Below, piece by piece: positions 1 to 64,000 of a DNA stretch of 64,000 nucleotides. Source of the stretch: Cryobacterium psychrophilum (lineage in GTDB: Bacteria; Actinomycetota; Actinomycetes; Actinomycetales; Microbacteriaceae); the NCBI RefSeq assembly GCF_004365915.1, contig NZ_SODI01000001.1, positions 1,116,001-1,180,000 on the forward strand, given 5' to 3'. Positions within the stretch are counted from its first letter, which is position 1. Every line of letters begins with the position of its first letter. The position numbers and the translations under genes are program-made. A model generated the notes under the pieces. That model was not told the origin of the DNA. It saw only the letters and a program-made list of their open reading frames with translations, and did no database searches.

Positions 1-452
1 GCCCACGGTTCCGTGAACGGCAGGCCAATGTCAATGGTCTGGTAAATCGTTCCAACCAGGCCCCAGAACGTGAGTTGCACGTAGACCGGGGTACCGCGGA
101 AGACCCAGAGGTATATCCAGGCGATGCTATTCACGACGGGGTTCGGCGAGAGGCGCATCACCGCGAGGGTCACACCCAGGATGATGGCGATCACCATGCT
201 GTAGACGGTGAGCTGCAGGGTGACGAATGCGGCCTGCGAGATGCGCTGGTCGAACAGGAACTTGCCGACGGACGGCCAGTCGTAGGCGGGCCGCTGCGCC
301 GCGTCGATCACGAAGAGGGCCACGAGTAGCAGCAGGACGACGGCGAAGACGTTTCGCCACGGATGCCGAAGGCGGATCGCCTTGATTCCGGGCGTAGGTT
401 CTGCGCCGTTCGGCGGGGTCCCCGCCGAACGGTTCACGACTGTGTCAGACAT
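1..452 (-). CDS. Amino-acid ABC transporter permease, 3' part beyond the window
   Basis: Inner-membrane permease of a polar amino-acid ABC importer (HisM/GlnP type). Reading leftward from ATG at 452, the product starts MSDTVVNRSAGTPPNG. A first membrane segment follows at about residues 34-46. Next comes the BPD_transp_1 start, with hydrophobic stretches around QLTVYSMVIAIILG and the conserved block VFRGTPVYVQL, typical of the amino-acid subfamily. The frame is open to the window edge, so about 150 residues are seen and the C-terminal half lies outside. It starts 3 nt after the stop of the binding-protein gene and is surely cotranscribed with it. An ATPase gene is expected further left. The substrate cannot be read from this part. 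Confidence 0.9.
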   Translation of the reverse strand, partial: MSDTVVNRSAGTPPNGAEPTPGIKAIRLRHPWRNVFAVVLLLLVALFVIDAAQRPAYDWPSVGKFLFDQRISQAAFVTLQLTVYSMVIAIILGVTLAVMRLSPNPVVNSIAWIYLWVFRGTPVYVQLTFWGLVGTIYQTIDIGLPFTEPW

Positions 453-455
453 CGA

Positions 456-1346
456 TTAGCCGTTGGCCGCGGCGTTGATCGTGATGGTGTCGAGGCCGCC
501 GTCGGTGACGCCCCAGGCGTCAAGGATCTTGGCGTACGAACCGTCATCGACCATGGACTGTAGCGCGGCCTGCACGGCCTTGGTCAGCTCAGAATCCTTG
601 TTGACCACGATGCCATAGGGGGCAACATCGAAGCTCTCTCCAGCAGCCTCCAGCTTGCCCTCGGTCTTGGAGATGGCGTAGAGCGTCACCGGGGAGTCGG
701 CACTGAGCGCATCCGCTTTGCCCAGAACGACGGCGTTGGTCGCCTCGTCCTGTGAGGTGTAGGGCAAGACGTCGATGGCGGGCTTACCGGCCGCGGCGCA
801 GGCCGCATTCTTGGCGGGCAGCTCGTCGGTGTCTTCCACCGTGTTCGACTGCACGGCAACGGTGAGGCCACAGGCATTATTGGGGTCGACATCACTGCCG
901 GCCTTGGCCGCCCACAGGATTCCGGCGTTGAAGTAGTTGACGAAGTCAACCTGCTTCTCGCGCTCCAGATTGTCGGTGAACGACGACTCGCCAATGTCGA
1001 CGGTGCCTCCGGTGATGCTGGGGATGATGTTGTCGAAGTCGGCGATCTGGTACTTCGGTTCGAGGCCCAGCTTGCCGGCAATGGCATTGGCGAGGTCAAT
1101 GCCCCAGCCGATGGGCGCGCCGGCATCATCCTTGAACTCGTTGGGCGGGTAGGCCGCGTCCGTTCCGATCCGAAGGGTGCCTGAGCTCTTGATGTCGGCG
1201 GGCAGCAGCGCAACGGCGGCGGCGTCGGGAGCGACGGTCGCGGCCTCCGTTGATCCGCCGGCGCTCGGCGTCGAGTTGTCAACACAACCGGTGAGCAGGA
1301 GGGCGGCCACGGCAGCAAAAGCCGGGATTACGTATCTGGCACGCAT
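456..1346 (-). CDS. Amino-acid ABC transporter substrate-binding lipoprotein
   Basis: Extracytoplasmic binding protein (SBP_bac_3 family, 296 aa) feeding the permease immediately downstream. The N-terminus is a lipoprotein signal: basic start MRAR, hydrophobic core, lipobox LLLTGC with Cys21 as the acylated residue. A linker of Ser/Thr/Ala follows. The domain begins near GTLRIGTDAAYPPNEF, the usual opening of glutamine/histidine-type binding proteins, and continues with GWGIDLANAIAGKLGL. A ribosome site (AAGGA) lies 7 nt before the ATG. Gene order binding protein then permease fits an importer operon. The ligand is uncertain. Cationic or polar amino acids are typical of the family. Confidence 0.93.
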   Translation of the reverse strand: MRARYVIPAFAAVAALLLTGCVDNSTPSAGGSTEAATVAPDAAAVALLPADIKSSGTLRIGTDAAYPPNEFKDDAGAPIGWGIDLANAIAGKLGLEPKYQIADFDNIIPSITGGTVDIGESSFTDNLEREKQVDFVNYFNAGILWAAKAGSDVDPNNACGLTVAVQSNTVEDTDELPAKNAACAAAGKPAIDVLPYTSQDEATNAVVLGKADALSADSPVTLYAISKTEGKLEAAGESFDVAPYGIVVNKDSELTKAVQAALQSMVDDGSYAKILDAWGVTDGGLDTITINAAANG

Positions 1347-2087
1347 TAGGAGTCCTTCGTTGTGATCTGGAGATGGGTTTCGTCATTGAAGCCGTGACAA
1401 GATGCGACAGGGACGAGCCTATAACACCGCTGTACGGCGATTTCGTGCGTCAGGAGCGGGTATACACCCATTTTGAAGCGTCATGACGAATGTGTTGCGC
1501 AAATTTGAGCGTTTCATGAAGAACAGACGGATTTGACCGCACCGTAGAGGAGCGTGATCTGCCCACGCACATCACGATGCCGTACCGCCTCATTTTGACA
1601 CTCTTTGCCCCTTTCCCCACTTCTCCCTCTGGAAACGATGCAGTTTTCGACTGAAACGCACGTTTCCACGCGTAAACGTGCGTTCTTCGCCGCGATCTCC
1701 GTCGCCGGCGACGTGCGCTCCGGGTAGTCCGCGACCGCTGCGGACAGCAGGTCGCGTGGTACTGACGACCCCCCGTGAGCGGCAGGCTGGCGGGCGGGGA
1801 TACTGTCGGCCGTGCGCGCGATGCTGTCCCGGTTTCGGGCGACCCGGGCGCGTGTGCCCGCGTCGAGGAACGTCCCGTGCGGTGCTGTGCTGCGAGGTAG
1901 CCAGGTGAGCTCGCAGCCGGGCGACAGCGTGCCAGTGGCGGTATCCGTTCCGCTCGAAGGCACGGCGAGCGTGACCTGCGAATGACCGGGCTGAGGCAGT
2001 GGGATGCCGCGACGGGGCAATCGTTCGCCCGGGGAAACGCCATCGCGTCTGCGCCCGCGAACCGGGCGGCTACCCGCTTAGACTCAG
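1347..2087. other. Intergenic region of 741 bp without a convincing gene
   Basis: The stretch lies between the divergent starts of the amino-acid binding protein and the MFS gene. Several open frames cross it on both strands, but none has a recognisable domain, a good ribosome site or a natural-looking composition. The left end must hold the promoter of the ABC operon (a TATAGG-like element on the minus strand near 1420). The middle holds an 11-bp inverted repeat, listed separately. The right end holds the start of the MFS gene. A decayed gene cannot be ruled out. Confidence 0.6.
1655..1684. repeat. Perfect 11-bp inverted repeat, possible operator
   Basis: AACGCACGTTT (1655-1665) and AAACGTGCGTT (1674-1684) are exact reverse complements separated by 8 nt (CCACGCGT). 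There is no T-run next to it, so it does not look like an intrinsic terminator. It sits about 310 bp upstream of the binding-protein start and 400 bp upstream of the MFS start. A dimeric regulator site or a structured RNA are both possible; neither is shown. Confidence 0.5.
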
Positions 2088-3299
2088 GTGGTGAGCAGCT
2101 ACATAAGTCTTCTGAAAACGCCGGGCGTGGCCCGCCTGATCGGCGCCCAGCTGACAGCTCGATTCCCGTTCGGGATGCTCTCCCTCGCCTTCCTCATTCA
2201 CATCGAGCGACTGTTTGACTCCTACACGGCCGCCGGACTGGTACTCGGCGCCATGAGCATCGGCCAGGCCGTCGCCGGCCCGCTCACCAGCCGGCTCATG
2301 GGTCGCTGGGGTATTCGCCCGGTGATCATCGTGACGCTCGTCGTCTGCGCCATCTCGATCATTGCCATGGCCGTCGTGCCCATGGGTATTCCCCTCCTGA
2401 TGATCATCGGCCTCGTGTCTGGTCTCGCAACCCCGCCCATCCAGCCGGCGGTGCGCACCATCTACCCCAAAATTGTCAACTCCCGCCAGCTGACGCCACT
2501 CTTCTCGCTGGATGCTTCGGCGCAGGAGATCATCTGGGTACTCGGCCCGGTGATCGCCACGTTCGTCGCCATTCAGGTGAGCACCGTCGCCGGGATCCTG
2601 CTCGCGGCCGTCTTCCTCATCGGTGGCGGCATCTGGTTCCTCGTGCTGCCCGAAGTCGGACGCGTTCGCGTCCCCCGCAGCCGACGCAAGCTCGGCGTCG
2701 TACTCAAACGGCCTGCCGTTCTGCTGAGCACCGTCGTGGGGTTCATGCTCGTGGCCGCGTGCGCGGCCCTGGAGGCGGGCATCGTGGCCGCATTCGGGCA
2801 CGGCAGCATCAACTCGGGTTGGATTCTCTGCATCTTCGGCGTGGGTTCGCTCATCGGTGGACTCGCACTCGGGCACCTGCCGATCGGCCCGTGGGCACTC
2901 GCGAGCCGCATGCTCATCGTGACCCTTGGCATGGGCCTCGCCGGCCTGTGGCTGAATTTCGGCTGGCTCGCCGGCACCCTGCTGCTCGCCGGAATCGGCG
3001 TCGCCCCCGCCTTCGCGGTGCTGTTTGGAATCGTCTCGGCGAGCGTGAAGTTCAGCGACACGGCGGAGGCCTACGGCTGGATCGGCACCGGCCAGCTGAT
3101 CGGAGCCGCCATGGGTTCGGCCTTCGCCGGCTTCGCAATCGATCAGTCCGGAGCCGCCGCGGCGATATTTCTCGCCGCTGGTTTCGCGGGCGTGGGCTGC
3201 GTTATCCCGGCGCTCGGGCGCCGCTGGCACCCCGATCTGCGCGGCCGGGACCCGAGCCCGATCCCCGACACCGAACCGATCCAGGTTCAGGTCTCCTAG
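2088..3299 (+). CDS. MFS transporter
   Basis: Integral membrane protein of the major facilitator superfamily, about 403 aa, with roughly 12 hydrophobic segments. The start is GTG at 2088 or the adjacent GTG at 2091. Early sequence LTARFPFGMLSLAFLIHIE, followed by the loop LTSRLMGRWGIRPVII after the second segment, matches the MFS motif-A position in the small actinobacterial exporter-like group. The C-terminus ends in a short hydrophilic tail. Neighbours are unrelated (ABC importer to the left, aldo/keto reductase 33 bp to the right). The substrate is unknown; efflux of a small molecule is the commonest role in this subgroup. Confidence 0.85.
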   Translation: MVSSYISLLKTPGVARLIGAQLTARFPFGMLSLAFLIHIERLFDSYTAAGLVLGAMSIGQAVAGPLTSRLMGRWGIRPVIIVTLVVCAISIIAMAVVPMGIPLLMIIGLVSGLATPPIQPAVRTIYPKIVNSRQLTPLFSLDASAQEIIWVLGPVIATFVAIQVSTVAGILLAAVFLIGGGIWFLVLPEVGRVRVPRSRRKLGVVLKRPAVLLSTVVGFMLVAACAALEAGIVAAFGHGSINSGWILCIFGVGSLIGGLALGHLPIGPWALASRMLIVTLGMGLAGLWLNFGWLAGTLLLAGIGVAPAFAVLFGIVSASVKFSDTAEAYGWIGTGQLIGAAMGSAFAGFAIDQSGAAAAIFLAAGFAGVGCVIPALGRRWHPDLRGRDPSPIPDTEPIQVQVS

Positions 3300-3332
3300 C
3301 GTTCCGACCCGGGTAACCTGCGACGATAGAGG

Positions 3333-4157
3333 ATGACCTCTTCCCCGCTCCTGACGCTCAACGATGGCCGTTCAATCCCGCAGCTGGGACTCGGCGTGTA
3401 CAAGGTCGCCGATGACCTCGCCGCGGACACGGTGCGGGTCGCCCTTGAGGCCGGGTACCGGCACGTGGACACGGCAGCGCTCTATGAGAACGAAGTTGGC
3501 GTGGGGCAGGGCATTGCCCGGGCGGGGCTCCCCCGCGACGACGTGTTCGTGACGACAAAGGTCTGGAACGACCGCCACGGCTACGACGAGACGCTGCGCG
3601 CCTTCGACGAGAGCCTGGACAAACTCGGCCTGGACTACGTGGACCTGTACCTCATCCATTGGCCCGCTCCCCGGCAGGACCGCTATATCGACACCTACTG
3701 GGCGCTCGAAACCCTCCGCGCCGACGGGCGCGCACGCTCCATCGGCGTCTCCAATTTTCACACCCACCACCTTGACCGGCTGCTTGCCGAGACCGAGGTC
3801 GTGCCGGTGATCAACCAGGTGGAGTTGCACCCGTGGCTGCCGCAGGCGGACGTGCGCAGCTATGACGCGGCCCACGGCATCCTGACCGAGGCCTGGTCGC
3901 CGCTGGCCCGCGGCCGTGCCGTCGGCAACGACACCCTCGATCGCATCGGCGCGAAGTATGGAAAGTCGGCCGCTCAGGTCGTGATTCGCTGGCATCTCGA
4001 GCTGGGCAACGTGGTCATTCCCAAGTCGGTGACGCCGCAGCGCATTCGCGACAACCTCAACGTGTTCGACTTCGCGCTCGATGCGGACGATCTCGCCGCG
4101 ATTGCCGCGTTCGATTCCGGCGAACGCACCGGGAAAGACCCGGATCTGCTCGACTAG
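3333..4157 (+). CDS. Aldo/keto reductase (AKR5-like)
   Basis: Cytosolic NADPH-dependent carbonyl reductase of 274 aa, similar in length to 2,5-diketo-D-gluconate reductases. The catalytic tetrad is complete: Asp46 and Tyr51 in HVDTAALYENE, Lys76 in TTKVWN, His109 in LIHWP. The cofactor-binding end carries VIPKSVTPQRIRDN, the usual NADP 2'-phosphate loop. The ATG at 3333 directly abuts a GAGG, so translation may rely on coupling or another signal. The N-terminus nevertheless fits the family well. It converges with a second aldo/keto reductase only 9 bp away, of a different subfamily. The physiological substrate is unknown. Confidence 0.92.
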   Translation: MTSSPLLTLNDGRSIPQLGLGVYKVADDLAADTVRVALEAGYRHVDTAALYENEVGVGQGIARAGLPRDDVFVTTKVWNDRHGYDETLRAFDESLDKLGLDYVDLYLIHWPAPRQDRYIDTYWALETLRADGRARSIGVSNFHTHHLDRLLAETEVVPVINQVELHPWLPQADVRSYDAAHGILTEAWSPLARGRAVGNDTLDRIGAKYGKSAAQVVIRWHLELGNVVIPKSVTPQRIRDNLNVFDFALDADDLAAIAAFDSGERTGKDPDLLD

Positions 4158-4166
4158 GCCCGAAAA

Positions 4167-5153
4167 CTACCAGCGCGGGTGGATCGCCTCGCGCAGCAGG
4201 CGGTCATAGATGTCTTGAACGCCCTCGTTGAACTCGTGAGCGAGCGGCTCGGCGACCCCGACGGCGGCGTTTCCCAGCGCTTGTGCCACCGAGCGGGCAC
4301 CCGGGATGACGGCACTCACGCCGTCGATCTGCGCCACCCACGCGAGCGCGGCCTGGGCGGCCGTGCTCCCGACCGGCGCGAGCGCCGCGAACTCGGTGGC
4401 CGCCTGTAGCCCCACCTCGAAGTCCACGCCGGAGAACGTCTCCCCCACGTCGAAGTGACTTCCATCACGGTTGAAGTTGCGGTGGTCAGATTCGGGGAAC
4501 ACCGTCGCCTCGGTGTACGTGCCGGTGAGGAGTCCGCTCGCAAGCGGCACCCGGGCAATGATGCCAACGCCAGCCTCGCGCGCGGCCGGGACGACGGCGT
4601 CAAGCGGTTTGAGCCGGAAGGCATTCAAAATGATCTGGACCGTAGCGACCCCGGGCCGCTTGATGGCGGCAAGCGCCTGCTCGCAGGTCTCAACGCTCAC
4701 GCCGTAGCCGGCGATGACCTGCTCGGCAACGAGCGTATCGAGGGCGTCGTACACCTCGTCGGATGCGATCACGGCCGACGGCGGGCAGTGCAACTGCACG
4801 AGGTCGAGGGTGTCAGTGCCGAGGTTGCGGCGCGATCGGTCGGTCCACTCGCGAAAGTTCGCGAGCACGTAGTTTTCCGGCACCTGATCGAGGCGCCGAC
4901 CCATCTTGGTGGCCACGGTAACCTCGTCACCCGGTGCGTCGGTGGCAAGAAAATGCCCGATCAGGCGTTCACTGCGCCCGTCGCCGTAGACATCGGCCGT
5001 ATCGAAAAAGGTGACACCGGCGTCAACGGATGCCGCAAGCACGCCGAGCGCATCGGCATCCGCTACCGCGCCCCAATCCCCGCCCAACTGCCAGGTGCCG
5101 AGGCCGATGACGGATACTTCACGACCGGTTCGTCCCAGAATTCGTGTGTGCAT
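4167..5153 (-). CDS. Aldo/keto reductase (YajO/Tas-like)
   Basis: A 328-aa oxidoreductase of the larger aldo/keto reductase group. The tetrad is present: Asp51 and Tyr56 (FFDTADVYGDG), Lys83 (ATKMGRR) and His122 (QLHCPP). The N-terminus RILGRTGREVSVIGLG is the typical opening. The C-terminal part SAVIPGARSVAQALGNA is the cofactor phosphate-binding region. It differs from the convergent neighbour in length and loop structure, so the two are not a recent duplication. Nothing in the context names a substrate. Confidence 0.92.
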   Translation of the reverse strand: MHTRILGRTGREVSVIGLGTWQLGGDWGAVADADALGVLAASVDAGVTFFDTADVYGDGRSERLIGHFLATDAPGDEVTVATKMGRRLDQVPENYVLANFREWTDRSRRNLGTDTLDLVQLHCPPSAVIASDEVYDALDTLVAEQVIAGYGVSVETCEQALAAIKRPGVATVQIILNAFRLKPLDAVVPAAREAGVGIIARVPLASGLLTGTYTEATVFPESDHRNFNRDGSHFDVGETFSGVDFEVGLQAATEFAALAPVGSTAAQAALAWVAQIDGVSAVIPGARSVAQALGNAAVGVAEPLAHEFNEGVQDIYDRLLREAIHPRW

Positions 5154-5270
5154 GACTCAAGCCTATTCGGACCGTGTCCGTCGGCGCTGCAGTAATTTTC
5201 TGCGGTTTCGGGCCATCACGAGTCGCCGCATGCTGAAGATGCCGCGCTAGTGAGACGTGCCCGGCGAGAG

Positions 5271-6008
5271 TCAGGCCAGCAGCGGAGTCAACTCGAGGGC
5301 GCCGCCATGCAGTAACGCGACGAGGTCGACCGGTTGTTGGATGCGCGAGTGCGGTGCCGAGCCACACAGCCCGCCGATGAGCAGCCCCGCGCTGTCCCGT
5401 ATCGGCACTGCGATGCACGTGTAGCCCACGCGCATCCCGTCACTCTGACGTGCGTAGCCGAGTTCGGCGATTTCGGCGAGCGCTTCCGGTCCGCCCCACT
5501 CATCGCGAGAGCCACGAGCCGGAGTCGCTCGGCATCGATCGCGTTCAAACAAGAGCAGCCGCCCCATGGCCGAGGCCGGCATACTGCCCGAATGGTGCGC
5601 CTGATCGCTCGGTGGAAAATCCGGGTCACCGTCGATAATGCGCACGCAGTCGTTCTCATAACGCACGAGGTGGATTCCCCCGCGTATTCCACCGCGCAGC
5701 CGCTCCATGATCACCCGCACGGCCTCGGGCGGAAGAGAAACGGTCGGGGTCACGAGCCGGGCGAATTCGACGACCCTGCGACCCAGGGCAAAACCGCTCA
5801 GGTCGGGGGTGCGTACGAGGTATTCGTCTTCCACGAGCACGTTCAGCAAGCGATATGCGGTCGCGCGGGCCAGAGTGAGGTTATCGGAAATCTGCCGAGC
5901 GGTGACCCCGGCCCCGCAACGCGCCACTTCTTCGAGAACGGTTAAGGCATTGTGGATGGCTTTCGGTTGCCGAGGATGCAGCCCCAGCGATTCAGGCCGC
6001 ACGATCAC
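5271..6008 (-). CDS. IclR-family regulator of the amine locus
   Basis: Transcription factor of 245 aa with an N-terminal winged helix (LTVLEEVARCGAGVTARQIS through ATAYRLLNVLVEDEYLVR) and a C-terminal IclR effector domain (ASAMGRLLLF, later MRVGYTCIAVPIRD). The start is GTG at 6008, overlapping the stop of the permease gene by 4 nt (GTGA). The two are therefore translationally coupled. The effector domain is roughly 20 residues short after MGRLLLF compared with typical IclR proteins. This could be a real subgroup trait or an old deletion. The likely targets are the two permease genes and the amine oxidase. A perfect 11-bp inverted repeat at 7588-7618 is the best operator candidate. Confidence 0.85.
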   Translation of the reverse strand: MIVRPESLGLHPRQPKAIHNALTVLEEVARCGAGVTARQISDNLTLARATAYRLLNVLVEDEYLVRTPDLSGFALGRRVVEFARLVTPTVSLPPEAVRVIMERLRGGIRGGIHLVRYENDCVRIIDGDPDFPPSDQAHHSGSMPASAMGRLLLFERDRCRATPARGSRDEWGGPEALAEIAELGYARQSDGMRVGYTCIAVPIRDSAGLLIGGLCGSAPHSRIQQPVDLVALLHGGALELTPLLA

Positions 6009-7480
6009 GATCCGCCGAGTACGTCGGCCCCAACCGGCTCATCGTAGAGTCCCACCGTGTGCCGCCGCCACGGCCGGCCGCCGTGCCGCACGGCAAAAAG
6101 CGCCCCGCCGAACATCATTACCCCGATAAAGACCCAGACGCCCGCCCGGCGCTCCGTCGCCAACTCAACGACGAGAAAGGTGACGAGTACCACTGTCAGC
6201 AAGAGGACGGCGGCACCAGCGCGCAGGCACGGACCGACCGTCAGCTCTCCGATCCGCCACAGGAACACGACTGCTGCAATGCTTGCCAGAATGTACGCGA
6301 CGATATAGCCGCCCGCCGCAACGACGAGCAGAATCTCCATCGCATGCCACACACTTCCAGCGAGCCAGATGGCACCGACGAGAACGCCGCTCAGCAGCGG
6401 CACCACCGCGACGAGGGCGACCACGGGCGTGCGGAACCGGGGGTGGGTGCGTCCGAACGCGCTGGGCAGCATCCCCTCACGCCCCATCGAGAAAATCACC
6501 CGTGTCAGGGCGGTGATCGAAGCCAGGGCGCAGGCAAAGAACGAGGTCGCAATACTGACGTCGAGCAGGAGCCCGATGCCGTCGATGCCGAAGGCCGCCG
6601 CCAGGTCGTTCACCGGAGAACCACTCGATTGGAGGTCACGTCCGAGGGCCGCAAAGCCAACGAGCTGACTGAACGAGGCCACCAGGTAGAGCAGGCCCGA
6701 CGCGATCACCGTGCGCAGGATCGCGCGTGGAATGTGGGCGAGTGGCCGTCGCGCTTCAGCACCGAGTGTTGAGGCGCTCTCGAAACCAACGAAGGCGGTG
6801 AGAGCGAGAGCGGAACCCACCGCGAACATTCCCGGTGACGTTTCACCGAGGCTCAACACGGACCAGTCGATGCCCGGGCCGACCTGGTAAAGCAGCGCGC
6901 CGATCAGAAACAGAATGATCACGACCGAGAATGATTCGATCACGAGTGTCACCCGGCTGGAGAGACGGATGCCGCGCCGTAACACGAGGAGGCACAGCCC
7001 GGCCATTCCGACGACGATGCCGGCGACGAAAAAATGCGATTCAGCCAGGTTCGGCCACAATCGGCCGACCAAGATCTGCAGGTAGTAGCCGGCCCCGGCG
7101 AGCGCGAACATCGCGATGAAGCCATAGCCCACGAGTAACGCGAGACCGGTGACGAAGGATGCCGTGCGCCCGAGGCCGCGGGAGACAACGGTATAGAGGG
7201 ACCCGGTCGATGCGACCCTCCGGGTGAACTGGTTGACCGTGGTGGCCACGAGCAGTGACAGCAGCATCGCTCCGGCCAGTGCCCACACGGGGGCACCGCC
7301 GGTAGAGGCGATGAGCAGGGGAATCGTCGTGGCGGCCGCCGATGGCGCGACGGCCGAAACCGACTGCGCGAAGACATCCAGAAAGCCGACACTCCGACGA
7401 TCAAGACCGTAAACCGGTGAGCGAGAACCAAACCCCGTCACGCGCTCGGGGTCTTGAATCGCCCGCGCGAGTGCAGTCAT
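6005..7480 (-). CDS. APC-superfamily amino-acid/amine permease
   Basis: Membrane permease of about 491 aa and 12 segments in the APC superfamily. The sequence SVGFLDVFAQSVSAVAPSAA matches the first broken helix of these proteins, and GFESASTLGAEARRP is the conserved helix-6 region. The chosen start is ATG at 7480 because AGG lies about 10 nt upstream and the family homology begins close to it. Longer in-frame starts exist at 7567 and 7684. The gene is followed by, and overlaps, the IclR gene. It is divergent from a second APC permease next to the copper amine oxidase, so uptake of amines or their amino-acid precursors is the likely role. Confidence 0.85.
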   Translation of the reverse strand: MTALARAIQDPERVTGFGSRSPVYGLDRRSVGFLDVFAQSVSAVAPSAAATTIPLLIASTGGAPVWALAGAMLLSLLVATTVNQFTRRVASTGSLYTVVSRGLGRTASFVTGLALLVGYGFIAMFALAGAGYYLQILVGRLWPNLAESHFFVAGIVVGMAGLCLLVLRRGIRLSSRVTLVIESFSVVIILFLIGALLYQVGPGIDWSVLSLGETSPGMFAVGSALALTAFVGFESASTLGAEARRPLAHIPRAILRTVIASGLLYLVASFSQLVGFAALGRDLQSSGSPVNDLAAAFGIDGIGLLLDVSIATSFFACALASITALTRVIFSMGREGMLPSAFGRTHPRFRTPVVALVAVVPLLSGVLVGAIWLAGSVWHAMEILLVVAAGGYIVAYILASIAAVVFLWRIGELTVGPCLRAGAAVLLLTVVLVTFLVVELATERRAGVWVFIGVMMFGGALFAVRHGGRPWRRHTVGLYDEPVGADVLGGS

Positions 7481-7587
7481 CCAGCCACACCTGCCCATCG
7501 CGGTCCCCGCACGGGAGCGGGTACCACTCACAGTAGCCGCGTCGCATTGCGTGTCTGATTCCGTCATGTTTCGAACGTGTGCAGCCA

Positions 7588-7618
7588 ACTGAGACACCGA
7601 AGACTGTGGTGTCTCAGT
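7588..7618. promoter_or_regulatory. Perfect 11-bp inverted repeat between divergent permeases
   Basis: ACTGAGACACC (7588-7598) and GGTGTCTCAGT (7608-7618) are exact reverse complements with a 9-nt spacer. The element lies in the shared promoter region of two divergent APC permease genes, one of which is coupled to an IclR gene. It has no adjoining T-run. The most economical reading is an operator for that IclR protein. This is inference from position and symmetry. Confidence 0.55.
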
Positions 7619-7717
7619 AGGCGGCGCAGAGGTTTTACCGCGCTGAGATGGCGACGCAACAGCGGCTCGGCAGGATGAGTTCAACCTGTTCCCCGCACCC
7701 TGAACCTCGGAGATGCT

Positions 7718-9202
7718 ATGACCGCTTTGTCACAAGCCCCCACCCGCGCGGACTCCCCCGCCGCCGAACGGTCGCTGACCGGATCGCTCGGCACCGCAGC
7801 CATTGTCATGATGGTGGTCGCCGCCGCCGCGCCGCTCACCGTTGTCGGTGGAGCCGCCCCGCTGGGCATTCTGCTCGGCAACGGTGTTGGTTTTCCGGCG
7901 ATGTACGCAATCTCAGCAGTCGTGCTGTTTCTGTTCGCTGTCGGCCTCTCGGCGATGACCCGGCATGTTCCGAAGCCGGGCGCATTCTTCACCTTTGTCG
8001 GCTACGGTCTGGGGCGACCGGCCGGCCTCGCCACGGCATTTCTTGCCCTGCTCACCTACACCGCCATCCAGGTCTCGGTGCACGGCTACGTCGGCTACAT
8101 TCTCTCGGTCACCGTGACAGGGCTGGGCGGCCCCGATCTGCCCTGGTATCTGTACTCCCTCGCAACGATTCTGCTGGTCGGTATTCTCGGGTACCGTCAC
8201 ATCGATCTGAGCTCGAAGGTTCTCGGGGTGCTTTTGGTCGCCGAGGTCGCGATTGTTCTGGCCCTGGTTGCCGCCGTGACTTTTTCGGGTGGCCCTGAGG
8301 GGCTCTCGCTCGCTCCATTCGAGCCAAACAACGTACTGTCCGGTTCGCCCGGCATCGGCCTGATGTTCGCCATCGCCGCTTTCATCGGCTTCGAAGCGAC
8401 CGCAATCTTTCGCGACGAGGCCAAGGACCCGGCGCGCACGATTCCCCGCGCCACGTACATCGCCGTGATCGGTATCGGCGTCTTCTATACTCTTGCCTCG
8501 TGGTCACTGGTCATGGCGTGGGGTCCGAGCGGTGTTCTCGCCCAGGCAGCAGAAGACCCGGGGGCGATGATCCTGATCACGACGCTCAAATTCCTCGGCC
8601 CGATCGGCGAGGTGATTATGAACGTGCTTCTGATCACGAGCATGTTCGCCTGCGTCCTGTCGTTTCACAACGTCATCACCCGCTACCAGCACTCCATGTC
8701 AAACGCGAAGGTGCTCCCCGACGTGCTCGGTTCCGTGCACCACAAGCACTTCGCCCCCCACGTGTCGTCGGTCGTGCAGACCACGACGGCGGCCGTACTC
8801 GTCGCCATTTTCGCTGTGCTCGGCCTCGACCCGGTACTTGAAGTCTTCACCTGGTTCGCCGGCGTCGCCACCCTCGCCATCGCCATCCTGATGGCCATCA
8901 CGAGCCTCGCCGTGATCGTGTTCTTCGCCCGTACCGGCACCGACAAACGCATCTGGAACACCAAGATTGCTCCGGCACTCGGGCTGATCGGGCTTGCCGG
9001 TTCGGCCGTCGTCATCGCCGTGAACTTTCCGATGCTCGTCAGCGATGTGAATGCCGACGGCGCTCCCGCCTTCGGAATGGTCAGCGCTGTGCTTCTCGGG
9101 ATCATCGTGCTCTTCCCTGCGATCGGCCTCGTTCAGGCCGCTGTGCTCAAGCGCACCGACCGGGTTGCCTACGACAACATGACGGAGGCGATCAGCGGAT
9201 AG
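7718..9202 (+). CDS. APC-superfamily permease next to the amine oxidase
   Basis: A 494-aa membrane permease with about 12 hydrophobic segments. The first segment contains VVAAAAPLTVVGGAAPLG and segment 6 contains FIGFEATAIFRDEAKDPART. Both are hallmarks of the APC amino acid/polyamine group. A GGAG ribosome site precedes the ATG. The copper amine oxidase gene begins 56 bp downstream on the same strand, so the pair is probably one operon that imports and oxidises a primary amine. It is similar in size to the divergent permease at 6005-7480 but not a close copy. Having both suggests two different substrates or directions of transport. Confidence 0.9.
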   Translation: MTALSQAPTRADSPAAERSLTGSLGTAAIVMMVVAAAAPLTVVGGAAPLGILLGNGVGFPAMYAISAVVLFLFAVGLSAMTRHVPKPGAFFTFVGYGLGRPAGLATAFLALLTYTAIQVSVHGYVGYILSVTVTGLGGPDLPWYLYSLATILLVGILGYRHIDLSSKVLGVLLVAEVAIVLALVAAVTFSGGPEGLSLAPFEPNNVLSGSPGIGLMFAIAAFIGFEATAIFRDEAKDPARTIPRATYIAVIGIGVFYTLASWSLVMAWGPSGVLAQAAEDPGAMILITTLKFLGPIGEVIMNVLLITSMFACVLSFHNVITRYQHSMSNAKVLPDVLGSVHHKHFAPHVSSVVQTTTAAVLVAIFAVLGLDPVLEVFTWFAGVATLAIAILMAITSLAVIVFFARTGTDKRIWNTKIAPALGLIGLAGSAVVIAVNFPMLVSDVNADGAPAFGMVSAVLLGIIVLFPAIGLVQAAVLKRTDRVAYDNMTEAISG

Positions 9203-9258
9203 CCGACAACCGCCCAGACCACCTGCACTCGCTCATCCGCACCATTTCAGGAGAACGC

Positions 9259-11280
9259 ATGACCATCACCGATCTTGACCTGTCCACACACGCGCCGACG
9301 CCCGGCGACCCGACGCATCCGCTGTCGAGCCTGAACGCGGCCGAGTTCACGGCCGTTCGCGACATCATCACCAGCTCAACCAGCTTCACCGAGACCACCC
9401 GCTTCGTTTACGTTGGCCTCGAAGAGCCGCACAAACGCGACGTGCTCGCCTGGCAGGCGAAAACCGCTCCGCGACCGGAGCGCCGGGTGCGGGTTATGTT
9501 GCTCGACATGACCACGGGGCATTCCACGGACAATGTCGTGTCGCTCGCCACCGGTACGATCGTTTCAACTGCGGTGCTCGATGGTTCGACCGGTCAGTTG
9601 CCGGTGCTGATCGCGGAATTCGACGCCATCGCCGACATCGTCGCCGAAGACCCTCGCTGGGTTGCCGCCCTCGAGGCCCGTGGAACGAGCATCACCGAGG
9701 TCGTCGTGGTGCCCTTGTCTGCGGGATACTACGACTACCCCGAAGAAATCGGCCGACGCATCGTGCGCGTGCTCGCGTTTCGTCAGGGCTACCCCGAAGA
9801 TCACCCGTGGGCGCACCCGGTCGACGGGCTCAGCGCGTACGTTGACACGGCCCGTCGCACGATCACCCGACTGATCGACTCGGCCGTGCTCGAGATTCCC
9901 GCCGAAAGCGGCAACTTCGACGACCCGGCCGTGCAGGGTGCCCCTCTGACCACCCTCAAACCGATCGTTATCACCCAGCCGGAGGGGCCGAGCTTCACCG
10001 TGGACGGCGAGTGGGTCAGCTGGGCGAACTGGAAGTTCCAGGTGGGCTTCGATACCCGAGAAGGCCTCGTGCTACGTCAGCTCTCCTTCACCGATGCCGG
10101 CGAAGAACGGCCCATCATCTACCGAGCCTCGATCAACGAAATGCTCGTTCCCTATGGCGACCCGTCACCCGTGCGGTTCTGGCAGAACTATTTCGACACC
10201 GGAGAATATCTCTACGGTCGGTTCACGAACTCTCTCGCGCTCGGCTGCGACTGCGTCGGGGAGATCAAATACTTCGACGCCGTGCTCGCCGATGAACTGG
10301 GCAATCCGTTCACGATCAAGAACGGCATCTGCATGCACGAGGAGGACGTGGGCACCCTCTGGAAGCACGGCGATATGTTCACCGGTTCCAACGAGGTCCG
10401 GCGCCAGCGCCGCCTGGTGATCAGCTTCTTCACCACCGTCGGCAACTACGACTATGGCTTCTACTGGTATCTCAGCCTCGACGGAACGATCGAGTGCGAG
10501 GCCAAACTCACCGGCGTGCTTTTCACCTCGGCTTACCCCGGCGTGGCGAGCCCGACTGCGACGGATGAGCCCGGCACCGACTACCCGTATGCCAGCGAGG
10601 TTGCACCCGGCCTCGGCGCGCCGTACCACCAGCACCTGTTCAGCGCCCGCCTCGACATGATGGTCGACGGGATCTCGAATGCCGTCGATGAGGTCGATGC
10701 GCAACGACTGCCCATGGGCCCAGGAAACGAGCACGGCAACGCGTTCACCAAGAAAGTGACGCGGCTGGGCAGCGAGCTGGAGTCTGGGCGGGTGGCCGAC
10801 GCATCCGTTGCCCGGGCCTGGCACATTGTGAACACCGAGAAGACCAACCGTCTCGGCCGTCCGACCGGTTATGTACTCTACCCCGAGGCGGCGCCGACGC
10901 TTATGGCCGACGCTGGCTCGAGCATCGCCACGCGTGCCGAGTTCGCCACGAAACACCTGTTCGTCAGCCAGTACGATCCGGCCGAGCAGTATGCGGCGGG
11001 CGACTTCGTGCACCAGAATCCGGGCGGGGACGGCGTCACGAAGTACATCGCCGGTGACCGTTCGATCGACGGCGAAGACATCGTGTTGTGGCACACGTTC
11101 GGTCCGACGCACTTTCCCCGGATCGAGGACTGGCCGGTCATGCCGGTGGACTATGCCAGGTTCACTCTCAAGCCGTACGGCTTCTTCGGAAAGAACCCGG
11201 CCATGAACATTCCGGCGAATGAGCCCACCGAGCACTGTTCCACCGGGGGTGCCGTTCACGCGTGCGCTGGCGACCAGTAG
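9259..11280 (+). CDS. Copper-containing primary amine oxidase
   Basis: Oxidises a primary amine to aldehyde, ammonia and H2O2 using copper and the self-made topaquinone cofactor (EC 1.4.3.21 group). The protein is 673 aa, full length for a bacterial enzyme. The cofactor tyrosine is Tyr397 in VGNYDY. The catalytic base is Asp313 in YFDTGEY. The copper ligands are His457 and His459 in HQH, and His618 in THFPR. The Asp-to-Tyr spacing of 84 residues equals that of the Arthrobacter globiformis enzyme. No signal peptide is visible, so it is probably cytoplasmic. It is preceded by AGGAG and follows an APC permease. Candidate substrates are phenethylamine, tyramine or histamine; sequence alone does not decide. 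Confidence 0.96.
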   Translation: MTITDLDLSTHAPTPGDPTHPLSSLNAAEFTAVRDIITSSTSFTETTRFVYVGLEEPHKRDVLAWQAKTAPRPERRVRVMLLDMTTGHSTDNVVSLATGTIVSTAVLDGSTGQLPVLIAEFDAIADIVAEDPRWVAALEARGTSITEVVVVPLSAGYYDYPEEIGRRIVRVLAFRQGYPEDHPWAHPVDGLSAYVDTARRTITRLIDSAVLEIPAESGNFDDPAVQGAPLTTLKPIVITQPEGPSFTVDGEWVSWANWKFQVGFDTREGLVLRQLSFTDAGEERPIIYRASINEMLVPYGDPSPVRFWQNYFDTGEYLYGRFTNSLALGCDCVGEIKYFDAVLADELGNPFTIKNGICMHEEDVGTLWKHGDMFTGSNEVRRQRRLVISFFTTVGNYDYGFYWYLSLDGTIECEAKLTGVLFTSAYPGVASPTATDEPGTDYPYASEVAPGLGAPYHQHLFSARLDMMVDGISNAVDEVDAQRLPMGPGNEHGNAFTKKVTRLGSELESGRVADASVARAWHIVNTEKTNRLGRPTGYVLYPEAAPTLMADAGSSIATRAEFATKHLFVSQYDPAEQYAAGDFVHQNPGGDGVTKYIAGDRSIDGEDIVLWHTFGPTHFPRIEDWPVMPVDYARFTLKPYGFFGKNPAMNIPANEPTEHCSTGGAVHACAGDQ

Positions 11281-11292
11281 ACCGGTAAGGCG

Positions 11293-11823
11293 ATGACCCT
11301 CGACCTGCTTCGCGGGCTCATGCTCGCCGCGGTCGGGGTGAATGCCTGCTGCCTCCTCGGCAGCAGGCATTCTCGCAACACCGTGACGATCGTATCGACA
11401 GTGCTGATGACTGCGGCGATGATCGACGTGAGTTTTGCCCTCCTGGGCATTCCACCACTTGCATGGACGTGCCTGCTCCTGGCCTGGAGCATGCTCTGCG
11501 CCGCAGCGCTGCGGCGTCGGACGGCAAATACGGCCACGCCAACGTCAACACACGCCGGTAACCACCAGCTGCACCACCTGCTCGGCCTCATTGTGCTGGG
11601 CGGGCAGTTGGCGGGACATCCCGCAGCAGCGACTGCGGTACGTACCGGGGCGCATTCCCACTCGTCATCCCTATTGCTGGCAGTTGTCGTTGCCGGAGCA
11701 GCGGCCTACACCCTCTGGTCGCTCGCCTTGCTGCTGCACACGCGGCAGCCCCGCTCGGAGCGGGGCGCCCTCGCGAGCATGTCCGCCATGACCGTCTGCA
11801 TGGGGCTGATGCCCTTTCTGTGA
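11293..11823 (+). CDS. Small membrane protein downstream of the amine oxidase
   Basis: I do not recognise a named family with certainty. The 176-aa product has about five hydrophobic segments, a His-rich loop (HAGNHQLHHLLG, then GAHSHSS) and a Met-rich C-terminus (MSAMTVCMGLMPFL). It starts 12 nt after the amine-oxidase stop and is on the same strand, with AAGG before the ATG, so cotranscription is likely. The general pattern resembles actinobacterial DUF5134-type membrane proteins. The His and Met clusters suggest a possible copper link, perhaps supplying the oxidase. That is inference only. Confidence 0.7.
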   Translation: MTLDLLRGLMLAAVGVNACCLLGSRHSRNTVTIVSTVLMTAAMIDVSFALLGIPPLAWTCLLLAWSMLCAAALRRRTANTATPTSTHAGNHQLHHLLGLIVLGGQLAGHPAAATAVRTGAHSHSSSLLLAVVVAGAAAYTLWSLALLLHTRQPRSERGALASMSAMTVCMGLMPFL

Positions 11824-11932
11824 ATGACGGGCGCCACCCAAACCCCCAATCTGCTCCCGCTTCGCGGCCGTCAATCGTTTTCCGGGACTCAAACGGGTTA
11901 GATGGATTAAACGACAAATTGAGGGAGCACTC

Positions 11933-12886
11933 ATGGCACACGTCTACCCGATCGTGACCGTGCCCGACCTCACCGGGACCCTGACCGTGATCACCGGCGC
12001 GAACAGCGGTCTCGGCTTCGGACTCACCTCCCGGGTCGCTGCGGCCGGCGGCGAGGTGATCCTCGCCGTACGCAACCTCGAGAAGGGTGAAGCGGCGATC
12101 GCTCGGATTCGCGAGCAGACTCCGACGGCAAGCCTCAGCCTGCGTCGCCTTGACCTGGCCAGCCTCGCCAGCGTCGCCGAATTCGGCGCCCAGTTATCCA
12201 GCGAAGGCCGCCCGATCAACGTGCTCATCAACAACGCCGGCATCATGATGGCGCCCCAGCGAAACACGACCGAAGACGGTCTGGAACTGCAGTTCGGCAC
12301 CAATCACCTCGGTCATTTCGCTCTCACCGCGCACCTGATGCCTCTGCTGCGCTCCGCCGGAACCAGCCGCGTTGTGAGTCTCTCGAGCCTCATCGCCCGT
12401 TCGGGGCGCCTCGACTTCAACGACCTGCAGGGCATTCGCTACTCGCCGACGCGCGCCTACGGGCTCTCGAAGCTGGCCACGCTCATGTTTGCGCGAGAGC
12501 TCAACCGCCGCAGCGTCGCTGCCGGGTGGGGAATCCGCAGTATTGCCGCCCACCCGGGCGCAACGCTGACGAACCTGCAGGTGACCGGGCCCACCCATGG
12601 CGGGGCCTCCGCACGCCTCATGCGGGGCTTCATCGGGGCGACGCGGGGCGTTGGCTGGATGTGGCAGCACATTCCAGAGGGCATCCTCCCCGCCCTCTAC
12701 GCCGCGACCGACCCGCACGCGGCCGGCGGAGGCTTCTACGGACCCGATGGTTTCGGCGAGCTGACCGGCGGCCCGGCCCCCGCACGCATTCCCGCACGCG
12801 CACTCAACGACGCCGACGCCGAGCGGCTGTGGCGCGCCTCGGAGCACCTCACCCGCATGGAGTTTCCGCACAACGTTCCCGTCTGA
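11933..12886 (+). CDS. Short-chain dehydrogenase (retinol-dehydrogenase-like)
   Basis: NAD(P)-dependent oxidoreductase of the classical-type SDR fold, 317 aa. It has the nucleotide motif TGANSGLG near residue 22, NNAGIM near residue 100, and the catalytic pair in AYGLSKLA (YxxxK). The long C-terminal extension after the catalytic domain is typical of the retinol dehydrogenase/WWOX-like subgroup used for varied substrates in actinobacteria. GAGGGAG lies a few nt before the ATG. It is a single gene flanked by the amine locus and a convergent hydrolase. The substrate is unknown. Confidence 0.9.
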
Positions 12887-12920
12887 CCCGAGCCTCGGGG
12901 CGTGGGCTCCCCGGCACGAT

Positions 12921-13823
12921 TCAGCTGCTGCCGGTCGCCGGTTCCGCAGCACGGTCGGGGTCTGCGGTATCCGCTTCGATGACGCGCACGAGAACCCGCG
13001 CGAGGCCCCGGCGAATGATGTGGTCGTTCGCCTCGACGCGGTGCATGGTGACATGGCGCATGCGCTCGATCACGGTGAGACTGCCGGGGGCGATGAACTG
13101 GTCGAGCGCGCCGTAGACCACGTCGACGGGCAAGTGCAGGCTCGCGACGTCGCTCACGACGGTCTGCGACTCGATGCAGTGCTCGAGCGATTTGACGAAC
13201 GGCGTCCACGTCTTCGTGGTGATCTGGAAGACGCCCCTGGGCAGCAGGCGCGAGATGATCGCGGCGTTGGCGAGCGTGAAATCCCGGTTGGTTCGCAGAT
13301 AGTCGTAGGCACGCAGGTAGGCCGCGACCCTGGCGCGTACGCGCGCATCACCGATGTCTTGCGGAGACGTGTAGACCGGAGGTCCGACGAGCACGAGCCG
13401 GCGTACCGGCCCCTGGCGAGCGAGCCGATTCCAGAGGGATCTCCCGGTGCCGCGCCGGTTCAGAGCGGCGTAGCGGGTGCCGATGAGGCTTCCAAGCGAG
13501 TGCCCGACCAACAGGAAGGGCTCGTGAATCTTCAGTGAGCGGATGGTCGCGGCCAGCGCTCGCACATGATCCTCAAGCCGATACTCACACCCGTCCGGTG
13601 CCGGCGACTCCCCGAAACCCAGGATATCGATGGCGATAACCCGATGTTGTGTCACGAGAAGCGGGATCACGTCTTGAAATGTCACCGACGAGGAGGCGAT
13701 CCCGTGAACGAGGATAACGACGGGGCCGGAACCCTGATCCGCCGCAATGTGCAGGATCGGCGTACGGCGGAAGGATGGACGGAAGGGCCGATCCTGCCGG
13801 CTACCCACCGTCCACCTCTTCAT
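12921..13823 (-). CDS. Alpha/beta hydrolase
   Basis: A 300-aa alpha/beta-fold hydrolase. The oxyanion motif is in VILVHGIASS and the nucleophile is the serine of VGHSLGS. The acid is probably in VDVVYGALDQF, and the His lies in the C-terminal VEANDHII region. No signal peptide is evident. It converges with the SDR gene at 11933-12886. On the other side it is followed by a tiny acidic-basic protein in the same orientation, whose stop lies only 3 bp upstream of the hydrolase start, suggesting one transcript. It resembles the broad epoxide hydrolase/haloalkane/ester hydrolase group, and the reaction cannot be assigned. Confidence 0.88.
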   Translation of the reverse strand: MKRWTVGSRQDRPFRPSFRRTPILHIAADQGSGPVVILVHGIASSSVTFQDVIPLLVTQHRVIAIDILGFGESPAPDGCEYRLEDHVRALAATIRSLKIHEPFLLVGHSLGSLIGTRYAALNRRGTGRSLWNRLARQGPVRRLVLVGPPVYTSPQDIGDARVRARVAAYLRAYDYLRTNRDFTLANAAIISRLLPRGVFQITTKTWTPFVKSLEHCIESQTVVSDVASLHLPVDVVYGALDQFIAPGSLTVIERMRHVTMHRVEANDHIIRRGLARVLVRVIEADTADPDRAAEPATGSS

Positions 13824-13826
13824 GTA

Positions 13827-14027
13827 TTAAGTATCGTTGCGAAGTTCATTTTTGTAGTCATTCTTCGCCTTGGTGGCGTCGCGTTCGGCCTCGGCCTGCT
13901 TCACCTTGGCGTCGGCCTTGCCCTCCTCGACCCTGTCTTCAACCGTGTCGCGAGCGTCGTCGACCGCACGACCAATCCTCTTACCGGTGGCGTCGAGCGC
14001 ATCCTTGGCGTCGTCTACGATTCCCAT
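13827..14027 (-). CDS. Small highly charged stress-like protein (66 aa)
   Basis: The 66-aa product begins MGIVDDAKDALDATGKRIG and is almost entirely charged and helical, with repeated Asp/Glu/Lys/Ala and no hydrophobic core. It resembles CsbD- or LEA-like small stress proteins in composition, though the CsbD signature is not complete. The start is fixed by an excellent ribosome site, GGGAGGA, a few nt before ATG 14027. Upstream in-frame sequence is not protein-like. It precedes the alpha/beta hydrolase with 3 bp between them. A role in general stress or desiccation is plausible but not shown. Confidence 0.75.
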   Translation of the reverse strand: MGIVDDAKDALDATGKRIGRAVDDARDTVEDRVEEGKADAKVKQAEAERDATKAKNDYKNELRNDT

Positions 14028-14194
14028 GGGTTCCTCCCAGATATACGAGTTGCAGTGGACAGTGGTGCTGCCGTCTACGCGTGAGCGTGGCCGACCCAAT
14101 GACCATACTTCGAGACACCCAATCGAGTCTGAATTGTGATGCGTCTCCCAGAAATCGGGCAGACACGGGCGCTCCCAAGGGGAATACTTTAAAT

Positions 14195-15070
14195 ATGAGA
14201 CGATCCTGGACACGCACCGGAGCACTGACCGCGGTCGTTCTCACGGCGCTTCTCCTAGCCGGCTGCACCGCCAATGGCGGCGGCTCCAGCAGCCCCAGTG
14301 AAGGCGGCGCGCCAAATGTGGGCGTGATCGAGCCGGGGGTCAGAGACGAAACCACAGGCTTCGCCGCTGACGGAATGACCAGCGAGGTGAAGACGTCCAA
14401 TCGCGACGTTGTGACGACCGGGTCGGTGTCGATAACCGTGCCGGACCCGATCAAGTCCGCCCAGTCGGCTGTGACCCTCACCGAGCAGGCCGGCGGCCGG
14501 GTGGATTCCCGAAACGAGATGCCCGCGACCGACAACCAGGCGGCGAGCGCAACACTGAGGCTGCGCATCCCCGCGGATGCCCTCGATCACACGCTCATCG
14601 AGCTCAAGGCGCTCGGCACGGTGAATTACGTGTCACTCAATGCCACCGACGTGACCCAACAGACCAAAGACCTCGACGCGCGGATCACCGCGCTGCAGAC
14701 GTCGGTTGACCGGCTCCTCTCCCTCATGAGCGCCGCAAGCGACACCACCGACCTGATTACAATCGAGGACGCACTGTCCAGCCGGCAGGCAGACCTGGAG
14801 AGCCTGATCTCGCAGCGCAACCTGCTCGCGGACCAGATCGACTACTCCACGATCACGCTGGATCTCTATGAGGACGGCATCGTGGCCCCCGGTGCCCCCG
14901 GCGATTTCTGGAGCGGGGTCGTCGCGGGCTGGCTCGCCCTCGTCAACACGGTCGGGGCGGTCGTCGTGGCCCTCGGCGTGGCTCTTCCCTGGATCGGCGC
15001 GATCGTGATTGTGGGGCTGATTGTGCTCCTGATCGTGCGCTTGTTCACGCGGAGGCGCAACGCTGCGTAG
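14195..15070 (+). CDS. DUF4349 lipoprotein
   Basis: Membrane-anchored envelope protein of 291 aa. It starts with a lipoprotein signal ending in LLLAGC. A Ser/Gly linker follows, then a DUF4349 domain: DVVTTGSVSITVPDP, the helical hairpin LDARITALQTSVDRLLSLM, and SLISQRNLLADQIDYSTITL. A C-terminal membrane segment and a basic tail (RLFTRRRNAA) close the protein. This is the standard architecture of the family, whose function is not established. The start at 14195 follows AAGGGGA by about 10 nt. Longer upstream frames are unlikely. It is divergent from the small charged protein. Confidence 0.88.
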   Translation: MRRSWTRTGALTAVVLTALLLAGCTANGGGSSSPSEGGAPNVGVIEPGVRDETTGFAADGMTSEVKTSNRDVVTTGSVSITVPDPIKSAQSAVTLTEQAGGRVDSRNEMPATDNQAASATLRLRIPADALDHTLIELKALGTVNYVSLNATDVTQQTKDLDARITALQTSVDRLLSLMSAASDTTDLITIEDALSSRQADLESLISQRNLLADQIDYSTITLDLYEDGIVAPGAPGDFWSGVVAGWLALVNTVGAVVVALGVALPWIGAIVIVGLIVLLIVRLFTRRRNAA

Positions 15071-15180
15071 GCTTGGCTAGTGCTTGAGTTTTCCTTATCT
15101 GTACCCCTGCCCGCGGCGAGTCGCGCGCACACTGATCTTGTCGGTTCCGCCGTGGCGTTCAGCCACTCGGGCGCTGCCCG

Positions 15181-16524
15181 ATGAACGACCTCACCGGGGC
15201 CATTCCGCTCGATCACGCGGCCTACACGCGAGCGGTCCTCGACCTCACTATGCGCCTCGCCGAGGTGATCTTCACCGCCGGTGCTGGTGCGGAAGACGCG
15301 ACCGCTGCGATGGAAGCACTCACCCGGGCCTACGGCCTCAAGGGCACGGACGCGAACATCACGCACACGATCATCACGCTCACGATGGAAGACCAGTCCA
15401 CCCACGAGTCCATCACCCGCAGCCGAAACGTGAAGTACCGCACGCTCGACTACACCAAGCTCACTCTCACGTCTGAGTTGATCGCCGAGCTCATCGAGCA
15501 CCCGGTGGACATCGCAGAGGCCCGCAAACGCCTCGCCATCATCGTCAGTTCGAAGCCGCAGGTCACCGTGCGCTACCGCCGCCTCGGCTGGAGCATCGTC
15601 GGTTTCGGCGCCGCAGCGCTGATCGGTGGTGGCCCGGTCGTGATGATCGCGGCCTTCATCGCAACCTATTTCATCGACCTCATCACGTCGACCCTCGCGA
15701 ACCGTCAGGTTCCCCTGTTCTATCAGACGGTCGCCGGCGGGGCCATCGGCCCCCTGTCCGCCGGGGTCGTGCATTTCATCGAGCCCACGGCCAATTCCTC
15801 GATCGTCGTGGTCGCGACGATCATCATGCTCCTGGCCGGGGTCACGACGTTCGGCGCCGTACACGACACCCTCTCGGGCTTCTACCTCACGGGAACCGCT
15901 CGAATGGTGGAGGCCGTACTCATCACCGGCGGGCTCGTCACCGGTGTGGCCGGAGCATCGTTGTTCGTGAGCCGCTTCGGACTCGACCTCAGTGTGGAGT
16001 CGCGCTGGCAGCCGACGTTCCTTGACCTGCCCCTGCTGCTGGCGGCATCCGTCGTGATCGTCATCGGATTCGCTCTTGCGGTTCAGGTGCCGTGGCGTGC
16101 CTTCTGGGTCGTGTGCCTGCTCGGCGCCCTCGCGGAATTCCTCTACCTGCTCGGCGCCCTCGCGGGTTTCGGCCTGGTGTGGGCCTCGGGGATCAGCGCG
16201 ATCGGCGTGGGCCTCGCGGCCTCGGTCGCCGCGCGCCTGGTGCGGACGCCGCCGCTCGTCATCGTGGTCACGGCCCTCGTGCCGCTCGTTCCAGGACTGA
16301 TTCTATTTCGGGGGCTGCTCCAGCTCTCCAACGGCGATATCAACGGACTGCTGAACCTGTTGACAGCCGCCGCGGTGGCGCTCGCCCTCGCAGCCGGCGC
16401 CATCCTGGCCCAGTACGTCGTTCAATACGTGTGGGGCCCCGCACGGCGCCTGCAACGACGGTTCGTGGGACCGCTCATGGCCCTGCCGGTTCGTTTGAGT
16501 CGTACCGGCGCCAAGCGCATCTAG
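15181..16524 (+). CDS. thrE: ThrE-family threonine/serine exporter
   Basis: Inner-membrane exporter of 447 aa belonging to the ThrE family (DUF1212 followed by a ThrE_2/DUF3815 part). The cytoplasmic N-terminal half has the conserved pattern RLAEVIFTAGAGAEDATAAM and repeated short helices up to about residue 135. About ten hydrophobic segments follow, including AGGAIGPLSAGVVHF and VTALVPLVPGLILFRGL. The last of these is the conserved PLVPG motif of the second unit. The family is known from Corynebacterium glutamicum, where it exports threonine and serine. The gene is monocistronic here. The exact substrate is inferred from the family. Confidence 0.9.
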   Translation: MNDLTGAIPLDHAAYTRAVLDLTMRLAEVIFTAGAGAEDATAAMEALTRAYGLKGTDANITHTIITLTMEDQSTHESITRSRNVKYRTLDYTKLTLTSELIAELIEHPVDIAEARKRLAIIVSSKPQVTVRYRRLGWSIVGFGAAALIGGGPVVMIAAFIATYFIDLITSTLANRQVPLFYQTVAGGAIGPLSAGVVHFIEPTANSSIVVVATIIMLLAGVTTFGAVHDTLSGFYLTGTARMVEAVLITGGLVTGVAGASLFVSRFGLDLSVESRWQPTFLDLPLLLAASVVIVIGFALAVQVPWRAFWVVCLLGALAEFLYLLGALAGFGLVWASGISAIGVGLAASVAARLVRTPPLVIVVTALVPLVPGLILFRGLLQLSNGDINGLLNLLTAAAVALALAAGAILAQYVVQYVWGPARRLQRRFVGPLMALPVRLSRTGAKRI

Positions 16525-16529
16525 CCGGG

Positions 16530-16775
16530 TCAGTTCGGAACGTCGGGTTCGGGGTCGGCCTCGACGTCGGTCTCCTCGTGGAACCGGTACGGAACCGGCT
16601 CCTCGGTCTCGTGACCGCGCCGGTAGCTGCGCATGATCACGTTGCCGTCATCCACGGCCTCAAGAACGACGGAATCCTGATACTCGCCGTCCACGTATTC
16701 GAGGTCGAGTTCCAGGCCGCCCGCGATGGGGTTGGGGCCGTACAGAACGGCCCTGTAGGTGGCGATACCAGTCAT
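16530..16775 (-). CDS. Small acidic hypothetical protein (81 aa)
   Basis: No family recognised. The 81-aa product has a beta-rich first half (TYRAVLYGPNPIAGGLELDL) and a strongly acidic C-terminus ending DVEADPEPDVPN. No membrane segment or signal is present. A strong purine-rich site (GGAAGAGGG) lies just before the ATG, and codon usage matches the neighbours, so the gene is likely real. It converges with thrE, with 5 bp between the two stops. Confidence 0.65.
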   Translation of the reverse strand: MTGIATYRAVLYGPNPIAGGLELDLEYVDGEYQDSVVLEAVDDGNVIMRSYRRGHETEEPVPYRFHEETDVEADPEPDVPN

Positions 16776-16993
16776 GGTCCCTCTTCCTTCTCGTGCGCCC
16801 TGTGCTGATCAGGGGCGCCGCGTGCACCGCCAGCATACGACGACGACAAGCGGATGCACAGGGTCATTTTCAGCCACTTCGGGATTCAGTGCCTTTCATC
16901 AGTGTTTTCCTTGGAATGCAGTGGTGTCGGCCAGGTCGTTTCCGCGTATTCTTCATGTGACGGGTCCGCAAGGCTCACTGCGAAGGAGTGCAC

Positions 16994-17116
16994 ATGGCTG
17001 ACAAATCACCAAAGAAAGATGCGACCAAGAAGGTCGCTGACAAGTCGCTGAAGGAGAAGAGGGCCGACAAGAAGGCCAAGTCTGAAGAGACCGCCTCCCG
17101 GGCTCGTAAGAGCTAG
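16994..17116 (+). CDS. Tiny Lys-rich protein (40 aa)
   Basis: A 40-codon gene starting ATG 16994 after a clear GAAGGAG site. The product opens MADKSPKKDATKKVADK and is about one third lysine with scattered Glu, Asp and Ser. It has no hydrophobic stretch. Similar short Lys/Ala-rich proteins are found across Microbacteriaceae. A terminator-like hairpin with a T-run follows at 17142-17175, which supports a separate transcript. The function is unknown. Nucleic-acid binding or a role as a disordered stress protein are possibilities. Confidence 0.72.
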   Translation: MADKSPKKDATKKVADKSLKEKRADKKAKSEETASRARKS

Positions 17117-17141
17117 GTTCTTTCTCCCTGACATAGCATCG

Positions 17142-17175
17142 AAGGTGTCGCCACGCTTGTGGCGGCACCTTTTTG
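17142..17175 (+). terminator. Intrinsic terminator after the Lys-rich small gene
   Basis: AAGGTGTCGCC pairs with GGCGGCACCTT (one G-T wobble) around an 8-nt loop, and the stem runs into TTTTT. It ends the small gene 26 bp upstream and insulates the AlaX-type gene that starts at 17203. Confidence 0.85.
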
Positions 17176-17202
17176 TTGTCCTGCCCCACTGAAAGGCCCG
17201 TC

Positions 17203-18069
17203 ATGCTCCCCGTTGAAGACACGCTCGTCACCTATCCCTCGGGCGCTGTCGAGACCGCCGCAACCGTCGCGCACGTGCGAGACCTCACCGATGGGCGACG
17301 CGCGGTTCTGCTCGATGTGACCAGCGTGCACCCGGTCGATGCCGGTTGGCCTGACCAGGGCGCCGACCGTGCCGTGCTCCGCTCCGGCACCGACGAGATC
17401 ATCGTGCTTGACTGCGTCGTGGGTGCCACCGACGGGGCGGACCTGTACCTTGGGCGCGACATCCCCGTGGGCAAGGGCACCGAGGGCTGGGCCTTCGTGG
17501 TGGTGCACATCGTCGTCGGCGACTGCGCCCTGGCCGAGGGCGATTCGGTTGCCACCAGCGTCGACGTGGGATTCCGTGCGCGCACATCAGCCGGACACAC
17601 GGCCTGCCACCTCGCGTCGCTCGCTCTCAACCTCGCGGTCGCCGACCGCTGGAAGAAGGAGCCGCGCTCCGACGCGCTCGGCACCCCCGACTTCGACGGC
17701 ACCGCCATCGACGTCTCGCTGATCACCGAGAACACGTCCACCGATACGTATCGGCTCGGCAAGTCGCTGCGTAAAAAAGGGTTCGTGACCGGGGGACTCG
17801 AAGAGGCCCTCCCCACGATCGAGCGTTTCATCAACGCAACACTCGCCACATGGGTCGCAACGGATGCCGCGGTGCACATCGATCGCGACGGCGACCGTCT
17901 CACGGACCGTCGTTACTGGGCCTTGGACCTTCCGGGCCAGACCCTCCGCATTCCATGCGGGGGCACGCACGTGAGCGCACTCAGCGAACTCGGCTCCCTG
18001 CGCGTGATCCTTTCAATGCAGGACGTGGAGGGCACGAACGTGCTCACGATGGTGACACGCGTCGGCTGA
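17203..18069 (+). CDS. AlaX-type alanyl-tRNA editing hydrolase
   Basis: Free-standing relative of the alanyl-tRNA synthetase editing domain, 288 aa, probably hydrolysing mischarged Ser- or Gly-tRNA(Ala) in the cytosol. Both zinc-site motifs are present: HTACH (HxxxH) and PCGGTHV (CxxxH). An N-terminal beta-barrel-like part (about residues 1-85) corresponds to the accessory domain of AlaX-M/L proteins. The start at 17203 was chosen because GAAAGG stands at the correct distance. A longer frame would overlap the terminator just upstream. The gene is monocistronic. It could act on another aminoacyl ester, so specificity is uncertain. Confidence 0.82.
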   Translation: MLPVEDTLVTYPSGAVETAATVAHVRDLTDGRRAVLLDVTSVHPVDAGWPDQGADRAVLRSGTDEIIVLDCVVGATDGADLYLGRDIPVGKGTEGWAFVVVHIVVGDCALAEGDSVATSVDVGFRARTSAGHTACHLASLALNLAVADRWKKEPRSDALGTPDFDGTAIDVSLITENTSTDTYRLGKSLRKKGFVTGGLEEALPTIERFINATLATWVATDAAVHIDRDGDRLTDRRYWALDLPGQTLRIPCGGTHVSALSELGSLRVILSMQDVEGTNVLTMVTRVG

Positions 18070-18113
18070 GGCCCCCGGTACACCTGCACCCGAGGCGGCT
18101 CGGCGAGCCGGGC

Positions 18114-20144
18114 TCAGATGCAATCGCGCGGGATCGTGGTGTTCCACGTCTTGGACATCACCCGCCGTCCACCCTCGAAGGCGTCGAGTTCGGCGTAGAG
18201 GTGAAAATCGGTGGGCGTCGAGCTGAGCACCGTTCTCGTTCTCGTATGCACCTTCCAATCGCCGCGCTCGAACTGCATGGTCCAGTTGGTCTCGCCGCGA
18301 ACGGAGTTGAAATCCGCCCCGACAAAGCTGTACCGTTCGTCCACCCGGCGCGTGACGAGCAGGTCGATGTCGCGGAAGTGCACCACGCCGAGGTCTTTGA
18401 CCACGGTCAGGGCCGCCGACAGGTCGACGAGGTTCCGGGAGACGTGCCAGACCTGCTCGCCGGGTTGCTTCTGGGTCACGGCAATCGGCGCGGCCCCTTC
18501 CGCCTCGTCGAAGCGCGGCACCGGGTCCGCGGCGTCGACGCCGACCGGGCGTACAGGCAGTATCAGGCAGCTCTGGCCGGGGTCGACCGTCAGCCGCACC
18601 GATTCCGGCGGCGGCCAGACCAACGGCCAATACGACGTCGAGAGCGAGATCCGCAGCCGATGCCCCGCGGGGAACGCCTGCGCCATTCCGTTGAGTTGCA
18701 CCGTGACCCTGTGGCGTTCACCTGGTTCCAGCGGCTGGGGGGCATCCGAGCCGCCGTAGTGGTTCAGGTTGCGCATGCCATAGCTGACCCGGGTCGCCTC
18801 GCCGTCTGGTGCGACATCGGACAGCCGCACGGCCACCATGGCGACCGGACGATCGGCGGAGAGCACGAGCTCCACGAGGGGCGCTCCGAGCACCTCCAGG
18901 CGTTCGGACAGCGGGTCGCTGTCGAAGACCATCGAGCCGCCGTCCTCCTCGCGCTGGTCGTATGGCATGTCCGGAGGGGCGTTGTAGGAACACCATTTTC
19001 CCGCGAACTGCCCCACCGACAGCGGCGACTGCACCGTCAGCTCCGTGCTGGGCTCCGGGGACTCCCCCGGCCCGGCGATCCGGTGAAGTCCGAGCGGGTA
19101 AAACGTCTCAACGATGCGCGGGCTGGGCCAGCTCGGCTCGCCCACCCAGCGCCCCGGGCGATGTTTGTAGCTGGTCGCGGGGCGTACCGTGTCCTGCATC
19201 CAGATGGTCAGCGCCGGGCCGTCCATCGCGCCGTTGTCACGCTTATCCTTCAGCCAGTGGTCCCACCAGATGACGGCCTCCTGCAGGAACCCGATCGGCG
19301 GGCCGGGTTGGCCCTGGTGCGGGTATTTGTGACTCCAGGGGCCGATTAGGCCCCGGACCGGGCTGTGGAGTCCCGAGAGCAGTCGGAACACCGCGTTGGA
19401 GTACCCGTCGGCCCAGCCGCTCACGGCGAGCACCGGGCATTCGATCGCGGAGTAGTCCTCTTTGACAGAACCGCGCCGCCAGTACGCGTCGCGGCGTTGG
19501 TGTCGCAGCCACGGCTCGAGCCACAGCCCGCTGTGCCGGAGCCGACCCAACCAGATTTCGCGCCAGCGATCACCGACGATTACCGGATCGGGCGGGCAGG
19601 AGGTGTAGGCGAACATCGTCGAGGCCCAGGACAGGTTGTCGCTGAGCAGACAGCCGCCCATGTAGTGCACGTCGTCGGCGTACCGGTCGTCGGAGGAACA
19701 GACGGTGATGATGGCGCCCAGCCCCGGCGGCCGACGCGCGGCGACTTGCAGGGCGTTGAACCCTCCCCACGAGATCCCCATCATCCCGGTACGCCCTGTG
19801 CACCACGGCTGCGCCGCCATCCACGCCAGCACTTCCTCGGCGTCGCAGAGCTCCCGCTCGAGGTATTCGTCGGTGAGCACCCCCTCGGAGTCGCCGCTGC
19901 CGCGCAGGTCGACGCGTAGGCAGGCGTAGCCATGGCCGGCCATGTACGGATGGTTGATGGAGTCCCGCTGCGCGGTGAGGTCGCGTTTGCGGTACGGAAT
20001 CATCTCCAGCACCCCGGGCACGGGCTCGCGCCCCGAGAGAACGGGGCGCCACAGGCGTGCGGAAAGCCGGACGCCGTCGGACATGGGAATCCACAGGTGT
20101 TCGATTTCCTCGACCTCGTGGGGCAAGGTGGTGACGGTACGCAT
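18114..20144 (-). CDS. CocE/NonD-family hydrolase (S15-like)
   Basis: Large serine hydrolase of 676 aa. The alpha/beta catalytic domain has the nucleophile Ser125 in GISWGGFN, the acid in VSGWADGYSN and the His in GPWSHKYP. The C-terminal half (from about residue 385) is the jelly-roll domain of the X-Pro dipeptidyl peptidase/cocaine esterase group, with VEGD-like beta strands around DPLSERLEVLGAPLVEL. No signal peptide is visible, so it is probably cytoplasmic. It lies 14 bp downstream of an ATP-grasp ligase gene in the same direction, forming a two-gene operon. The pairing suggests that one enzyme makes and the other cleaves or transfers an amide or ester. Confidence 0.9.
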   Translation of the reverse strand: MRTVTTLPHEVEEIEHLWIPMSDGVRLSARLWRPVLSGREPVPGVLEMIPYRKRDLTAQRDSINHPYMAGHGYACLRVDLRGSGDSEGVLTDEYLERELCDAEEVLAWMAAQPWCTGRTGMMGISWGGFNALQVAARRPPGLGAIITVCSSDDRYADDVHYMGGCLLSDNLSWASTMFAYTSCPPDPVIVGDRWREIWLGRLRHSGLWLEPWLRHQRRDAYWRRGSVKEDYSAIECPVLAVSGWADGYSNAVFRLLSGLHSPVRGLIGPWSHKYPHQGQPGPPIGFLQEAVIWWDHWLKDKRDNGAMDGPALTIWMQDTVRPATSYKHRPGRWVGEPSWPSPRIVETFYPLGLHRIAGPGESPEPSTELTVQSPLSVGQFAGKWCSYNAPPDMPYDQREEDGGSMVFDSDPLSERLEVLGAPLVELVLSADRPVAMVAVRLSDVAPDGEATRVSYGMRNLNHYGGSDAPQPLEPGERHRVTVQLNGMAQAFPAGHRLRISLSTSYWPLVWPPPESVRLTVDPGQSCLILPVRPVGVDAADPVPRFDEAEGAAPIAVTQKQPGEQVWHVSRNLVDLSAALTVVKDLGVVHFRDIDLLVTRRVDERYSFVGADFNSVRGETNWTMQFERGDWKVHTRTRTVLSSTPTDFHLYAELDAFEGGRRVMSKTWNTTIPRDCI

Positions 20145-20158
20145 CCGGCTCCTCCTGG

Positions 20159-21436
20159 TTAGTCATCAATCGTGAAGTTGAGTGCCTCGACGCACTGGGT
20201 GTATTTGTCGCTCAATTCCTGCTCGTCGCGTCCGCCGGTGTAGATTTCCGCCAGAACGTAGCTGTAGCTGTCTTCGCCATCGAGCTCCGAGAGCCTCGTC
20301 CCCTCCGGAGCGGTGACGCAAACCGTAGTGCCCATAATGCGGCCCTCGATCTCGGCGACCTCCTCACGTGTCGGTACGCGGCGCACCAGACCGTTGGAGA
20401 AACGCCGCAGGAACCATTTCGCCGCCAAGGGGAACGCCCCCTTCCCCAGTTCGACGCGGCGCGGGTCACGATCCAGGGCCAGGTCGAGCATGTACGCATG
20501 ATTGGCCACACCGTCGACGAGCTCGAACAGCAGGGCGTGCGACTGGGAATGCCGGGCGTTGATCTCAAGCAGACTGATCCGCTCGGTTACCCGGTCCCAG
20601 AAGTACTCGATGTTGAACGTGCTGTTGTTCAGCCCGAGGGCTGTGATCACGCGGCGAGACACCTCGCCCATATAATCCAGGGTGTGCTCCGGGACGAGCC
20701 GCGAAGGGTACTGATAGCGCAGGAAGCTGGACTCACCGCTGTAACTGACCGAGTCGACCACCCCGTAGATTTCGACTCGGCCGCCGCGACTGAAACCCTC
20801 GACGGTGACCTGTTGGCCGGTGGCGGCCTCCTCGACCAGGCAGGTCTGGACGCCGACCGCGGCGATCTCCGCGGGCAGGTCGACCAGGGCGAGGACCTCG
20901 GCGAAGGGGCCTCCAATCCGATCAACCACCTGGCGCTCCTCATCCAGGGAGTCCCGGAGCTGCTCATCGTTCTCGACATAGAGGGCGCCCTGGGATGCGG
21001 TGGACTTGATCGGCTTGATCCAGACCGGGTAGGAGAGCGGCGCCGGAAGGGTGGGGTTATCGTCAGTCAGGTCGAGGAGGCCGAAGGGCACGTATTCGTC
21101 GATCACCTTGCGTTGTTCCAGCCGGCTCCAGTATTTGTGCTCGCATTTCAGGACGGCTTCGAGGCCCGCCGAAGGCAATCCGTAGTGCGTGCACAATATG
21201 GGGACCATCATGCTCACCGGGAAGTCCCAGTAGCCCATGATGGCGTCGATGGAACCATCGAAGGAATCCAGTTGGCGCCGGGCCTTGTCCAGCAGCTCCG
21301 GAACAGAGACGGTCCCGGTCTGGAGTTCTCGGCGCGTGAGTAGCTGATGAAAATCGTACTGATCGGCATCCGCCAGCCGGAGCAGCGTCGAGAGGTTGAG
21401 CTCGTCAAGCCCGAGGACGAAAATGTTCCGGCTCAT
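20159..21436 (-). CDS. ATP-grasp ligase paired with CocE-like hydrolase
   Basis: A 425-aa ATP-grasp protein of the carboxylate-amine ligase type. The N-terminal pre-ATP-grasp domain starts MSRNIFVLGLDELNL. The central ATP-binding part includes YPVWIKPIKSTASQGALYV (the lysine-bearing strands). The magnesium-binding region is FNIEYFWD followed by LLEINARHSQSH, where the Glu and Asn are the metal ligands. A C-terminal domain follows from about residue 330. GGGGAAAGG precedes the ATG. It is the first gene of an operon with the CocE/NonD hydrolase. Substrates are unknown; a small peptide or amide conjugate is the natural guess for this fold. Confidence 0.88.
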   Translation of the reverse strand: MSRNIFVLGLDELNLSTLLRLADADQYDFHQLLTRRELQTGTVSVPELLDKARRQLDSFDGSIDAIMGYWDFPVSMMVPILCTHYGLPSAGLEAVLKCEHKYWSRLEQRKVIDEYVPFGLLDLTDDNPTLPAPLSYPVWIKPIKSTASQGALYVENDEQLRDSLDEERQVVDRIGGPFAEVLALVDLPAEIAAVGVQTCLVEEAATGQQVTVEGFSRGGRVEIYGVVDSVSYSGESSFLRYQYPSRLVPEHTLDYMGEVSRRVITALGLNNSTFNIEYFWDRVTERISLLEINARHSQSHALLFELVDGVANHAYMLDLALDRDPRRVELGKGAFPLAAKWFLRRFSNGLVRRVPTREEVAEIEGRIMGTTVCVTAPEGTRLSELDGEDSYSYVLAEIYTGGRDEQELSDKYTQCVEALNFTIDD

Positions 21437-21809
21437 CGGTGGCCTTTCCCCGTGGCGAGCGATACCTCGCCGGTGAACTTTGGAGCACGAACCGACTGGC
21501 CCGCGGTGTGATTGTATCCGGACCGGCCACCTCGCCTAGGGGTAATTTTTCCGGCATGGTGCAGGCGATGGAGGGCGGTCGACCTCGGCAGTGCGCACGA
21601 GCCGAAACCAGCCGAAGGCGGCACGGTCGAGTCCTGGGAACGTTCGGGAGCCAACCCGGTCGGAGGCTGGTACGGTCTGAAGAAGGGTCTGCGCGGACGG
21701 TTCGGCATGTACCTCCCGCCTCTTCTGGAGGCTGTCGGTCTCGCCATCCTCGAGCAGAATCCCCTGAAACAACCGCATGCGCGCGCTCTAACGTTTGGCC
21801 CCACTCCTC
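21437..21809. other. Divergent promoter region of 373 bp, no gene seen
   Basis: Lies between the start of the ATP-grasp gene (leftward) and that of the extradiol dioxygenase gene (rightward). Open frames cross it but show no domain and no ribosome site. It must hold both promoters. I found no strong symmetric operator. Confidence 0.6.
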
Positions 21810-22829
21810 ATGATCAAGCTGCTCTCCCACCTCTCGCACGTTCGGCTGGCGGCGGCGGACGTCGAGGCATCCGTTCTCTTCTACAGCGGGCAGCTGGGCC
21901 TGCGCGAGGTCTACCGCGACCATGGTTCGGTCTACCTGCGCACGAGCGACGACTTCTACCTGTTCAGCCTCGTGGTCGAGCCTGGACCCGAACCCGCGCT
22001 GGTGAGCCTGGGCTGGCGCACGGTGAGCGAGGCTGCGCTCGACGAGGCGGCGGAGCGAGTGCAGTCGTCCGGGGTGGAGGGGCAGTGGCGACAGCCTGCG
22101 TTCGGGCGCGGCCGCTCCTTCGTGTTCACGGGGCCGTGGGGGCACACGATGGAGTTGTTCGCCCACGCCGAAAAGTTTCGACCGCCACAACACGCCGCAG
22201 AGGCGGAGGCCGGCACGGCAGACGTGCGAGCGCTCGACCATGTGACGATCGCGACGACCGAGGTGACCGCCTGCGTCACGTGGCACAGCGACGTTCTCGG
22301 ACTGCAGCTCCAACCGGAGACCCAGCTCGACAGTTCCGACATCACCGTCTACGCCGTTCTCGGTACCAACGCCGCATCGCGCGAGCTCGGCGTGGTGCTC
22401 GACAGCTCTTCCAGGCCCGGCCGAATCAATCACGTTGCGTACCGACTCGACACTCGGCAGGCTCTCCTCGATGCCGCCCCGGCCCTTACTGCCGGCGGAG
22501 TGCGCATTGAGCACGGTCCGAGCACCCACCTCGAATACGGTCCGAGCATCCATGTGCTCGGCGAACAGAACTACCTCTACGTTCGCGAACCGAGCGGCCT
22601 GCGCGTGGAGCTGACCACCGGCGGGTTTCTTCCGGCGGTGCCTGACCGCACCCCTGCCCTCTGGCGGCCTTCCCCCGGCCCCGGCAACTTCTACCTGAAT
22701 GCCCGCATGCCGCTGTCTATGACTGAGGGTTTTCCACCGGATGGCTCCCCCACCGCAACCGAGGAGGGACTGGTTCCCGGCACGGAGACGCGCCTTGTGC
22801 CTCCGATCATCCCCCGCCGAATGCACTGA
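21810..22829 (+). CDS. Extradiol ring-cleavage dioxygenase (catechol 2,3-dioxygenase type)
   Basis: Fe(II)-dependent VOC-fold enzyme of 339 aa with two repeats. The catalytic half carries the metal ligands His in ALDHVTIATT, His in RINHVAYRLD and Glu in GLRVELTTG. The first half (HLSHVRLAAADVEASV) is the non-catalytic repeat. The ATG at 21810 begins MIKLLSHLSHVRL. An upstream TTG at 21795 is less likely. It would open a catechol-type ring next to the hydroxyls. No other meta-cleavage gene lies nearby, which is unusual for this enzyme. The ring substrate is unknown. Confidence 0.88.
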   Translation: MIKLLSHLSHVRLAAADVEASVLFYSGQLGLREVYRDHGSVYLRTSDDFYLFSLVVEPGPEPALVSLGWRTVSEAALDEAAERVQSSGVEGQWRQPAFGRGRSFVFTGPWGHTMELFAHAEKFRPPQHAAEAEAGTADVRALDHVTIATTEVTACVTWHSDVLGLQLQPETQLDSSDITVYAVLGTNAASRELGVVLDSSSRPGRINHVAYRLDTRQALLDAAPALTAGGVRIEHGPSTHLEYGPSIHVLGEQNYLYVREPSGLRVELTTGGFLPAVPDRTPALWRPSPGPGNFYLNARMPLSMTEGFPPDGSPTATEEGLVPGTETRLVPPIIPRRMH

Positions 22830-22926
22830 CCGTCCCCCCCGCTTCTCCCGACACTGTCCGGCGTTGTGTGTCGAACGGATTACGTTTACGGGCTATTTCG
22901 CCCAATCAGACCGTTGTGCTTGCGCT

Positions 22927-22941
22927 GATTGTTCAACAATC
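22927..22941. promoter_or_regulatory. GntR-type operator before the transporter gene
   Basis: GATTGTTCAACAATC is a perfect 15-bp palindrome (7-bp arms around C22934), 65 bp upstream of the NRAMP-fold transporter start. The core ATTGTTCAACAAT recurs exactly at 30155-30167 before pxpA. The TTGT-N-ACAA layout suits FCD-type GntR regulators, and one is encoded at 25210-25890 between the two sites. Binding is inferred. Confidence 0.75.
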
Positions 22942-23006
22942 GTAGGCTTTCAGAAACCCAACGGCCTCCGGCGCTGGGGCCCGCCCCAACGAAGTGAGCG
23001 CAGCAC

Positions 23007-24236
23007 ATGGTCACCACGGTTCCTCCCGTCCAGGAAAAGCGACGCAAGCCCCGCAGCCAGCACCGCGGTGCGCTACTCGGCGCCATGTTCCTCATGGCAA
23101 CGAGCGCCGTCGGTCCCGGCTTCATCGTGCAGACCACGAACTTCACGGTTCAGCTCGGCGCCGCGTTCGCATTCGCCATCCTGGTATCGATCCTCGTCGA
23201 CATCGCCGTGCAGCTCAACGTGTGGCGGGTCATCGGAGTGAGCGGGAAGCGCGCACAGGAGCTGGCCAACACGGTCCTGCCCGGTGCCGGCTGGTTCCTC
23301 GCCGCACTCATCTGCCTCGGCGGGCTCGTCTTCAATGTTGGCAACATCGCCGGAGCCGGCCTCGGCCTCAACGTGCTGCTGGGCATCGACGCGCGTCTCG
23401 GCGGAATCCTCTCGGCCGTCGTCGCCATTGCCATCTTCCTCAGCAAGCGCGCCGGCCTCGCCCTCGACAAGATCGTCGTCGTGCTCGGCGCCGTGATGAT
23501 CATCCTGGTTGCCTACGTGGCCATCGTGTCGCAGCCGCCACTGGGTGAAGCGATCAAGAATGCGGTCATTCCCGAGAACATCGACTTTCTCATCATCACC
23601 ACCCTGATCGGTGGCACGATCGGCGGGTACATCACCTACGCCGGTGCACACCGCATGATCGACACGGGTATTTCCGGCAAGGAAAACGTTCGCGAAATCA
23701 CGCGCAGCTCCATTCTCGGCATCATCATCACCGGTGTCATCCGCGTTCTGCTCTTCCTCGCCATCCTCGGCGTGGTCGCCGGCGGCGTGGCGCTCACGAG
23801 CGATAACCTCGCGGCCGAAGCCTTCCAGTCCGCAGCGGGCGACCTCGGCTTCCGGCTGTTTGGAGTCATCCTCTGGGCAGCGTCGATCACCTCGGTGATC
23901 GGTGCCGCATATACGTCGATCTCCTTTGTCACCACCTCGAAGACCTCGCCGCGCGTGCGCAGTCTCGCGACGTGCGCATTCATCGCCGTCTCGACCGTCA
24001 TCTACTCCTTCATCGGCCAGGCACCGGCAACGCTGCTCATCATGGCTGGCGCAGTCAACGGTCTGATCCTGCCCGTGGGCTTCGCCGTCATCCTCTGGGT
24101 GGCGTGGCGCCGGCGCGATCTGCTCGGCGGGTACGTGTATCCCAAGGGGCTCCTGATCATCGGCGTGCTCGCCTGGCTGCTCACGCTCTTCCTCGGCTAC
24201 CAGTCCCTCGGTGGCCTCGCAAAGCTCTGGGTCTAG
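23007..24236 (+). CDS. NRAMP-fold transporter of the 5-oxoproline locus (YcsG-like)
   Basis: Membrane protein of 409 aa with about 11 segments, related to the NRAMP family and positioned like YcsG beside pxpA/kipI/kipA in Bacillus subtilis. The opening VGPGFIVQTTNFTVQL aligns with NRAMP helix 1 (GPGF conserved), but the metal-binding DPGN is absent. The helix-6 metal motif MPH appears as GAH in YAGAHRMIDTG. It therefore probably does not move divalent metals. Uptake of 5-oxoproline or a related amide is the better guess from context. It is followed after 5 bp by a DUF1445 gene, and a palindromic operator lies 65 bp upstream. Confidence 0.85.
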   Translation: MVTTVPPVQEKRRKPRSQHRGALLGAMFLMATSAVGPGFIVQTTNFTVQLGAAFAFAILVSILVDIAVQLNVWRVIGVSGKRAQELANTVLPGAGWFLAALICLGGLVFNVGNIAGAGLGLNVLLGIDARLGGILSAVVAIAIFLSKRAGLALDKIVVVLGAVMIILVAYVAIVSQPPLGEAIKNAVIPENIDFLIITTLIGGTIGGYITYAGAHRMIDTGISGKENVREITRSSILGIIITGVIRVLLFLAILGVVAGGVALTSDNLAAEAFQSAAGDLGFRLFGVILWAASITSVIGAAYTSISFVTTSKTSPRVRSLATCAFIAVSTVIYSFIGQAPATLLIMAGAVNGLILPVGFAVILWVAWRRRDLLGGYVYPKGLLIIGVLAWLLTLFLGYQSLGGLAKLWV

Positions 24237-24241
24237 CACCA

Positions 24242-25090
24242 ATGACGATGCGTGCGGACGGTTCGGCGGGGCCGGCCGACATGAGGCTGCCCGGGATCCC
24301 GAGTGCTCCCGAGCGGGCGGCGCTCACGCCCGCCGAGGCGCGAGCGCTGTTCCGGGACGGCCTGGCCACACCGACCGCGGGCTGGTCCAGCGGGTTCACG
24401 CAGGCCAACCTCATCATCGTGCCGCGCGAGCAGGCCTTCGACGTGCTGCTCTTTGCCCAGCGGAATCCGAAGTCCTGCCCCATCCTCGGCGTGATCGAGG
24501 CCGGTGCGACGAGCGGTCCCCTGCTCGCGGACGGCGATATCCGCACCGATGTGGGTCGCTACATGGTGTACGAGAACGGTGTTCTCGTGGCGGAGCCGAC
24601 GGACCTTCACGACTGGTGGCGCCCCGATCTCGTGACCTTCATCGTGGGCTGCAGCTTCACCTTTGAGGCGGCTCTCCAGCACGAGGGCATCCCCATCGCG
24701 CACATCGAGGAGGGCAGCAACGTGCCCATGTACCGCACCAATGTGCGTTGCGCGCCGGCCGGAGAAATGTCCGGCCCGCTCGTCGTCTCCATGCGGCCGA
24801 TCGCCGCTGATCGGATAGCCGATGCCGTGCGGATCACCGCGCAGTACCCCGCGGTTCATGGCGACCCCGTGCACGTGGGTGACCCGGCCGCGCTGGGCAT
24901 CCGTGACCTGGCGCGCCCAGACTTCGGCGACGCCGTGACGGTGCCGGCTGGGCACGTGCCCGTCTTCTGGGCGTGCGGGGTCACCCCGCAGGCGGCCGTC
25001 ATGGAATCGCGTCCGCCGCTGGCGATCGGCCACGCCCCCGGTCACATGCTCATCACGGACGCGCGCGACTCTGACTACCTCGTTCCTTAG
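24242..25090 (+). CDS. DUF1445 putative hydro-lyase (YcsI-like)
   Basis: A 282-aa cytosolic protein of the DUF1445/YcsI family, which includes D-glutamate cyclase, an enzyme interconverting D-glutamate and 5-oxo-D-proline. Conserved blocks are seen: ANLIIVPREQAFDVLLF, the acidic DLVTFIVGCSFTFEAAL, and VPVFWACGVTPQAAV near the C-terminus. It starts 6 nt after the transporter stop and is in the same operon. A second possible start is ATG 24248. Its presence beside PxpABC-type genes supports a role in handling 5-oxoproline or a related lactam. Confidence 0.88.
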   Translation: MTMRADGSAGPADMRLPGIPSAPERAALTPAEARALFRDGLATPTAGWSSGFTQANLIIVPREQAFDVLLFAQRNPKSCPILGVIEAGATSGPLLADGDIRTDVGRYMVYENGVLVAEPTDLHDWWRPDLVTFIVGCSFTFEAALQHEGIPIAHIEEGSNVPMYRTNVRCAPAGEMSGPLVVSMRPIAADRIADAVRITAQYPAVHGDPVHVGDPAALGIRDLARPDFGDAVTVPAGHVPVFWACGVTPQAAVMESRPPLAIGHAPGHMLITDARDSDYLVP

Positions 25091-25209
25091 CCCGCCGGCG
25101 GCCCGCGGAACGGCTCTGGTGGCGCCCTGTGCATACTCCTGACGGCGACGTTGCCAGCCTAGAGTAGGCGACCACAGTGGCGGCCACAGTGCCGGTCACA
25201 GCGGCGCTG

Positions 25210-25890
25210 TCAGCCGTGGGCGCGAGCAGCAAGGAGCTGCTCTTCGGCGCGGTGCAGATAGCTGACCATCAGTGCCGCAGACTCGGCCCGGTCGCCGGCC
25301 TCAAAGCGCTCGAGAATGCGGGCATTCTCTTCGATATACGGCGCGTGGAAACCCGGATCGGCGACCATGGAGTGGAACACGAGTCGCATCTCCGCGAGCA
25401 CCTGTGCCATCTGTCCGTTGAGGCGCTCGCTGCGGGCGAGGGCGACGACACCGGCGTGGAATTCCTGGTTGGCGCCGGCCATCCCCGGCACGGAGCCCTT
25501 GGCGCGTGCGACGCGAGCACGAGCGATGGCCGAGTGGAGGGCATCCGTTCTCTCATCGGTGCACCACATGAGCGCGGCCGGCTCGAGAAAACGGCGCACC
25601 CGATAGATCTCGCGAACGTCATCGACCGAGGGCAGCGTGACGAAAACGCCACGGTTGGGAATGCGGGTGACCACATGTTCGCCGGCGAGTGTGGCGAACG
25701 CCTCGCGCAAGGTGTTGCGGGAAACACCCAGCACGTCGCACAGGACGTGCTCGGAAAGCTTCGCGCCCGGCGCCAACTGCCCGGCGGAGATCCGCTCGCG
25801 CAGCACCGACGCCGCCCATATTCCCGTTTCGGCATGTCGATCATCGGCGGTCGCCCGACGCAGGTCGGGGAGGATCTCGTCGAGGGTCAT
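25210..25890 (-). CDS. GntR-family (FCD) regulator of the 5-oxoproline locus
   Basis: Transcription factor of 226 aa. The N-terminal winged helix includes VLRERISAGQLAPGAKLSE and LGVSRNTLREAFATLAGEH, the standard GntR recognition helix. The C-terminal helical FCD domain has the metal-site pattern DVREIYRVRRFLEPAAL and NQEFHAGVVALA. ATG 25890 is the correct start; longer upstream frame is not GntR-like. It is the last gene of the pxpA, pxpBC, carboxylase operon, 17 bp after the carboxylase. Identical palindromes in front of both arms of the locus are its probable operators. Confidence 0.92.
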   Translation of the reverse strand: MTLDEILPDLRRATADDRHAETGIWAASVLRERISAGQLAPGAKLSEHVLCDVLGVSRNTLREAFATLAGEHVVTRIPNRGVFVTLPSVDDVREIYRVRRFLEPAALMWCTDERTDALHSAIARARVARAKGSVPGMAGANQEFHAGVVALARSERLNGQMAQVLAEMRLVFHSMVADPGFHAPYIEENARILERFEAGDRAESAALMVSYLHRAEEQLLAARAHG

Positions 25891-25907
25891 AGCCCCACAG
25901 TATCTAC

Positions 25908-27638
25908 TCAGGCCTCGATGGCGGCGACCACGACGTTGACGGCAACGGAATCGCCGGCCACGACGTGCAGGACGGACAACGTGCCGGAGCGGTGGGCGAG
26001 CACCGTTGATTCCATTTTCATGGCCTCCAGGATGAGCAGCGGTTCGCCCTCGGCCACGGTCGCGCCCTCGTCGGCCAGCCATTTCACTACGGTTCCGGCC
26101 ATCGTCGAGCGCAGCTCGGCCGGACTGGCCTCTTCGGCCACGGGTGCGGCCGCTGCGGTGCCGCCGCCGGCGAGCCCGGCGAGCAGGGTCTCCGGCAGCC
26201 CGAGGGCCAGCCGCTTACCGTCGACCTCGATCGTGATGGTGCGCCGGGCAGCCGACGGGGTGGCCGGCGTGAGGTCGGGGTCGATGGCGAGCTGTGCGGC
26301 GAACTCGGTTTCAATCCAACTCGTGTGCACCCCCAGCCGGTCGAGGCCCGTGAACGCCGGCGTGGCGACGACGGCACGGTGGAAGGGCAGAACGGTCGGC
26401 AGTCCCGTGATCTCGAATTCGGCGAGCGCCCGTCGTGCACGCCGCAGCGCCTGCTGGCGGTCGGCGCCGGTCACGATCAGTTTCCCGAGCAGCGAGTCGA
26501 ACTGTGCCGGCACCGTTCCACCGGCACGCACGCCGGCATCAACGCGAACACCCGGTCCTGTCGGCACGACGAAGGTCGCCACGGTTCCGGGGGCGGGCAG
26601 GAAACCACGGCCCGGGTCTTCGGCGTTGATCCGAAATTCGAACGCATGCCCGCGCGGCAGCGGGTCTTCCAGCACCGGAAGCGGGCCGCCCGCCGCGATC
26701 TGCAGCTGTGCGAGCACCAGGTCGACGCCGGACGTCTCCTCCGTGATGGGGTGTTCCACCTGCAACCGGGTGTTCACCTCGAGGAAGGAGATCGTGCCGT
26801 CGTCGGCAAGCAGGTATTCCACCGTGCCAGCGCCGACATAGTTGGCCTCGAGGCAGATGGCCTTCGCCGATGTGTAAATCTGGTCACGCTGGGCGGGGGT
26901 CAGGAAGGGGGCTGGTGCCTCCTCGACGAGCTTCTGGTTGCGGCGCTGCAGCGAGCAGTCCCGGGTACCGACGACGACGACGGTGCCGCGCCCGTCGGCG
27001 AGGATCTGCGCCTCCACGTGCCGTGGCTTGTGCAGGAACCGTTCCACGTAGCATTCGCCACGACCGAAGGCGGCGACGCTTTCGCGCACGGCCGCGTCGA
27101 AGGCCTCCTCAATCGCATCCATTTCCCAGACGACCTTCATGCCACGGCCACCGCCGCCGAACGCCGCCTTGATGGCCAGGGGCAGTCCGTGCTCCTCGGC
27201 GAAGGTGCGCACCTCCGCCGCAGTCTTGAGGTGACCCTCCGAGCCGGCCACGAGGGGGGCACCCACGCGCACCGCAATTTCGCGTGCCGACACCTTGTTG
27301 CCGAGAATCCGGATACTCTCGGGGCTCGGCCCAATCCAGATCAGCCCGGCATCGACGACCGCCTGCGCGAACTCGGCATTTTCGGAGAGAAAACCGTAGC
27401 CGGGGTGAAGCGCGTCAGCCCCGGCACGCGCGGCGATCGCGAGGAGCTTCTCCACATTGAGGTAGCTGTCGGCGGGGCTGTCGCCGCCCAGGGCGTATGC
27501 CGCCGTGGCGAGGCCCACGTGCAGAGCGTCGGCGTCGACGTCGGCGTAGACGGCCACGGACGACAGGCCAGCGTCATCGCAGGCCCGGATGATGCGCACG
27601 GCGATCTCGCCGCGGTTGGCAATCAGTACTTTCTGCAC
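25908..27638 (-). CDS. Biotin carboxylase fused to biotin carboxyl carrier domain
   Basis: A 576-aa fusion that carboxylates biotin with ATP and bicarbonate. Residues 1-445 form biotin carboxylase: [18 protein letters not shown] at the start, the ATP-grasp glycine loop [11 protein letters not shown], and [17 protein letters not shown] with metal ligands. A Thr/Pro/Ala linker is followed by a biotinyl domain ending with the biotinylated lysine in LEAMKMES. No carboxyltransferase of the acetyl-CoA type is nearby. Instead the partner three bp upstream is a PxpB-PxpC fusion, related to the carboxyltransferase domain of urea carboxylase. This suggests an amide- or lactam-carboxylating complex. Confidence 0.93.
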
Positions 27639-27641
27639 GAT

Positions 27642-29339
27642 TCAGCTCTCGTTCGGGGTGGTGGTAGCGGATGCGATGGTGCCGGACGCCGTATCGGCGG
27701 CTGGGGTGATTCTCGTGGCGGGTGGCACCGGGGAGTCGGCGCCGGCCGGAGATGAAGAGGACGAGGTGACGGGCAGGGAAACAGGCACGAAGCGGATCTG
27801 GGCTCCGGTTCCGAGCTGGGCGGCGAGGTCAAGATCGGCGTGCAGCACGACACCGAGCACGGGGTAACCTCCGGTCACCGGGTGATCAGCAAGAAACAGC
27901 ACCGGTAGTCCCGAAGCCGGAAGCTGAATCGCCCCGGACACGGTTCCCTCGCTGGGCAGCTCCCCCGCACGTGACCGGGTGAGGGACAGCCCGTCGAGTC
28001 GCAGGCCAATGCGGTTGGACTGCGCCGTGACCGTGTAGGTACCCGCGGTGAAGGCGGCGAGCGTCTCCGAACTGAACCAATCGTCGCGCGGGCCGAGGAC
28101 GAAGCGCAGATCGGTCACCTCGGCGGGCGGCTGCGGTGTCGGCTCGGGAGCCCCAACCACGCTCGTGGGCGGCGCGAGCGCAACGCTCAGCTCGGTGCCG
28201 GCGCGCAGCGGAACGGGTCCGAGTCCCGACATGGAGTCGGTGGACCTGCTGCCGAGCACTTCGGGCACGTCGAAGCCGCCGCGCACCGCGACGTAGCTGC
28301 GCACGCCCCACTCCGGCGTGCCCAGTGTCATCCGTTCTCCGGCGTGCAGGGCGAAGGGGGCGTCGGTCGGCACCCGGCGCGCGAGGTGTGTACCGCCGGT
28401 GACCTCGACCGACACGCTCGCCCCGGTGACCGCGAGCACCTGGTCGCTCCGCGCCTCGAGCACGAGTCCTCCGAGGGCATTTTCCAGGACGGCGGCCGTG
28501 GCCGGGTTTCCGGCGAGTCTGTTGGAGCGCCGCACGGCGCCACGGTCGAGCGCGCCCGCGCCGGCGACACCGAGGTTGGCCAGGCCAGGGCGTCCGAGGT
28601 CCTGCACGGTGGTCTGCAACCCCGGCTGCACCACGACGAGACCGGCGGTTCCTGCGGCCGAGTCGGAGGACGTGCCGCTCAGCGTCGGTGTCGACACTGC
28701 GGTGTCGGCAGCGACGACGTCACGAACGGCGCGAAACTGCACCCGGTTTCCCGGCTGCACAAGCGCCGGCTGCTCACGGTCGAGGCTCCACATCTCGGCA
28801 TCCGTGCGTCCGATGAGCTGCCAACCACCCGGCGAGACACGCGGATACACCGCCGAGTACGCGTCGGCGAGGGCGACAGACCCCGCGGGAACCGCGTGCC
28901 GCGGCGTGCGTCGCCGAGGCACGAGCAGTCGGTCATCACCGACGAGGTACGCGAACCCCGGGGCGAAGCCGCCGAACGCGGCGGTCCAGTGTTGCGAGGT
29001 GTGGGCAGCAATCACGCCGTCCCGGCCGAGTCCGGTGAGCTCGGCGACCTCGTCGAGGTCTTCACCGTCGTAGACGACGTCGATCGTGACGAGCATGTCG
29101 TCACCGGTCGTGGGGCGGCTCGCGTCGATGGCCCGCAGCAGGGCAGGCCACCGGCGCGCCGCGGCGGCCGAATTCGCCGTCACGAGCACAGTCTCGGCCG
29201 CCGCCACCACGTCTACCTGACCCTCAAGCGGATGCTCCACCAGGGCCTCATACATGCTCAATACTTCGCCGAGCGTGGCGAACTGCACAAGAAAAGCGCG
29301 GTCGCCGACGGGACGGACGGATCGACTCGGTGACAACAT
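27642..29339 (-). CDS. pxpBC: Fused 5-oxoprolinase subunits B and C (KipI-KipA)
   Basis: A single 565-aa protein combining PxpB (KipI, about residues 1-215) and PxpC (KipA, about 240-540). The first half contains TAAFGGFAPGFAYLVG and VSPGGWQLIGRT, and the second VVQPGLQTTVQDLGRPG and GLSLTRSRAGELPSEG. In most bacteria these are two proteins; together with PxpA they cleave 5-oxoproline to glutamate with ATP. The same two modules also form the carboxyltransferase of urea carboxylase. It starts 3 bp after pxpA and ends 3 bp before the biotin carboxylase, so all are made from one message. A low-complexity Ala/Ser/Thr tail ends the protein. Confidence 0.93.
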   Translation of the reverse strand: MLSPSRSVRPVGDRAFLVQFATLGEVLSMYEALVEHPLEGQVDVVAAAETVLVTANSAAAARRWPALLRAIDASRPTTGDDMLVTIDVVYDGEDLDEVAELTGLGRDGVIAAHTSQHWTAAFGGFAPGFAYLVGDDRLLVPRRRTPRHAVPAGSVALADAYSAVYPRVSPGGWQLIGRTDAEMWSLDREQPALVQPGNRVQFRAVRDVVAADTAVSTPTLSGTSSDSAAGTAGLVVVQPGLQTTVQDLGRPGLANLGVAGAGALDRGAVRRSNRLAGNPATAAVLENALGGLVLEARSDQVLAVTGASVSVEVTGGTHLARRVPTDAPFALHAGERMTLGTPEWGVRSYVAVRGGFDVPEVLGSRSTDSMSGLGPVPLRAGTELSVALAPPTSVVGAPEPTPQPPAEVTDLRFVLGPRDDWFSSETLAAFTAGTYTVTAQSNRIGLRLDGLSLTRSRAGELPSEGTVSGAIQLPASGLPVLFLADHPVTGGYPVLGVVLHADLDLAAQLGTGAQIRFVPVSLPVTSSSSSPAGADSPVPPATRITPAADTASGTIASATTTPNES

Positions 29340-29342
29340 CCG

Positions 29343-30101
29343 CTACACGAAGCTTTCGATGGTGATGCCGGAGCCAACGATGGCGGAACGCACAGCTGCG
29401 GCGAGAACCACGGAATCGGGGGTATCACCGTGCAAGCAGATACTTTCGACCTCCATGTCGATGAGGGTGCCGTCGATGGCCAACACCTGGTGGTCACCCG
29501 CCAGTCGCAATACCTGCTCGGTGACGGCGGCAACGGAGTGCAGCACGGCGCCGGGGAGCCTGCGCGACACGAGCGTGCCGTCGGGGTTGTAGGCGCGATC
29601 GGCGAAGCCCTCGGCCACGGTGCGCAGGCCAGCGGCGCGCGCGGCGCGCTCGATCTCCGAGTTCGGCAACACCATCACCGGCAGGGACGGGTCCACGGCG
29701 AGCACGGCCTCGACCACGGCGAGAGCCTGCTCGGGGTGGTGCACAATGGCGTTGTAGAGGGCGCCGTGCGGCTTCACATACCGCACCTCGGTACCGGCGG
29801 CCCTGGCGAGGGCCTGCATGGCACCGACCTGGTAGACCACATCGTTGCTGAGGTCGACGGCATTCATTTCGATGAAGCGCCGACCAAAACCGGACAGGTC
29901 CCGGTAGCCCGGGTGGGCGCCCACCGTGACGCGGGCGGTGGCCGCCGCCGCGCACGTGGCACGGATGGTGCTCGGGTCGCCGGCGTGGAATCCGCAGGCC
30001 ACGTTAATACTCGACACCGACGCGATAATCGCGGCGTCGTCGCCAAAGGTCCAGATGCCGAAGGATTCCCCGACGTCGCTGTTCAGGTCAATGCTGGGCA
30101 T
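29343..30101 (-). CDS. pxpA: 5-oxoprolinase subunit A (LamB/YcsF family)
   Basis: A 252-aa cytosolic protein of the LamB/YcsF family. The signature opening [12 protein letters not shown] and the metal-site blocks [21 protein letters not shown] and VKPHGALYN are all present, as is LHGDTP near the C-terminus. In PxpABC it provides the hydrolase part acting on 5-oxoproline. It is the first gene of the operon. The palindrome ATTGTTCAACAAT lies 54 bp upstream of the ATG, after the end of the thiolase gene. The true substrate could be another cyclic amide given the biotin carboxylase encoded in the same operon. Confidence 0.94.
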
Positions 30102-30154
30102 CAGTGTCCCGTCTCAAGAAAAATTGTTCTCTCTAGACTGCCTTACTTATGCAC

Positions 30155-30167
30155 ATTGTTCAACAAT
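30155..30167. promoter_or_regulatory. GntR-type operator before pxpA
   Basis: ATTGTTCAACAAT, a perfect 13-bp palindrome, identical to the core of the site at 22927-22941 more than 7 kb away. A half-site ATTGTTC follows at 30123-30129. Placed 54 bp before pxpA, it is the likely control point for the leftward operon by the GntR protein encoded at its end. Confidence 0.75.
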
Positions 30168-30193
30168 CTGCCTAAAACTGGGAATAACCGTGG

Positions 30194-31387
30194 CTACACC
30201 GCCTCCAGAACACTCACGTAGTTGGCCACTCCCACGCCGCCCATATTCTGCACGGCAGCACGGCGGGCACGGGGCAGCTGCATCTCGCCCGCGGTTCCGG
30301 TGAGCTGCATCGCAGAGATCACGTGCTGCGACACCCCGGTCGCCCCCACCGGATGCCCCTTGGCCTTGAGCCCGCCGGACACGTTGATCGGGAGCCTGCC
30401 GCCGATATAGGCCCAGCCCTCATCAATCGCCCGTCGCCCGTCGCCGCGCCCGGTCAGGCCGATCACCTCATACATGATCAGTTCGGCAATCGTGAAGCAG
30501 TCGTGGACCTCGACGAAGTCCAGGTCGTCGAGCCCCACCCCGGCCATCGTCATCGCTCGCTCGAACGAGACCCGCGTCGAGGCGAACTCGGTCGGGTCCC
30601 GGCGCCCGGCGGGCAAGAAATCGTTGGCCTGCCCGAAACCGGCCAGGCGCACCGGGCCGGTCGCCGCTGCGCCCGAGCAGTACGGCTCGGTCGTGAGAAC
30701 CAGCGCGGCAGCGCCGTCGGAGACGGGAGAGCAGTCGGTGCGGCGCAGAGGCTCGGCGACCATCGGATTGCGATCAGATACGGTTTGGCAGAAGTCCTCG
30801 CCGAGGTCCTTGCGCAACTGCGCGTAGGGGTTCTCCACGCCGTTGCGGTGATTCTTCGCGGCAATCGAGCCGAGCACGTCACCGATGGCCCCATAGCGCG
30901 CCTCATAGGCCGCAGCCACCGTGGCGAACAGCCCGGTGAACCCGGTCGTCGACGGCATTCCGGCCATGTCGTAATCTGCGCCGAGCAGCGCCGACCCGAC
31001 CAGTTCGGCCGGGGCGTGCGTCATCTTCTCAGCGCCGATCACGAGCACGGTGCGCGCGGTACCGGCGAGGATCGACTTCACGCCCTGTTGCACGGCAGCC
31101 GAACCCGACGCGCAGGCGTTCTCGACGCGGGTCGCGGGCACGTGTCGCAGACCGGCATCCGTCTGCAGGGCCAACGACGAGGGAAAAGCAAGCGGGGTCA
31201 GGCCCGAGTTGAACTGGCCCACGAAGATCTCGTCGACCTGGCTCGCGTCAATGCCGGCGTGGGCGAGGGCCTCCGTTGCCACCTGAACGATGAGGGTCTC
31301 GAGGGTCTCGTCGACAAGCTTGCCGAAACGGCTGTGCCCCCAACCAGTGAGGAGCACGTCGCGGCCGAACCGCTCCTTCAGGCTCAT
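30194..31387 (-). CDS. Thiolase-family acyltransferase (SCP-x type)
   Basis: A 397-aa thiolase-fold enzyme. The nucleophile is Cys92 in [10 protein letters not shown], and the active-site His is in KGHPVGATG. The second cysteine motif of classical thiolases near the C-terminus is replaced by NMGGVG, as is normal in the SCP-x/lipid-transfer type. Its ATG overlaps the stop of the CoA-transferase B gene by 4 nt. Together with the CoA transferase it would activate and cleave a 3-oxoacid (3-oxoacid to 3-oxoacyl-CoA to acetyl-CoA plus shortened acyl-CoA). A ketoadipate-type or steroid side-chain-type substrate is possible; none is proven. Confidence 0.9.
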
Positions 31388-32040
31388 ACGAGTACGTCCG
31401 AGAGTTCGGGAGCCACAACGAAATCGGCCTCGGTCTTCTCCCGAATCTCGGCCACGGTCACGCCGGGCGCGAGGCGCCGCAGCAGCAGGCCATCCGGCGT
31501 CACGTCGAAGACCGCGAGATCCGAGATGATGCGGTCAACCACGGCGAGGCCGGTGAGGGGAAGGGTGCATGTGTGCACGATCTTGGCCGAGCCATCCCTG
31601 GCCACGTGCTCGGTGAGTACGACCACGCGCGGGGTACCGGCCACGAGGTCCATGGCGCCGCCCATGCCCTTGACCATCTTGCCCGGGATGGTCCAGTTGG
31701 CGAGGTCGCCGTTACCGGCCACCTGCATGGCACCAAGAATGGCGACCTTCACATGCCCGCCGCGGATCATGCCGAAGGAGGCGGCGGAGTCGAAGATCGA
31801 GCCGCCGGGCAGCACGGTGACCGTCTGCTTGCCGGCGTTGATCAGGTCGGCGTCTTCCTCGCCCTCGTAGGGGAACGGCCCCATGCCCAGCAGGCCGTTC
31901 TCGCTCTGCAAGGTCACGGAGATTCCCGCGGGCAGGTTGTTGGCCACGAGCGTCGGAATTCCGATGCCGAGGTTCACGTAGTCGCCGTCGACCAGCTCTT
32001 CGGCCGCGATCGCGGCCATTTCGTCGCGTGTCCAGGTCAT
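31384..32040 (-). CDS. 3-oxoacid CoA-transferase subunit B
   Basis: A 218-aa beta subunit of a class I CoA transferase (ScoB/AtoA/PcaJ group). The catalytic glutamate is Glu47 in QSENGLLG, and GIGIPTLV and GGAMDLVAG are typical. It follows subunit A by 25 bp, has GGAGAAG before its ATG, and overlaps the thiolase start by 4 nt. It transfers CoA from succinyl-CoA to a 3-oxoacid in the usual reaction. Which acid is used cannot be decided from the sequence. Confidence 0.93.
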
Positions 32041-32065
32041 TATCTTCTCCTTGGGTCTCTAGAAA

Positions 32066-32779
32066 TCAGGCTGCGACGGCGTCGCGGGGGCGCACCGTGC
32101 GTTGTTCGATGTCTTTGGCACGGTTCAGCGAGTGCACGATCCGCTGGATGTAGACCCCGGGAGTCACCACGTGGTCTGGCTCGATCTCCCCCGGCTGCAC
32201 GATGTGCTCCGCCTCCGCAATCGTCACGAGACCCGCCGTGGCCACGACGGGGTTGAAGTTTCGTGCGGTGTAGCGGTAGACGAGGTTGCCGCGCGTGTCG
32301 GCCATGTACGCCTTCACGAGGGCGACATCCGCCACGATCCCGCGCTCCTGCACATAGGTGACGCCGTCGAACTCGGCGAGAGGCTTGCCCTCGGCAATGA
32401 GCGTGCCCACGCCCGTCTTCGTGTAAAACGCGGGGATTCCCGCGCCGCCGGCCCGCAACCGTTCGGCGAGGGTGCCCTGGGGGCTGAACTCCACGTCGAG
32501 CGCTCCGGCCAGGAACTGCTCGGCGAAGAGCTTGTTCTCTCCCACGTACGAGGCAATCACCTTGCGCACCTGCCCCGTCTCGAGCAGCACACCCAGACCC
32601 TTGCCGTCGACGCCCATGTTGTTGGAGACCACGGTGAGGTTCGTGACACCGGATGCGCGCACCGCGTCGATGAGATCGGCCGGAATGCCGCTGAGACCGA
32701 AGCCTCCCACGGCGAGCGTCATGTCGTCCCTGAGCACGTCGCCGAGAGCTTCTGCCGCACTTGTCTGCACCTTGGTCAC
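32066..32779 (-). CDS. 3-oxoacid CoA-transferase subunit A
   Basis: A 237-aa alpha subunit of the same CoA transferase. The Gly-rich CoA-binding stretch AVGGFGLSGIPADLI is close to the N-terminus, and YRYTARNFNPVVATAG is the family's C-terminal block. The start chosen is GTG 32779, because GAGGAG lies 6-7 nt before it. An upstream ATG at 32800 lacks that site. It is the first gene of scoA-scoB-thiolase and is divergent from an IclR regulator, with two palindromic sites in the intervening 203 bp. Confidence 0.93.
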   Translation of the reverse strand: MTKVQTSAAEALGDVLRDDMTLAVGGFGLSGIPADLIDAVRASGVTNLTVVSNNMGVDGKGLGVLLETGQVRKVIASYVGENKLFAEQFLAGALDVEFSPQGTLAERLRAGGAGIPAFYTKTGVGTLIAEGKPLAEFDGVTYVQERGIVADVALVKAYMADTRGNLVYRYTARNFNPVVATAGLVTIAEAEHIVQPGEIEPDHVVTPGVYIQRIVHSLNRAKDIEQRTVRPRDAVAA

Positions 32780-32815
32780 TGGATCTCCTCGTTGAGTCAA
32801 CTACCGATCGGCTGT

Positions 32816-32832
32816 CGTCCACTTTGTGGACG
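32816..32832. promoter_or_regulatory. IclR-type operator near the CoA-transferase start
   Basis: CGTCCACTTTGTGGACG: perfect 7-bp arms around TTT, 37 bp upstream of the GTG of subunit A. It shares the layout GTCCA-5 nt-TGGAC with the second site at 32935-32951. The position would let a bound regulator block the leftward promoter. Confidence 0.7.
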
Positions 32833-32934
32833 GATCGGACACTACCCAGCCAACCGTGATCACGGGCCTCCTGTCAACGGATGCGGCCCGTCAATCCCCT
32901 GAGGTATCCATGCCGTGACCACGCGAAGAGTTCT

Positions 32935-32951
32935 TGTCCATATAATGGACA
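32935..32951. promoter_or_regulatory. IclR-type operator near the regulator start
   Basis: TGTCCATATAATGGACA: perfect 7-bp arms around ATA, 31 bp upstream of the IclR ATG. It has the same 17-bp architecture and GTCCA/TGGAC core as the site at 32816-32832, 119 bp away. It probably overlaps the regulator's own promoter (TATAAT lies inside it), which suggests autoregulation. Confidence 0.72.
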
Positions 32952-32982
32952 TGAAGCAACCTCTGAGGAGAAACGGGCACCA

Positions 32983-33780
32983 ATGCCAGGCCACAGCACC
33001 AGCCGCACTCCCGCCCCGGTGCAGGGTGCTCAGGTCGTGAGCCGGGTCGCCCTGCTGCTGCGAATCGTCGGGCAGGCCCCCCGCGGCCTGCCGCTCGCCC
33101 AGATTGTGCGCGAGAGCGGACTCACCAGGCCCACCGTGCATCGGTTGCTCAGTTCGTTGCTCGGCGAGGGCCTTGTGGACCACGACCCGGTCGCCGGCAC
33201 CTGGCGGTTCGGGCCGGAGATCTTTGTGATGGGCACCGTGGCTGCACAGTCCTATCCGATCGAGGATCTCGCCCGCCCGAGCCTGCACCGGCTCGCCGAG
33301 GAGACCGGGGAGAGCGCGTTTCTTTCCATCCGTCGCGGCGCCGAAACCGTCTGCCTGCTGCGCGAGGAGGGCAGTTTCCCCATTCGCTCATTCGTTCTCC
33401 ATGAGGGCGTGCGTTTTCCACTCGGCGTCGCATCCGCCGGCCTCGCCATCCTCGCCTACCTGTCGACCGACGAAGTGGACCGGCTCCTCGTGCAGGACGA
33501 GGCCTTCCGGGAACACTGGGGAGAGCAGCACTCCCCCGCAGCCATACGGCAACACCTGGAGCAGACGCGGGCCACGGGCTATGCGGTGAACCCCGAGCTG
33601 ATTCTCGAAGGAAGCTGGGGAATGGGGGCGGCCGTCTTCGACCAGGCCGGACGGCCCACGTGGGCGCTCTCGCTCACCGGCATCGAACCGCGTTTTCGGG
33701 CCGGCCGGCAACCTTATCTCGGCCAGCTATTGCTCGATGAGGCGCACAAGATCACCCAGAAACTGCAGCACGCACGCTAG
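32983..33780 (+). CDS. IclR-family regulator of the CoA-transferase operon
   Basis: Transcription factor of 265 aa. The winged helix spans VVSRVALLLRIVGQAPRG to LTRPTVHRLLSSLLGEGLVD. The effector domain includes EETGESAFLSIRRGAETVCL and LGVASAGLAILAYL. The ATG at 32983 follows GAGGAG by about 14 nt. An upstream in-frame start is less protein-like. It is divergent from the CoA transferase/thiolase operon, the usual arrangement for IclR-controlled catabolic genes such as the pca systems. The ligand is probably the oxoacid substrate or a precursor. Confidence 0.92.
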   Translation: MPGHSTSRTPAPVQGAQVVSRVALLLRIVGQAPRGLPLAQIVRESGLTRPTVHRLLSSLLGEGLVDHDPVAGTWRFGPEIFVMGTVAAQSYPIEDLARPSLHRLAEETGESAFLSIRRGAETVCLLREEGSFPIRSFVLHEGVRFPLGVASAGLAILAYLSTDEVDRLLVQDEAFREHWGEQHSPAAIRQHLEQTRATGYAVNPELILEGSWGMGAAVFDQAGRPTWALSLTGIEPRFRAGRQPYLGQLLLDEAHKITQKLQHAR

Positions 33781-33885
33781 ACGTCGCAACGATTTGGGAC
33801 GTACGGCCCTAGATCCGGCCATTCGGGTACATCATCGTTGAGACCACCCGCTGATCACTTTCCGAGGATGCCTGAGGTATTGCGC

Positions 33886-35460
33886 ATGAGCACAACAACG
33901 GCCGCATCATCAGCAACACCCACTCGGCCCGGGGGCGGGCGTCGGGCGCTCCTGCTCATCCTCGTCATCCTCGGTTCCCTCATTGCATCGTCCGGGCTCG
34001 CAACGGTGCTCGGCGGATCGGCGTTGGCCTGGGTGAATGCGCAACAGGGTGCAGCGGGCTACTTGAGCACGCCGACGGAAACACTCTCCGTCAACACCTA
34101 CGCGGTGACGTCCCCGTCGCTCGACCTCGGCAACCAGCAGGGACTGACCGTAATCGCTGGCGACCTCGGCAACATTCGACTGCAGGCCACCTCGACGCAA
34201 ACGAACGTCCCGCTGTTCCTCGGAATCGCCCCCACCGCCGACGTTGAACGGTACCTCGCTTCCGCCGCACACTCCGAAATCACCAGCATGGAGATGTATC
34301 CGTTCGCGGCTCGCTTTCGCCAGTTGACTGGCACCGAACAGCCCGCACCGCCCGGCACCCAGGATTTCTGGGCCGCATCGACAACCGGCACGGGAACGCA
34401 GGAGCTCGTTGTCGCCCTGGAGTCCGGCAAGGAGATACCCTCCGGACGCTGGACCGTCGTGATCATGAACGTCGACGCGAGCCAGGGCGTGTCTGCCGAC
34501 GTGTCGGTGGGCGCGCGGGTGGGCTTCCTGGGCCCGCTCGGCGTCCTCCTCATCCTCGGAGGGATCCTCTCGCTGCTCGTGGGGATCGCCCTGATCCTGG
34601 TCGGCGCGATCATGCTCGGTCGCGAGCAGGAGCGAGGCGGCGCATCCGCCTCGGGCGCGGATGGTCAGCCGATGCAGAATGTCGCCGGCCCGGGGAACGC
34701 CGGGTTCGTCGCCGGCCCCGCACCCACGGCGGGCCTACCGCCCGCCTCGCTCTACCCTTCGCGGGTGCGCGGCGCACTCGACCTGAACCTGTCGAACTGG
34801 CTCTGGCTCTTCAAGTGGGTACTCATCGTCCCGCACGTGATCATTCTTTTCTTCCTGGGGTTCGCCTTCGCGGTCGTCACGGTCATCGCGTGGTTCGCCA
34901 TTTTGTTCACGGCCCGGTACCCGCGTGTCCTGTTCGCCTTCAACGTGGGCGTCATCCGTTGGGGCTGGCGGGTGGCCTACTATTCCTATTCCGCCCTCGG
35001 CACCGACCGGTATCCGCCGTTCACACTGGACAAGACCGACTACCCGGCCGATTTTGACGTGGACTACCCCGAACGCCTCTCGCGCGGCCTCATCTTTGTG
35101 AAGTCGTGGCTGCTGGCCATCCCGCACCTGCTGATTATTGCCGCGTTCACGGGTGCCGCGACCGGTGGAACGTGGATGCCCAGCTGGCCGATGACCGGGC
35201 GGATACCGACGGGCGTCTCCGCGGGAGCCTCCCTGCTGGGACTGCTCGTGCTCGTGGCGGCCGTGATCTTGTTGTTCAGCGGCCGCTACCAGCAGCCGCT
35301 GTTCGATCTGATTCTCGGTCTCAACCGCTGGGTGCTGCGCGTGCTGACCTACACGGGGCTCTTCCGGGACGAGTACCCACCCTTCCGCCTCGATCAGGGC
35401 GCCGAAGAACCGGAACCCGCGTCCGTGGGCACCCGCTCCGCCTCCGGCTCACCTCAGTAG
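33886..35460 (+). CDS. DUF4389 membrane protein
   Basis: A 524-aa membrane protein. An N-terminal segment (LLILVILGSLIASSGLATVLG) is followed by an extracytoplasmic region of about 165 residues and a second membrane hairpin. A Gly/Ala/Pro-rich linker then leads to two DUF4389-like units: LSNWLWLFKWVLIVPHVII with DRYPPFTLDKTDYPADFDV, and FDLILGLNRWVLRVLTY with DEYPPFRLDQG. The doubled unit is common in actinobacteria. The start ATG 33886 has GAGG 8 nt upstream. The function of the family is not known. The neighbours (two regulators) give no clear link. Confidence 0.85.
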   Translation: MSTTTAASSATPTRPGGGRRALLLILVILGSLIASSGLATVLGGSALAWVNAQQGAAGYLSTPTETLSVNTYAVTSPSLDLGNQQGLTVIAGDLGNIRLQATSTQTNVPLFLGIAPTADVERYLASAAHSEITSMEMYPFAARFRQLTGTEQPAPPGTQDFWAASTTGTGTQELVVALESGKEIPSGRWTVVIMNVDASQGVSADVSVGARVGFLGPLGVLLILGGILSLLVGIALILVGAIMLGREQERGGASASGADGQPMQNVAGPGNAGFVAGPAPTAGLPPASLYPSRVRGALDLNLSNWLWLFKWVLIVPHVIILFFLGFAFAVVTVIAWFAILFTARYPRVLFAFNVGVIRWGWRVAYYSYSALGTDRYPPFTLDKTDYPADFDVDYPERLSRGLIFVKSWLLAIPHLLIIAAFTGAATGGTWMPSWPMTGRIPTGVSAGASLLGLLVLVAAVILLFSGRYQQPLFDLILGLNRWVLRVLTYTGLFRDEYPPFRLDQGAEEPEPASVGTRSASGSPQ

Positions 35461-35679
35461 CCCGGACGGTCAGGCCGGTGGCCATCGTGCCCACCAGCAG
35501 GGACAGGCCCGTTCGGGTGCTGAGTGTCGTCCTGAGGCGTCCTTGTCTCGACGTGCAGGGACAATGTGTCAACGGGAAGAATATGCGTTTGAGGCAAGAG
35601 AACTGGATCTTATAAGGCCACCCCGTACCCATGCTGCGGGGCATTTGACAGTGATACCACGTAGCGATTCAGTATCGGG

Positions 35680-36228
35680 CTAGGGGGCGGGCGTCAGTAC
35701 CCACAGCACTTCGCATTCCTCGCTATCCGAGGTATTGCGCCAGGTGTGCGGGTCGCGTCCGCGAAAGGTCATGGCGTCGCCGTGGCCGAGCACAAAGGCA
35801 TTCTCACCGATGGTGAGGTCGAGTGAGCCGCGCATGACGAACACGAACTCGACATCGATGTCGAGCACGTACATGTCAACACCGGCGGTACCTCCGGGCT
35901 CGATCACCGATTGGATGACCTCGACCTGGCTCTGCGTTCCGGGCGTCATGAGGTATTCGGCCGCGCCCCGTCCGCCGAAGTTGATCGGCGAACCCTGGCC
36001 GGCGCGCACGATCTGCGCGGTTGGCGGCTCGAACAGCTCACCCACCCGGAGCCCGACGGCATCGCAGATGGCCACGAGGGTGGCCACCGACGGTGAAACC
36101 TGGTCACGTTCGAGCTTGCTCACGAACCCCTGCGTGATGCCGGCGGTCGTTGCGACCGCCTCCAGGGTGAGGCCCTTGCTTAGACGCGCGGCACGCAGTC
36201 GCAGACCGATGGGAACCTGACGGGTCAC
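35680..36228 (-). CDS. XRE-cupin regulator
   Basis: A 182-aa transcription factor with an N-terminal helix-turn-helix (LRLRAARLSKGLTLEAVATTAG, then FVSKLERDQVSPSVATL) and a C-terminal cupin (VDMYVLDIDVEFVFVMRGSLDL and VLGHGDAMTFRGRDPHTW). Such proteins sense a small molecule through the cupin. It lies 9 bp downstream of the cyclase-family hydrolase gene and in the same direction, so it is probably cotranscribed with it. It probably controls the divergent NCS1 operon too. Confidence 0.92.
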   Translation of the reverse strand: MTRQVPIGLRLRAARLSKGLTLEAVATTAGITQGFVSKLERDQVSPSVATLVAICDAVGLRVGELFEPPTAQIVRAGQGSPINFGGRGAAEYLMTPGTQSQVEVIQSVIEPGGTAGVDMYVLDIDVEFVFVMRGSLDLTIGENAFVLGHGDAMTFRGRDPHTWRNTSDSEECEVLWVLTPAP

Positions 36229-36237
36229 GCTGTTCTC

Positions 36238-36906
36238 CTAGGATTCGAGGTTGAGGGCGACCGCGCGAACGGGGGCGCCATCGGCGGCTTCGAAGGCGAT
36301 CGGCAGTAGGGAGATGAGCGGCTCCCCGAAGTCAATCGCGGCCACATTGGTGAGGTTTTCGCTGATCACACCGCCGACGTCGGCGATGAGGTGGTGCACC
36401 GGAAAGCCGACCCCCGGATGCTCATCATCGGGGGTCTCGTCAATGTTAATGGCGTCAATCCCGAAGGTACGCACCCCGAGCGCGATCATGCGTCGGCAGG
36501 CGTCGGCATCGAGATACGGATTCTCGAAGTACGTCGGGGTTCCGTAGTGCTCGCTCCACCCGGTGTGCAGCAGCACGATCACGCCCGGTTCGAGCTGGTC
36601 GGCAAGGGGCGAAATGTGCTCCCACGTGATGACACCGCGTGCGCCGAGGCCCCGCGCGTCAACAATGACGCCACGGCCGACGAACCGGTCAAGCGGGATC
36701 TCATCAATCTTCGGGGCTGCCTCATCGAAGTGGTACGGGGCGTCAACGTGGGTTCCCGTTTGCGAGCCCATGCTCACGCTCAGCAGATTGAACCCATCGC
36801 GCTCAATCGTGCTGTGCACAAGAAAGCGAGCCTCGGGGTCGCCGGGGTAGGTCTGGGTTTCGGCGTTGATGACCAGTGACAGATCAACAACCTTGTTTAT
36901 CCTCAT
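36238..36906 (-). CDS. Cyclase-family metal hydrolase (kynurenine formamidase/isatin hydrolase-like)
   Basis: A 222-aa cytosolic hydrolase of the cyclase family, which opens cyclic amides or cleaves formamides with zinc or manganese. The metal motif reads QTGTHVDAPYHF. The usual first histidine of HxGTHxDxPxH is Gln here, while the other ligands are kept. VDLSLVINAETQTYPGDP is the typical opening. The ATG at 36906 lacks a good ribosome site, so the message may be leaderless. It is divergent from an NCS1 permease, which makes hydrolysis of an imported heterocycle or cyclic amide the best guess. Confidence 0.85.
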   Translation of the reverse strand: MRINKVVDLSLVINAETQTYPGDPEARFLVHSTIERDGFNLLSVSMGSQTGTHVDAPYHFDEAAPKIDEIPLDRFVGRGVIVDARGLGARGVITWEHISPLADQLEPGVIVLLHTGWSEHYGTPTYFENPYLDADACRRMIALGVRTFGIDAINIDETPDDEHPGVGFPVHHLIADVGGVISENLTNVAAIDFGEPLISLLPIAFEAADGAPVRAVALNLES

Positions 36907-36918
36907 AGTCAAGAACTA

Positions 36919-36933
36919 TTGCACATTGGTCAA
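36919..36933. promoter_or_regulatory. Imperfect palindrome in the divergent promoter
   Basis: TTGCACATTGGTCAA has symmetry TTGnnCAnTGnnCAA (10 of 15 positions) and sits 12 bp before the cyclase ATG. GTCAAG occurs at 36908-36913 and again at 36929-36934, 21 bp apart. It could be the operator of the XRE-cupin protein, but the symmetry is weak. Confidence 0.3.
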
Positions 36934-36997
36934 GTTCGGCGCTAGTGTCACTTTCAGCTTGTTTTACAACTGATCTCACCAACCCGAAGGCAGCAGC

Positions 36998-38569
36998 ATG
37001 AGTATCAACAGCGACGTTGTTCCCAGCACCGAAACGATCGTGCTGAACGACCGGCCCAAGGTGACCGAGGTCGAGCAACACGGCATCGACACCATCCCCG
37101 ACGCGGACCGCACCTCAACCTGGGTCGACCTGCTGCGTATTCAGTTCGGTGGGGCGAACACCTTCGCGACCGTGCTGCTCGGGACGTTCCCGATCGTGCT
37201 CGGTCTCTCCTTCTGGCAGGCCGTCATCGCAACACTGTGCGGGGTGCTCGTGGGCTCCCTGTTTCTCATGCCGATGGGCCTGTTCGGTCCGAAGACCGGC
37301 ACAAACAATGCAGTGTCCTCTGGCGCCTTGTTCGGTGTGCGCGGCCGGGTCGTAGGATCGTTTCTTTCTCTGCTGACCGCGATAGCGTTCTACTCGATCT
37401 CGGTCTGGGTCAGCGGCGATGCCCTCGTCGGCGCGCTCACCCGACTGGTCGGCGTGCCCGACTCGATCGGGCTGCGCACCGTCGTCTACGGTGTGATCGG
37501 CATCATCGTCATCGTCGTTGTCGTATTCGGGTTCCAGTTCATGCTTCTCGTGAACAAGACCGCCGCCATCGCGAATACGGCCCTCATCCTGCTCGCGATC
37601 GTTGCCTTCTCGGGCACCTTCGACGCCGGGTACAACCCGGGGGTGGATGCCTACGCCCTCGGCGGATTCTGGCCCACCTTCGTCGCCGCGGCACTCATCG
37701 TCATGAGTAATCCGATCTCCTTCGGCCCCTTCCTCGGCGATTGGGCCCGGTATATTCCGAAAAGCACACCACCTCGCAAGCTGTTTCTGGGAACGTTTCT
37801 CGGCCAGCTGCTGACCCTCATCCCGTTCCTGTTCGGCGTCGCCACCGCGACGATCGTGGCCGGCCAGGGGGACTATGTATTCGCCCTGATTCAGGCCTCA
37901 CCCATCTGGTACGCCCTGTTGCTCATGTTCGTCGCGTTTATCGGGGGACTCTCGACAGGAACCACCTCGCTCTACGGAACCGGGCTCGATTTCTCCTCGG
38001 TGTTCCCCAGGTTCAACCGGGTGCAGGCCACGATCGGCATCGGCGTGGTCGCCTTCGGATTCATCCTGACCGGGCGGTTGTTCTTCGACCTGCTCGGCGC
38101 CGTGAATGCGTTCGTCGGAGCGATCATCGTGACCACGACCCCGTGGATCGTCATCATGGCCATTGGTTATTTCGTGCGCCGCGGCCACTTCGACGCGCGG
38201 AACCTGCAAGTCTTCAACAAGGGCGAGATCGGAGGCCTCTACTGGTTCAACGACGGAGTGAACTGGCGCGGCATGGTCGCCTGGATCGGTGCGGCGGTGC
38301 TCGGACTGCTGTTCGCCAACTATCCGCCAGTAATCGTCGGACCGTTCAGCAGCCTTGGCGGCGGCATGGACCTGAGCCTCGTCGTCGCGGTCACGGCCGG
38401 AGCCGTGCTGTACCTCGGCGCCCTGTGGATCTTTCCCGAACCACGCTATGTGTTCGGCCCGGACGGTGCGCGCATCGTCCCGACCCTGCCCGGCACCCCC
38501 CATGTCATTGAAATGGATCATAATTCGACGGCGGCGAAGATGGTCGTGCTGCGGAGCCGCAGGCCGTGA
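36998..38569 (+). CDS. NCS1-family permease (nucleobase/hydantoin type)
   Basis: A 523-aa membrane transporter with 12 segments in the NCS1 family. An N-terminal hydrophilic part ends at RTSTWVDLLRIQFGGANTF, the family's entry motif. FGPKTGTNNAVSSGALFGVRG and SNPISFGPFLGDWARYIP are conserved core motifs around helices 2-3 and 6. The fungal and bacterial members carry cytosine, purines, allantoin, hydantoins or thiamine. It is the first gene of a rightward operon (permease, SnoaL-like, SDR, SDR-like) and is divergent from the cyclase gene. The substrate is therefore probably a small nitrogen heterocycle. Confidence 0.93.
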   Translation: MSINSDVVPSTETIVLNDRPKVTEVEQHGIDTIPDADRTSTWVDLLRIQFGGANTFATVLLGTFPIVLGLSFWQAVIATLCGVLVGSLFLMPMGLFGPKTGTNNAVSSGALFGVRGRVVGSFLSLLTAIAFYSISVWVSGDALVGALTRLVGVPDSIGLRTVVYGVIGIIVIVVVVFGFQFMLLVNKTAAIANTALILLAIVAFSGTFDAGYNPGVDAYALGGFWPTFVAAALIVMSNPISFGPFLGDWARYIPKSTPPRKLFLGTFLGQLLTLIPFLFGVATATIVAGQGDYVFALIQASPIWYALLLMFVAFIGGLSTGTTSLYGTGLDFSSVFPRFNRVQATIGIGVVAFGFILTGRLFFDLLGAVNAFVGAIIVTTTPWIVIMAIGYFVRRGHFDARNLQVFNKGEIGGLYWFNDGVNWRGMVAWIGAAVLGLLFANYPPVIVGPFSSLGGGMDLSLVVAVTAGAVLYLGALWIFPEPRYVFGPDGARIVPTLPGTPHVIEMDHNSTAAKMVVLRSRRP

Positions 38570-39018
38570 GCGCAGCGCCCGCCGCTCCCGCTTCCACGAC
38601 CGTTCCGGGTAGCGCCGAAGCCAACGCCCTCGCCGCCGTCGACGCGATCATCGACAACTTCCGCAGCCACCGCAAGGCCGCCTACTTCGCCGGCTTTGCG
38701 GAAGATGCGACCTTCCTGTTTCACACCACACCGCACCGCATCGACGGTCGCGCCGGCTATGAAGCACTCTGGACCGAGTGGGAGACAAACGACGGTTTTC
38801 GCGTGCACGACGCCACGTCCACGAATCGCCGTATTCAGGTCTTCGGTTCAACGGCCGTGTTCAGCCACGACGTTGAAACAACCCTGGAAACGAACGGCGA
38901 CATCCTGACCGTCAACGAACGGGAGTCGATCATTCTGGAGCGCAGCGACGACGCCTGGCTGTGCGTGCACGAGCATCTCTCCATCGCCTCACCCGACATG
39001 ATTGAGACCGAAAAATGA
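38566..39018 (+). CDS. SnoaL/NTF2-like protein
   Basis: A 150-aa protein with the NTF2 fold. VDAIIDNFRSHRKAAYFAGFAEDATFLFHTTPHRIDG is its first half (only named here by region, residues 25-61), and the strand RESIILERSDDAWLCVHEHLS its last. Start GTG 38566 overlaps the permease stop, and its own stop overlaps the next start, both by 4 nt. Such proteins act as small hydrolases, isomerases or binding partners. His residues in FHTTPHR could be functional. The exact role is unknown. Confidence 0.82.
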   Translation: MSAAPAAPASTTVPGSAEANALAAVDAIIDNFRSHRKAAYFAGFAEDATFLFHTTPHRIDGRAGYEALWTEWETNDGFRVHDATSTNRRIQVFGSTAVFSHDVETTLETNGDILTVNERESIILERSDDAWLCVHEHLSIASPDMIETEK

Positions 39019-39719
39019 CTCCCACACCCGATTCCGGTGTCGCGATCGTGACCGGTGCCGCCAGCGGTCTCGGCGCCGCCGTCGCCGTGGCACTGCGCAC
39101 GGCCGGCTGGCGCGTGGCCGGCTTCGATCTGCGCTCCTCCGACACGGCGCTGAGCGTCGAGGTCGACGTGACGGATGCCGCGGCCCTCTCTGCCGCAGCC
39201 GCCCGCGTGACGCAGGAGCTCGGCCCGGCCGATGCCCTCGTCACGGTGGCCGGCATCTACGAGGAACTCCCCCTCGAATCGATCACCGACGAACGGTGGG
39301 ATCGCATGCTCGCCGTGAACATCGGCGGAACGGTCAAGACCTGCGCCGCCGTTCTGCCGCAGATGCTCGAACGCCGGAGCGGGGCGATCGTGACCATTTC
39401 CTCTGATCTCGGCCTCGGTGGAAGCCAGGGCGATGCCCACTATGCCGCAACGAAGGGAGCCATCGTGGGCTTCAGCCGCAGTCTCGCCCTCGAGCTTGAG
39501 GGCAGTGGGGTATTCGTGAACACCGTCGCCCCCGGGGCGGCCGACACCCCCATGCTGGCAGCGGATTCGCCGTGGAGGGCCGAGTCATTCCTGGCGACCC
39601 TGCCAGCGGGGCGCCTCGTGCGCCCCGCCGAGATTGCCGCCGCCGTGCTGTTTTTCCTTGAGGTGGGCAGCGCCTGCGTCGGCCAGGTCGTCTCCCCCAA
39701 CGCCGGAGCAACAATCTAA
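39015..39719 (+). CDS. SDR-family oxidoreductase
   Basis: Classical short-chain dehydrogenase of 234 aa with all key residues: TGAASGLGAA (nucleotide binding), VAGIYEELPLE at the NNAG position, the catalytic Ser in TISSDLGLGG, and HYAATKGA (YxxxK). The C-terminus GQVVSPNAGATI is typical. It overlaps the preceding gene by 4 nt, and its TAA stop shares one base with the next gene's ATG. It would oxidise or reduce a hydroxyl/keto group of the compound imported by the NCS1 permease. Confidence 0.92.
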   Translation: MTPTPDSGVAIVTGAASGLGAAVAVALRTAGWRVAGFDLRSSDTALSVEVDVTDAAALSAAAARVTQELGPADALVTVAGIYEELPLESITDERWDRMLAVNIGGTVKTCAAVLPQMLERRSGAIVTISSDLGLGGSQGDAHYAATKGAIVGFSRSLALELEGSGVFVNTVAPGAADTPMLAADSPWRAESFLATLPAGRLVRPAEIAAAVLFFLEVGSACVGQVVSPNAGATI

Positions 39720-40375
39720 TGGGCGAGCACGGTGTACTGAACGAGCACGGTCTCGTGAACGAGCAGAGAGTCGCCCTGGTTGCGCTCGATAACGAAGCGG
39801 AGCGTTCCGCTGTGGTGGCGGCGCTCGCCCGAACCGGCGTGCGGGTCGCGGTGCTCGGCTCCGTGGTCGCGGGGGCGCAGCTCGCCCTGCCGCTCGGAAA
39901 CGATGCGGCTGCGGTCGCCGCGGTCGAGCAGGACTTCGGCTGCATCAACATCCTGGTGGTGGGCGCAGCGAACCCGGCTCCAGCGCGGTTCATCGATACC
40001 GACGTGACGCAGTGGTTCCAGGCCGTGCACGAGGCGATGTCGACACCGTTCCGATTAATGCGGGCGACCGTCGACGCGTTGCGCCGGGCCGATGACAGCC
40101 GCATCGTTCTGGTCGGTGCCGGCTGGGGTGCGGCGGGCGTTCCGAACGCCACCGCCGGCGCATCCGTTCACGGTGCACTGATCGCCCTCACGAAGACCCT
40201 GGCCCGGGACCTCGGACCGGACGGCGTGATCGTGAACGAGATCGCCGTGCAGCCGGGCGCCGCAGCGGATACTCGCGCGCTCGCATCCGCTGTCGTCTAT
40301 TTGGCGAGCCCGGCCGGGTCCGCCATGGTCGGCCAGGTTGTCGCCCTCGGCCGCGGCGGAGAGGTGCGCCCGTAA
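39719..40375 (+). CDS. Degenerate SDR-like protein
   Basis: A 218-aa protein with an SDR fold, seen from VALVALDNEAERSAVVAALA, NILVVGAANPAPARF, SRIVLVGAGWGAAG and GALIALTKTLARDLG. The catalytic features are lost. The Gly-rich loop is not TGxxxGxG. The YxxxK pair reads as Gly and His in AGASVHGAL. The protein is otherwise well ordered and in frame, so it is not a decayed copy. Directly coupled to an active SDR gene (TAATG junction), it may form a hetero-oligomer with it, as a structural or regulatory subunit. Confidence 0.85.
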   Translation: MGEHGVLNEHGLVNEQRVALVALDNEAERSAVVAALARTGVRVAVLGSVVAGAQLALPLGNDAAAVAAVEQDFGCINILVVGAANPAPARFIDTDVTQWFQAVHEAMSTPFRLMRATVDALRRADDSRIVLVGAGWGAAGVPNATAGASVHGALIALTKTLARDLGPDGVIVNEIAVQPGAAADTRALASAVVYLASPAGSAMVGQVVALGRGGEVRP

Positions 40376-40428
40376 TCACGGCCACACCTGCCGTGCCGGG
40401 GCGCCCCGGCACACCCTGAGCAGTGCGC

Positions 40429-40938
40429 CTACCCGCGGCGTTGCACGAGCCCGCGGATGAAGGCGGCCTGGCCGGCATGTTCGAGGTCGTCGCTGATCAC
40501 GCTGACCAGTCGCACCCCGCGGGTGACCGCCGGGATCCACCGGCGGTCAATCACCTCGTCGAGGTCTGCGTCGGTCAAGGCCTGAAGGTAGGCGAGCGTC
40601 TGGGCGTGCACGGCGTCGTAGTAGCCGCCGAGAAGCTCGGCGTCGACACGCACGGCGGCGACCTCGCTGCTCGAGTGCCCGTAGCCGGTCGCCGCCGGTT
40701 CAAAGGGCAGGGAGAACTTCTGCGCCCAGCCGTCACGCGTCCAGGTCTGCTCGCGTCCGGCCAGCTCGGCCACGTGGTCGTCCTGCACGCGGGTGAGGTG
40801 CCAGACGAGCCAGGCGATGGTGTTGGCATCGGCATCCGCTCGAAAAGTGAGGGCCTTCGCGGATCCCCCGGCCAGCGCCCCATGTACGGCACCGTGGACG
40901 CGCCCAAAGGCTTCGATGAGCAGGTCAGTCGAGTTCAT
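40429..40938 (-). CDS. DinB/DUF664-family protein
   Basis: A 169-aa four-helix-bundle protein of the DinB superfamily (DUF664 group). The helical core includes NTIAWLVWHLTRVQDDHVAEL, where the His residues belong to the metal site, and VISDDLEHAGQAAFIRGL at the C-terminus, which supplies a third His. Relatives include thiol-dependent (mycothiol or bacillithiol) S-transferases. It may therefore be a mycothiol-dependent enzyme, since actinobacteria use mycothiol. It is followed by nothing in the same direction and preceded by a bidirectional terminator. Confidence 0.85.
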   Translation of the reverse strand: MNSTDLLIEAFGRVHGAVHGALAGGSAKALTFRADADANTIAWLVWHLTRVQDDHVAELAGREQTWTRDGWAQKFSLPFEPAATGYGHSSSEVAAVRVDAELLGGYYDAVHAQTLAYLQALTDADLDEVIDRRWIPAVTRGVRLVSVISDDLEHAGQAAFIRGLVQRRG

Positions 40939-41012
40939 GGGTCTCCTTCGTGAGGCCGGGGTCGTACGTGTGATCCCACGATACTGGCCAACGTTGCCAC
41001 CGAAGAAACAAA

Positions 41013-41038
41013 AAAGGCCGCCTTGTCAGGCGGCCTTT
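41013..41038. terminator. Bidirectional intrinsic terminator
   Basis: AAAGGCCGCC (41013-41022) and GGCGGCCTTT (41029-41038) form a perfect 10-bp stem with a TTGTCA loop. A-rich sequence on the left and TTTCT on the right allow termination in both directions. It ends transcription of the tRNA from the right, 14 bp beyond its 3' end. Confidence 0.9.
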
Positions 41039-41051
41039 CTCGTGCATGCGG

Positions 41052-41124
41052 TGGAGCTAAGGAGATTCGAACTCCTGACCTTCTCATTGCGAACGAGACG
41101 CGCTACCAACTGCGCCATAGCCCC
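41052..41124 (-). tRNA. tRNA-Ala (anticodon CGC)
   Basis: On the minus strand the gene starts GGGGCTA and ends TAGCTCC plus discriminator A, giving a 7-bp acceptor stem. The D arm contains GCGCAGTTGGTAGCGC. The anticodon arm TCTCG-TTCGCAA-TGAGA has loop bases 34-36 = CGC, reading alanine codon GCG. The T arm has GGAGTTCGAATCTCC. The CCA end is not encoded. A terminator follows. Confidence 0.95.
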
Positions 41125-41189
41125 CGACTGCTTATGCAGAATATCACGAGCGGGAGGGGTCCGCGTGCACGGGCGCACCCAATTCGGGG

Positions 41190-42203
41190 TTAGCCGACGG
41201 CGCGGCGCAGACGAAGTACGGCGTCAAGGTCGGTCATACCGGGCTCCGTCTCACCCACGATCCCCATCGCGGCGAAGCGACTGTCGGTGGACGGTTTCGC
41301 CGAAGCCACACGCGCCGGCGCCGACACCGGGGCCGGCAGGGGGCGCGCAAGGGGCGCGGCGGAAGCGGTGATCCGGGAGGCACGACGCTCGATCTCGGCT
41401 TCCTGGGCGACGCGACGCAGCTCGGCCGCGGCATCCACTGAGGCCATCGCCGTCTGCGCGATCGAGCCGCGGGAGAGGTGCAGGGGGCGCGGCAGGGGCT
41501 GCGGAGTCCAGGTGGGGGCGACGACGGGAGTCGTCTCGAGGTGCACGGGCTCAAACGGCTGTCCGGTGAGAGGTGCACGCGCGGGAGCCGCGACGTGCAC
41601 AATGCGCGCCGTGCGCGCCACTTTGGCCAGGCGGGACAGGGTCAGGAACGCTGCGGCGACCGTGACGACGCCCATGCCGAAGAGCAGCCAGGAGCCGGTA
41701 GCCACGATCGGCGCGACGCCACCGAGGGCGCAGATCAGTCCGGTGAGGAGCACGATCGAGCTGAGGGCACGCCCGCGGCGCAGGCGTCGGAGAATTCGTG
41801 CCGGCGAGACGGGGAGGGGAGTTCGGTTAGCCGCCTCAATGGCGGCTGCCACTCCGTGTGCCGCGGCTGCGGCATCCGCTTCGGCCTGGTCTGCTGCTGC
41901 AACCTGCATCTTTGCCTGTTCCTTCGTTGCGGCACGCGCAGCGGAACGAGCCGTTCCTTCGGTGCGCGCGAGAATCTTTTGTTGTTCGGCCACGGTACGT
42001 GCGTTCGCCTCGAGGCGCACCTGCGCCGGGACCTCGGCCGTTTCAGCCAGAATGCGCAGCGTCTGTTGCAGGCGCACGGCGTTTCGCTCGGTCGCGAGAT
42101 ACTCCCGTCGGCGGGACCAGGTGGGCATCAAATAGGCCATCCAGAGCACAGCAGCCACCGCTACCATCACTCCACCGCCGAGGGCCTCACCATTCATATT
42201 CAC
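41190..42203 (-). CDS. Glpr/SepX-like divisome membrane protein
   Basis: A 337-aa protein. The N-terminal membrane segment is GGGVMVAVAAVLWMAYLMP followed by TWSRRREYLATERN. An Ala/Gln/Glu-rich coiled region runs at about 45-125. Two central membrane segments follow (SIVLLTGLICALGG, GVVTVAAAFLTL), then a Pro/Ala-rich cytoplasmic tail. This architecture, and its place beside rimJ and galU, match the actinobacterial cell-division protein called SepX in Streptomyces and Glpr in Corynebacterium, the membrane receptor of gephyrin-like Glp. The identification rests on synteny and topology rather than close similarity. The usual glp gene is not in the block. Confidence 0.65.
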   Translation of the reverse strand: MNMNGEALGGGVMVAVAAVLWMAYLMPTWSRRREYLATERNAVRLQQTLRILAETAEVPAQVRLEANARTVAEQQKILARTEGTARSAARAATKEQAKMQVAAADQAEADAAAAAHGVAAAIEAANRTPLPVSPARILRRLRRGRALSSIVLLTGLICALGGVAPIVATGSWLLFGMGVVTVAAAFLTLSRLAKVARTARIVHVAAPARAPLTGQPFEPVHLETTPVVAPTWTPQPLPRPLHLSRGSIAQTAMASVDAAAELRRVAQEAEIERRASRITASAAPLARPLPAPVSAPARVASAKPSTDSRFAAMGIVGETEPGMTDLDAVLRLRRAVG

Positions 42204-42279
42204 AACGGTAAGAGTCGGTGGGCAGTCCGGTCATGATTACGGATGGTGTGTCATCGAAATTCGTCACTATTTTGTAGCC

Positions 42280-42948
42280 CTACAACACCGAACGGGATTT
42301 GACCGGGAGCGGCCGCACGGACGCCTCGAAATCGGCGGCGTTGACTTTGGCCGCATCCGCCGGGACACGACCGTCTTTCCACCGCCGCATCACGCCTTGG
42401 TCGAGCTCTTCGGCAACGAGTCCGAAACAGAAGTGATCGCGCCAGTCACCATTGATGTGAATGAATCGCCGCCTGAGCCCCTCGTAGCGAAAACCGAGCT
42501 TTTCGACCACACGCAAGGAGGCGGCATTCTCCGGGCGAATGCAGATCTCCATGCGGTGCAACCCGAGCTGGTAGAAGCAGTAATCCACGGCGAGGGCCAC
42601 CGCGGTGGGGGTGACCGACCTCCCGGCGAACCGCTCCCCCACCCAGTACCCCATCGTCGCCGACGAGAGAGAGCCCCAGGTGATCGACGACACGTTCAGC
42701 TGCCCCGCGAGCTGGCCGTCGTACTCCACGATGAAGGGCAGCCCATTGCCCGCACGAGAATGCGCGAGCAGACCACGGATGCTGGCCCTCGAGTCGAAAG
42801 ACGCAGGCGCGTACGGGTTGGTCGCCTCCCATTTGCGCAACCACACCCGATTAGCGAGAAGTTCCCCCTCGAGCACCTTGGCGTCGCGCAGGCGCACCGG
42901 ACGCAGCGTGACGAGGCCCTCCCTGAGGGTGGGAATGGCGAGTGGCAC
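42280..42948 (-). CDS. GNAT acetyltransferase, RimJ/RimL type
   Basis: A 222-aa acetyl-CoA dependent N-acetyltransferase. The opening VTLRPVRLRDAKVLEGELLANRVWL is typical of RimJ/RimL members. The acetyl-CoA site is around MGYWVGERFAGRSVTPTAVAL, and ENAASLRVVEKLGFRYEG is the classic motif near the C-terminus. It may acetylate the N-terminus of a ribosomal protein or another protein. In related actinobacteria the same gene sits between the divisome protein gene and glp/galU, as here except for glp. Confidence 0.9.
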   Translation of the reverse strand: MPLAIPTLREGLVTLRPVRLRDAKVLEGELLANRVWLRKWEATNPYAPASFDSRASIRGLLAHSRAGNGLPFIVEYDGQLAGQLNVSSITWGSLSSATMGYWVGERFAGRSVTPTAVALAVDYCFYQLGLHRMEICIRPENAASLRVVEKLGFRYEGLRRRFIHINGDWRDHFCFGLVAEELDQGVMRRWKDGRVPADAAKVNAADFEASVRPLPVKSRSVL

Positions 42949-43035
42949 GTGTGACCTGTCTTTTCGTGGGCCGCGCGAGCACGACGCCCGGCTACCCCAA
43001 CGGTGTGGGGAGTACTTGCTATGGGCCAGTCTGCC

Positions 43036-43929
43036 CTAGTCCATCTGCTTCACGAAGTCCCGAAGCCACGGACGCAGGTCCCTGCCGAGGTCTTCACGGT
43101 CAACGGCCAGCTGCACGATGGCCTTGATGTAGTCGAGGCGGTCCCCGGTGTCATATCGGCGCCCGCGGAAGATGACGCCGTACACGCCGCCGGTCTCCTC
43201 GGGATTGACAGCCATCTCCTGCAACGCGTCGGTGAGCTGGATCTCGTTGCCTTTGCCCGGTGCGGTGTGCTCGAGAATATCGAAGACCTCCGGGCGCAGC
43301 ACGTAGCGACCGATGATGGCCAGGTTGGAGGGGGCCTCCGCTGCACTCGGCTTTTCGACAAGTCCGGTGATGCGCACCACATCAGGGTCGTCGGTGGGCT
43401 CGATCGCGGCGGCGCCGTACATGTGGATCTGCGAGGGGGCGACCTCCATGAGGGCGACGATGCTCGTGTTGCGCTTCACCTGCTCGTCGATCATCTGGGT
43501 GAGCAGGATATCGCGCGAGTCAATAATGTCGTCACCCAGCAGAACGGCGAAGGGCTCGTGGTTCACGTGCATGCGGGCGCGGAGCACGGCGTGACCGAGG
43601 CCACGCGGGTTGCCCTGGCGCACATAGTGAATATCGGCAAGCTCGTTCGACTCGCGCACCCTGGCGAGGCGGGCGTGGTCGCCCTTGCGCTCCAGCATGG
43701 CCTCCAGCTCGGTCATGCGGTCGAAGTGGTTCTCGAGCGCGTTCTTGTTGCGCCCGGTGACCATGAGGATGTCGCTCAGACCAGAGGCCACGGCCTCCTC
43801 CACCACGTACTGGATCGCCGGCTTGTCGACGACAGGGAGCATCTCCTTGGGCATTGCTTTGGTGGCCGGCAGAAAGCGTGTGCCCAGTCCTGCTGCCGGA
43901 ATGACGGCCTTGGTGATTTTGGTTCCCAT
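43036..43929 (-). CDS. galU: UTP-glucose-1-phosphate uridylyltransferase
   Basis: Makes UDP-glucose from glucose-1-phosphate and UTP for cell-envelope sugars. The protein is 297 aa with the nucleotidyltransferase signature PAAGLGTRFLPATKAMPKEM and the UTP/metal-binding aspartate in VLLGDDIID. ATG 43929 was chosen because AGGGG lies just before it and the family begins there. A longer frame would run into the divergent gene whose ATG is at 43964. The two genes share a 34-bp promoter gap. Confidence 0.95.
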   Translation of the reverse strand: MGTKITKAVIPAAGLGTRFLPATKAMPKEMLPVVDKPAIQYVVEEAVASGLSDILMVTGRNKNALENHFDRMTELEAMLERKGDHARLARVRESNELADIHYVRQGNPRGLGHAVLRARMHVNHEPFAVLLGDDIIDSRDILLTQMIDEQVKRNTSIVALMEVAPSQIHMYGAAAIEPTDDPDVVRITGLVEKPSAAEAPSNLAIIGRYVLRPEVFDILEHTAPGKGNEIQLTDALQEMAVNPEETGGVYGVIFRGRRYDTGDRLDYIKAIVQLAVDREDLGRDLRPWLRDFVKQMD

Positions 43930-43963
43930 GGCCCCTACGTTAGCGGCATCTAGAATGTCACGT

Positions 43964-44542
43964 ATGGACTCAGACATCGCTCACCACAAGCGGGCGCTCC
44001 GTGCTGAGTTACGGGAACGCCGCCAGAACCTGACCTCGCGCGAACGCGAGGCCGCAACGGCCGGTTTCACCGAGAACCTGCAGAGCCTCGTCATTGATCT
44101 TTCCGCTCGTTCACTGGCCTGTTACCTCTCAGCGCGCAGCGAACCGAATACCCGACCTTTTCTCAACTGGGCGCAGACGCAGGGCCTGAGAGTGCTGTTG
44201 CCCATTTCACGGGACGACGGCCTTCTTGACTGGACCGTTGGAGACAATGAGGAAGAGATTGAGGGCCTCTCCGGCGTGCCGGAGGCCGTGGGCGAACTCC
44301 TTGGCCCCATCGCCATCAATGACGTCGACCTGATCATCGTTCCGGCCGCTGCCGTGGATGCCAGCGGGTTGCGGATGGGCTGGGGCCGCGGTTATTTCGA
44401 CAAGACCCTCGGTTCCATGGAAAAATGTCCCCCGGTATACGCTGTCGTCTTCGACAATGAGTATCTGGAGAAAGTACCCCGCGAGGTGCATGACCAGCCC
44501 GTCAACGGCCTGGTCACCCCCACGCGCATCATCGCGTTCTAG
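43964..44542 (+). CDS. 5-formyltetrahydrofolate cyclo-ligase
   Basis: A 192-aa ATP-dependent enzyme that converts 5-formyl-THF to 5,10-methenyl-THF. The basic N-terminus KRALRAELRERRQNL, the central PISRDDGLLDWTVGD, the phosphate-binding IIVPAAAVDASGLRMGWGRGYFD and the end NGLVTPTRIIAF are all conserved features. The start at 43964 is divergent from galU. The FmdB-type gene follows 49 bp later in the same direction. Confidence 0.94.
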   Translation: MDSDIAHHKRALRAELRERRQNLTSREREAATAGFTENLQSLVIDLSARSLACYLSARSEPNTRPFLNWAQTQGLRVLLPISRDDGLLDWTVGDNEEEIEGLSGVPEAVGELLGPIAINDVDLIIVPAAAVDASGLRMGWGRGYFDKTLGSMEKCPPVYAVVFDNEYLEKVPREVHDQPVNGLVTPTRIIAF

Positions 44543-44591
44543 TTCTACCCGGTAGGCAAAAGCCTGCCGTGCCTTACCAGCTGGAGATTTA

Positions 44592-44942
44592 GTGCCTACC
44601 TATTCCTACCGTTGCACCGAGTGTGACACCGCCTTCGATATCCAGCAGGCGTTCACCGACCACTCACTCACGGTGTGCCCCACGTGCCAGGGAAAGCTGC
44701 GCAAGGTCTTCTCGTCCATTGGCGTGACATTCAGCGGCTCTGGCTTCTACAGCAACGATTCGAAGAGTGACTCCAACCGGTCCAACTCGAACCTCGACCG
44801 CAAGCCGAGCGAGAAGTCCGAGACCAAGTCGGAATCGAAGCCGGCCGAGTCTTCGAGCACGCCGGCCAAGAAGGACAGCGCTCCCGCGGCTTCCTCGTCG
44901 TCGTCCTCAAGCTCCTCGACCCCCGCGCCGAAGGCCTCCTAG
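44592..44942 (+). CDS. FmdB-family zinc-ribbon protein
   Basis: A 116-aa putative regulatory protein. The N-terminal zinc ribbon has Cys8, Cys11, Cys29 and Cys32 (MPTYSYRCTECD, VCPTCQGK). The rest is a low-complexity tail of Ser, Lys, Glu and Pro, ending SSSTPAPKAS. The long disordered tail is common in actinobacterial members. Start GTG 44592. The gene lies between the cyclo-ligase and mscL, all rightward, a conserved actinobacterial arrangement. The molecular role is not established. Confidence 0.88.
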   Translation: MPTYSYRCTECDTAFDIQQAFTDHSLTVCPTCQGKLRKVFSSIGVTFSGSGFYSNDSKSDSNRSNSNLDRKPSEKSETKSESKPAESSSTPAKKDSAPAASSSSSSSSSTPAPKAS

Positions 44943-45021
44943 GGCCTCCCACGGCCTCCTGGGACTTCCTGGGGCCTCTGCCTGTGCACCTTCCCCGATA
45001 AGTCATATTCAGGAGCATCCT

Positions 45022-45477
45022 GTGTTCAAGGGTTTCAAAGAGTTCATCATGCGCGGCAACGTCATTGACCTTGCCGTCGCCGTTGTCATCGGAGCGGCGT
45101 TCACCGCCGTTGTCACTGCTCTGGTCACCAACATCTTCAATCCGCTGATCGCCGCGATATTCAACGTGGAGACGCTCAGCACGGCGATGACGATCCCGCT
45201 GCGCAGCGGGGAGAATCCGCCGGTGCTGGCACTCGGAGCCGTGCTCGCCGCCCTCATCAACTTCGTTCTGATCGCCGCCGTGGTCTACTTCGTCTTCGTG
45301 CTGCCGATCAACCGGCTCAAGAAGGCGCAGGCGCGCCGACGCGACGAGGGCGTTCCCGCCGCCGTCGTCGACGATCCCACGACCGAACTCGACATGCTCA
45401 CCGAGATCCGTGACCTGCTCGCCAAGAACGCGATCGCCCCGGCGCAGGGCACCCCAGCACTAAGCACTAAGCACTAA
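45022..45477 (+). CDS. mscL: Large-conductance mechanosensitive channel
   Basis: Pentameric membrane channel that opens under hypo-osmotic shock. The 151-aa protein starts with GTG 45022 (FKGFKEFIMRGNVIDLAVAV), preceded by AGGAG at the proper distance. The first pore segment with VVIGAAFTAVVTALV and the second segment INFVLIAAVVYFVFVLPINRL are clear. A charged C-terminal bundle (TELDMLTEIRDLLAKN) completes it. The last codons and the stop are embedded in a tandem heptamer repeat, so the C-terminus may vary among strains. Confidence 0.95.
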   Translation: MFKGFKEFIMRGNVIDLAVAVVIGAAFTAVVTALVTNIFNPLIAAIFNVETLSTAMTIPLRSGENPPVLALGAVLAALINFVLIAAVVYFVFVLPINRLKKAQARRRDEGVPAAVVDDPTTELDMLTEIRDLLAKNAIAPAQGTPALSTKH

Positions 45478-45481
45478 GCAC
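45456..45481. repeat. Tandem heptamer repeat at the mscL stop
   Basis: Three full copies of AGCACTA (45456-45476) plus a partial copy. The third copy supplies the TAA stop of mscL. Because 7 is not a multiple of 3, gain or loss of one unit would change the reading frame at the extreme C-terminus. Confidence 0.85.
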
Positions 45482-45506
45482 CGCCGCATCCGCTCGCCGT
45501 GTTGTT

Positions 45507-45597
45507 GCTACTTCAGGAGATCCGGCTGCGCGCATCCGTTCACCCCGGCAATCACGTGGGGGCCCGACGAGGCGCACCGGCTTCGTCCTGAAGTAGC
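45507..45597. repeat. Palindromic element between mscL and the ABC operon
   Basis: The intergenic segment 45478-45681 holds no gene. It holds arms GCTACTTCAGGA (45507-45518) and TCCTGAAGTAGC (45586-45597), exact 12-bp reverse complements 67 nt apart, with CCGG blocks inside next to the arms. Mobile-element-sized and free of coding sequence, it may be a dispersed palindromic repeat. The intergenic stretch also contains GCATCCG twice. Confidence 0.6.
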
Positions 45598-45681
45598 GAC
45601 CGGCACCCCGCAACCTCGCCGCGCGGCGCCGCGCCTCCGCACGGTGGGGCGAGACGCGATGTCGTGTGTACGTCGAGGGCG

Positions 45682-46473
45682 TCAGGCGCGCTCGAGCTCG
45701 TGCGCGAGTGCTTCGAGCTCGGCGCCGCCAGCCATGAGCCTCGTGAGCTCGGCGATCTCAATGTCCTTCTTCGCGAACTCGCCGAGGCTCATGCCGCGCT
45801 TGAGCAGCAGGAATTTGTCCCCCACCGGGTAGGCGTGGTGCGGGTTGTGTGTGATGAAAACCACGCCGAGGCCACGATCACGGGCCTGCGCCACGTATCG
45901 CAACACCACCCCGGCCTGCTTCACACCGAGCGCGGATGTGGGCTCGTCGAGAATGACGACCTTGGCGCCGAAGTACACGGCCCGCGCAATCGCCACGGAC
46001 TGGCGCTCACCGCCGGAGAGCGTACCAATGGGCTGATCGACGTCGCGCAGGTCAATGCCCATTTTTCGCAGCTCGCGCTTGGTGATGGCCCTCATCTCGC
46101 GCACCTTGAGGCTGCTGAATGGTCCGAAACCCGCGTACAACTCCGCTCCCAGAAAGAAATTGCGCCACACCGGCATGAGCGGCACAACGGCGAGGTCCTG
46201 GTAGACGGTGGCGATGCCCGCGTCGAGCGCGTCGCGGGGCCCGGTGAATCGTTTCTCCGTGCCGTTGAGCAGAAGCGAGCCGGACGTGTAGTCGTGAGCC
46301 CCAGCCAGGATCTTAATAAACGTGGACTTACCGGCACCGTTGTCGCCGAGCACGCAGACGACTTCGCCGAATCCGACCGACGTGGAGATATCGGTCAAGG
46401 CGATAATCGACCCGTAGCTCTTGCCGATGTTGCGCACCTCAAGTATTGGCGGTACGGATTGCTCAGCACTCAT
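45682..46473 (-). CDS. Sugar ABC transporter ATP-binding protein (single domain)
   Basis: A 263-aa ATPase of the ribose/fructose (CUT2) class. Walker A is GDNGAGKST, the signature is LSGGERQ, Walker B is [12 protein letters not shown], and the switch His is in VFITHN. Unlike RbsA it has only one ATPase domain, as in FrcA-like systems. Its start overlaps the permease stop by 4 nt. It is the last gene of a leftward operon binding protein, permease, ATPase. Confidence 0.93.
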
Positions 46474-47522
46474 TCTCTGGCTCCTGCCTGGCGACGAACA
46501 TAAAGGTTGACAAGCACAGCGAGCAGCAGCATCCCGCCGAGGAACGCCTTGAGCCAGTTGTTATCCCACTGGGCGAACACAATCCCCTGCAGCGTCATGC
46601 CGTAGATGAGCGCGCCAATGGCCGCACCGATCGCGGAGCCGAAGCCTCCGGTGAGCAGGCACCCGCCCACCACCGCGCAGATGATGTAGATGAACTCCTG
46701 GCCGATGCCGGTTGTGGCCTGCACCGTCGAGACGTCGAAGAGCGAGAGCATTCCCACAAGCCAGCCGGCGCCGGCCGTGGTCATGAAGAGTCCCACCTTG
46801 GTTTTCACCACGGGCACGCCGGTCTGGCGGGCGCTCTGCACCTGTCCACCAGAGGCAAAGATCCAGTTGCCGTACTTCGTGCGCAGCAGAATCCACGTGG
46901 CGATGGCCGTGATCGCGATCCACCAGAAAATCGAAATCTTGAGGTTGAGCCCGAAGATCTGCACCGTCGATCCGAATATGCTCTTCACGGTATCGAATCC
47001 GGGAACCGAAGACATGCCCTGGATAGCGACCTGCCCGGTGATGAGTTTCGTGCCGGCGAGGTTGACACCCTGCAGGATGAAGAAGGTTCCCAGGGTGACA
47101 ATGAAGCTCGGCAGCCCGGTCTTCATGACGACGAATCCATTGAACGCCCCCACCGAGAGGGCCACTCCCAGGGCCATCAGCATGGCGACCCAGATGTTCA
47201 TGCCGTACTGCGTGGTGAACGCGCCCACGACGAGTCCCGTGGTTCCGGTCATGGCGCCCGCGGAGAGGTCGAATTCCCCGCCAATCATGAGCATCGCCAC
47301 GGCAACGGCCATGATGCCGAAGAGCGAGGCCGAGAACAGCCATGTGGAGACCCCGGCCGGGGAGAGGAATGAATTGGTGAACACGGAGAAGAACACGAAG
47401 ATTCCCAGGGCTGCCACGAGCGCGCCGATCTCGGGGCGGCGAAGCAGCAGAACGATCGGTCCGGTGCGAGCCAGCCGTTCGTCCTGCACGTCCTTGGCTG
47501 GCGAGGCAAGGGTGGTACTCAT
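46470..47522 (-). CDS. Sugar ABC transporter permease (CUT2/FrcC-like)
   Basis: A 350-aa inner-membrane permease with about nine segments. [20 protein letters not shown] and the later [17 protein letters not shown] are standard conserved features of the RbsC/FrcC family. It partners the ATPase downstream and the lipoprotein upstream (68 bp apart). The substrate is a monosaccharide or cyclitol. Decayed upstream genes of the Gfo/Idh/MocA and IolE-like types hint at inositol or a related polyol. Confidence 0.93.
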
Positions 47523-47589
47523 GGGGTTCCGTTCTTCGCGAGGATCGCGAGCCGTGCGGATGGGGTGATCGTCGGCAGCTGCTGTCGCC

Positions 47590-48591
47590 CTAGCGGGTCC
47601 CGTTTACAGCATATTCGGCTACCTGTGCGGCGTTCTCCTTGGTGATGAAGCCGGGGCCCGAGTAGACCGGAGCTCCACCGCCGACGACGTTTCCGTTGCT
47701 CCAGTAGAGGCCGAAGAAGGTCACGGGCAGGTAGCCCTGCAGGTAGGGCTGCTGGTCGATCGCGAAGAGAATCTTACCCTCTTCGATGAGGCTCGTGACG
47801 TCGGAGGAGACATCGAAGGTGCCCACCTGGGCAGTGCTCGCGGCCTCGGCGACGGCCTGTGAGGCCGCGACGGCGATGGCCGGGTTGAGCGTCAGGACGC
47901 TGTCAATGCTCGGGTCGGCCAGAAGCGCACTCTTGATCGTGTTCTGGGCATCGGCAATGTTTGCGACGTCCACCTGAATGTTCTTGACCGTTCCGCCGAA
48001 GCTGTCGGTCGCGCCGGCGCAGCGGTCTTCGAGGCCCTTGTTACCGGCCTCGTGCACGATGCAGATGAGATTCTGGACGCCCGCATCGTTGAATTGCTTT
48101 CCGGCGCCCTGCCCGGCGGGGAATTCGCTCTGGCCCACGTGGGTCATGGCGCCGAACGCGGCGGACTGTTCGGAGCCCGAGTTGATGGTGATGACCGGGA
48201 TCTTGGCGGCCACGGCGTCGGCAATCGCACCCTGCACTCCCTCGGGGTTGGCCATGGAGACGATGATGCCGTCGACCTTGTCGGCGATTGCGGTCTCGAT
48301 CAGCTGACTCTGTTTCTGCGGGTCGGGGTTGCCCTGGTAGGTGATCGTGGCGCCATCGGACGTGGCTGCGGCCTCGGCCCCTGACTTCACGACGTCCCAG
48401 AACGGGTCGCCGGGCACGGAGTGCACGACAAGAGCGTACGTGCGATCGCCAGCATCGGCGGCTTTGCCGGACGTGGTCCCCGCCGTGGGCGTGCATCCGC
48501 TCAACACAAGCGGCACGGTGACGGCGACGGCGACGGCGACGAGCAGGCCGCGGCGGAGACGGCGGGTGGGGGCACCGAAATATCGTGACAT
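47590..48591 (-). CDS. Sugar ABC transporter substrate-binding lipoprotein
   Basis: A 333-aa periplasmic-binding-protein-like lipoprotein of the RbsB/LacI fold. The signal peptide ends with the lipobox LVLSGC. The domain starts YALVVHSVPGDPFWDVVKSGA, with KVDGIIVSMANPEGVQ and ITINSGSEQSAAFGAM lining the sugar site. It is the first intact gene of the operon. Just upstream are remnants of two catabolic genes, so the original operon was longer. Confidence 0.93.
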   Translation of the reverse strand: MSRYFGAPTRRLRRGLLVAVAVAVTVPLVLSGCTPTAGTTSGKAADAGDRTYALVVHSVPGDPFWDVVKSGAEAAATSDGATITYQGNPDPQKQSQLIETAIADKVDGIIVSMANPEGVQGAIADAVAAKIPVITINSGSEQSAAFGAMTHVGQSEFPAGQGAGKQFNDAGVQNLICIVHEAGNKGLEDRCAGATDSFGGTVKNIQVDVANIADAQNTIKSALLADPSIDSVLTLNPAIAVAASQAVAEAASTAQVGTFDVSSDVTSLIEEGKILFAIDQQPYLQGYLPVTFFGLYWSNGNVVGGGAPVYSGPGFITKENAAQVAEYAVNGTR

Positions 48592-48672
48592 GGGAAAATA
48601 TGCTCCTTTGAATATTTGCGAGGGCTGTATATAACGCAGCGGTTATGGGGAAAGAAAAGTGGACGCGCTGGC

Positions 48673-48837
48673 TTAGCCGGCACTCGGGAGCTCGGTTGGA
48701 ACCGAGCTGGCGGCGTCGTAGCCCCGAACGCCGGTGGCCTCGGCGAGTACGAGCTGGTGACCCCACCCGGGGACCTCGCGCAGGCCCCAGGAGATCGGTG
48801 CTCCGGCAATCTTCACGGCGGAGGCTGCAGCGCTCAT
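48673..48837 (-). pseudogene. Truncated IolE-like sugar isomerase/dehydratase fragment
   Basis: The frame starts ATG 48837, overlapping the stop of the oxidoreductase remnant (ATGA). It reads MSAAASAVKIAGAPISWG, then REVPGWGHQ, the exact N-terminal hallmark of TIM-barrel inosose dehydratase/sugar isomerases (IolE-like). After about 30 residues the family match ends and the frame stops at residue 54, far short of the normal length of about 290. A large internal deletion is the likely cause. It may be translated as a peptide but cannot be an enzyme. Confidence 0.7.
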
Positions 48838-49132
48838 CGGGCCACGCTCGCTGTCTCACGGATCGCGGCCGTGCTTCCGGTCATCTCGGGGATCGTGACC
48901 CGGACGCCGGACTCGACCGACGTGTCGGTGGCCCTGATAACACGGGCCGAGGCGACCGCGTCATGGATGTTGGGGTTCTCGGCGGTCCCGCCGATGCAGG
49001 CCTGTAGGAACTTCTTTGCCTCGATCACTTTCAAATCATCGTATCCCATGCCTGTTCGGCGCCGGGCTGGAACCGGTCAAAGTCACCGGGCTCGGGCCTC
49101 GCATGGATGGTGGCGTGGCCCACATGCGAGTC
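48834..49132 (-). pseudogene. Gfo/Idh/MocA-family oxidoreductase remnant, frameshifted
   Basis: Reading leftward from 49132, one frame gives HATIHARPEPGDFDRFQPG and stops at 49031. The frame that continues the family begins GYDDLKVIEAKKFLQA at 49046 and runs to the stop at 48834, including NIHDAVASARVIRATDTS. Both parts belong to the C-terminal domain of Gfo/Idh/MocA sugar or inositol dehydrogenases, but they sit in different frames with a shift near 49045-49055. The entire N-terminal NAD-binding domain is missing. It is therefore a decayed gene. Confidence 0.72.
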
Positions 49133-49202
49133 GATTCGACCGACGGCCAACCGCAGCCTCCGGAAAGCTGCAGCGGTGCTACTGCATCTTTCCGTTTCTC
49201 GG

Positions 49203-49409
49203 CTACCAGTGCGGCGGGCGGTCCTGTCGCAGGCGTGCGTCGTTTGCACTCGGGGCCGCACCGCCGTCGGCGATACCGCCCTCTTCCCGCAACACCGGCG
49301 GATGCGGGTTCGGATCGGTATCGGGTGCGGGCAGAAGCTTCGCGCGGCGCGCCTTCCCCGTCTGCCGCATGATGGGCTGGCGTTCCGTGCCCGGGTTGTC
49401 CGTCGTCAT
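49203..49409 (-). CDS. Small hypothetical protein after the helicase-like gene
   Basis: A 68-aa hydrophilic product starting MTTDNPGTERQPIMRQTGK and ending NDARLRQDRPPHW. It starts 10 bp after the stop of the large helicase-like gene and in the same direction, so it is probably cotranscribed. A short Pro/Asp-rich protein with an NDxRLxxDxPPHW-like end is a pattern I associate with Microbacteriaceae. That association is from memory and unverified. No domain or function can be named. Confidence 0.5.
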   Translation of the reverse strand: MTTDNPGTERQPIMRQTGKARRAKLLPAPDTDPNPHPPVLREEGGIADGGAAPSANDARLRQDRPPHW

Positions 49410-49419
49410 CGGATCGCCA

Positions 49420-52400
49420 TCACTCGGTGGGTCGTTGGGGATCGATCTGAGCGGTCGGGCCGGTTGCGGCGCTCGTCGGCTGCAGGCCCGCGATGGACGC
49501 CACACGGGCGGCGACGGCATCGGGATTGCTGAACAGCTCGAAGCTGTGCACACGCAGGTAGTGCCAGCCGAGGCGACGCAGCACCTCAGGCCGAAGCCTC
49601 AGGGACTCACGCAGGCTGGCGCGGCCGACCACGGCATCCGTTTCAACAACGATGGCACGACCGTTGTGGGAGGCCGCGAGGGCGAGCTTGCCACGGTGGC
49701 CGAGGGTCACCGTGAGGCCGAGACGTTCGAGGCGGCCGGCGAGGTCGACGAGCATGGATTCACTCGCATCGGGCACCTGTACCTCGACGCCACGCGCCTC
49801 GGTTTCACTGAGCACTTGGGCCAGGGCCAGAATACCGTGACGCTGGCGGTCCGCCTCGATGTCTGAGGGGCGGAAGCACGACACGATGTCCATGGACCGA
49901 CGGGCGCGCGTCATGCCGATCGCGAGCAGGCGTTCGCCACCCGGCTCGCCGAGCGAACCGAAGTTGGACAGGAGTCGCCCGTGCGGCGTGCGGCCGTAGC
50001 CGATAGAGAAGATGACCCGGTCACGGCTCTGCGCGACCGCCTGTTCCAGGGTGAGCACCGTGAACGGCTCGGCACGGTCCTTCAGGATGAAGTCGGAGAG
50101 GTCGGTGCGCTTGGCGAAAGCGGCGAGCACGGCCTGGTGAACGCGCACCGAGTGCCGCGCGCTCGCCGTGATGACCATGAGCGATTCGCGTGGGCGTTTG
50201 ACGGCGTGGTCGAGCACGAGTTCGACGACCTTCACCACCTCGGCATCGACACTCTCAATGGCGCCGCTGTCAGCATCGGGCATCCCGCGACCGCCGGCCA
50301 CATAGTTGATGCTCAGGCTTCCGTGCCCGAGATAGCTGCCCGCCCACGGGAGCGAGTCAATGCGCCCCCCGTAGAAACGGTGGTTCACGAGTTCGGCGAG
50401 GTCCTCTCCCCCGGCCCGGTAGCTGCGGGTGAGGGTGAGCGTGGGCAGCAGCTCACCGAGGCGAGCGAGCGCAGAGTCGGCGTGCATCGCGTCGACAGTG
50501 AAGGCTGGTTCGGAGCCGGGTTCAGCCAGGTCCCGGATGCCGGTCTCAAACAGCGAAGGGGTTTGGGTGACCGGGTCGCCGAATGCCACAATCTGCTTGC
50601 CCCGGCGAATTGCACCCACATTCTCGGCAAGGGTCGTCGCACCGGCATCCACGAGCAGCACGGTATCGAAGTTGATGAGATCGGAGATTCCCGCCATCTC
50701 GTACGGCGAGGCCAGCCACACCGGCGCAAGCACGCTACCGAGGTGCGGCGCCACATCGTTCAGGCGCGCGGGGGTGGCGCGGTCGGCGCGCAGCAAGCGA
50801 CGCAGCTGGTCGGCTTCTTCCGGCCAGTCCACGACGCCGATTTTCCAGGTTTCGGCCAGCAGCCAGGCCAGGAGCTGACCGGTAGCGGATGCATGTGCCT
50901 CGTCCACGAGCTTGAAATCGGCCTCGAGGCGGTCGAGTACTCCGGTGTTCGCGTTCAGCAGGGCGCGGTCCCCCGAGAGCATGATCTCAAGCACGGACTG
51001 CCACCAGGCGAGTTCGAGTTCGGCGGCCACGTTCTGCTCGGACACGTGTCGCTGCGACAGGTCCGTCATAAGCGGGTCGAGGTTGTTCTCGCGCAGGGTC
51101 GCAAGCAGCGCGGTGCGCTCGTGCAGATTCGCGAGCACCTCGCTGTCCGCGGCGAGACCAGTGACCGTATAAATCAGCTCTTTGATCGGGCGGGACACGA
51201 GCGCACGCGTCGTGCCGGTGGCGCCGAGCGGAACGTCGAGCAGGCCGAGGTCTTCGGAGACGCGCTGGTAGGCGACGTGCACGTCATTGATACCCACCGG
51301 AACCTCCGGCGTAACGCCAGCCGCCGCATACCGCTGCCACAGGGTGCGCTGCTGCTGAATGCGATGCAGGCTTTCGTTCATGTCACTGACGCGCACGCCG
51401 GGACGCAGATACTCGTCGGCCAGCTTGCGCAGCCGGCGCCGGTTGGCCGAGGTCATCTCGGACGACTCGCGGCGGGACGAGGTGGCGGTAATCAGCTCCG
51501 TGAGCGAACGGTCGTAGACCGCCGGCTGGAATTTGTCGAGCGTCTCCCGAATATCGAGCAGCAGACGCAGATAGACACCGAGCTCCGCGATGGATTCGAA
51601 GGGGCGCAGACGCGTCTGGCCCACGAGGCCAGCGGCACGTTCGAGTAGGCGCGGCAGCTCTGTCTGGTCGATGCGCTTGGCGAGCTGGTGCGCGTTCGAC
51701 GCATCCGCTGTGGAGGTGAAGGACGCGCCGTACCAGGGCGAGTCTCCGGGGCCGTAGCGGAATTCACCGAGGGCGGCAGCCTTGATGAGCGTCGCGGCGG
51801 CTGCCGGACGCGAGTGTGCGAGCAGCTCCAACGCGTTCCGGTCGAGGCGCGCGGTGGTGGCGGGCGGAGGGGAAAGCTGGGCGAGGCGAGCGAGCTCGCC
51901 GAGCGCGTCCAGTACCGACACGCCGAGAGCGGAGTCGCGCCGGGTCAGCGCCGAACGGTAGTCGAGCAGCACCTTACGCAGGCGTACCAGGGCGTCGTCA
52001 ACGTCGCTGACGCGCGGCTGGGTGGCCTTCTCGTTGCGCGTGATGGACTGAATCAGGTCACGCTTGAGGGTACGCGGAGTGACGGCCACTCCGGGCAGGC
52101 CAACCTGCACGAGGCGGTGGGCGATGCCGTCGAGGCTTGATCGGCGGGCGCTCACCACGAGCACACGCTTGTGCTGGGCGATGAGGGAGCCGATCGCGTT
52201 CACGATCGTCTGGGTTCCGCCGGTGCCCGGCAGGGTCTTCACCACGAGGGAATTGCCGGCGGCGATCTGCGCCACCACGTTCTCCTGCTCGGGGTCGGCG
52301 TCGAGCAGCAACACGTCGGTGGCGGGCGGGCGGGCGTCCTGGCCGATCGGTACGACGGGGTTATACGCGGTTTCAACGTTCTGGCGAGCGTTGTGATTGC

Positions 52401-53190
52401 CGGCCATGGCATCGAGCAGCGGGTGCTCAAGCTTGCGGGCATCGGCTGCGAGGGCGCGTCCCACGTCGGCAAACGATGACACCACGAGGCGTGGCACGAC
52501 TTGGAACCATGGCAGGTGCGAGGTCAACCCGCGCAGCCGGTCGATCACCGGTTGCGGTTTGAAGGCCCCATTCGTCACAGCGAGGGCCACGAAGGCGTCC
52601 GCGTCGAGGGTGATCTGGAACTGGTCGTGCAGGGCCCTGGCGAGCTCGGGGTTCAGGAAGGGCTGACCCTTGAGCTTGAGTTCATAGTCGCGACCGTAGC
52701 GACGGATGGCGAGCGGACGCAGCAGCACCGGCGCGAGAAAGTCCACGTCGTTGAAGCGCCACTCGGCGAGACCGATTCCCAGATTGACCGACTCAATGCC
52801 GCGCATCGAGCGCAGCTCAATGCCCTTTTGGGTGATTTCGTTGGCGGCGAGGCGTGCGTTGCGAAGCGCCAGCTCGTCACGAATGAGGTTGGACAACAGC
52901 GTGGTCTTGCCGGATATGAATTGCGGAAGACCACCGGGGTGGGTTGCGCTCAACTCGATGCGCGTGCGCGGGCTGTCGCTGAAGTGCAACAGCGGGGAAC
53001 GACCGCCGAGCTGCCCGAGTTCGTCGCGCCAGCGTTGCCAGGCCGGCTCAGCGATATTGCCGGCCACGAGCGAGGGATCACCCAGGCTCAGCGCGTGCGG
53101 GCTGGTCGAGTTTTGCGGGTCGGGTGAGGGGACGTCCGCGTACTTCGACAGCACATCGTCGTCGTCTTGTTTTCTATCGAGGTGCCACAC
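49420..53190 (-). CDS. Large helicase-like protein with degenerate ATP motifs and C-terminal nuclease-like domain
   Basis: A 1256-aa protein. The N-terminal region resembles DUF4011 (SPLLHFSDSPRTRIEL, FISGKTTLLSNLI). A superfamily-1 helicase core follows, of the Upf1/Sen1 kind. The Walker A position at about residues 319-328 reads TLPGTGGTQT, with Gly where the catalytic Lys should be. The Walker B position reads LLVDAGATT instead of VDEA, and the next motif is GDPVTQTP. Later helicase motifs (RSYRAGGEDLAELVNHRFY, SIGYGRTPHG) remain. The last 80 residues (LRESLRLRPEVLRRLGWHYLR, VHSFELFSNP) look like a Vsr/DUF559-type nuclease fold. Start GTG 53190. Probably a DNA- or RNA-associated scaffold; ATPase activity is doubtful. 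Confidence 0.8.
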   Translation of the reverse strand: MWHLDRKQDDDDVLSKYADVPSPDPQNSTSPHALSLGDPSLVAGNIAEPAWQRWRDELGQLGGRSPLLHFSDSPRTRIELSATHPGGLPQFISGKTTLLSNLIRDELALRNARLAANEITQKGIELRSMRGIESVNLGIGLAEWRFNDVDFLAPVLLRPLAIRRYGRDYELKLKGQPFLNPELARALHDQFQITLDADAFVALAVTNGAFKPQPVIDRLRGLTSHLPWFQVVPRLVVSSFADVGRALAADARKLEHPLLDAMAGNHNARQNVETAYNPVVPIGQDARPPATDVLLLDADPEQENVVAQIAAGNSLVVKTLPGTGGTQTIVNAIGSLIAQHKRVLVVSARRSSLDGIAHRLVQVGLPGVAVTPRTLKRDLIQSITRNEKATQPRVSDVDDALVRLRKVLLDYRSALTRRDSALGVSVLDALGELARLAQLSPPPATTARLDRNALELLAHSRPAAAATLIKAAALGEFRYGPGDSPWYGASFTSTADASNAHQLAKRIDQTELPRLLERAAGLVGQTRLRPFESIAELGVYLRLLLDIRETLDKFQPAVYDRSLTELITATSSRRESSEMTSANRRRLRKLADEYLRPGVRVSDMNESLHRIQQQRTLWQRYAAAGVTPEVPVGINDVHVAYQRVSEDLGLLDVPLGATGTTRALVSRPIKELIYTVTGLAADSEVLANLHERTALLATLRENNLDPLMTDLSQRHVSEQNVAAELELAWWQSVLEIMLSGDRALLNANTGVLDRLEADFKLVDEAHASATGQLLAWLLAETWKIGVVDWPEEADQLRRLLRADRATPARLNDVAPHLGSVLAPVWLASPYEMAGISDLINFDTVLLVDAGATTLAENVGAIRRGKQIVAFGDPVTQTPSLFETGIRDLAEPGSEPAFTVDAMHADSALARLGELLPTLTLTRSYRAGGEDLAELVNHRFYGGRIDSLPWAGSYLGHGSLSINYVAGGRGMPDADSGAIESVDAEVVKVVELVLDHAVKRPRESLMVITASARHSVRVHQAVLAAFAKRTDLSDFILKDRAEPFTVLTLEQAVAQSRDRVIFSIGYGRTPHGRLLSNFGSLGEPGGERLLAIGMTRARRSMDIVSCFRPSDIEADRQRHGILALAQVLSETEARGVEVQVPDASESMLVDLAGRLERLGLTVTLGHRGKLALAASHNGRAIVVETDAVVGRASLRESLRLRPEVLRRLGWHYLRVHSFELFSNPDAVAARVASIAGLQPTSAATGPTAQIDPQRPTE

Positions 53191-53305
53191 AGGGATACCC
53201 TAAGTGCCGAACATGGCAATCGTCGTCAAGCGGCCGGGGTTTCGTGCGTTTTCAACGGGATTTGTCAAGCCGCGCGCCCGATTGGCCCAAACTCGCGCCG
53301 CAGGC

Positions 53306-54322
53306 CTACAGCCAATTGCGCTTCTTGAAGGCGCGGTAGAGCACGACGCCAAGCACAGTCATGAGGCCGAGGGCCAGCGGGTACCCGTACGTCCAGTCGA
53401 GTTCTGGCATATTCCGAAAGTTCATGCCGTAGATGGTTCCCACGAGGGCCGGGGCGAAGAGAATCGCTGCCCAACTGGAGATCTTCTTCACCTCCTCGCT
53501 CTGCGCGAGACCCGTTTCGCCCAGCTTGCGCATCTCGTCGTTCTGCGCCTGGGCAACGAGGGTGCTGTGCACGGTGAGGGCGCTCTGCAGGAGCTGACGG
53601 AAGGCATCCGCTCTCTCGACCACCCGCAGGGCGTGATCGAGTACGTCGCGCAGGTGGCGGTGTAGCTCGAGGTCAACGTTGTATTTGTCGAATCCGCGCT
53701 GCACGGACTCAAAGATGGCCACAAGAGGCTGGGTCGCCCGCTGGAACTCGATCACTTCACGCGACAGGGCGTAAATGCGCAGCGACACCGCGGGATCACC
53801 GTCGAAGAGCTGATCCTCGATCTCGTCAATATCGTTCTGGAGCCCCGCGACGACGGGGGCGTATTCGTCGACGACCTGGTCGAGGATTGCGTACAACACG
53901 GCCTCCGGGCCGAGCGCGAGCAGGTGCGGTGTCTCCTCCATGCGCTTGCGAACCCTGGCCAGGTCAGGCGACTCCGCGTGACGCACGGTCACCACGAAAT
54001 CGGGGCCAACGAAAATGTGCAGTTCACCGAACTCCACGCGCTCGTCAGCGTCGACATATCGGGCCGGTCGCAGCACGATGAACAACGTGTCGGTGTAGCG
54101 CTCGATCTTCGCGCGTTGATGGCCGGCCAGCGTGTCGTCGACCGCGAGCCCGTGCAGGTTGAATTCGGCGGCGACCGATCGGATCTCCTCCTCGCTCGGT
54201 CGGTACAGGCCGATCCAGGCGAAGCCGTCGTGCGCCTTCATGGCCGCGAAGGTGTCGTGCAGCGTGTCGTGGGTCGCGACCCGCTGCCCCTCCACATAGA
54301 CCGCGTTGTCGATCAGTGCCAT
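53306..54322 (-). CDS. corA: CorA-family magnesium/cobalt channel
   Basis: A 338-aa pentameric channel protein. A long cytoplasmic domain with helices (EIEDQLFDGDPAVSLRIYAL and onwards) leads to two C-terminal membrane segments with the signature YGMNF between them, and the basic tail AFKKRNWL. The length and GMN motif are standard. GGGAGAAGA stands before the ATG. It is divergent from the phosphopantetheinyl transferase gene, 65 bp away. Confidence 0.95.
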   Translation of the reverse strand: MALIDNAVYVEGQRVATHDTLHDTFAAMKAHDGFAWIGLYRPSEEEIRSVAAEFNLHGLAVDDTLAGHQRAKIERYTDTLFIVLRPARYVDADERVEFGELHIFVGPDFVVTVRHAESPDLARVRKRMEETPHLLALGPEAVLYAILDQVVDEYAPVVAGLQNDIDEIEDQLFDGDPAVSLRIYALSREVIEFQRATQPLVAIFESVQRGFDKYNVDLELHRHLRDVLDHALRVVERADAFRQLLQSALTVHSTLVAQAQNDEMRKLGETGLAQSEEVKKISSWAAILFAPALVGTIYGMNFRNMPELDWTYGYPLALGLMTVLGVVLYRAFKKRNWL

Positions 54323-54387
54323 TCTTCTCCCTTATATGGCTGTCATTCTGCCACCAGTCGCTCGGTCGACCGGCATAGGCTCTGGCT

Positions 54388-55005
54388 GTGCAGAACAACT
54401 ACCCAACGGATGTCACGGTGCGCGTTCGCGCGCGCGGCACCACCAAGGCTGCCGATTATGCCCTATTGGCCGAGGCGGTCGCCGACGCGGCAATGCTGCA
54501 GCGGGCCGGAATCGAGATCACGCAGCACTGTGCGTATTGCGGAGCCACCGAGCACGGTCGCCCGTTCGTCACCGCTCCCCCGGACCTCGCCGATACCGTT
54601 CACGTCAGCCTGAGCCGCGCGGGCGGCCTTACCGCCATGGCCGTGTCATTCGACGGCCCCGTGGGAATCGACATCGAGGACATTGCCGCCGTGCGCCGCG
54701 CCGGCTTCGATGAGGTGGCTTTCAACGCGGCGGAACGCTCCGAACTGGCTCACCTCGCTGCCGCCGAGGGCGATCACGCCCGTGCCGTGCTCTGGACGCG
54801 GAAAGAGGCCATTCTCAAGCTCACCGGCGACGGCCTGCGGGTGGACCCGCGCGAACTCAACCCTTCGGTCGCCGGACTCACCCCCCTCTCTTGGCCCGGT
54901 GCGCGCGTCGACATGACCCACGTTCGCCTGACGCCCATCACCCTCGGGCACGCGGGCCTCGTCGGAACACTCGCTCATCTGCCGAAGGAGGATCCCGCGC
55001 CCTGA
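54388..55005 (+). CDS. 4'-phosphopantetheinyl transferase
   Basis: A 205-aa enzyme that attaches phosphopantetheine from CoA to a carrier-protein serine. The metal and CoA residues are visible in VGIDIEDIAAVRRAGFDE (Asp, Glu) and the catalytic block is WTRKEAILKLTGDGL. The length is like Sfp-type enzymes of the shorter kind. Start is GTG 54388 with a weak ribosome site. Its most likely client is the peptidyl carrier domain (Ser571) of the synthetase at 56428-60435, two genes away on the opposite strand. It may also serve the fatty acid synthase carrier. Confidence 0.9.
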   Translation: MQNNYPTDVTVRVRARGTTKAADYALLAEAVADAAMLQRAGIEITQHCAYCGATEHGRPFVTAPPDLADTVHVSLSRAGGLTAMAVSFDGPVGIDIEDIAAVRRAGFDEVAFNAAERSELAHLAAAEGDHARAVLWTRKEAILKLTGDGLRVDPRELNPSVAGLTPLSWPGARVDMTHVRLTPITLGHAGLVGTLAHLPKEDPAP

Positions 55006-55019
55006 AACCGCCCCCGAAA

Positions 55020-55057
55020 TCGGTGGTCGCTACGGTAACCGGTGTAGCGACCACCGA
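55020..55057. repeat. Strong palindrome between convergent genes
   Basis: TCGGTGGTCGCTAC (55020-55033) and GTAGCGACCACCGA (55044-55057) are exact 14-bp reverse complements around GGTAACCGGT. It lies between two convergent stops (55005 and 55089), so it may work as a bidirectional terminator, but no T-run follows. It shares the word GTCGCTAC with the palindromic element at 45507-45597 (read from its right arm), so it may be a member of a repeat family. Confidence 0.65.
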
Positions 55058-55088
55058 AACCGGGCGCGGCCGCGCATCCGGGCGCGGG

Positions 55089-56417
55089 TCAGAGGATGGG
55101 GAGGGCGGCCTGGCGGATCCACCGGTCAATGGACGTGCCGATAACGCGGCTGCCGGTGTGCTCGGCGAAGAACGTGATGAAGGCATCCGTTGTGACGTGG
55201 CCGTGTCGAAAGGCCAATGTGTACGCCCGAAGTGCGGAGAAGAACGCCTCGTCGCCAAGCGACACGCGAATGGCATGCAGTGCCAGCGCCCCGCGCTTGT
55301 AGACCCGGTCGTCGAACATGTCGCGCGGACCGGCGTCTCCCACGACGAGGTCTTTGGGCAGCTTGTTGAGCTCGTTGCGGTACGCGCGGGCGTTCTGGTC
55401 GGCGGTCAGCCCCCCGCGCTGCTCCTCCCAGAGCCATTCGGCGTAGCAGGCAAAGCCTTCCTGCAGCCAGATGTCCCGCCAGTGCGACACCGTGAGGCTG
55501 TTGCCGTACCACTGGTGTGCGAGTTCGTGGGCGATAAGCCGATCGCTGCCGTGCTCACCGTCGGCGTGATTGCGCCCGAACACGGCGAGGCCGTGGGCCT
55601 CCAGAGGAATCTCAAGCTCGTCGTCGGTCACCACGACGGAGTAGGACGAGAACGGGTACGGCCCGAACTTCTCGGAGAAGAACGTGATCATCTCGCCGAG
55701 GCGCCCAAAGTCGGTCGCCACCTTGCTCGTGTGGTTCGCGGGGAAGAAGATGCTCTGCGCCACCGGTGCGGCGGCCAGGTCCCGGCGGCGGTAGCGCCCG
55801 ATGGACACGGCGGCGAGGTAGGTGGCCACCGGTTCGTTCACGGCGAAGGTCCAGGTCGTACGACCCGACCGAGCCGACTGCGACACGAGCGGCCCGTTGG
55901 AGATGACGGTGTAGCCCGATTCGCACGTCACGCTGATGCGATAGGTGGCCTTGTTACTCGGATGGTCATTGCAGGGAAACCAGGTTTGCGCGCCGATGGG
56001 CTGTCCGGAGACGAGCACGCCGTCGTCGAGCTCTTCCCAGCCCACCTCGCCCCACGCGCTGCGCACCGGGTGGGGCGCGCCGCGGTATCGCACGAGAACC
56101 TCGAAGGATTCCCCCGGCTCGAGCGTCGTCGCGGTCGTGATCACCAGTTTGCGTGAGGCCTGGGAGATCTTCCGCGCCGCCACCCCGTTCACGGTCACCT
56201 TGTCTACCGTGAGCCCCGCGCAATCGAGGCTGAAGCGATCGAGCCGGCTCGTGGCCCGTGCCGTGATGGTTGCGGTGGCGTTGAGTCGATTCGTGGCCAC
56301 CCGGTAATCGAGGGCGAGGTCGTAGTGCTCAGCGAGATAGCCGCCGTTGCCGCTCGTTGGAGTGTACGGGTCTCCGGCCGATGCGGAGCCGTAGTTGGGC
56401 GGGGTCGTCGAAGGCAT
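55089..56417 (-). CDS. M1-family zinc metallopeptidase
   Basis: A 442-aa aminopeptidase-like protein. The zinc site is HELAHQWYG with the third ligand Glu in WLQEGFACYAEWL, 18 residues after the motif. The N-terminal beta domain (LDYRVATNRLNATATITARA) is typical of M1 enzymes, but the large C-terminal domain is missing, as in the short actinobacterial group. No signal peptide is seen. It starts 10 bp after the stop of the Pls-like synthetase in the same direction. In poly-epsilon-lysine producers an M1-type polymer-degrading aminopeptidase gene is reported near the synthetase, so a self-protection or trimming role is likely. Confidence 0.92.
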   Translation of the reverse strand: MPSTTPPNYGSASAGDPYTPTSGNGGYLAEHYDLALDYRVATNRLNATATITARATSRLDRFSLDCAGLTVDKVTVNGVAARKISQASRKLVITTATTLEPGESFEVLVRYRGAPHPVRSAWGEVGWEELDDGVLVSGQPIGAQTWFPCNDHPSNKATYRISVTCESGYTVISNGPLVSQSARSGRTTWTFAVNEPVATYLAAVSIGRYRRRDLAAAPVAQSIFFPANHTSKVATDFGRLGEMITFFSEKFGPYPFSSYSVVVTDDELEIPLEAHGLAVFGRNHADGEHGSDRLIAHELAHQWYGNSLTVSHWRDIWLQEGFACYAEWLWEEQRGGLTADQNARAYRNELNKLPKDLVVGDAGPRDMFDDRVYKRGALALHAIRVSLGDEAFFSALRAYTLAFRHGHVTTDAFITFFAEHTGSRVIGTSIDRWIRQAALPIL

Positions 56418-56427
56418 AAACGTCCAA

Positions 56428-59400
56428 CTATTTCATGGCCGGCTGGGCACCGGCGAATTGCTCGTCCCACGGCGGATTGTGCCACGGTGAAATGGGGTTG
56501 CCCGACCACACGGAACCGGTCGGTACACGTTCGCCGCGCATCACGAGGGAGGAGGGTCCCACGGTCGATCCCTCATCCACCGAAGCGGCGGGCAGGATCA
56601 CGCTGTGCGGGCCGAGCGTCGACCCTGCGCCCATGGCCACCGTGTCGAGCTGCATGATGCGGTCGTGAAACAGGTGCGTTTGCACGACGCACCCGCGGTT
56701 CACGGTCACGCCATCCTCAAGGGTCACGAGGTCTGCTTCCGGCAGCCAGTACGACTCGCACCACACACCTCGGCCCACCTTCGCGCCGAGGGTGCGCAGC
56801 CACACGGCGAGCGCGGGCGTTCCCGCGGCCTTCGCCGCAAACCACGGCCGGGCCACGATCTCCACAAAACTGTCCGACACCTCGTTGCGCCAGATGAACG
56901 ATGACCACAACGGATGCTCCGTGGCGGTGATCCGCCCCACGAGCAGCCACTTGGCCACCGTCGTCGCGGCGGCGGCCACCGCCCCCGCCGCGAGCAGAAC
57001 CACGCCGGACAGCGTGATCGCCCAGCCGAGACCGAGGGTGATCCACAGCCACTCGAGGCCGCCGAGCACGCCGAGGCCCACCCAGGCGGTAACGATCGCG
57101 GGGACCAGCCGCAGGATCTCCCACAGTGTCCTCGCCACCTTGAGCTGCACGGGCGGGTCGAACGTGCGGGCTTCGTCGGCATCCGTTGTCGTGCGTCGCA
57201 GCCGTGCCGCGGGGTTGCCGAGCCAGCTGGAGCCGCGCTTGGCCTTGCGCGGTGTGGACGAGAGCACGGCCACGAGGCCGTTGCGGGGCACGGTACGGCC
57301 CGGGCCCGCCATGCCGCTGTTGCCGAGGAACGCCCGTCGACCGACCTTGGCCGGGCCGATGTGCAACCATCCGCCGCCGAGTTCGTAACACGCCACCATG
57401 GTGTCGTCGGCGAGGAAGGCGTACGGCGCGATGGTCGTGAGTGAGGGGATCAGCAGAACGGTGCTCGCTTCGACGCCCGGTCCCACTTTGGCTCCGAGCA
57501 GCCGCAGCCACGCGGGTGTGAACAGGCTCGCGAAGAGGGGGAACAGCACGTCGCGGGTGCCGTCGAGCAGTCGCTCGGTCATCCAGACCTGCCAGCCAAT
57601 GCGACTGCGCACCGGGTAATAGCCTTCCCGGAGCCCGATGCTGAGGGACCGCACCGCGCCGATCACGAGCAGCGCGTAGAACACGCCGCCCACGACAACG
57701 GCGACAGGCATCATGGCGGCGGCGCGCAGCAGTGCAGAGCCCAGCGAGTCGGCGTTGCCGATGGCGAGGCCGAGAAGCAGCGCCCCGAGCCCGATCGCGA
57801 GCGCCGGGATACCGGTCAGGGTGATCGATCCGGCCGCGAACAGGGCGAGCCAGCGGCGGCCGGCGCTCGGGCGGGCGGCTGGCCAGGACGACTTTGCCGA
57901 GCCCACGCGGCGGGCCGGCGATCCGGCCCAGCGTTCCCCGGCCGGTACGGCGTCGCTCACGGCCGCGCCCGGTTCGATCTGGGCGCCGTTTCCGATGTGA
58001 GCGCCGCCGAGCAGGGTGCTGCGGGAGCCGATCTTCGCATCGGCGCCGATGTGCACGTGGCCGATGCGCAGAATGTCGCCGTCAATCCAGTACCCGGCGA
58101 GGTCGCTCTCCGGTTCGATGGCGGCCTGCGACCCGATCGAGAGCATCCCGGTGACGGGTGGAAGCGTGTGCAGGTCAACATCGCGGCCGATCTGGGCGCC
58201 GAGGGCGCGGGCGTAGTAGCTGATCCATGGCGCCCCGGCCAGGCTCTGTGCGTCGACAAGAAGTGCGACCTGCTCGGCGAGCCACAACCGCAGGTGTATG
58301 GAACCGCCTCGGGGATAGTTACCGGGTTTCAGGCCATGCAGCAGCATCCGCGCGGCAACGACCGAGATCGCCATCTTTCCGGGAGGAGTGACGAAGAGAA
58401 TGAACCCGGCCAGCACGCCCCACCATGACGCCGTAGGCACAACGGTGGATGCGCCCCAGGCCGCGAGCAGGTTGTTCGCCACGGCCAGGTAGACCAGCCA
58501 GCGGATGCCGACGAGCGCGTGCAACGGGATCCCCAGCAGCGTCTGGGCGAACTGGCTGCCGCGCGGCGTGGGAAGCACCTGTCGAGTGACAACAGGAACG
58601 CCGGGTGTGCGGGCGTCGAGCTCCTCCGCGAGGGAACCGATGCGCGGGTAGTCATAGATGTCGGCGACCGTGGTTTCGGAGAAACGCTCGCGCACCGCGG
58701 AGACGAATTGGGCGGCGGAGAGCGAGCCACCGCCGTGGGCGAAGAAGTCGTCGTCGGGGCCGGAGACGGCAACACCGAGAATGGCGGCCCACTTCTCGGC
58801 GAGCCACCCGGCCGTGGGGCTGAGCTCGCTCGCGCCGCCCTCATCGATTGTCACGGGAAGCGGCCAGGGCAGGGCCGCGCGGTCGACCTTGCCGGACGTG
58901 CGGGTGGGCAGTTCGGGAACGATCGCGAGCAGGGGCACGAGGGCGGCCGGAAGTTCTTCGCGGAGTCGGTCCATGGCGCGGCCGCGGTCGAAGCCGTGCG
59001 GGGCATCCGCGTGACCGGCAGCGGTCAGCGCGATGTAGCCGACGAGAACGTGGTTGCCGGCCGGGGTGGTCTGCACGACGGCGACGCCGCCGGCGACCCC
59101 GGCGAGCGACTGCAGTGCGGCGTCGACCTCGCCGAGTTCAATACGGCGACCGCCGAGTTTCACCTGGTCGTCGGCGCGCCCCACGAACACGAGCCCGGCC
59201 GCTTCGAAGCGCACCAGGTCGCCGCTGCGGTAGGCGCGTTCCCAGCCGAGCCCGGCGTGCGCGGCGTATTTCTCGGCGTCTTTTGCCGGGTCGAGGTAGC
59301 GGGCGAGTCCGACACCGCCGATGATGAGCTCGCCGGTTTCACCTTCGGCCACGCGCCGGCCCGACGCATCAACGACGGCGAGGTTCCAGCCGTCGAGCGG

Positions 59401-60435
59401 CAGACCGATGCGCACGAGGTTTTCGGTGCCGAGCAGTGCCCCGCACGCCACGACGGTGGCCTCGGTGGGGCCGTAGGTGTTCCACACCTCACGATCGCGA
59501 TCGGTGATGCGGGCCACGAGGTCGGGCGGGCAGGCCTCACCACCAAAGATGACGAGGCGCACGCGTTCGAGCGCGTCCTGCGGCCACAGCGCGGCGAGGG
59601 TGGGCACGGTGGAGACGACGGTGATGCCGTGGGCGATGATCCAGGGTCCGAGGTCTGCCCCGGAGCGCACGAGGGAGCGCGGGGCGGGAACGAGGCAGGC
59701 ACCGTTGCGCCAGGCGAGCCACATCTCTTCGCAGCTCGCGTCGAAGGCCACCGAGAGGCCCGCGAGCACGCGGTCGCCGGTCCCGATCGGTTCGTTGCGC
59801 AGGAAGAGGCCGGCCTCGGCGTCGACGAACGCCGCTGCGGAGCGGTGGGTGACGGCCACGCCCTTGGGCACGCCGGTTGAGCCGGACGTGAAGATCACCC
59901 AGGCGTCATCGTCGGGTGTGGGAATCATGCCCGTGGGAAGGACGAGGCCCGGGTCTTCGTTGGCGGGCAGGCCACGGGCGGCGAGGGCGGCGCCGTCGAC
60001 GACGTCCCGCACCTCGAACACGGCCCTGGGGCCGATGATGCCCACAACTCCGGCCTCGGTGAAGACGAGCCGCGCGCGTTCCTCCGGGTCATCGGCGTCG
60101 ACGGGCACGTAGGCGGCGCCCACGAGCAGGGTCGCGAGGATGGAGACGTAGAGGTCACGGGTTCCCGAGGGGATGCGAATGCCTACGTTGTCACCGCGAC
60201 GCACGCCACTGCGGCTGAGGCGGATGGCCTGGTCGTTCACGAGCAGCATCAGCCCGCGGTAGCTGATGCCGCCGGCCGCGTCTTCGAGCGCGAGCACCTC
60301 GGGGTGCAGCTCGGCGGTCGCGGCGAGGATGTCGGCGAGGGTGCGTGCAGGCGTGACCCGCGACCCGGCTTCGAGCACCCGCTGCGCGTGTCCGCTTCGG
60401 TTGCGATGCTTCTCGTCTGTGGTGCTCTGGTTCAC
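56428..60435 (-). CDS. Pls/PosA-type membrane nonribosomal peptide synthetase
   Basis: A 1335-aa synthetase for a homopoly(amino acid). Domains in order: adenylation (about residues 30-525), with FTSGSTGVPKGVAVTH, NTYGPTEATV, YRSGDLVRF, VKLGGRRIELGEVDAAL and the catalytic Lys of TSGKVDR. Then a carrier domain (about 540-620) with Ser571 in FFAHGGGSLSA. Then a C-terminal half with about six membrane segments and three hexapeptide-like stretches (for example LGGAHIGNGAQIEPG and VVQTHLFHDRIMQ). The layout is that of poly-epsilon-lysine synthetase relatives, not a modular peptide synthetase. Start GTG 60435 is set by AGGGGAG just upstream. An M1 peptidase follows, and the transferase that activates the carrier is nearby. 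Confidence 0.92.
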   Translation of the reverse strand: MNQSTTDEKHRNRSGHAQRVLEAGSRVTPARTLADILAATAELHPEVLALEDAAGGISYRGLMLLVNDQAIRLSRSGVRRGDNVGIRIPSGTRDLYVSILATLLVGAAYVPVDADDPEERARLVFTEAGVVGIIGPRAVFEVRDVVDGAALAARGLPANEDPGLVLPTGMIPTPDDDAWVIFTSGSTGVPKGVAVTHRSAAAFVDAEAGLFLRNEPIGTGDRVLAGLSVAFDASCEEMWLAWRNGACLVPAPRSLVRSGADLGPWIIAHGITVVSTVPTLAALWPQDALERVRLVIFGGEACPPDLVARITDRDREVWNTYGPTEATVVACGALLGTENLVRIGLPLDGWNLAVVDASGRRVAEGETGELIIGGVGLARYLDPAKDAEKYAAHAGLGWERAYRSGDLVRFEAAGLVFVGRADDQVKLGGRRIELGEVDAALQSLAGVAGGVAVVQTTPAGNHVLVGYIALTAAGHADAPHGFDRGRAMDRLREELPAALVPLLAIVPELPTRTSGKVDRAALPWPLPVTIDEGGASELSPTAGWLAEKWAAILGVAVSGPDDDFFAHGGGSLSAAQFVSAVRERFSETTVADIYDYPRIGSLAEELDARTPGVPVVTRQVLPTPRGSQFAQTLLGIPLHALVGIRWLVYLAVANNLLAAWGASTVVPTASWWGVLAGFILFVTPPGKMAISVVAARMLLHGLKPGNYPRGGSIHLRLWLAEQVALLVDAQSLAGAPWISYYARALGAQIGRDVDLHTLPPVTGMLSIGSQAAIEPESDLAGYWIDGDILRIGHVHIGADAKIGSRSTLLGGAHIGNGAQIEPGAAVSDAVPAGERWAGSPARRVGSAKSSWPAARPSAGRRWLALFAAGSITLTGIPALAIGLGALLLGLAIGNADSLGSALLRAAAMMPVAVVVGGVFYALLVIGAVRSLSIGLREGYYPVRSRIGWQVWMTERLLDGTRDVLFPLFASLFTPAWLRLLGAKVGPGVEASTVLLIPSLTTIAPYAFLADDTMVACYELGGGWLHIGPAKVGRRAFLGNSGMAGPGRTVPRNGLVAVLSSTPRKAKRGSSWLGNPAARLRRTTTDADEARTFDPPVQLKVARTLWEILRLVPAIVTAWVGLGVLGGLEWLWITLGLGWAITLSGVVLLAAGAVAAAATTVAKWLLVGRITATEHPLWSSFIWRNEVSDSFVEIVARPWFAAKAAGTPALAVWLRTLGAKVGRGVWCESYWLPEADLVTLEDGVTVNRGCVVQTHLFHDRIMQLDTVAMGAGSTLGPHSVILPAASVDEGSTVGPSSLVMRGERVPTGSVWSGNPISPWHNPPWDEQFAGAQPAMK

Positions 60436-60564
60436 GGGGGCTCCCCTATATCGCTCGCCCTCATCGGCCGCGCAAGGCCCCAGTTTAGAGGTTGGAGGTG
60501 TCACCCGGGCGCGCTGGCGTACCATCAGCCCGTGGCACCCGGTGACCGAGTCGTCCGCGATCTC

Positions 60565-61596
60565 CTAAAGCAGGCGGCGCTCACGCCAGAGCGTGGTGAC
60601 CACGGCGGCGGCCGGGCCGCACTGTGCCGCACGAAATCCGGTGCCCGCCCACAGGGCGAGGCCGTCGGGGTCGGCGCGACGGGCGGCATCCGCTCGAAGA
60701 GGCGCCGTCAGGTGATGCACCTGCGGGTAGGCGCGCGGGGCCCCGGCGTCGTGCTCGGCAATGAACGCATTGAGCAGGCCCCGGGCCGCGCGCCCCGAGA
60801 ACGCGCGCGTGATCACGGTGCGGTCAAACCGTGCCGCCGCGAGTGCGTCTTTATGCGCCGCATTCGCGCCGCTCTCATCGGTGCGCAGGAACGCCGTTCC
60901 GAGCTGAACCGCGGTGGCACCGGCCGCGAGCAGCGCCACGATCTGCTCGCCCGCATGGATGCCCCCGGCCGCGACAAGAGGCAGGCCACACTCGGCATGA
61001 ATCGCGGCCACGAGCTCTGGCAGCGGAATCGTCTCGGGTTCGTTCTCGGTGACGAACGTGCCGCGGTGTCCCCCGGCTTCCGGGCCCTGCACGCAGAGCG
61101 CGTCGACGCCGAGCGCCTCGGCCTGCCGGGCCTCGGCCACCGACGTCACGGTGGCGACAACGATCGAGCCTGCGACCTGAAGCGCCGCGACGACGTGGGT
61201 GGGCGGTAGCCCGAACGTGAAGGACACCACAGCCACCCGCAGCTCGCACAGCAGGGCGATCTTCTCGTCGAACCCGTCGTCGTCCGTGATCCTGGTCGGC
61301 GGCAGGTCAATACCGGCCGCTGCCGCCCGGAGCTCGAGCTCACGCCGGTAGCGCTCCACGCCGGCGAGGTCGCTCGCGGGGGCCTGCGGCACGAAGACGT
61401 TGACCCCGAACGGATGCGCCGAATGGCTTCGTACCGCGCGGATCTGCTGTGCGAGCAGCTCGGGTGTCTTGTATCCGGCCGCGAGAAAACCCAGTCCGCC
61501 GCCCTCCGCCACGCTGGCGACAAGCGCCGGCGTTGACGCGCCACCCGCCATCGGCGCCGCAATGATGGGTATCTCAAGCTCTGCCAGGATGAACAC
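60565..61596 (-). CDS. Nitronate monooxygenase
   Basis: FMN-dependent TIM-barrel enzyme of 343 aa that oxidises nitronates such as propionate-3-nitronate. IIAAPMAGGASTPALVASVAEGGGLGFLAAG is the class's N-terminal half (residues 11-41). The FMN phosphate region GPEAGGHRGTF and VAAGGIHAGEQIVALLAAGATAVQLG (residues 196-224 region) are present. The start is GTG 61596, with AAGGAG 6 nt upstream. It stands alone 130 bp upstream of the synthetase gene on the same strand. Detoxification of nitro compounds is the typical role. Confidence 0.9.
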   Translation of the reverse strand: MFILAELEIPIIAAPMAGGASTPALVASVAEGGGLGFLAAGYKTPELLAQQIRAVRSHSAHPFGVNVFVPQAPASDLAGVERYRRELELRAAAAGIDLPPTRITDDDGFDEKIALLCELRVAVVSFTFGLPPTHVVAALQVAGSIVVATVTSVAEARQAEALGVDALCVQGPEAGGHRGTFVTENEPETIPLPELVAAIHAECGLPLVAAGGIHAGEQIVALLAAGATAVQLGTAFLRTDESGANAAHKDALAAARFDRTVITRAFSGRAARGLLNAFIAEHDAGAPRAYPQVHHLTAPLRADAARRADPDGLALWAGTGFRAAQCGPAAAVVTTLWRERRLL

Positions 61597-61673
61597 GTGC
61601 TCTCCTTTGTGGGGTGCGCGGGCACGACCCCACTGCCAGTGTGGCGCACCGCTAACTGCGGGCTCTCCCGTTT

Positions 61674-62636
61674 CTACGCGGTGAGTCCTCCGAAGTAACG
61701 GGCAAGGGCCTGCGGGGCGGAGCGTGGTGCCGCCGCCTCGACGACCGCGTTGTAGTTGGTGTTCGTGTTCACGTCGTAGGTGAGAACACGGCCGTCCTCC
61801 GCCTCGATGAACTCGATCCCGAACACCTCAAGTCCCGCCCGGCGTCCGAACTCGAGGTACTTCTCGATGATCGTGTGGTCAAAATCGTCCCGCAGGCTGA
61901 ACAGCTGCTGCCCGGCCACGGGGGCGATGGTGGCCCCGGCCGGCATAATCAGTTCGCGCGTGATCGGGTCGATGGCGCAGGCATCCGCTGGGCACAGCTG
62001 AAAACCACCGCGCGCGGTGTCGGCCTTCACCGCATAGATGAATTCGCCGCCCACGATCTCGGCCCGGGTGATAAACGGTTCGGCCGCCCGAATGTATTCC
62101 TGCACGAGCGTGATGCCGTCTTGTGACTGCTCGAAGTCGGGCCCGTTCACGTACTCGGCGAGTTCGTCGTGGCTGTCGATCTTGCGCACTCCGAGCCCCT
62201 TGCCGCCCTGGTTGTGCTTGATGATGAACGGCGCCGAGAACCCGCGGGCTGCGTCGAGAATCTGCGACCGGCCCACGGCGGCGACCGTGCGCGGGGTGTC
62301 GATGCCGGCGGCCTTGAGCGCCACATGCTGCTCGACCTTGCTCATCTCAAGCTCGAGAACGCGGCGCCCGTTCACGGTGCGGCGCCCGTGGGCCTCGAGC
62401 CAGGCCAGAACGGCCCGCGCGTAATCCTTTGACAACCCGTGGTCACGAGTGTGAGCGGATGCGCTGATGCGCGACCAGAAAACACCCTCCGGTGGCACCG
62501 AATCGAGGTCCAGAACCCCGTCAGTGAGCAGCCACTCCTCGACCTCCATGCCCTCGGCCTCGAAGGCGCGGGCGAACGGCCCGAACCATTCCGGGTTCTC
62601 GTGCAGGGCGTAGATCTTCGGCTGGCTCGGTCTCAT
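61674..62636 (-). CDS. ATP-grasp protein (RimK/glutathione synthase type)
   Basis: A 320-aa ATP-grasp enzyme. PFIIKHNQGGKGLGVRKI is the ATP-binding strand and Gly loop. EVFGIEFIEAEDGRVLTYDVNTNTNYN carries the metal ligands (named here by residue pattern Glu, Asp, Asn). The N-terminal part KIYALHENPEWFGPFARAFE is the pre-ATP-grasp domain. ATG 62636 follows AAAGGA by a proper distance; an earlier start at 62654 is unlikely. It joins a carboxylate to an amine or adds an amino acid tail. Its place next to the Pls-like gene is suggestive but not proof of a link. Confidence 0.87.
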   Translation of the reverse strand: MRPSQPKIYALHENPEWFGPFARAFEAEGMEVEEWLLTDGVLDLDSVPPEGVFWSRISASAHTRDHGLSKDYARAVLAWLEAHGRRTVNGRRVLELEMSKVEQHVALKAAGIDTPRTVAAVGRSQILDAARGFSAPFIIKHNQGGKGLGVRKIDSHDELAEYVNGPDFEQSQDGITLVQEYIRAAEPFITRAEIVGGEFIYAVKADTARGGFQLCPADACAIDPITRELIMPAGATIAPVAGQQLFSLRDDFDHTIIEKYLEFGRRAGLEVFGIEFIEAEDGRVLTYDVNTNTNYNAVVEAAAPRSAPQALARYFGGLTA

Positions 62637-62740
62637 GGAGAAATCCTTTCGCAAAACGTGCGTGCTTCAAACCTAAGGCAGCCATGCAGCGCAGTATTCC
62701 GGCGCCGGTCAGGCGCCGCTGTCGCCAACAGGGATCGGCC

Positions 62741-64000
62741 CTAAACGAGTGCTGCGCAGAGCAGGAGGGCGGGCCACGCCACGACCAGAACAACGCCGAG
62801 GTAGACGAGGTTCTGCCTCGTGAGAGCGAGGCTCTCGATCCCGTAGCGAGAATTCAACAGCATGGTCAGGCCGGTGATCGGGCCAACGGCCGTGCCCGTC
62901 CCCCATCCGATGCACGCAGCCAGTGTGAACAGGGTGGGGTCGGGGTGCAGGGGGATCACGAGGGCGGCGACGATGGCCACCGACACAACCGGGTGAACTC
63001 CAACGAGGGCGAGCAGGATCATGACGAGCATGGAGGCCCAGGCGACCGCGACGGTGAACGTCGACAGGGGCAGCTCCAGGTCGAGCAGGGGGAAGAGCAC
63101 GCGCAGGCCGACAGCCAGAACGCCCGCCGAAGCGAAGAGGGTGACCTCGCCGCGGAGGGTGGGCAGGTCGTGGCGCGCGTGCCTGGCCAGCGCGCGCAGA
63201 GCCGTGCGCCGGTTGACGATGATCAGCCCGACGAGCGTCACGAGCAGGCCAGACACCAGAACAATTCGGGGCACCGACGCGAGCGGAAAGATCCGGTGGA
63301 CCACAATGACGAGGGCCACGAGGGCCAGGGGAATGCGCATCAGCGCCCAGCTGAGTGCGTAGCCACGATACCCCCGAAGGTCCTCCCCGAGCAGGTGAAA
63401 AACGTCCCACAGGCTCAGCAGAACCGCCACGGTCGCCATCGAGAGTCCCACCACAATGAGCACGAGCGCGTTCGCACCGGGAACCAGCGCGGTCGCGGCC
63501 GCCCCGGCGGCCCAAAACGGCGACCAGAAGGCCGCCGCGGAGAACGACCTCGACAGCAGTGCCGCGTCGGCGAGGCGCAGCGGCCCCCGCCCCCGAAGGT
63601 TGTCCCCCACGATGCTGACGACTCCAATGTTGATGACGGAGCCCAGGAGGTGCGTCGTGAGCGCCGTGCGGGCCACCGCCATCCGCCCGTGCAGCCGCGT
63701 GAGGGTGGGCGGCGAAACGGGTGTGATCAGTCGCAGGAACGACACGGCAGTGAGCATTCCGATGAGGTCCTGATTGACCGACAGCACGTCGCCGGCATCA
63801 ACCCTGCCACCGAGACCGATGGCCACCAGCAGTGCCGCGACACCGATCGACATCAAAACGGAGGCGATGATGCGTTGGTTTCGGCCCACGAGAAAAAGAC
63901 CGACGACGGCCAGTGCCAGGGTCAGCACCCCCGCCAGCAGCGTCGCCTGCGGCACGATGGCGGAGAGCCCAACGGCCATGATCACACCGCTCAGCAGCGA
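62741..64000 (-). CDS. Membrane transporter, 5' end beyond the window
   Basis: A polytopic membrane protein, at least 419 aa, open to the window edge at its N-terminus (the frame continues as SLLSGVIMAVGLSAIVPQA). About 11-12 hydrophobic segments are seen, with paired Gly/Pro-rich re-entrant-like stretches (FWSPFWAAGAAATALVPG, GTGTAVGPITGLTMLLNSR) recalling ion-transporter-superfamily folds. I do not recognise a named family. A GTG at 63985 could be a start, but the upstream sequence is also membrane-like, so a longer gene is more likely. The 104 bp to its left hold no gene. Confidence 0.75.
   Translation of the reverse strand, partial: SLLSGVIMAVGLSAIVPQATLLAGVLTLALAVVGLFLVGRNQRIIASVLMSIGVAALLVAIGLGGRVDAGDVLSVNQDLIGMLTAVSFLRLITPVSPPTLTRLHGRMAVARTALTTHLLGSVINIGVVSIVGDNLRGRGPLRLADAALLSRSFSAAAFWSPFWAAGAAATALVPGANALVLIVVGLSMATVAVLLSLWDVFHLLGEDLRGYRGYALSWALMRIPLALVALVIVVHRIFPLASVPRIVLVSGLLVTLVGLIIVNRRTALRALARHARHDLPTLRGEVTLFASAGVLAVGLRVLFPLLDLELPLSTFTVAVAWASMLVMILLALVGVHPVVSVAIVAALVIPLHPDPTLFTLAACIGWGTGTAVGPITGLTMLLNSRYGIESLALTRQNLVYLGVVLVVAWPALLLCAALV

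Follow-up and report, generated by a model that had tools for sequence, protein, structure and literature searches.

The closest described system is that of Corynebacterium glutamicum, in which the GntR-type regulator PxpR represses pxpTABC via agATTGTTCAACAATct and binds 5-oxoproline with a KD of 726 nM, while not binding glutamate under the conditions tested in that study (PMC13274462, 2026). In that study, strains without pxpR grow better on 5-oxoproline, a reporter rises 6.5-fold when the motif is mutated or removed, 65 bp separate the operator from the start codon of pxpT, and the authors, who credit the first prediction of the site to RegPrecise, consider autoregulation unlikely (PMC13274462).

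The locus described here lies in a 64,000-nt stretch of the Cryobacterium psychrophilum genome (the window) and has in common with PxpR-pxpTABC a GntR-type regulator, an identical 13-bp operator core, an NRAMP-family carrier gene and pxpABC. On the forward strand, the gene of an NRAMP-fold transporter (23007..24236; 409 aa; Pfam Nramp, 90.7 bits), probably a PxpT-like 5-oxoproline carrier, is followed by that of a D-glutamate cyclase family protein (24242..25090; 282 aa; Pfam PF07286, 225.5 bits; NCBIfam PRK05463, 398.6 bits against a cut-off of 324), a family that we take to be the former DUF1445. The reverse strand carries pxpA for 5-oxoprolinase subunit A (29343..30101; 252 aa; Pfam LamB_YcsF, 324.6 bits; NCBIfam PRK05406.1-3, 351 bits, cut-off 226), pxpBC for fused subunits B and C (27642..29339; 565 aa; Pfam CT_C_D and CT_A_B; TIGR00724), accBC (25908..27638; 576 aa; biotin carboxylase and C-terminal biotin carrier domain by Pfam, with an AMKM biotin-attachment motif in the translation) and the gene of a PxpR-like GntR/FCD regulator (25210..25890; 226 aa; Pfam GntR, 59.4 bits, and FCD, 59.2 bits, both over cut-off), with the recognition-helix segment LGVSRNTLREAF at residue 54. 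The regulator gene adjoins the carrier and pxpABC genes on the window map; a sequence-only reading of this DNA had set it between two transcription units, and its location is as described, but it does not stand apart, starting 17 bp past accBC as the last gene of a pxpA-pxpBC-accBC-gntR operon.

The two units are convergent, and each is preceded by a copy of ATTGTTCAACAAT, operator 1 (22928-22940) before the transporter/cyclase pair and operator 2 (30155-30167) before the pxpA operon. Window and genome scans confirmed the earlier description of two identical palindromes, the first of which extends to a perfect 15-bp palindrome (22927..22941; GATTGTTCAACAATC; arms GATTGTT/AACAATC), and the gene map bears out their placement before the NRAMP-fold transporter and pxpA. 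Operator 2 is perfect over 13 bp only, with arms 86% complementary over 14 nt, and both sites depart in part from the AG..CT flanks of the 17-mer. A search of the window for ATTGTTCAACAAT allowing up to two mismatches found these two places and no others (4 matches, each being counted on both strands), against a mean of 0.20 and a maximum of 2 matches in 100 dinucleotide shuffles. Across the whole genome (3,677,616 bases), scanned with S in the palindrome centre, the two window sites are the exact matches and all others lie at least two mismatches away, so that in place of many unlinked copies the search returned zero further exact or one-mismatch copies; places at up to two mismatches number 12, versus 2 for a reversed control pattern.

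Promoters were assigned from conservation in aligned upstream regions, a consensus promoter scan having returned nothing at either operator. A putative -35 element of the transporter promoter, TTGCGC (22920..22925, forward strand), keeps its TTG in 85% or more of the 17 upstream sequences aligned, and a putative -10 element, TAGGCT (22943..22948, forward strand), is largely conserved in the same alignment, the exceptions being one locus that differs (L085) and three with a spacer 1 bp longer (L090, L091 and L092). Operator 1 would fill the 17-bp spacer between them, an arrangement largely conserved in relatives that fits repression. For pxpA, the putative -10 element AGTCTA (30134..30139, reverse strand) is an uncertain assignment based on a block, GCA..CT.g, whose sequence and spacing are conserved across an alignment of 16 upstream regions, and a possible -35 element, TTGAAC (30158-30163, reverse strand), is contained in operator 2. 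Measured from its centre, operator 1 stands about 73 bp from the start codon of the transporter gene and operator 2 about 60 bp from that of pxpA.

Sixty related genomes, including that of C. psychrophilum itself, were compared, with presence thresholds of E at most 1e-30 for the regulator and at most 1e-20 for a pxpA homologue. The exact palindrome occurs in 24 of the 26 genomes with the regulator and in none of the 34 without it (0/17 with a pxpA homologue, 0/17 with neither), and is tracking the regulator, not merely pxpA; the two exceptions (G041, G050) have one-mismatch sites beside the regulator. One-mismatch sites in six regulator-less genomes (G014, G027, G038, G046, G051 and G056) were treated as background. 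The last-but-one of these, G051, holds the variant ATTGATCAACAAT in six copies on five contigs, probably a repeat. Among 30 fetched stretches, the regulator is present in 25, all of which (25/25) have a site with zero or one mismatch within the pxp cluster or next to it; the remaining five (14-16 kb; G014, G035, G041, G034 and G003), taken around stray one-mismatch copies, contain neither a pxp gene nor the regulator.

A genome-wide scan yielded 80 named loci, the recognition-helix peptide being one of its two search patterns, so that helix conservation in this set is partly selected. The site is exact, with any centre base, in 51 of these loci, within one mismatch in 72 and at exactly two mismatches in 5; 3/80 have no site in the examined stretch, two of them on short contigs, and pxpA was not found within the examined stretch in 16/80. 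A site with zero or one mismatch lies at most 260 bp before the NRAMP-like gene in 31/31 named loci and in 22/22 fetched relatives having that gene, three being in both sets. Such sites persist where gntR and pxp have come to be divergent, as in remote members of the same genus and in Nocardioides, Kushneria, Paracoccus and Variovorax. The divergent gntR/pxpT layout, absent from the window, was seen in six other genomes of the genus and concerns gene arrangement rather than the regulator protein itself. The window protein is a candidate orthologue of C. glutamicum PxpR (Cg1143); regulators beside such sites are 27-37% identical to it in five drawn divergent-layout Corynebacterium loci and 48% identical in C. 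mastitidis.

From sequence and by analogy with C. glutamicum, the palindromes are very probably operators of the GntR/FCD protein, predicted to be a PxpR-type repressor that releases its sites on 5-oxoproline. For C. psychrophilum, both repression and 5-oxoproline as ligand are inferred from that analogy. Without 5-oxoproline, a regulator dimer would sit on both sites, filling the -35/-10 spacer of the transporter and cyclase promoter at 22927-22941 and covering the -35 region assumed for the pxpA-pxpBC-accBC-gntR operon at 30155-30167. Rising 5-oxoproline (pyroglutamate), through uptake or formation from glutamate or glutamine, would bind and release the regulator, and the derepressed cell would make the carrier, the cyclase-family protein and a 5-oxoprolinase returning glutamate. 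With gntR at the end of the operon, the amount of repressor would rise on derepression too, a simple negative feedback. Control of both arms by the regulator, as proposed in the sequence-only reading, finds support in the conservation of the sites upstream of each arm; its control of itself is likely, since gntR ends the regulated operon, although the C. glutamicum authors think autoregulation unlikely in their organism. The proposed single pathway has good support as regards the carrier and PxpABC; inclusion of the cyclase-family protein is plausible, and that of the biotin carboxylase is a possibility.

In E. coli MntH, the metal-site residues lie in DPGN of helix 1 and MPH of helix 6. Aligned with MntH at 22% identity, the window carrier reads GPGF and GGY at these positions, and the changes D to G, N to F and M to G recur in 5/5 aligned window-type proteins. 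Metal transport as its main role was rejected on the absence of these residues, and the protein, which has an NRAMP fold by Pfam, is accordingly not classed here as a metal importer; when the carrier sequence was compared with solved structures, no match was returned at thresholds of 0.001 and 0.1. Loci without an NRAMP-like gene have unrelated carriers (DUF969/DUF979, MFS, TctC, DctP) under the same operator, including a DUF969/DUF979/DUF2891 cluster in a Cryobacterium, several Arthrobacter and relatives with no NRAMP-like gene in view; DUF979 was not found in the C. psychrophilum genome. These families are unrelated to the window carrier, and in C. jejuni the joint loss of DUF969/DUF979 and DUF2891 (cj0552-4) abolished 5-oxoproline use in a preliminary growth test (PMC12795558). 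A constant operator amid changing neighbours offers a practical guide to function, by which the metal-site-less NRAMP-like protein, DUF969/DUF979/DUF2891, certain MFS proteins and tripartite receptors can be grouped as likely 5-oxoproline carriers.

AccBC occurs alongside fused PxpBC in 75/77 loci and alongside split pxpB/pxpC in 1/9, a near-constant pairing that poses a testable puzzle and hints at a biotin-dependent enzyme form. AccBC itself, with its biotin carboxylase domain and AMKM-bearing carrier (the motif is present in 77/81 accBC matches, the other four having no visible motif or being cut), has the features of a biotin-dependent carboxylase, its activity being predicted. Since no more than 2 rows lacking accBC passed the length filter, a PxpBC tree was uninformative as to how accBC was gained or lost. 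The window PxpBC scores above the cut-off of the domain model TIGR00724 (242.7 against 230.2), while its PxpB part scores 111.9 against an NCBIfam equivalog cut-off of 145.55 and its PxpC part 197 against 500. Split relatives also fall short, the PxpC cut-off being missed by 3/3 tested, which makes it uninformative, and the PxpB cut-off by 2/3; these cut-offs were rejected as a discriminator, as they do not separate fused from split forms. We entertain, as possible though somewhat doubtful, a joint reading in which the PxpR operator would mark 5-oxoprolinases of two distinct chemistries. One would be the classic PxpABC, whose PxpB and PxpC are separate proteins; the other, carried by the window, would depend on biotin, a dedicated AccBC passing a carboxyl group to fused PxpBC as in urea carboxylase before PxpA opens the ring. 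In the same reading, unrelated carriers (NRAMP-like, DUF969/DUF979, MFS, tripartite) would be swapped under one constant operator, with proB-proA tied in in some corynebacteria. A part for AccBC in the pathway is conjectural.

The link to proline synthesis comes from five Corynebacterium genomes with an operator copy between the proline genes proB and proA. Among 20 Corynebacterium loci of 3 kb, 12 have pxpA or an NRAMP-like gene in view, and inspection of the other 8 led to the proB-proA sites. In 4 of 27 17-mer-bearing Corynebacterium genomes, neither pxp nor proBA genes are in view of the 17-mer; two of these lack the regulator and pxpA altogether, their sites being background, and two (G078, G079) have both elsewhere, their extra sites falling outside the present scheme. 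ProB produces gamma-glutamyl phosphate. This compound cyclises to 5-oxoproline (PMC13274462). The proB-proA sites suggest that some corynebacteria may couple the last glutamate-to-proline steps (ProA) to 5-oxoproline leaking from the same pathway.

Other explanations of the palindromes have to be weighed against a PxpR-type switch. A functionless chance repeat has a negligible probability and is in practice refuted by genome uniqueness and conservation: a simple base-composition estimate gives 0.005 expected exact ATTGTTSAACAAT sites in the genome, against two observed, dozens of genomes retain the site next to the pxp cluster, and no evidence in favour of chance emerged. Binding by a different factor, such as a global regulator or the IclR-type regulator at 32881-33780, whose gene lies 2.7 kb from operator 2, is very improbable, as the palindrome stays with the GntR gene when the gene order changes and in different phyla, and its exact form is missing from all 17 compared genomes that have a pxpA homologue and no match to this GntR.

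A less remote, though still unlikely, alternative leaves the sites with the regulator and assigns signal and pathway to another lactam or amino acid, for example of the 5-oxo-D-proline or 2-pyrrolidinone type, AccBC and fused PxpBC together forming a lactam carboxylase/hydrolase that depends on biotin. It gains from the AccBC-PxpBC pairing, from the cyclase-family gene in the transporter operon and from the PxpBC scores below both equivalog cut-offs, of which that for PxpC carries no information. Against it, C. glutamicum senses 5-oxoproline through a regulator acting at this very core (PMC13274462), the alternative carriers found with the operator include DUF969/DUF979, implicated in 5-oxoproline use in C. 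jejuni, the site in Variovorax is followed by a pyroglutamyl peptidase gene, and the proB-proA copies sit in a pathway whose intermediate yields 5-oxoproline.

Read as a 5-oxoproline switch, the locus can be placed among known systems. Urea carboxylase and the Aspergillus LamA-LamB route of lactam use combine a biotin carboxylase with PxpB/PxpC-like domains, and LamB presumably gave the PxpA family its name; the window differs in having two proteins, AccBC and PxpBC, with a putative biotin dependence. A literature search on LamA/LamB gave no paper on lactam genes among the matches listed, and one on D-glutamate cyclase with oxoproline or DUF1445 found no paper. For the Bacillus subtilis operon we assume the gene order pxpA, ycsG, ycsI, pxpBC, kipR and take YcsI to be a DUF1445 protein, that is, a cyclase-family protein like that of the window. 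Both loci have PxpABC with an NRAMP-family protein, YcsG in B. subtilis; the regulators named there are KipR, TnrA, CcpA, AhrC and MntR, with no GntR in the text examined, and YcsG is reported as an Mn2+ importer (MntG), whereas the window protein is without the MntH metal-site residues in the alignment (PMC10448178). Relative to C. glutamicum, where gntR is divergent from the carrier gene and the operator comes after the proposed -10 element, the window has two operators for two convergent units, gntR at the end of the pxpA operon, operator 1 within a putative promoter spacer, an added cyclase-family gene and accBC, and fused pxpB/pxpC, while the operator stands about 60-75 bp before the start codon in both. 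The locus is a clear fresh example of the switch described in 2026 in a related bacterium, not a new kind of system, and it widens the range of that switch, its 13-bp code unchanged, beyond Corynebacterium to include Cryobacterium, Arthrobacter and several Pseudomonadota.

Two copies of ATTGTTCAACAAT lie in the window exactly where the sequence-only reading had placed them, at 22928-22940 (operator 1, a perfect palindrome when extended to 15 bp) and at 30155-30167 (operator 2, perfect across 13 bp). That reading took them as the mark of a single GntR regulon and proposed a genome-wide search, which yielded no other copy at zero or one mismatch in the 3,677,616 bases (two contigs) of the window genome, where base composition predicts 0.005 exact copies. 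Operator 1 precedes the plus-strand NRAMP-fold transporter gene (23007-24236), which a 5-bp gap separates from a D-glutamate-cyclase family gene (24242-25090, plus strand); operator 2 precedes a tight minus-strand operon of pxpA (29343-30101), fused pxpBC (27642-29339), accBC (25908-27638), encoding a biotin carboxylase with a carrier domain, and the GntR/FCD regulator gene (25210-25890), with successive gaps of 3, 3 and 17 bp. The earlier placing of the regulator gene between the two transcription units needs a refinement: rather than standing apart, it is the last gene of the pxpA operon. The regulon probably includes self-control.

Upstream of operator 2 (30168-33780) are genes for a thiolase and two CoA-transferase subunits on the minus strand and an IclR-type regulator; because the thiolase stop is only 26 bp from operator 2, read-through into pxpA is possible. 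A half-site, ATTGTT, occurs at 30123-30128, 26 nt from operator 2, and by eye most relatives do not have it.

The palindrome search across related genomes, also suggested in the earlier reading, ties the exact motif to the regulator. With homologues defined at E at most 1e-30 for the regulator and 1e-20 for pxpA, the regulator occurs in 26 of 60 related genomes (the window's own included) and the exact palindrome, with S at its centre, in 24, all among those 26; the remaining two (G041 and G050) carry 1-mismatch sites beside the regulator gene. The exact palindrome is absent from all 34 genomes that lack a regulator match, 17 of which have a pxpA homologue. Fisher tests of this co-occurrence, which ignore kinship between genomes, give 9e-15 overall and 4e-10 among the 43 pxpA genomes. 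One-mismatch copies in six genomes without the regulator are taken as background. Gene maps of 30 fetched stretches, 25 with the regulator and five around stray 1-mismatch copies, place a site (zero or one mismatch) within or adjoining the pxp cluster in 25 of 25 regulator stretches, and none of the six window proteins finds a match in the other five. Close relatives mostly share the window's layout; six genomes of the same genus, whose regulators are 39-43% identical, have a divergent gntR, with a single exact site separating it from nramp-pxpA-pxpBC-accBC, so the site survives rearrangement. In genome G051, a variant, ATTGATCAACAAT, is found at six places on five contigs and is probably a dispersed repeat.

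A scan of a species-level genome collection returned at least 80 named loci, four of which are, by sequence, genomes already fetched (L128 = G010, L129 = G031, L130 = G013, L131 = G035). These four are same-genus genomes that bear the name Cryobacterium, which places the window in that genus. Hosts include Arthrobacter, Kocuria, Nocardioides and Corynebacterium and, in the Pseudomonadota, Kushneria, Paracoccus, Variovorax and Pseudorhodoferax. Among the 80 named loci listed, the site, its centre base left free, is exact in 51, within one mismatch in 72, at exactly two mismatches in five and missing in three (L158, L163, L180), and pxpA was found in 64. SRNT is invariant in the regulators of this set, an invariance that is partly selected because the scan used a recognition-helix peptide as one of its two search patterns. 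In four Nonomuraea loci (L177, L185, L192, L206), whose stretches contain no pxp gene, the gene for a related regulator is directly preceded by a variant site, ATCGTTGAACAAT; L177 also has a divergent MFS gene. These are possibly sister regulators with another target.

Regions upstream of the transporter gene (17 aligned rows) mostly share TTGcg, a spacer containing the palindrome, and TAGgct, with TTG conserved in 85% or more of the rows, TAAGCT instead of TAGGCT in locus L085, and a spacer one base longer in three rows. The corresponding putative promoter elements in the window, 22920-22925 and 22943-22948, are 17 bp apart, and a protein on operator 1 would block RNA polymerase, which makes repression the natural reading. 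In the pxpA alignment, 16 upstream regions have in common the palindrome (with one mismatch in L085) and a block GCA..CT.g starting 13 bp after it; TTGAAC inside operator 2 could be the -35 element of pxpA, an assignment less sure than the transporter promoter. Both alignments are chosen subsets without deeper lineages and duplicates, that of pxpA also leaving out loci with a gene between site and pxpA (L083, L084, L086), and a consensus scan returned no promoter at either operator.

The window NRAMP-like protein fits a PxpT-type 5-oxoproline carrier on sequence grounds. Each of the 31 named loci listed with an NRAMP-like gene, and each of the 22 fetched relatives that carry one, has a site (zero or one mismatch) no more than 260 bp ahead of that gene; three loci belong to both sets. 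The window protein aligns with E. coli MntH at 22% identity, with GPGF and GGY in place of the MntH segments DPGN and MPH, which contain metal-binding residues; at this identity the alignment may be locally shifted. A simple metal role, as reported for B. subtilis YcsG (PMC10448178), is argued against by these replacements.

Other carriers occupy the same position. DUF969-DUF979, usually with DUF2891, lies under the operator, the site preceding DUF969 in 11 of 11 named loci listed and in 2 of 2 relatives with DUF969 (one also among the named loci); in three loci the trio occurs with the NRAMP-like carrier absent (L131:2130-4911, L093:6491-9304, L133:6664-9485). In the 60-genome set, DUF979 is complete in G035 and G059, which lack an NRAMP-like match at E at most 1e-40; in G009 and G031, where the NRAMP-like gene is present, only a remnant of DUF979 stands beside it. 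Elsewhere MFS proteins are found under the operator, in Variovorax TctC with a pyroglutamyl peptidase (L181:7111-7773), and in Acidovorax (L207) DctP, the stretch there lacking pxp genes. In 10 of the 80 named loci listed the search for carriers found none. Pyroglutamyl peptidase is a direct source of 5-oxoproline. The operator-based grouping of carriers agrees with independent data: in a preliminary test, C. jejuni that had lost the DUF969/DUF979/DUF2891 genes no longer grew on 5-oxoproline (PMC12795558).

Gene content also links the fusion to accBC. Of 105 loci compared, 93 had a pxpBC match, and 86 remain after seven partial ones are set aside: accBC accompanies fused PxpBC in 75 of 77 (71 of 73 without four genomes counted twice) and split pxpB/pxpC in 1 of 9 (Fisher 7e-9, overstated since rows are related), the sole split case, L149, resembling a fused gene with a broken reading frame. 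Of 81 accBC matches, 77 show the biotin motif AMKM. The boldest reading, suggested by this pattern, is that fused PxpBC and AccBC constitute a biotin-dependent form of 5-oxoprolinase; it is opposed by the description of the C. glutamicum operon as pxpTABC alone, by the absence of the words 'biotin carboxylase' from the text of PMC13274462, and by two fused loci (L142, L180) with no accBC in view.

The 17-mer of PMC13274462 occurs within one mismatch in 27 of 121 drawn Corynebacterium genomes, a reversed control matching once. Site contexts, viewed in 3-kb loci and 18 longer stretches, adjoin pxp or NRAMP-like genes in 20 of the 27, and in five genomes, two also among the 20, a site lies between proB and proA (L238 in G066, L224 in G093, L219 in G103, L228 in G158, L222 in G179), these genes being identified by NCBIfam equivalog models in G093 and by 86-100% identity in the other four. 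All five have a PxpR-like regulator and pxpA, with a second site (zero or one mismatch) directly before pxpA. No such genes are in view near the site in G076, G078, G079 and G140. The 1-mismatch copies in G076 and G140 are background, because regulator and pxpA are absent there. In G078 (C1:1248373; L223/L251) and G079 (C1:43257; L231/L254) exact palindromes stand apart from both pxp and proBA, regulator and pxpA being encoded elsewhere in the genome; G079 holds ten copies within one mismatch. Gamma-glutamyl phosphate cyclises to 5-oxoproline (PMC13274462, whose main text names neither proA nor proB), and the proB-proA sites suggest that 5-oxoproline from this source may regulate proA in these corynebacteria. 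At up to one mismatch, a third site of this kind is absent from the window genome.

Among 19 papers listed by a text search with the palindrome and shorter forms, only one, judging by titles, is on 5-oxoproline, PMC13274462, which notes that the PxpR site had earlier been predicted in RegPrecise. In that paper, the GntR-type protein PxpR of C. glutamicum represses pxpTABC; a reporter rose 6.5-fold when agATTGTTCAACAATct was deleted or changed; and 5-oxoproline induces the promoter and is bound by PxpR with a KD of 726 nM, proline, glutamate, glutamine and aspartate not being bound under the conditions tested. Set against these findings, the window is, by sequence and analogy, a PxpR-type regulon with a layout of its own.
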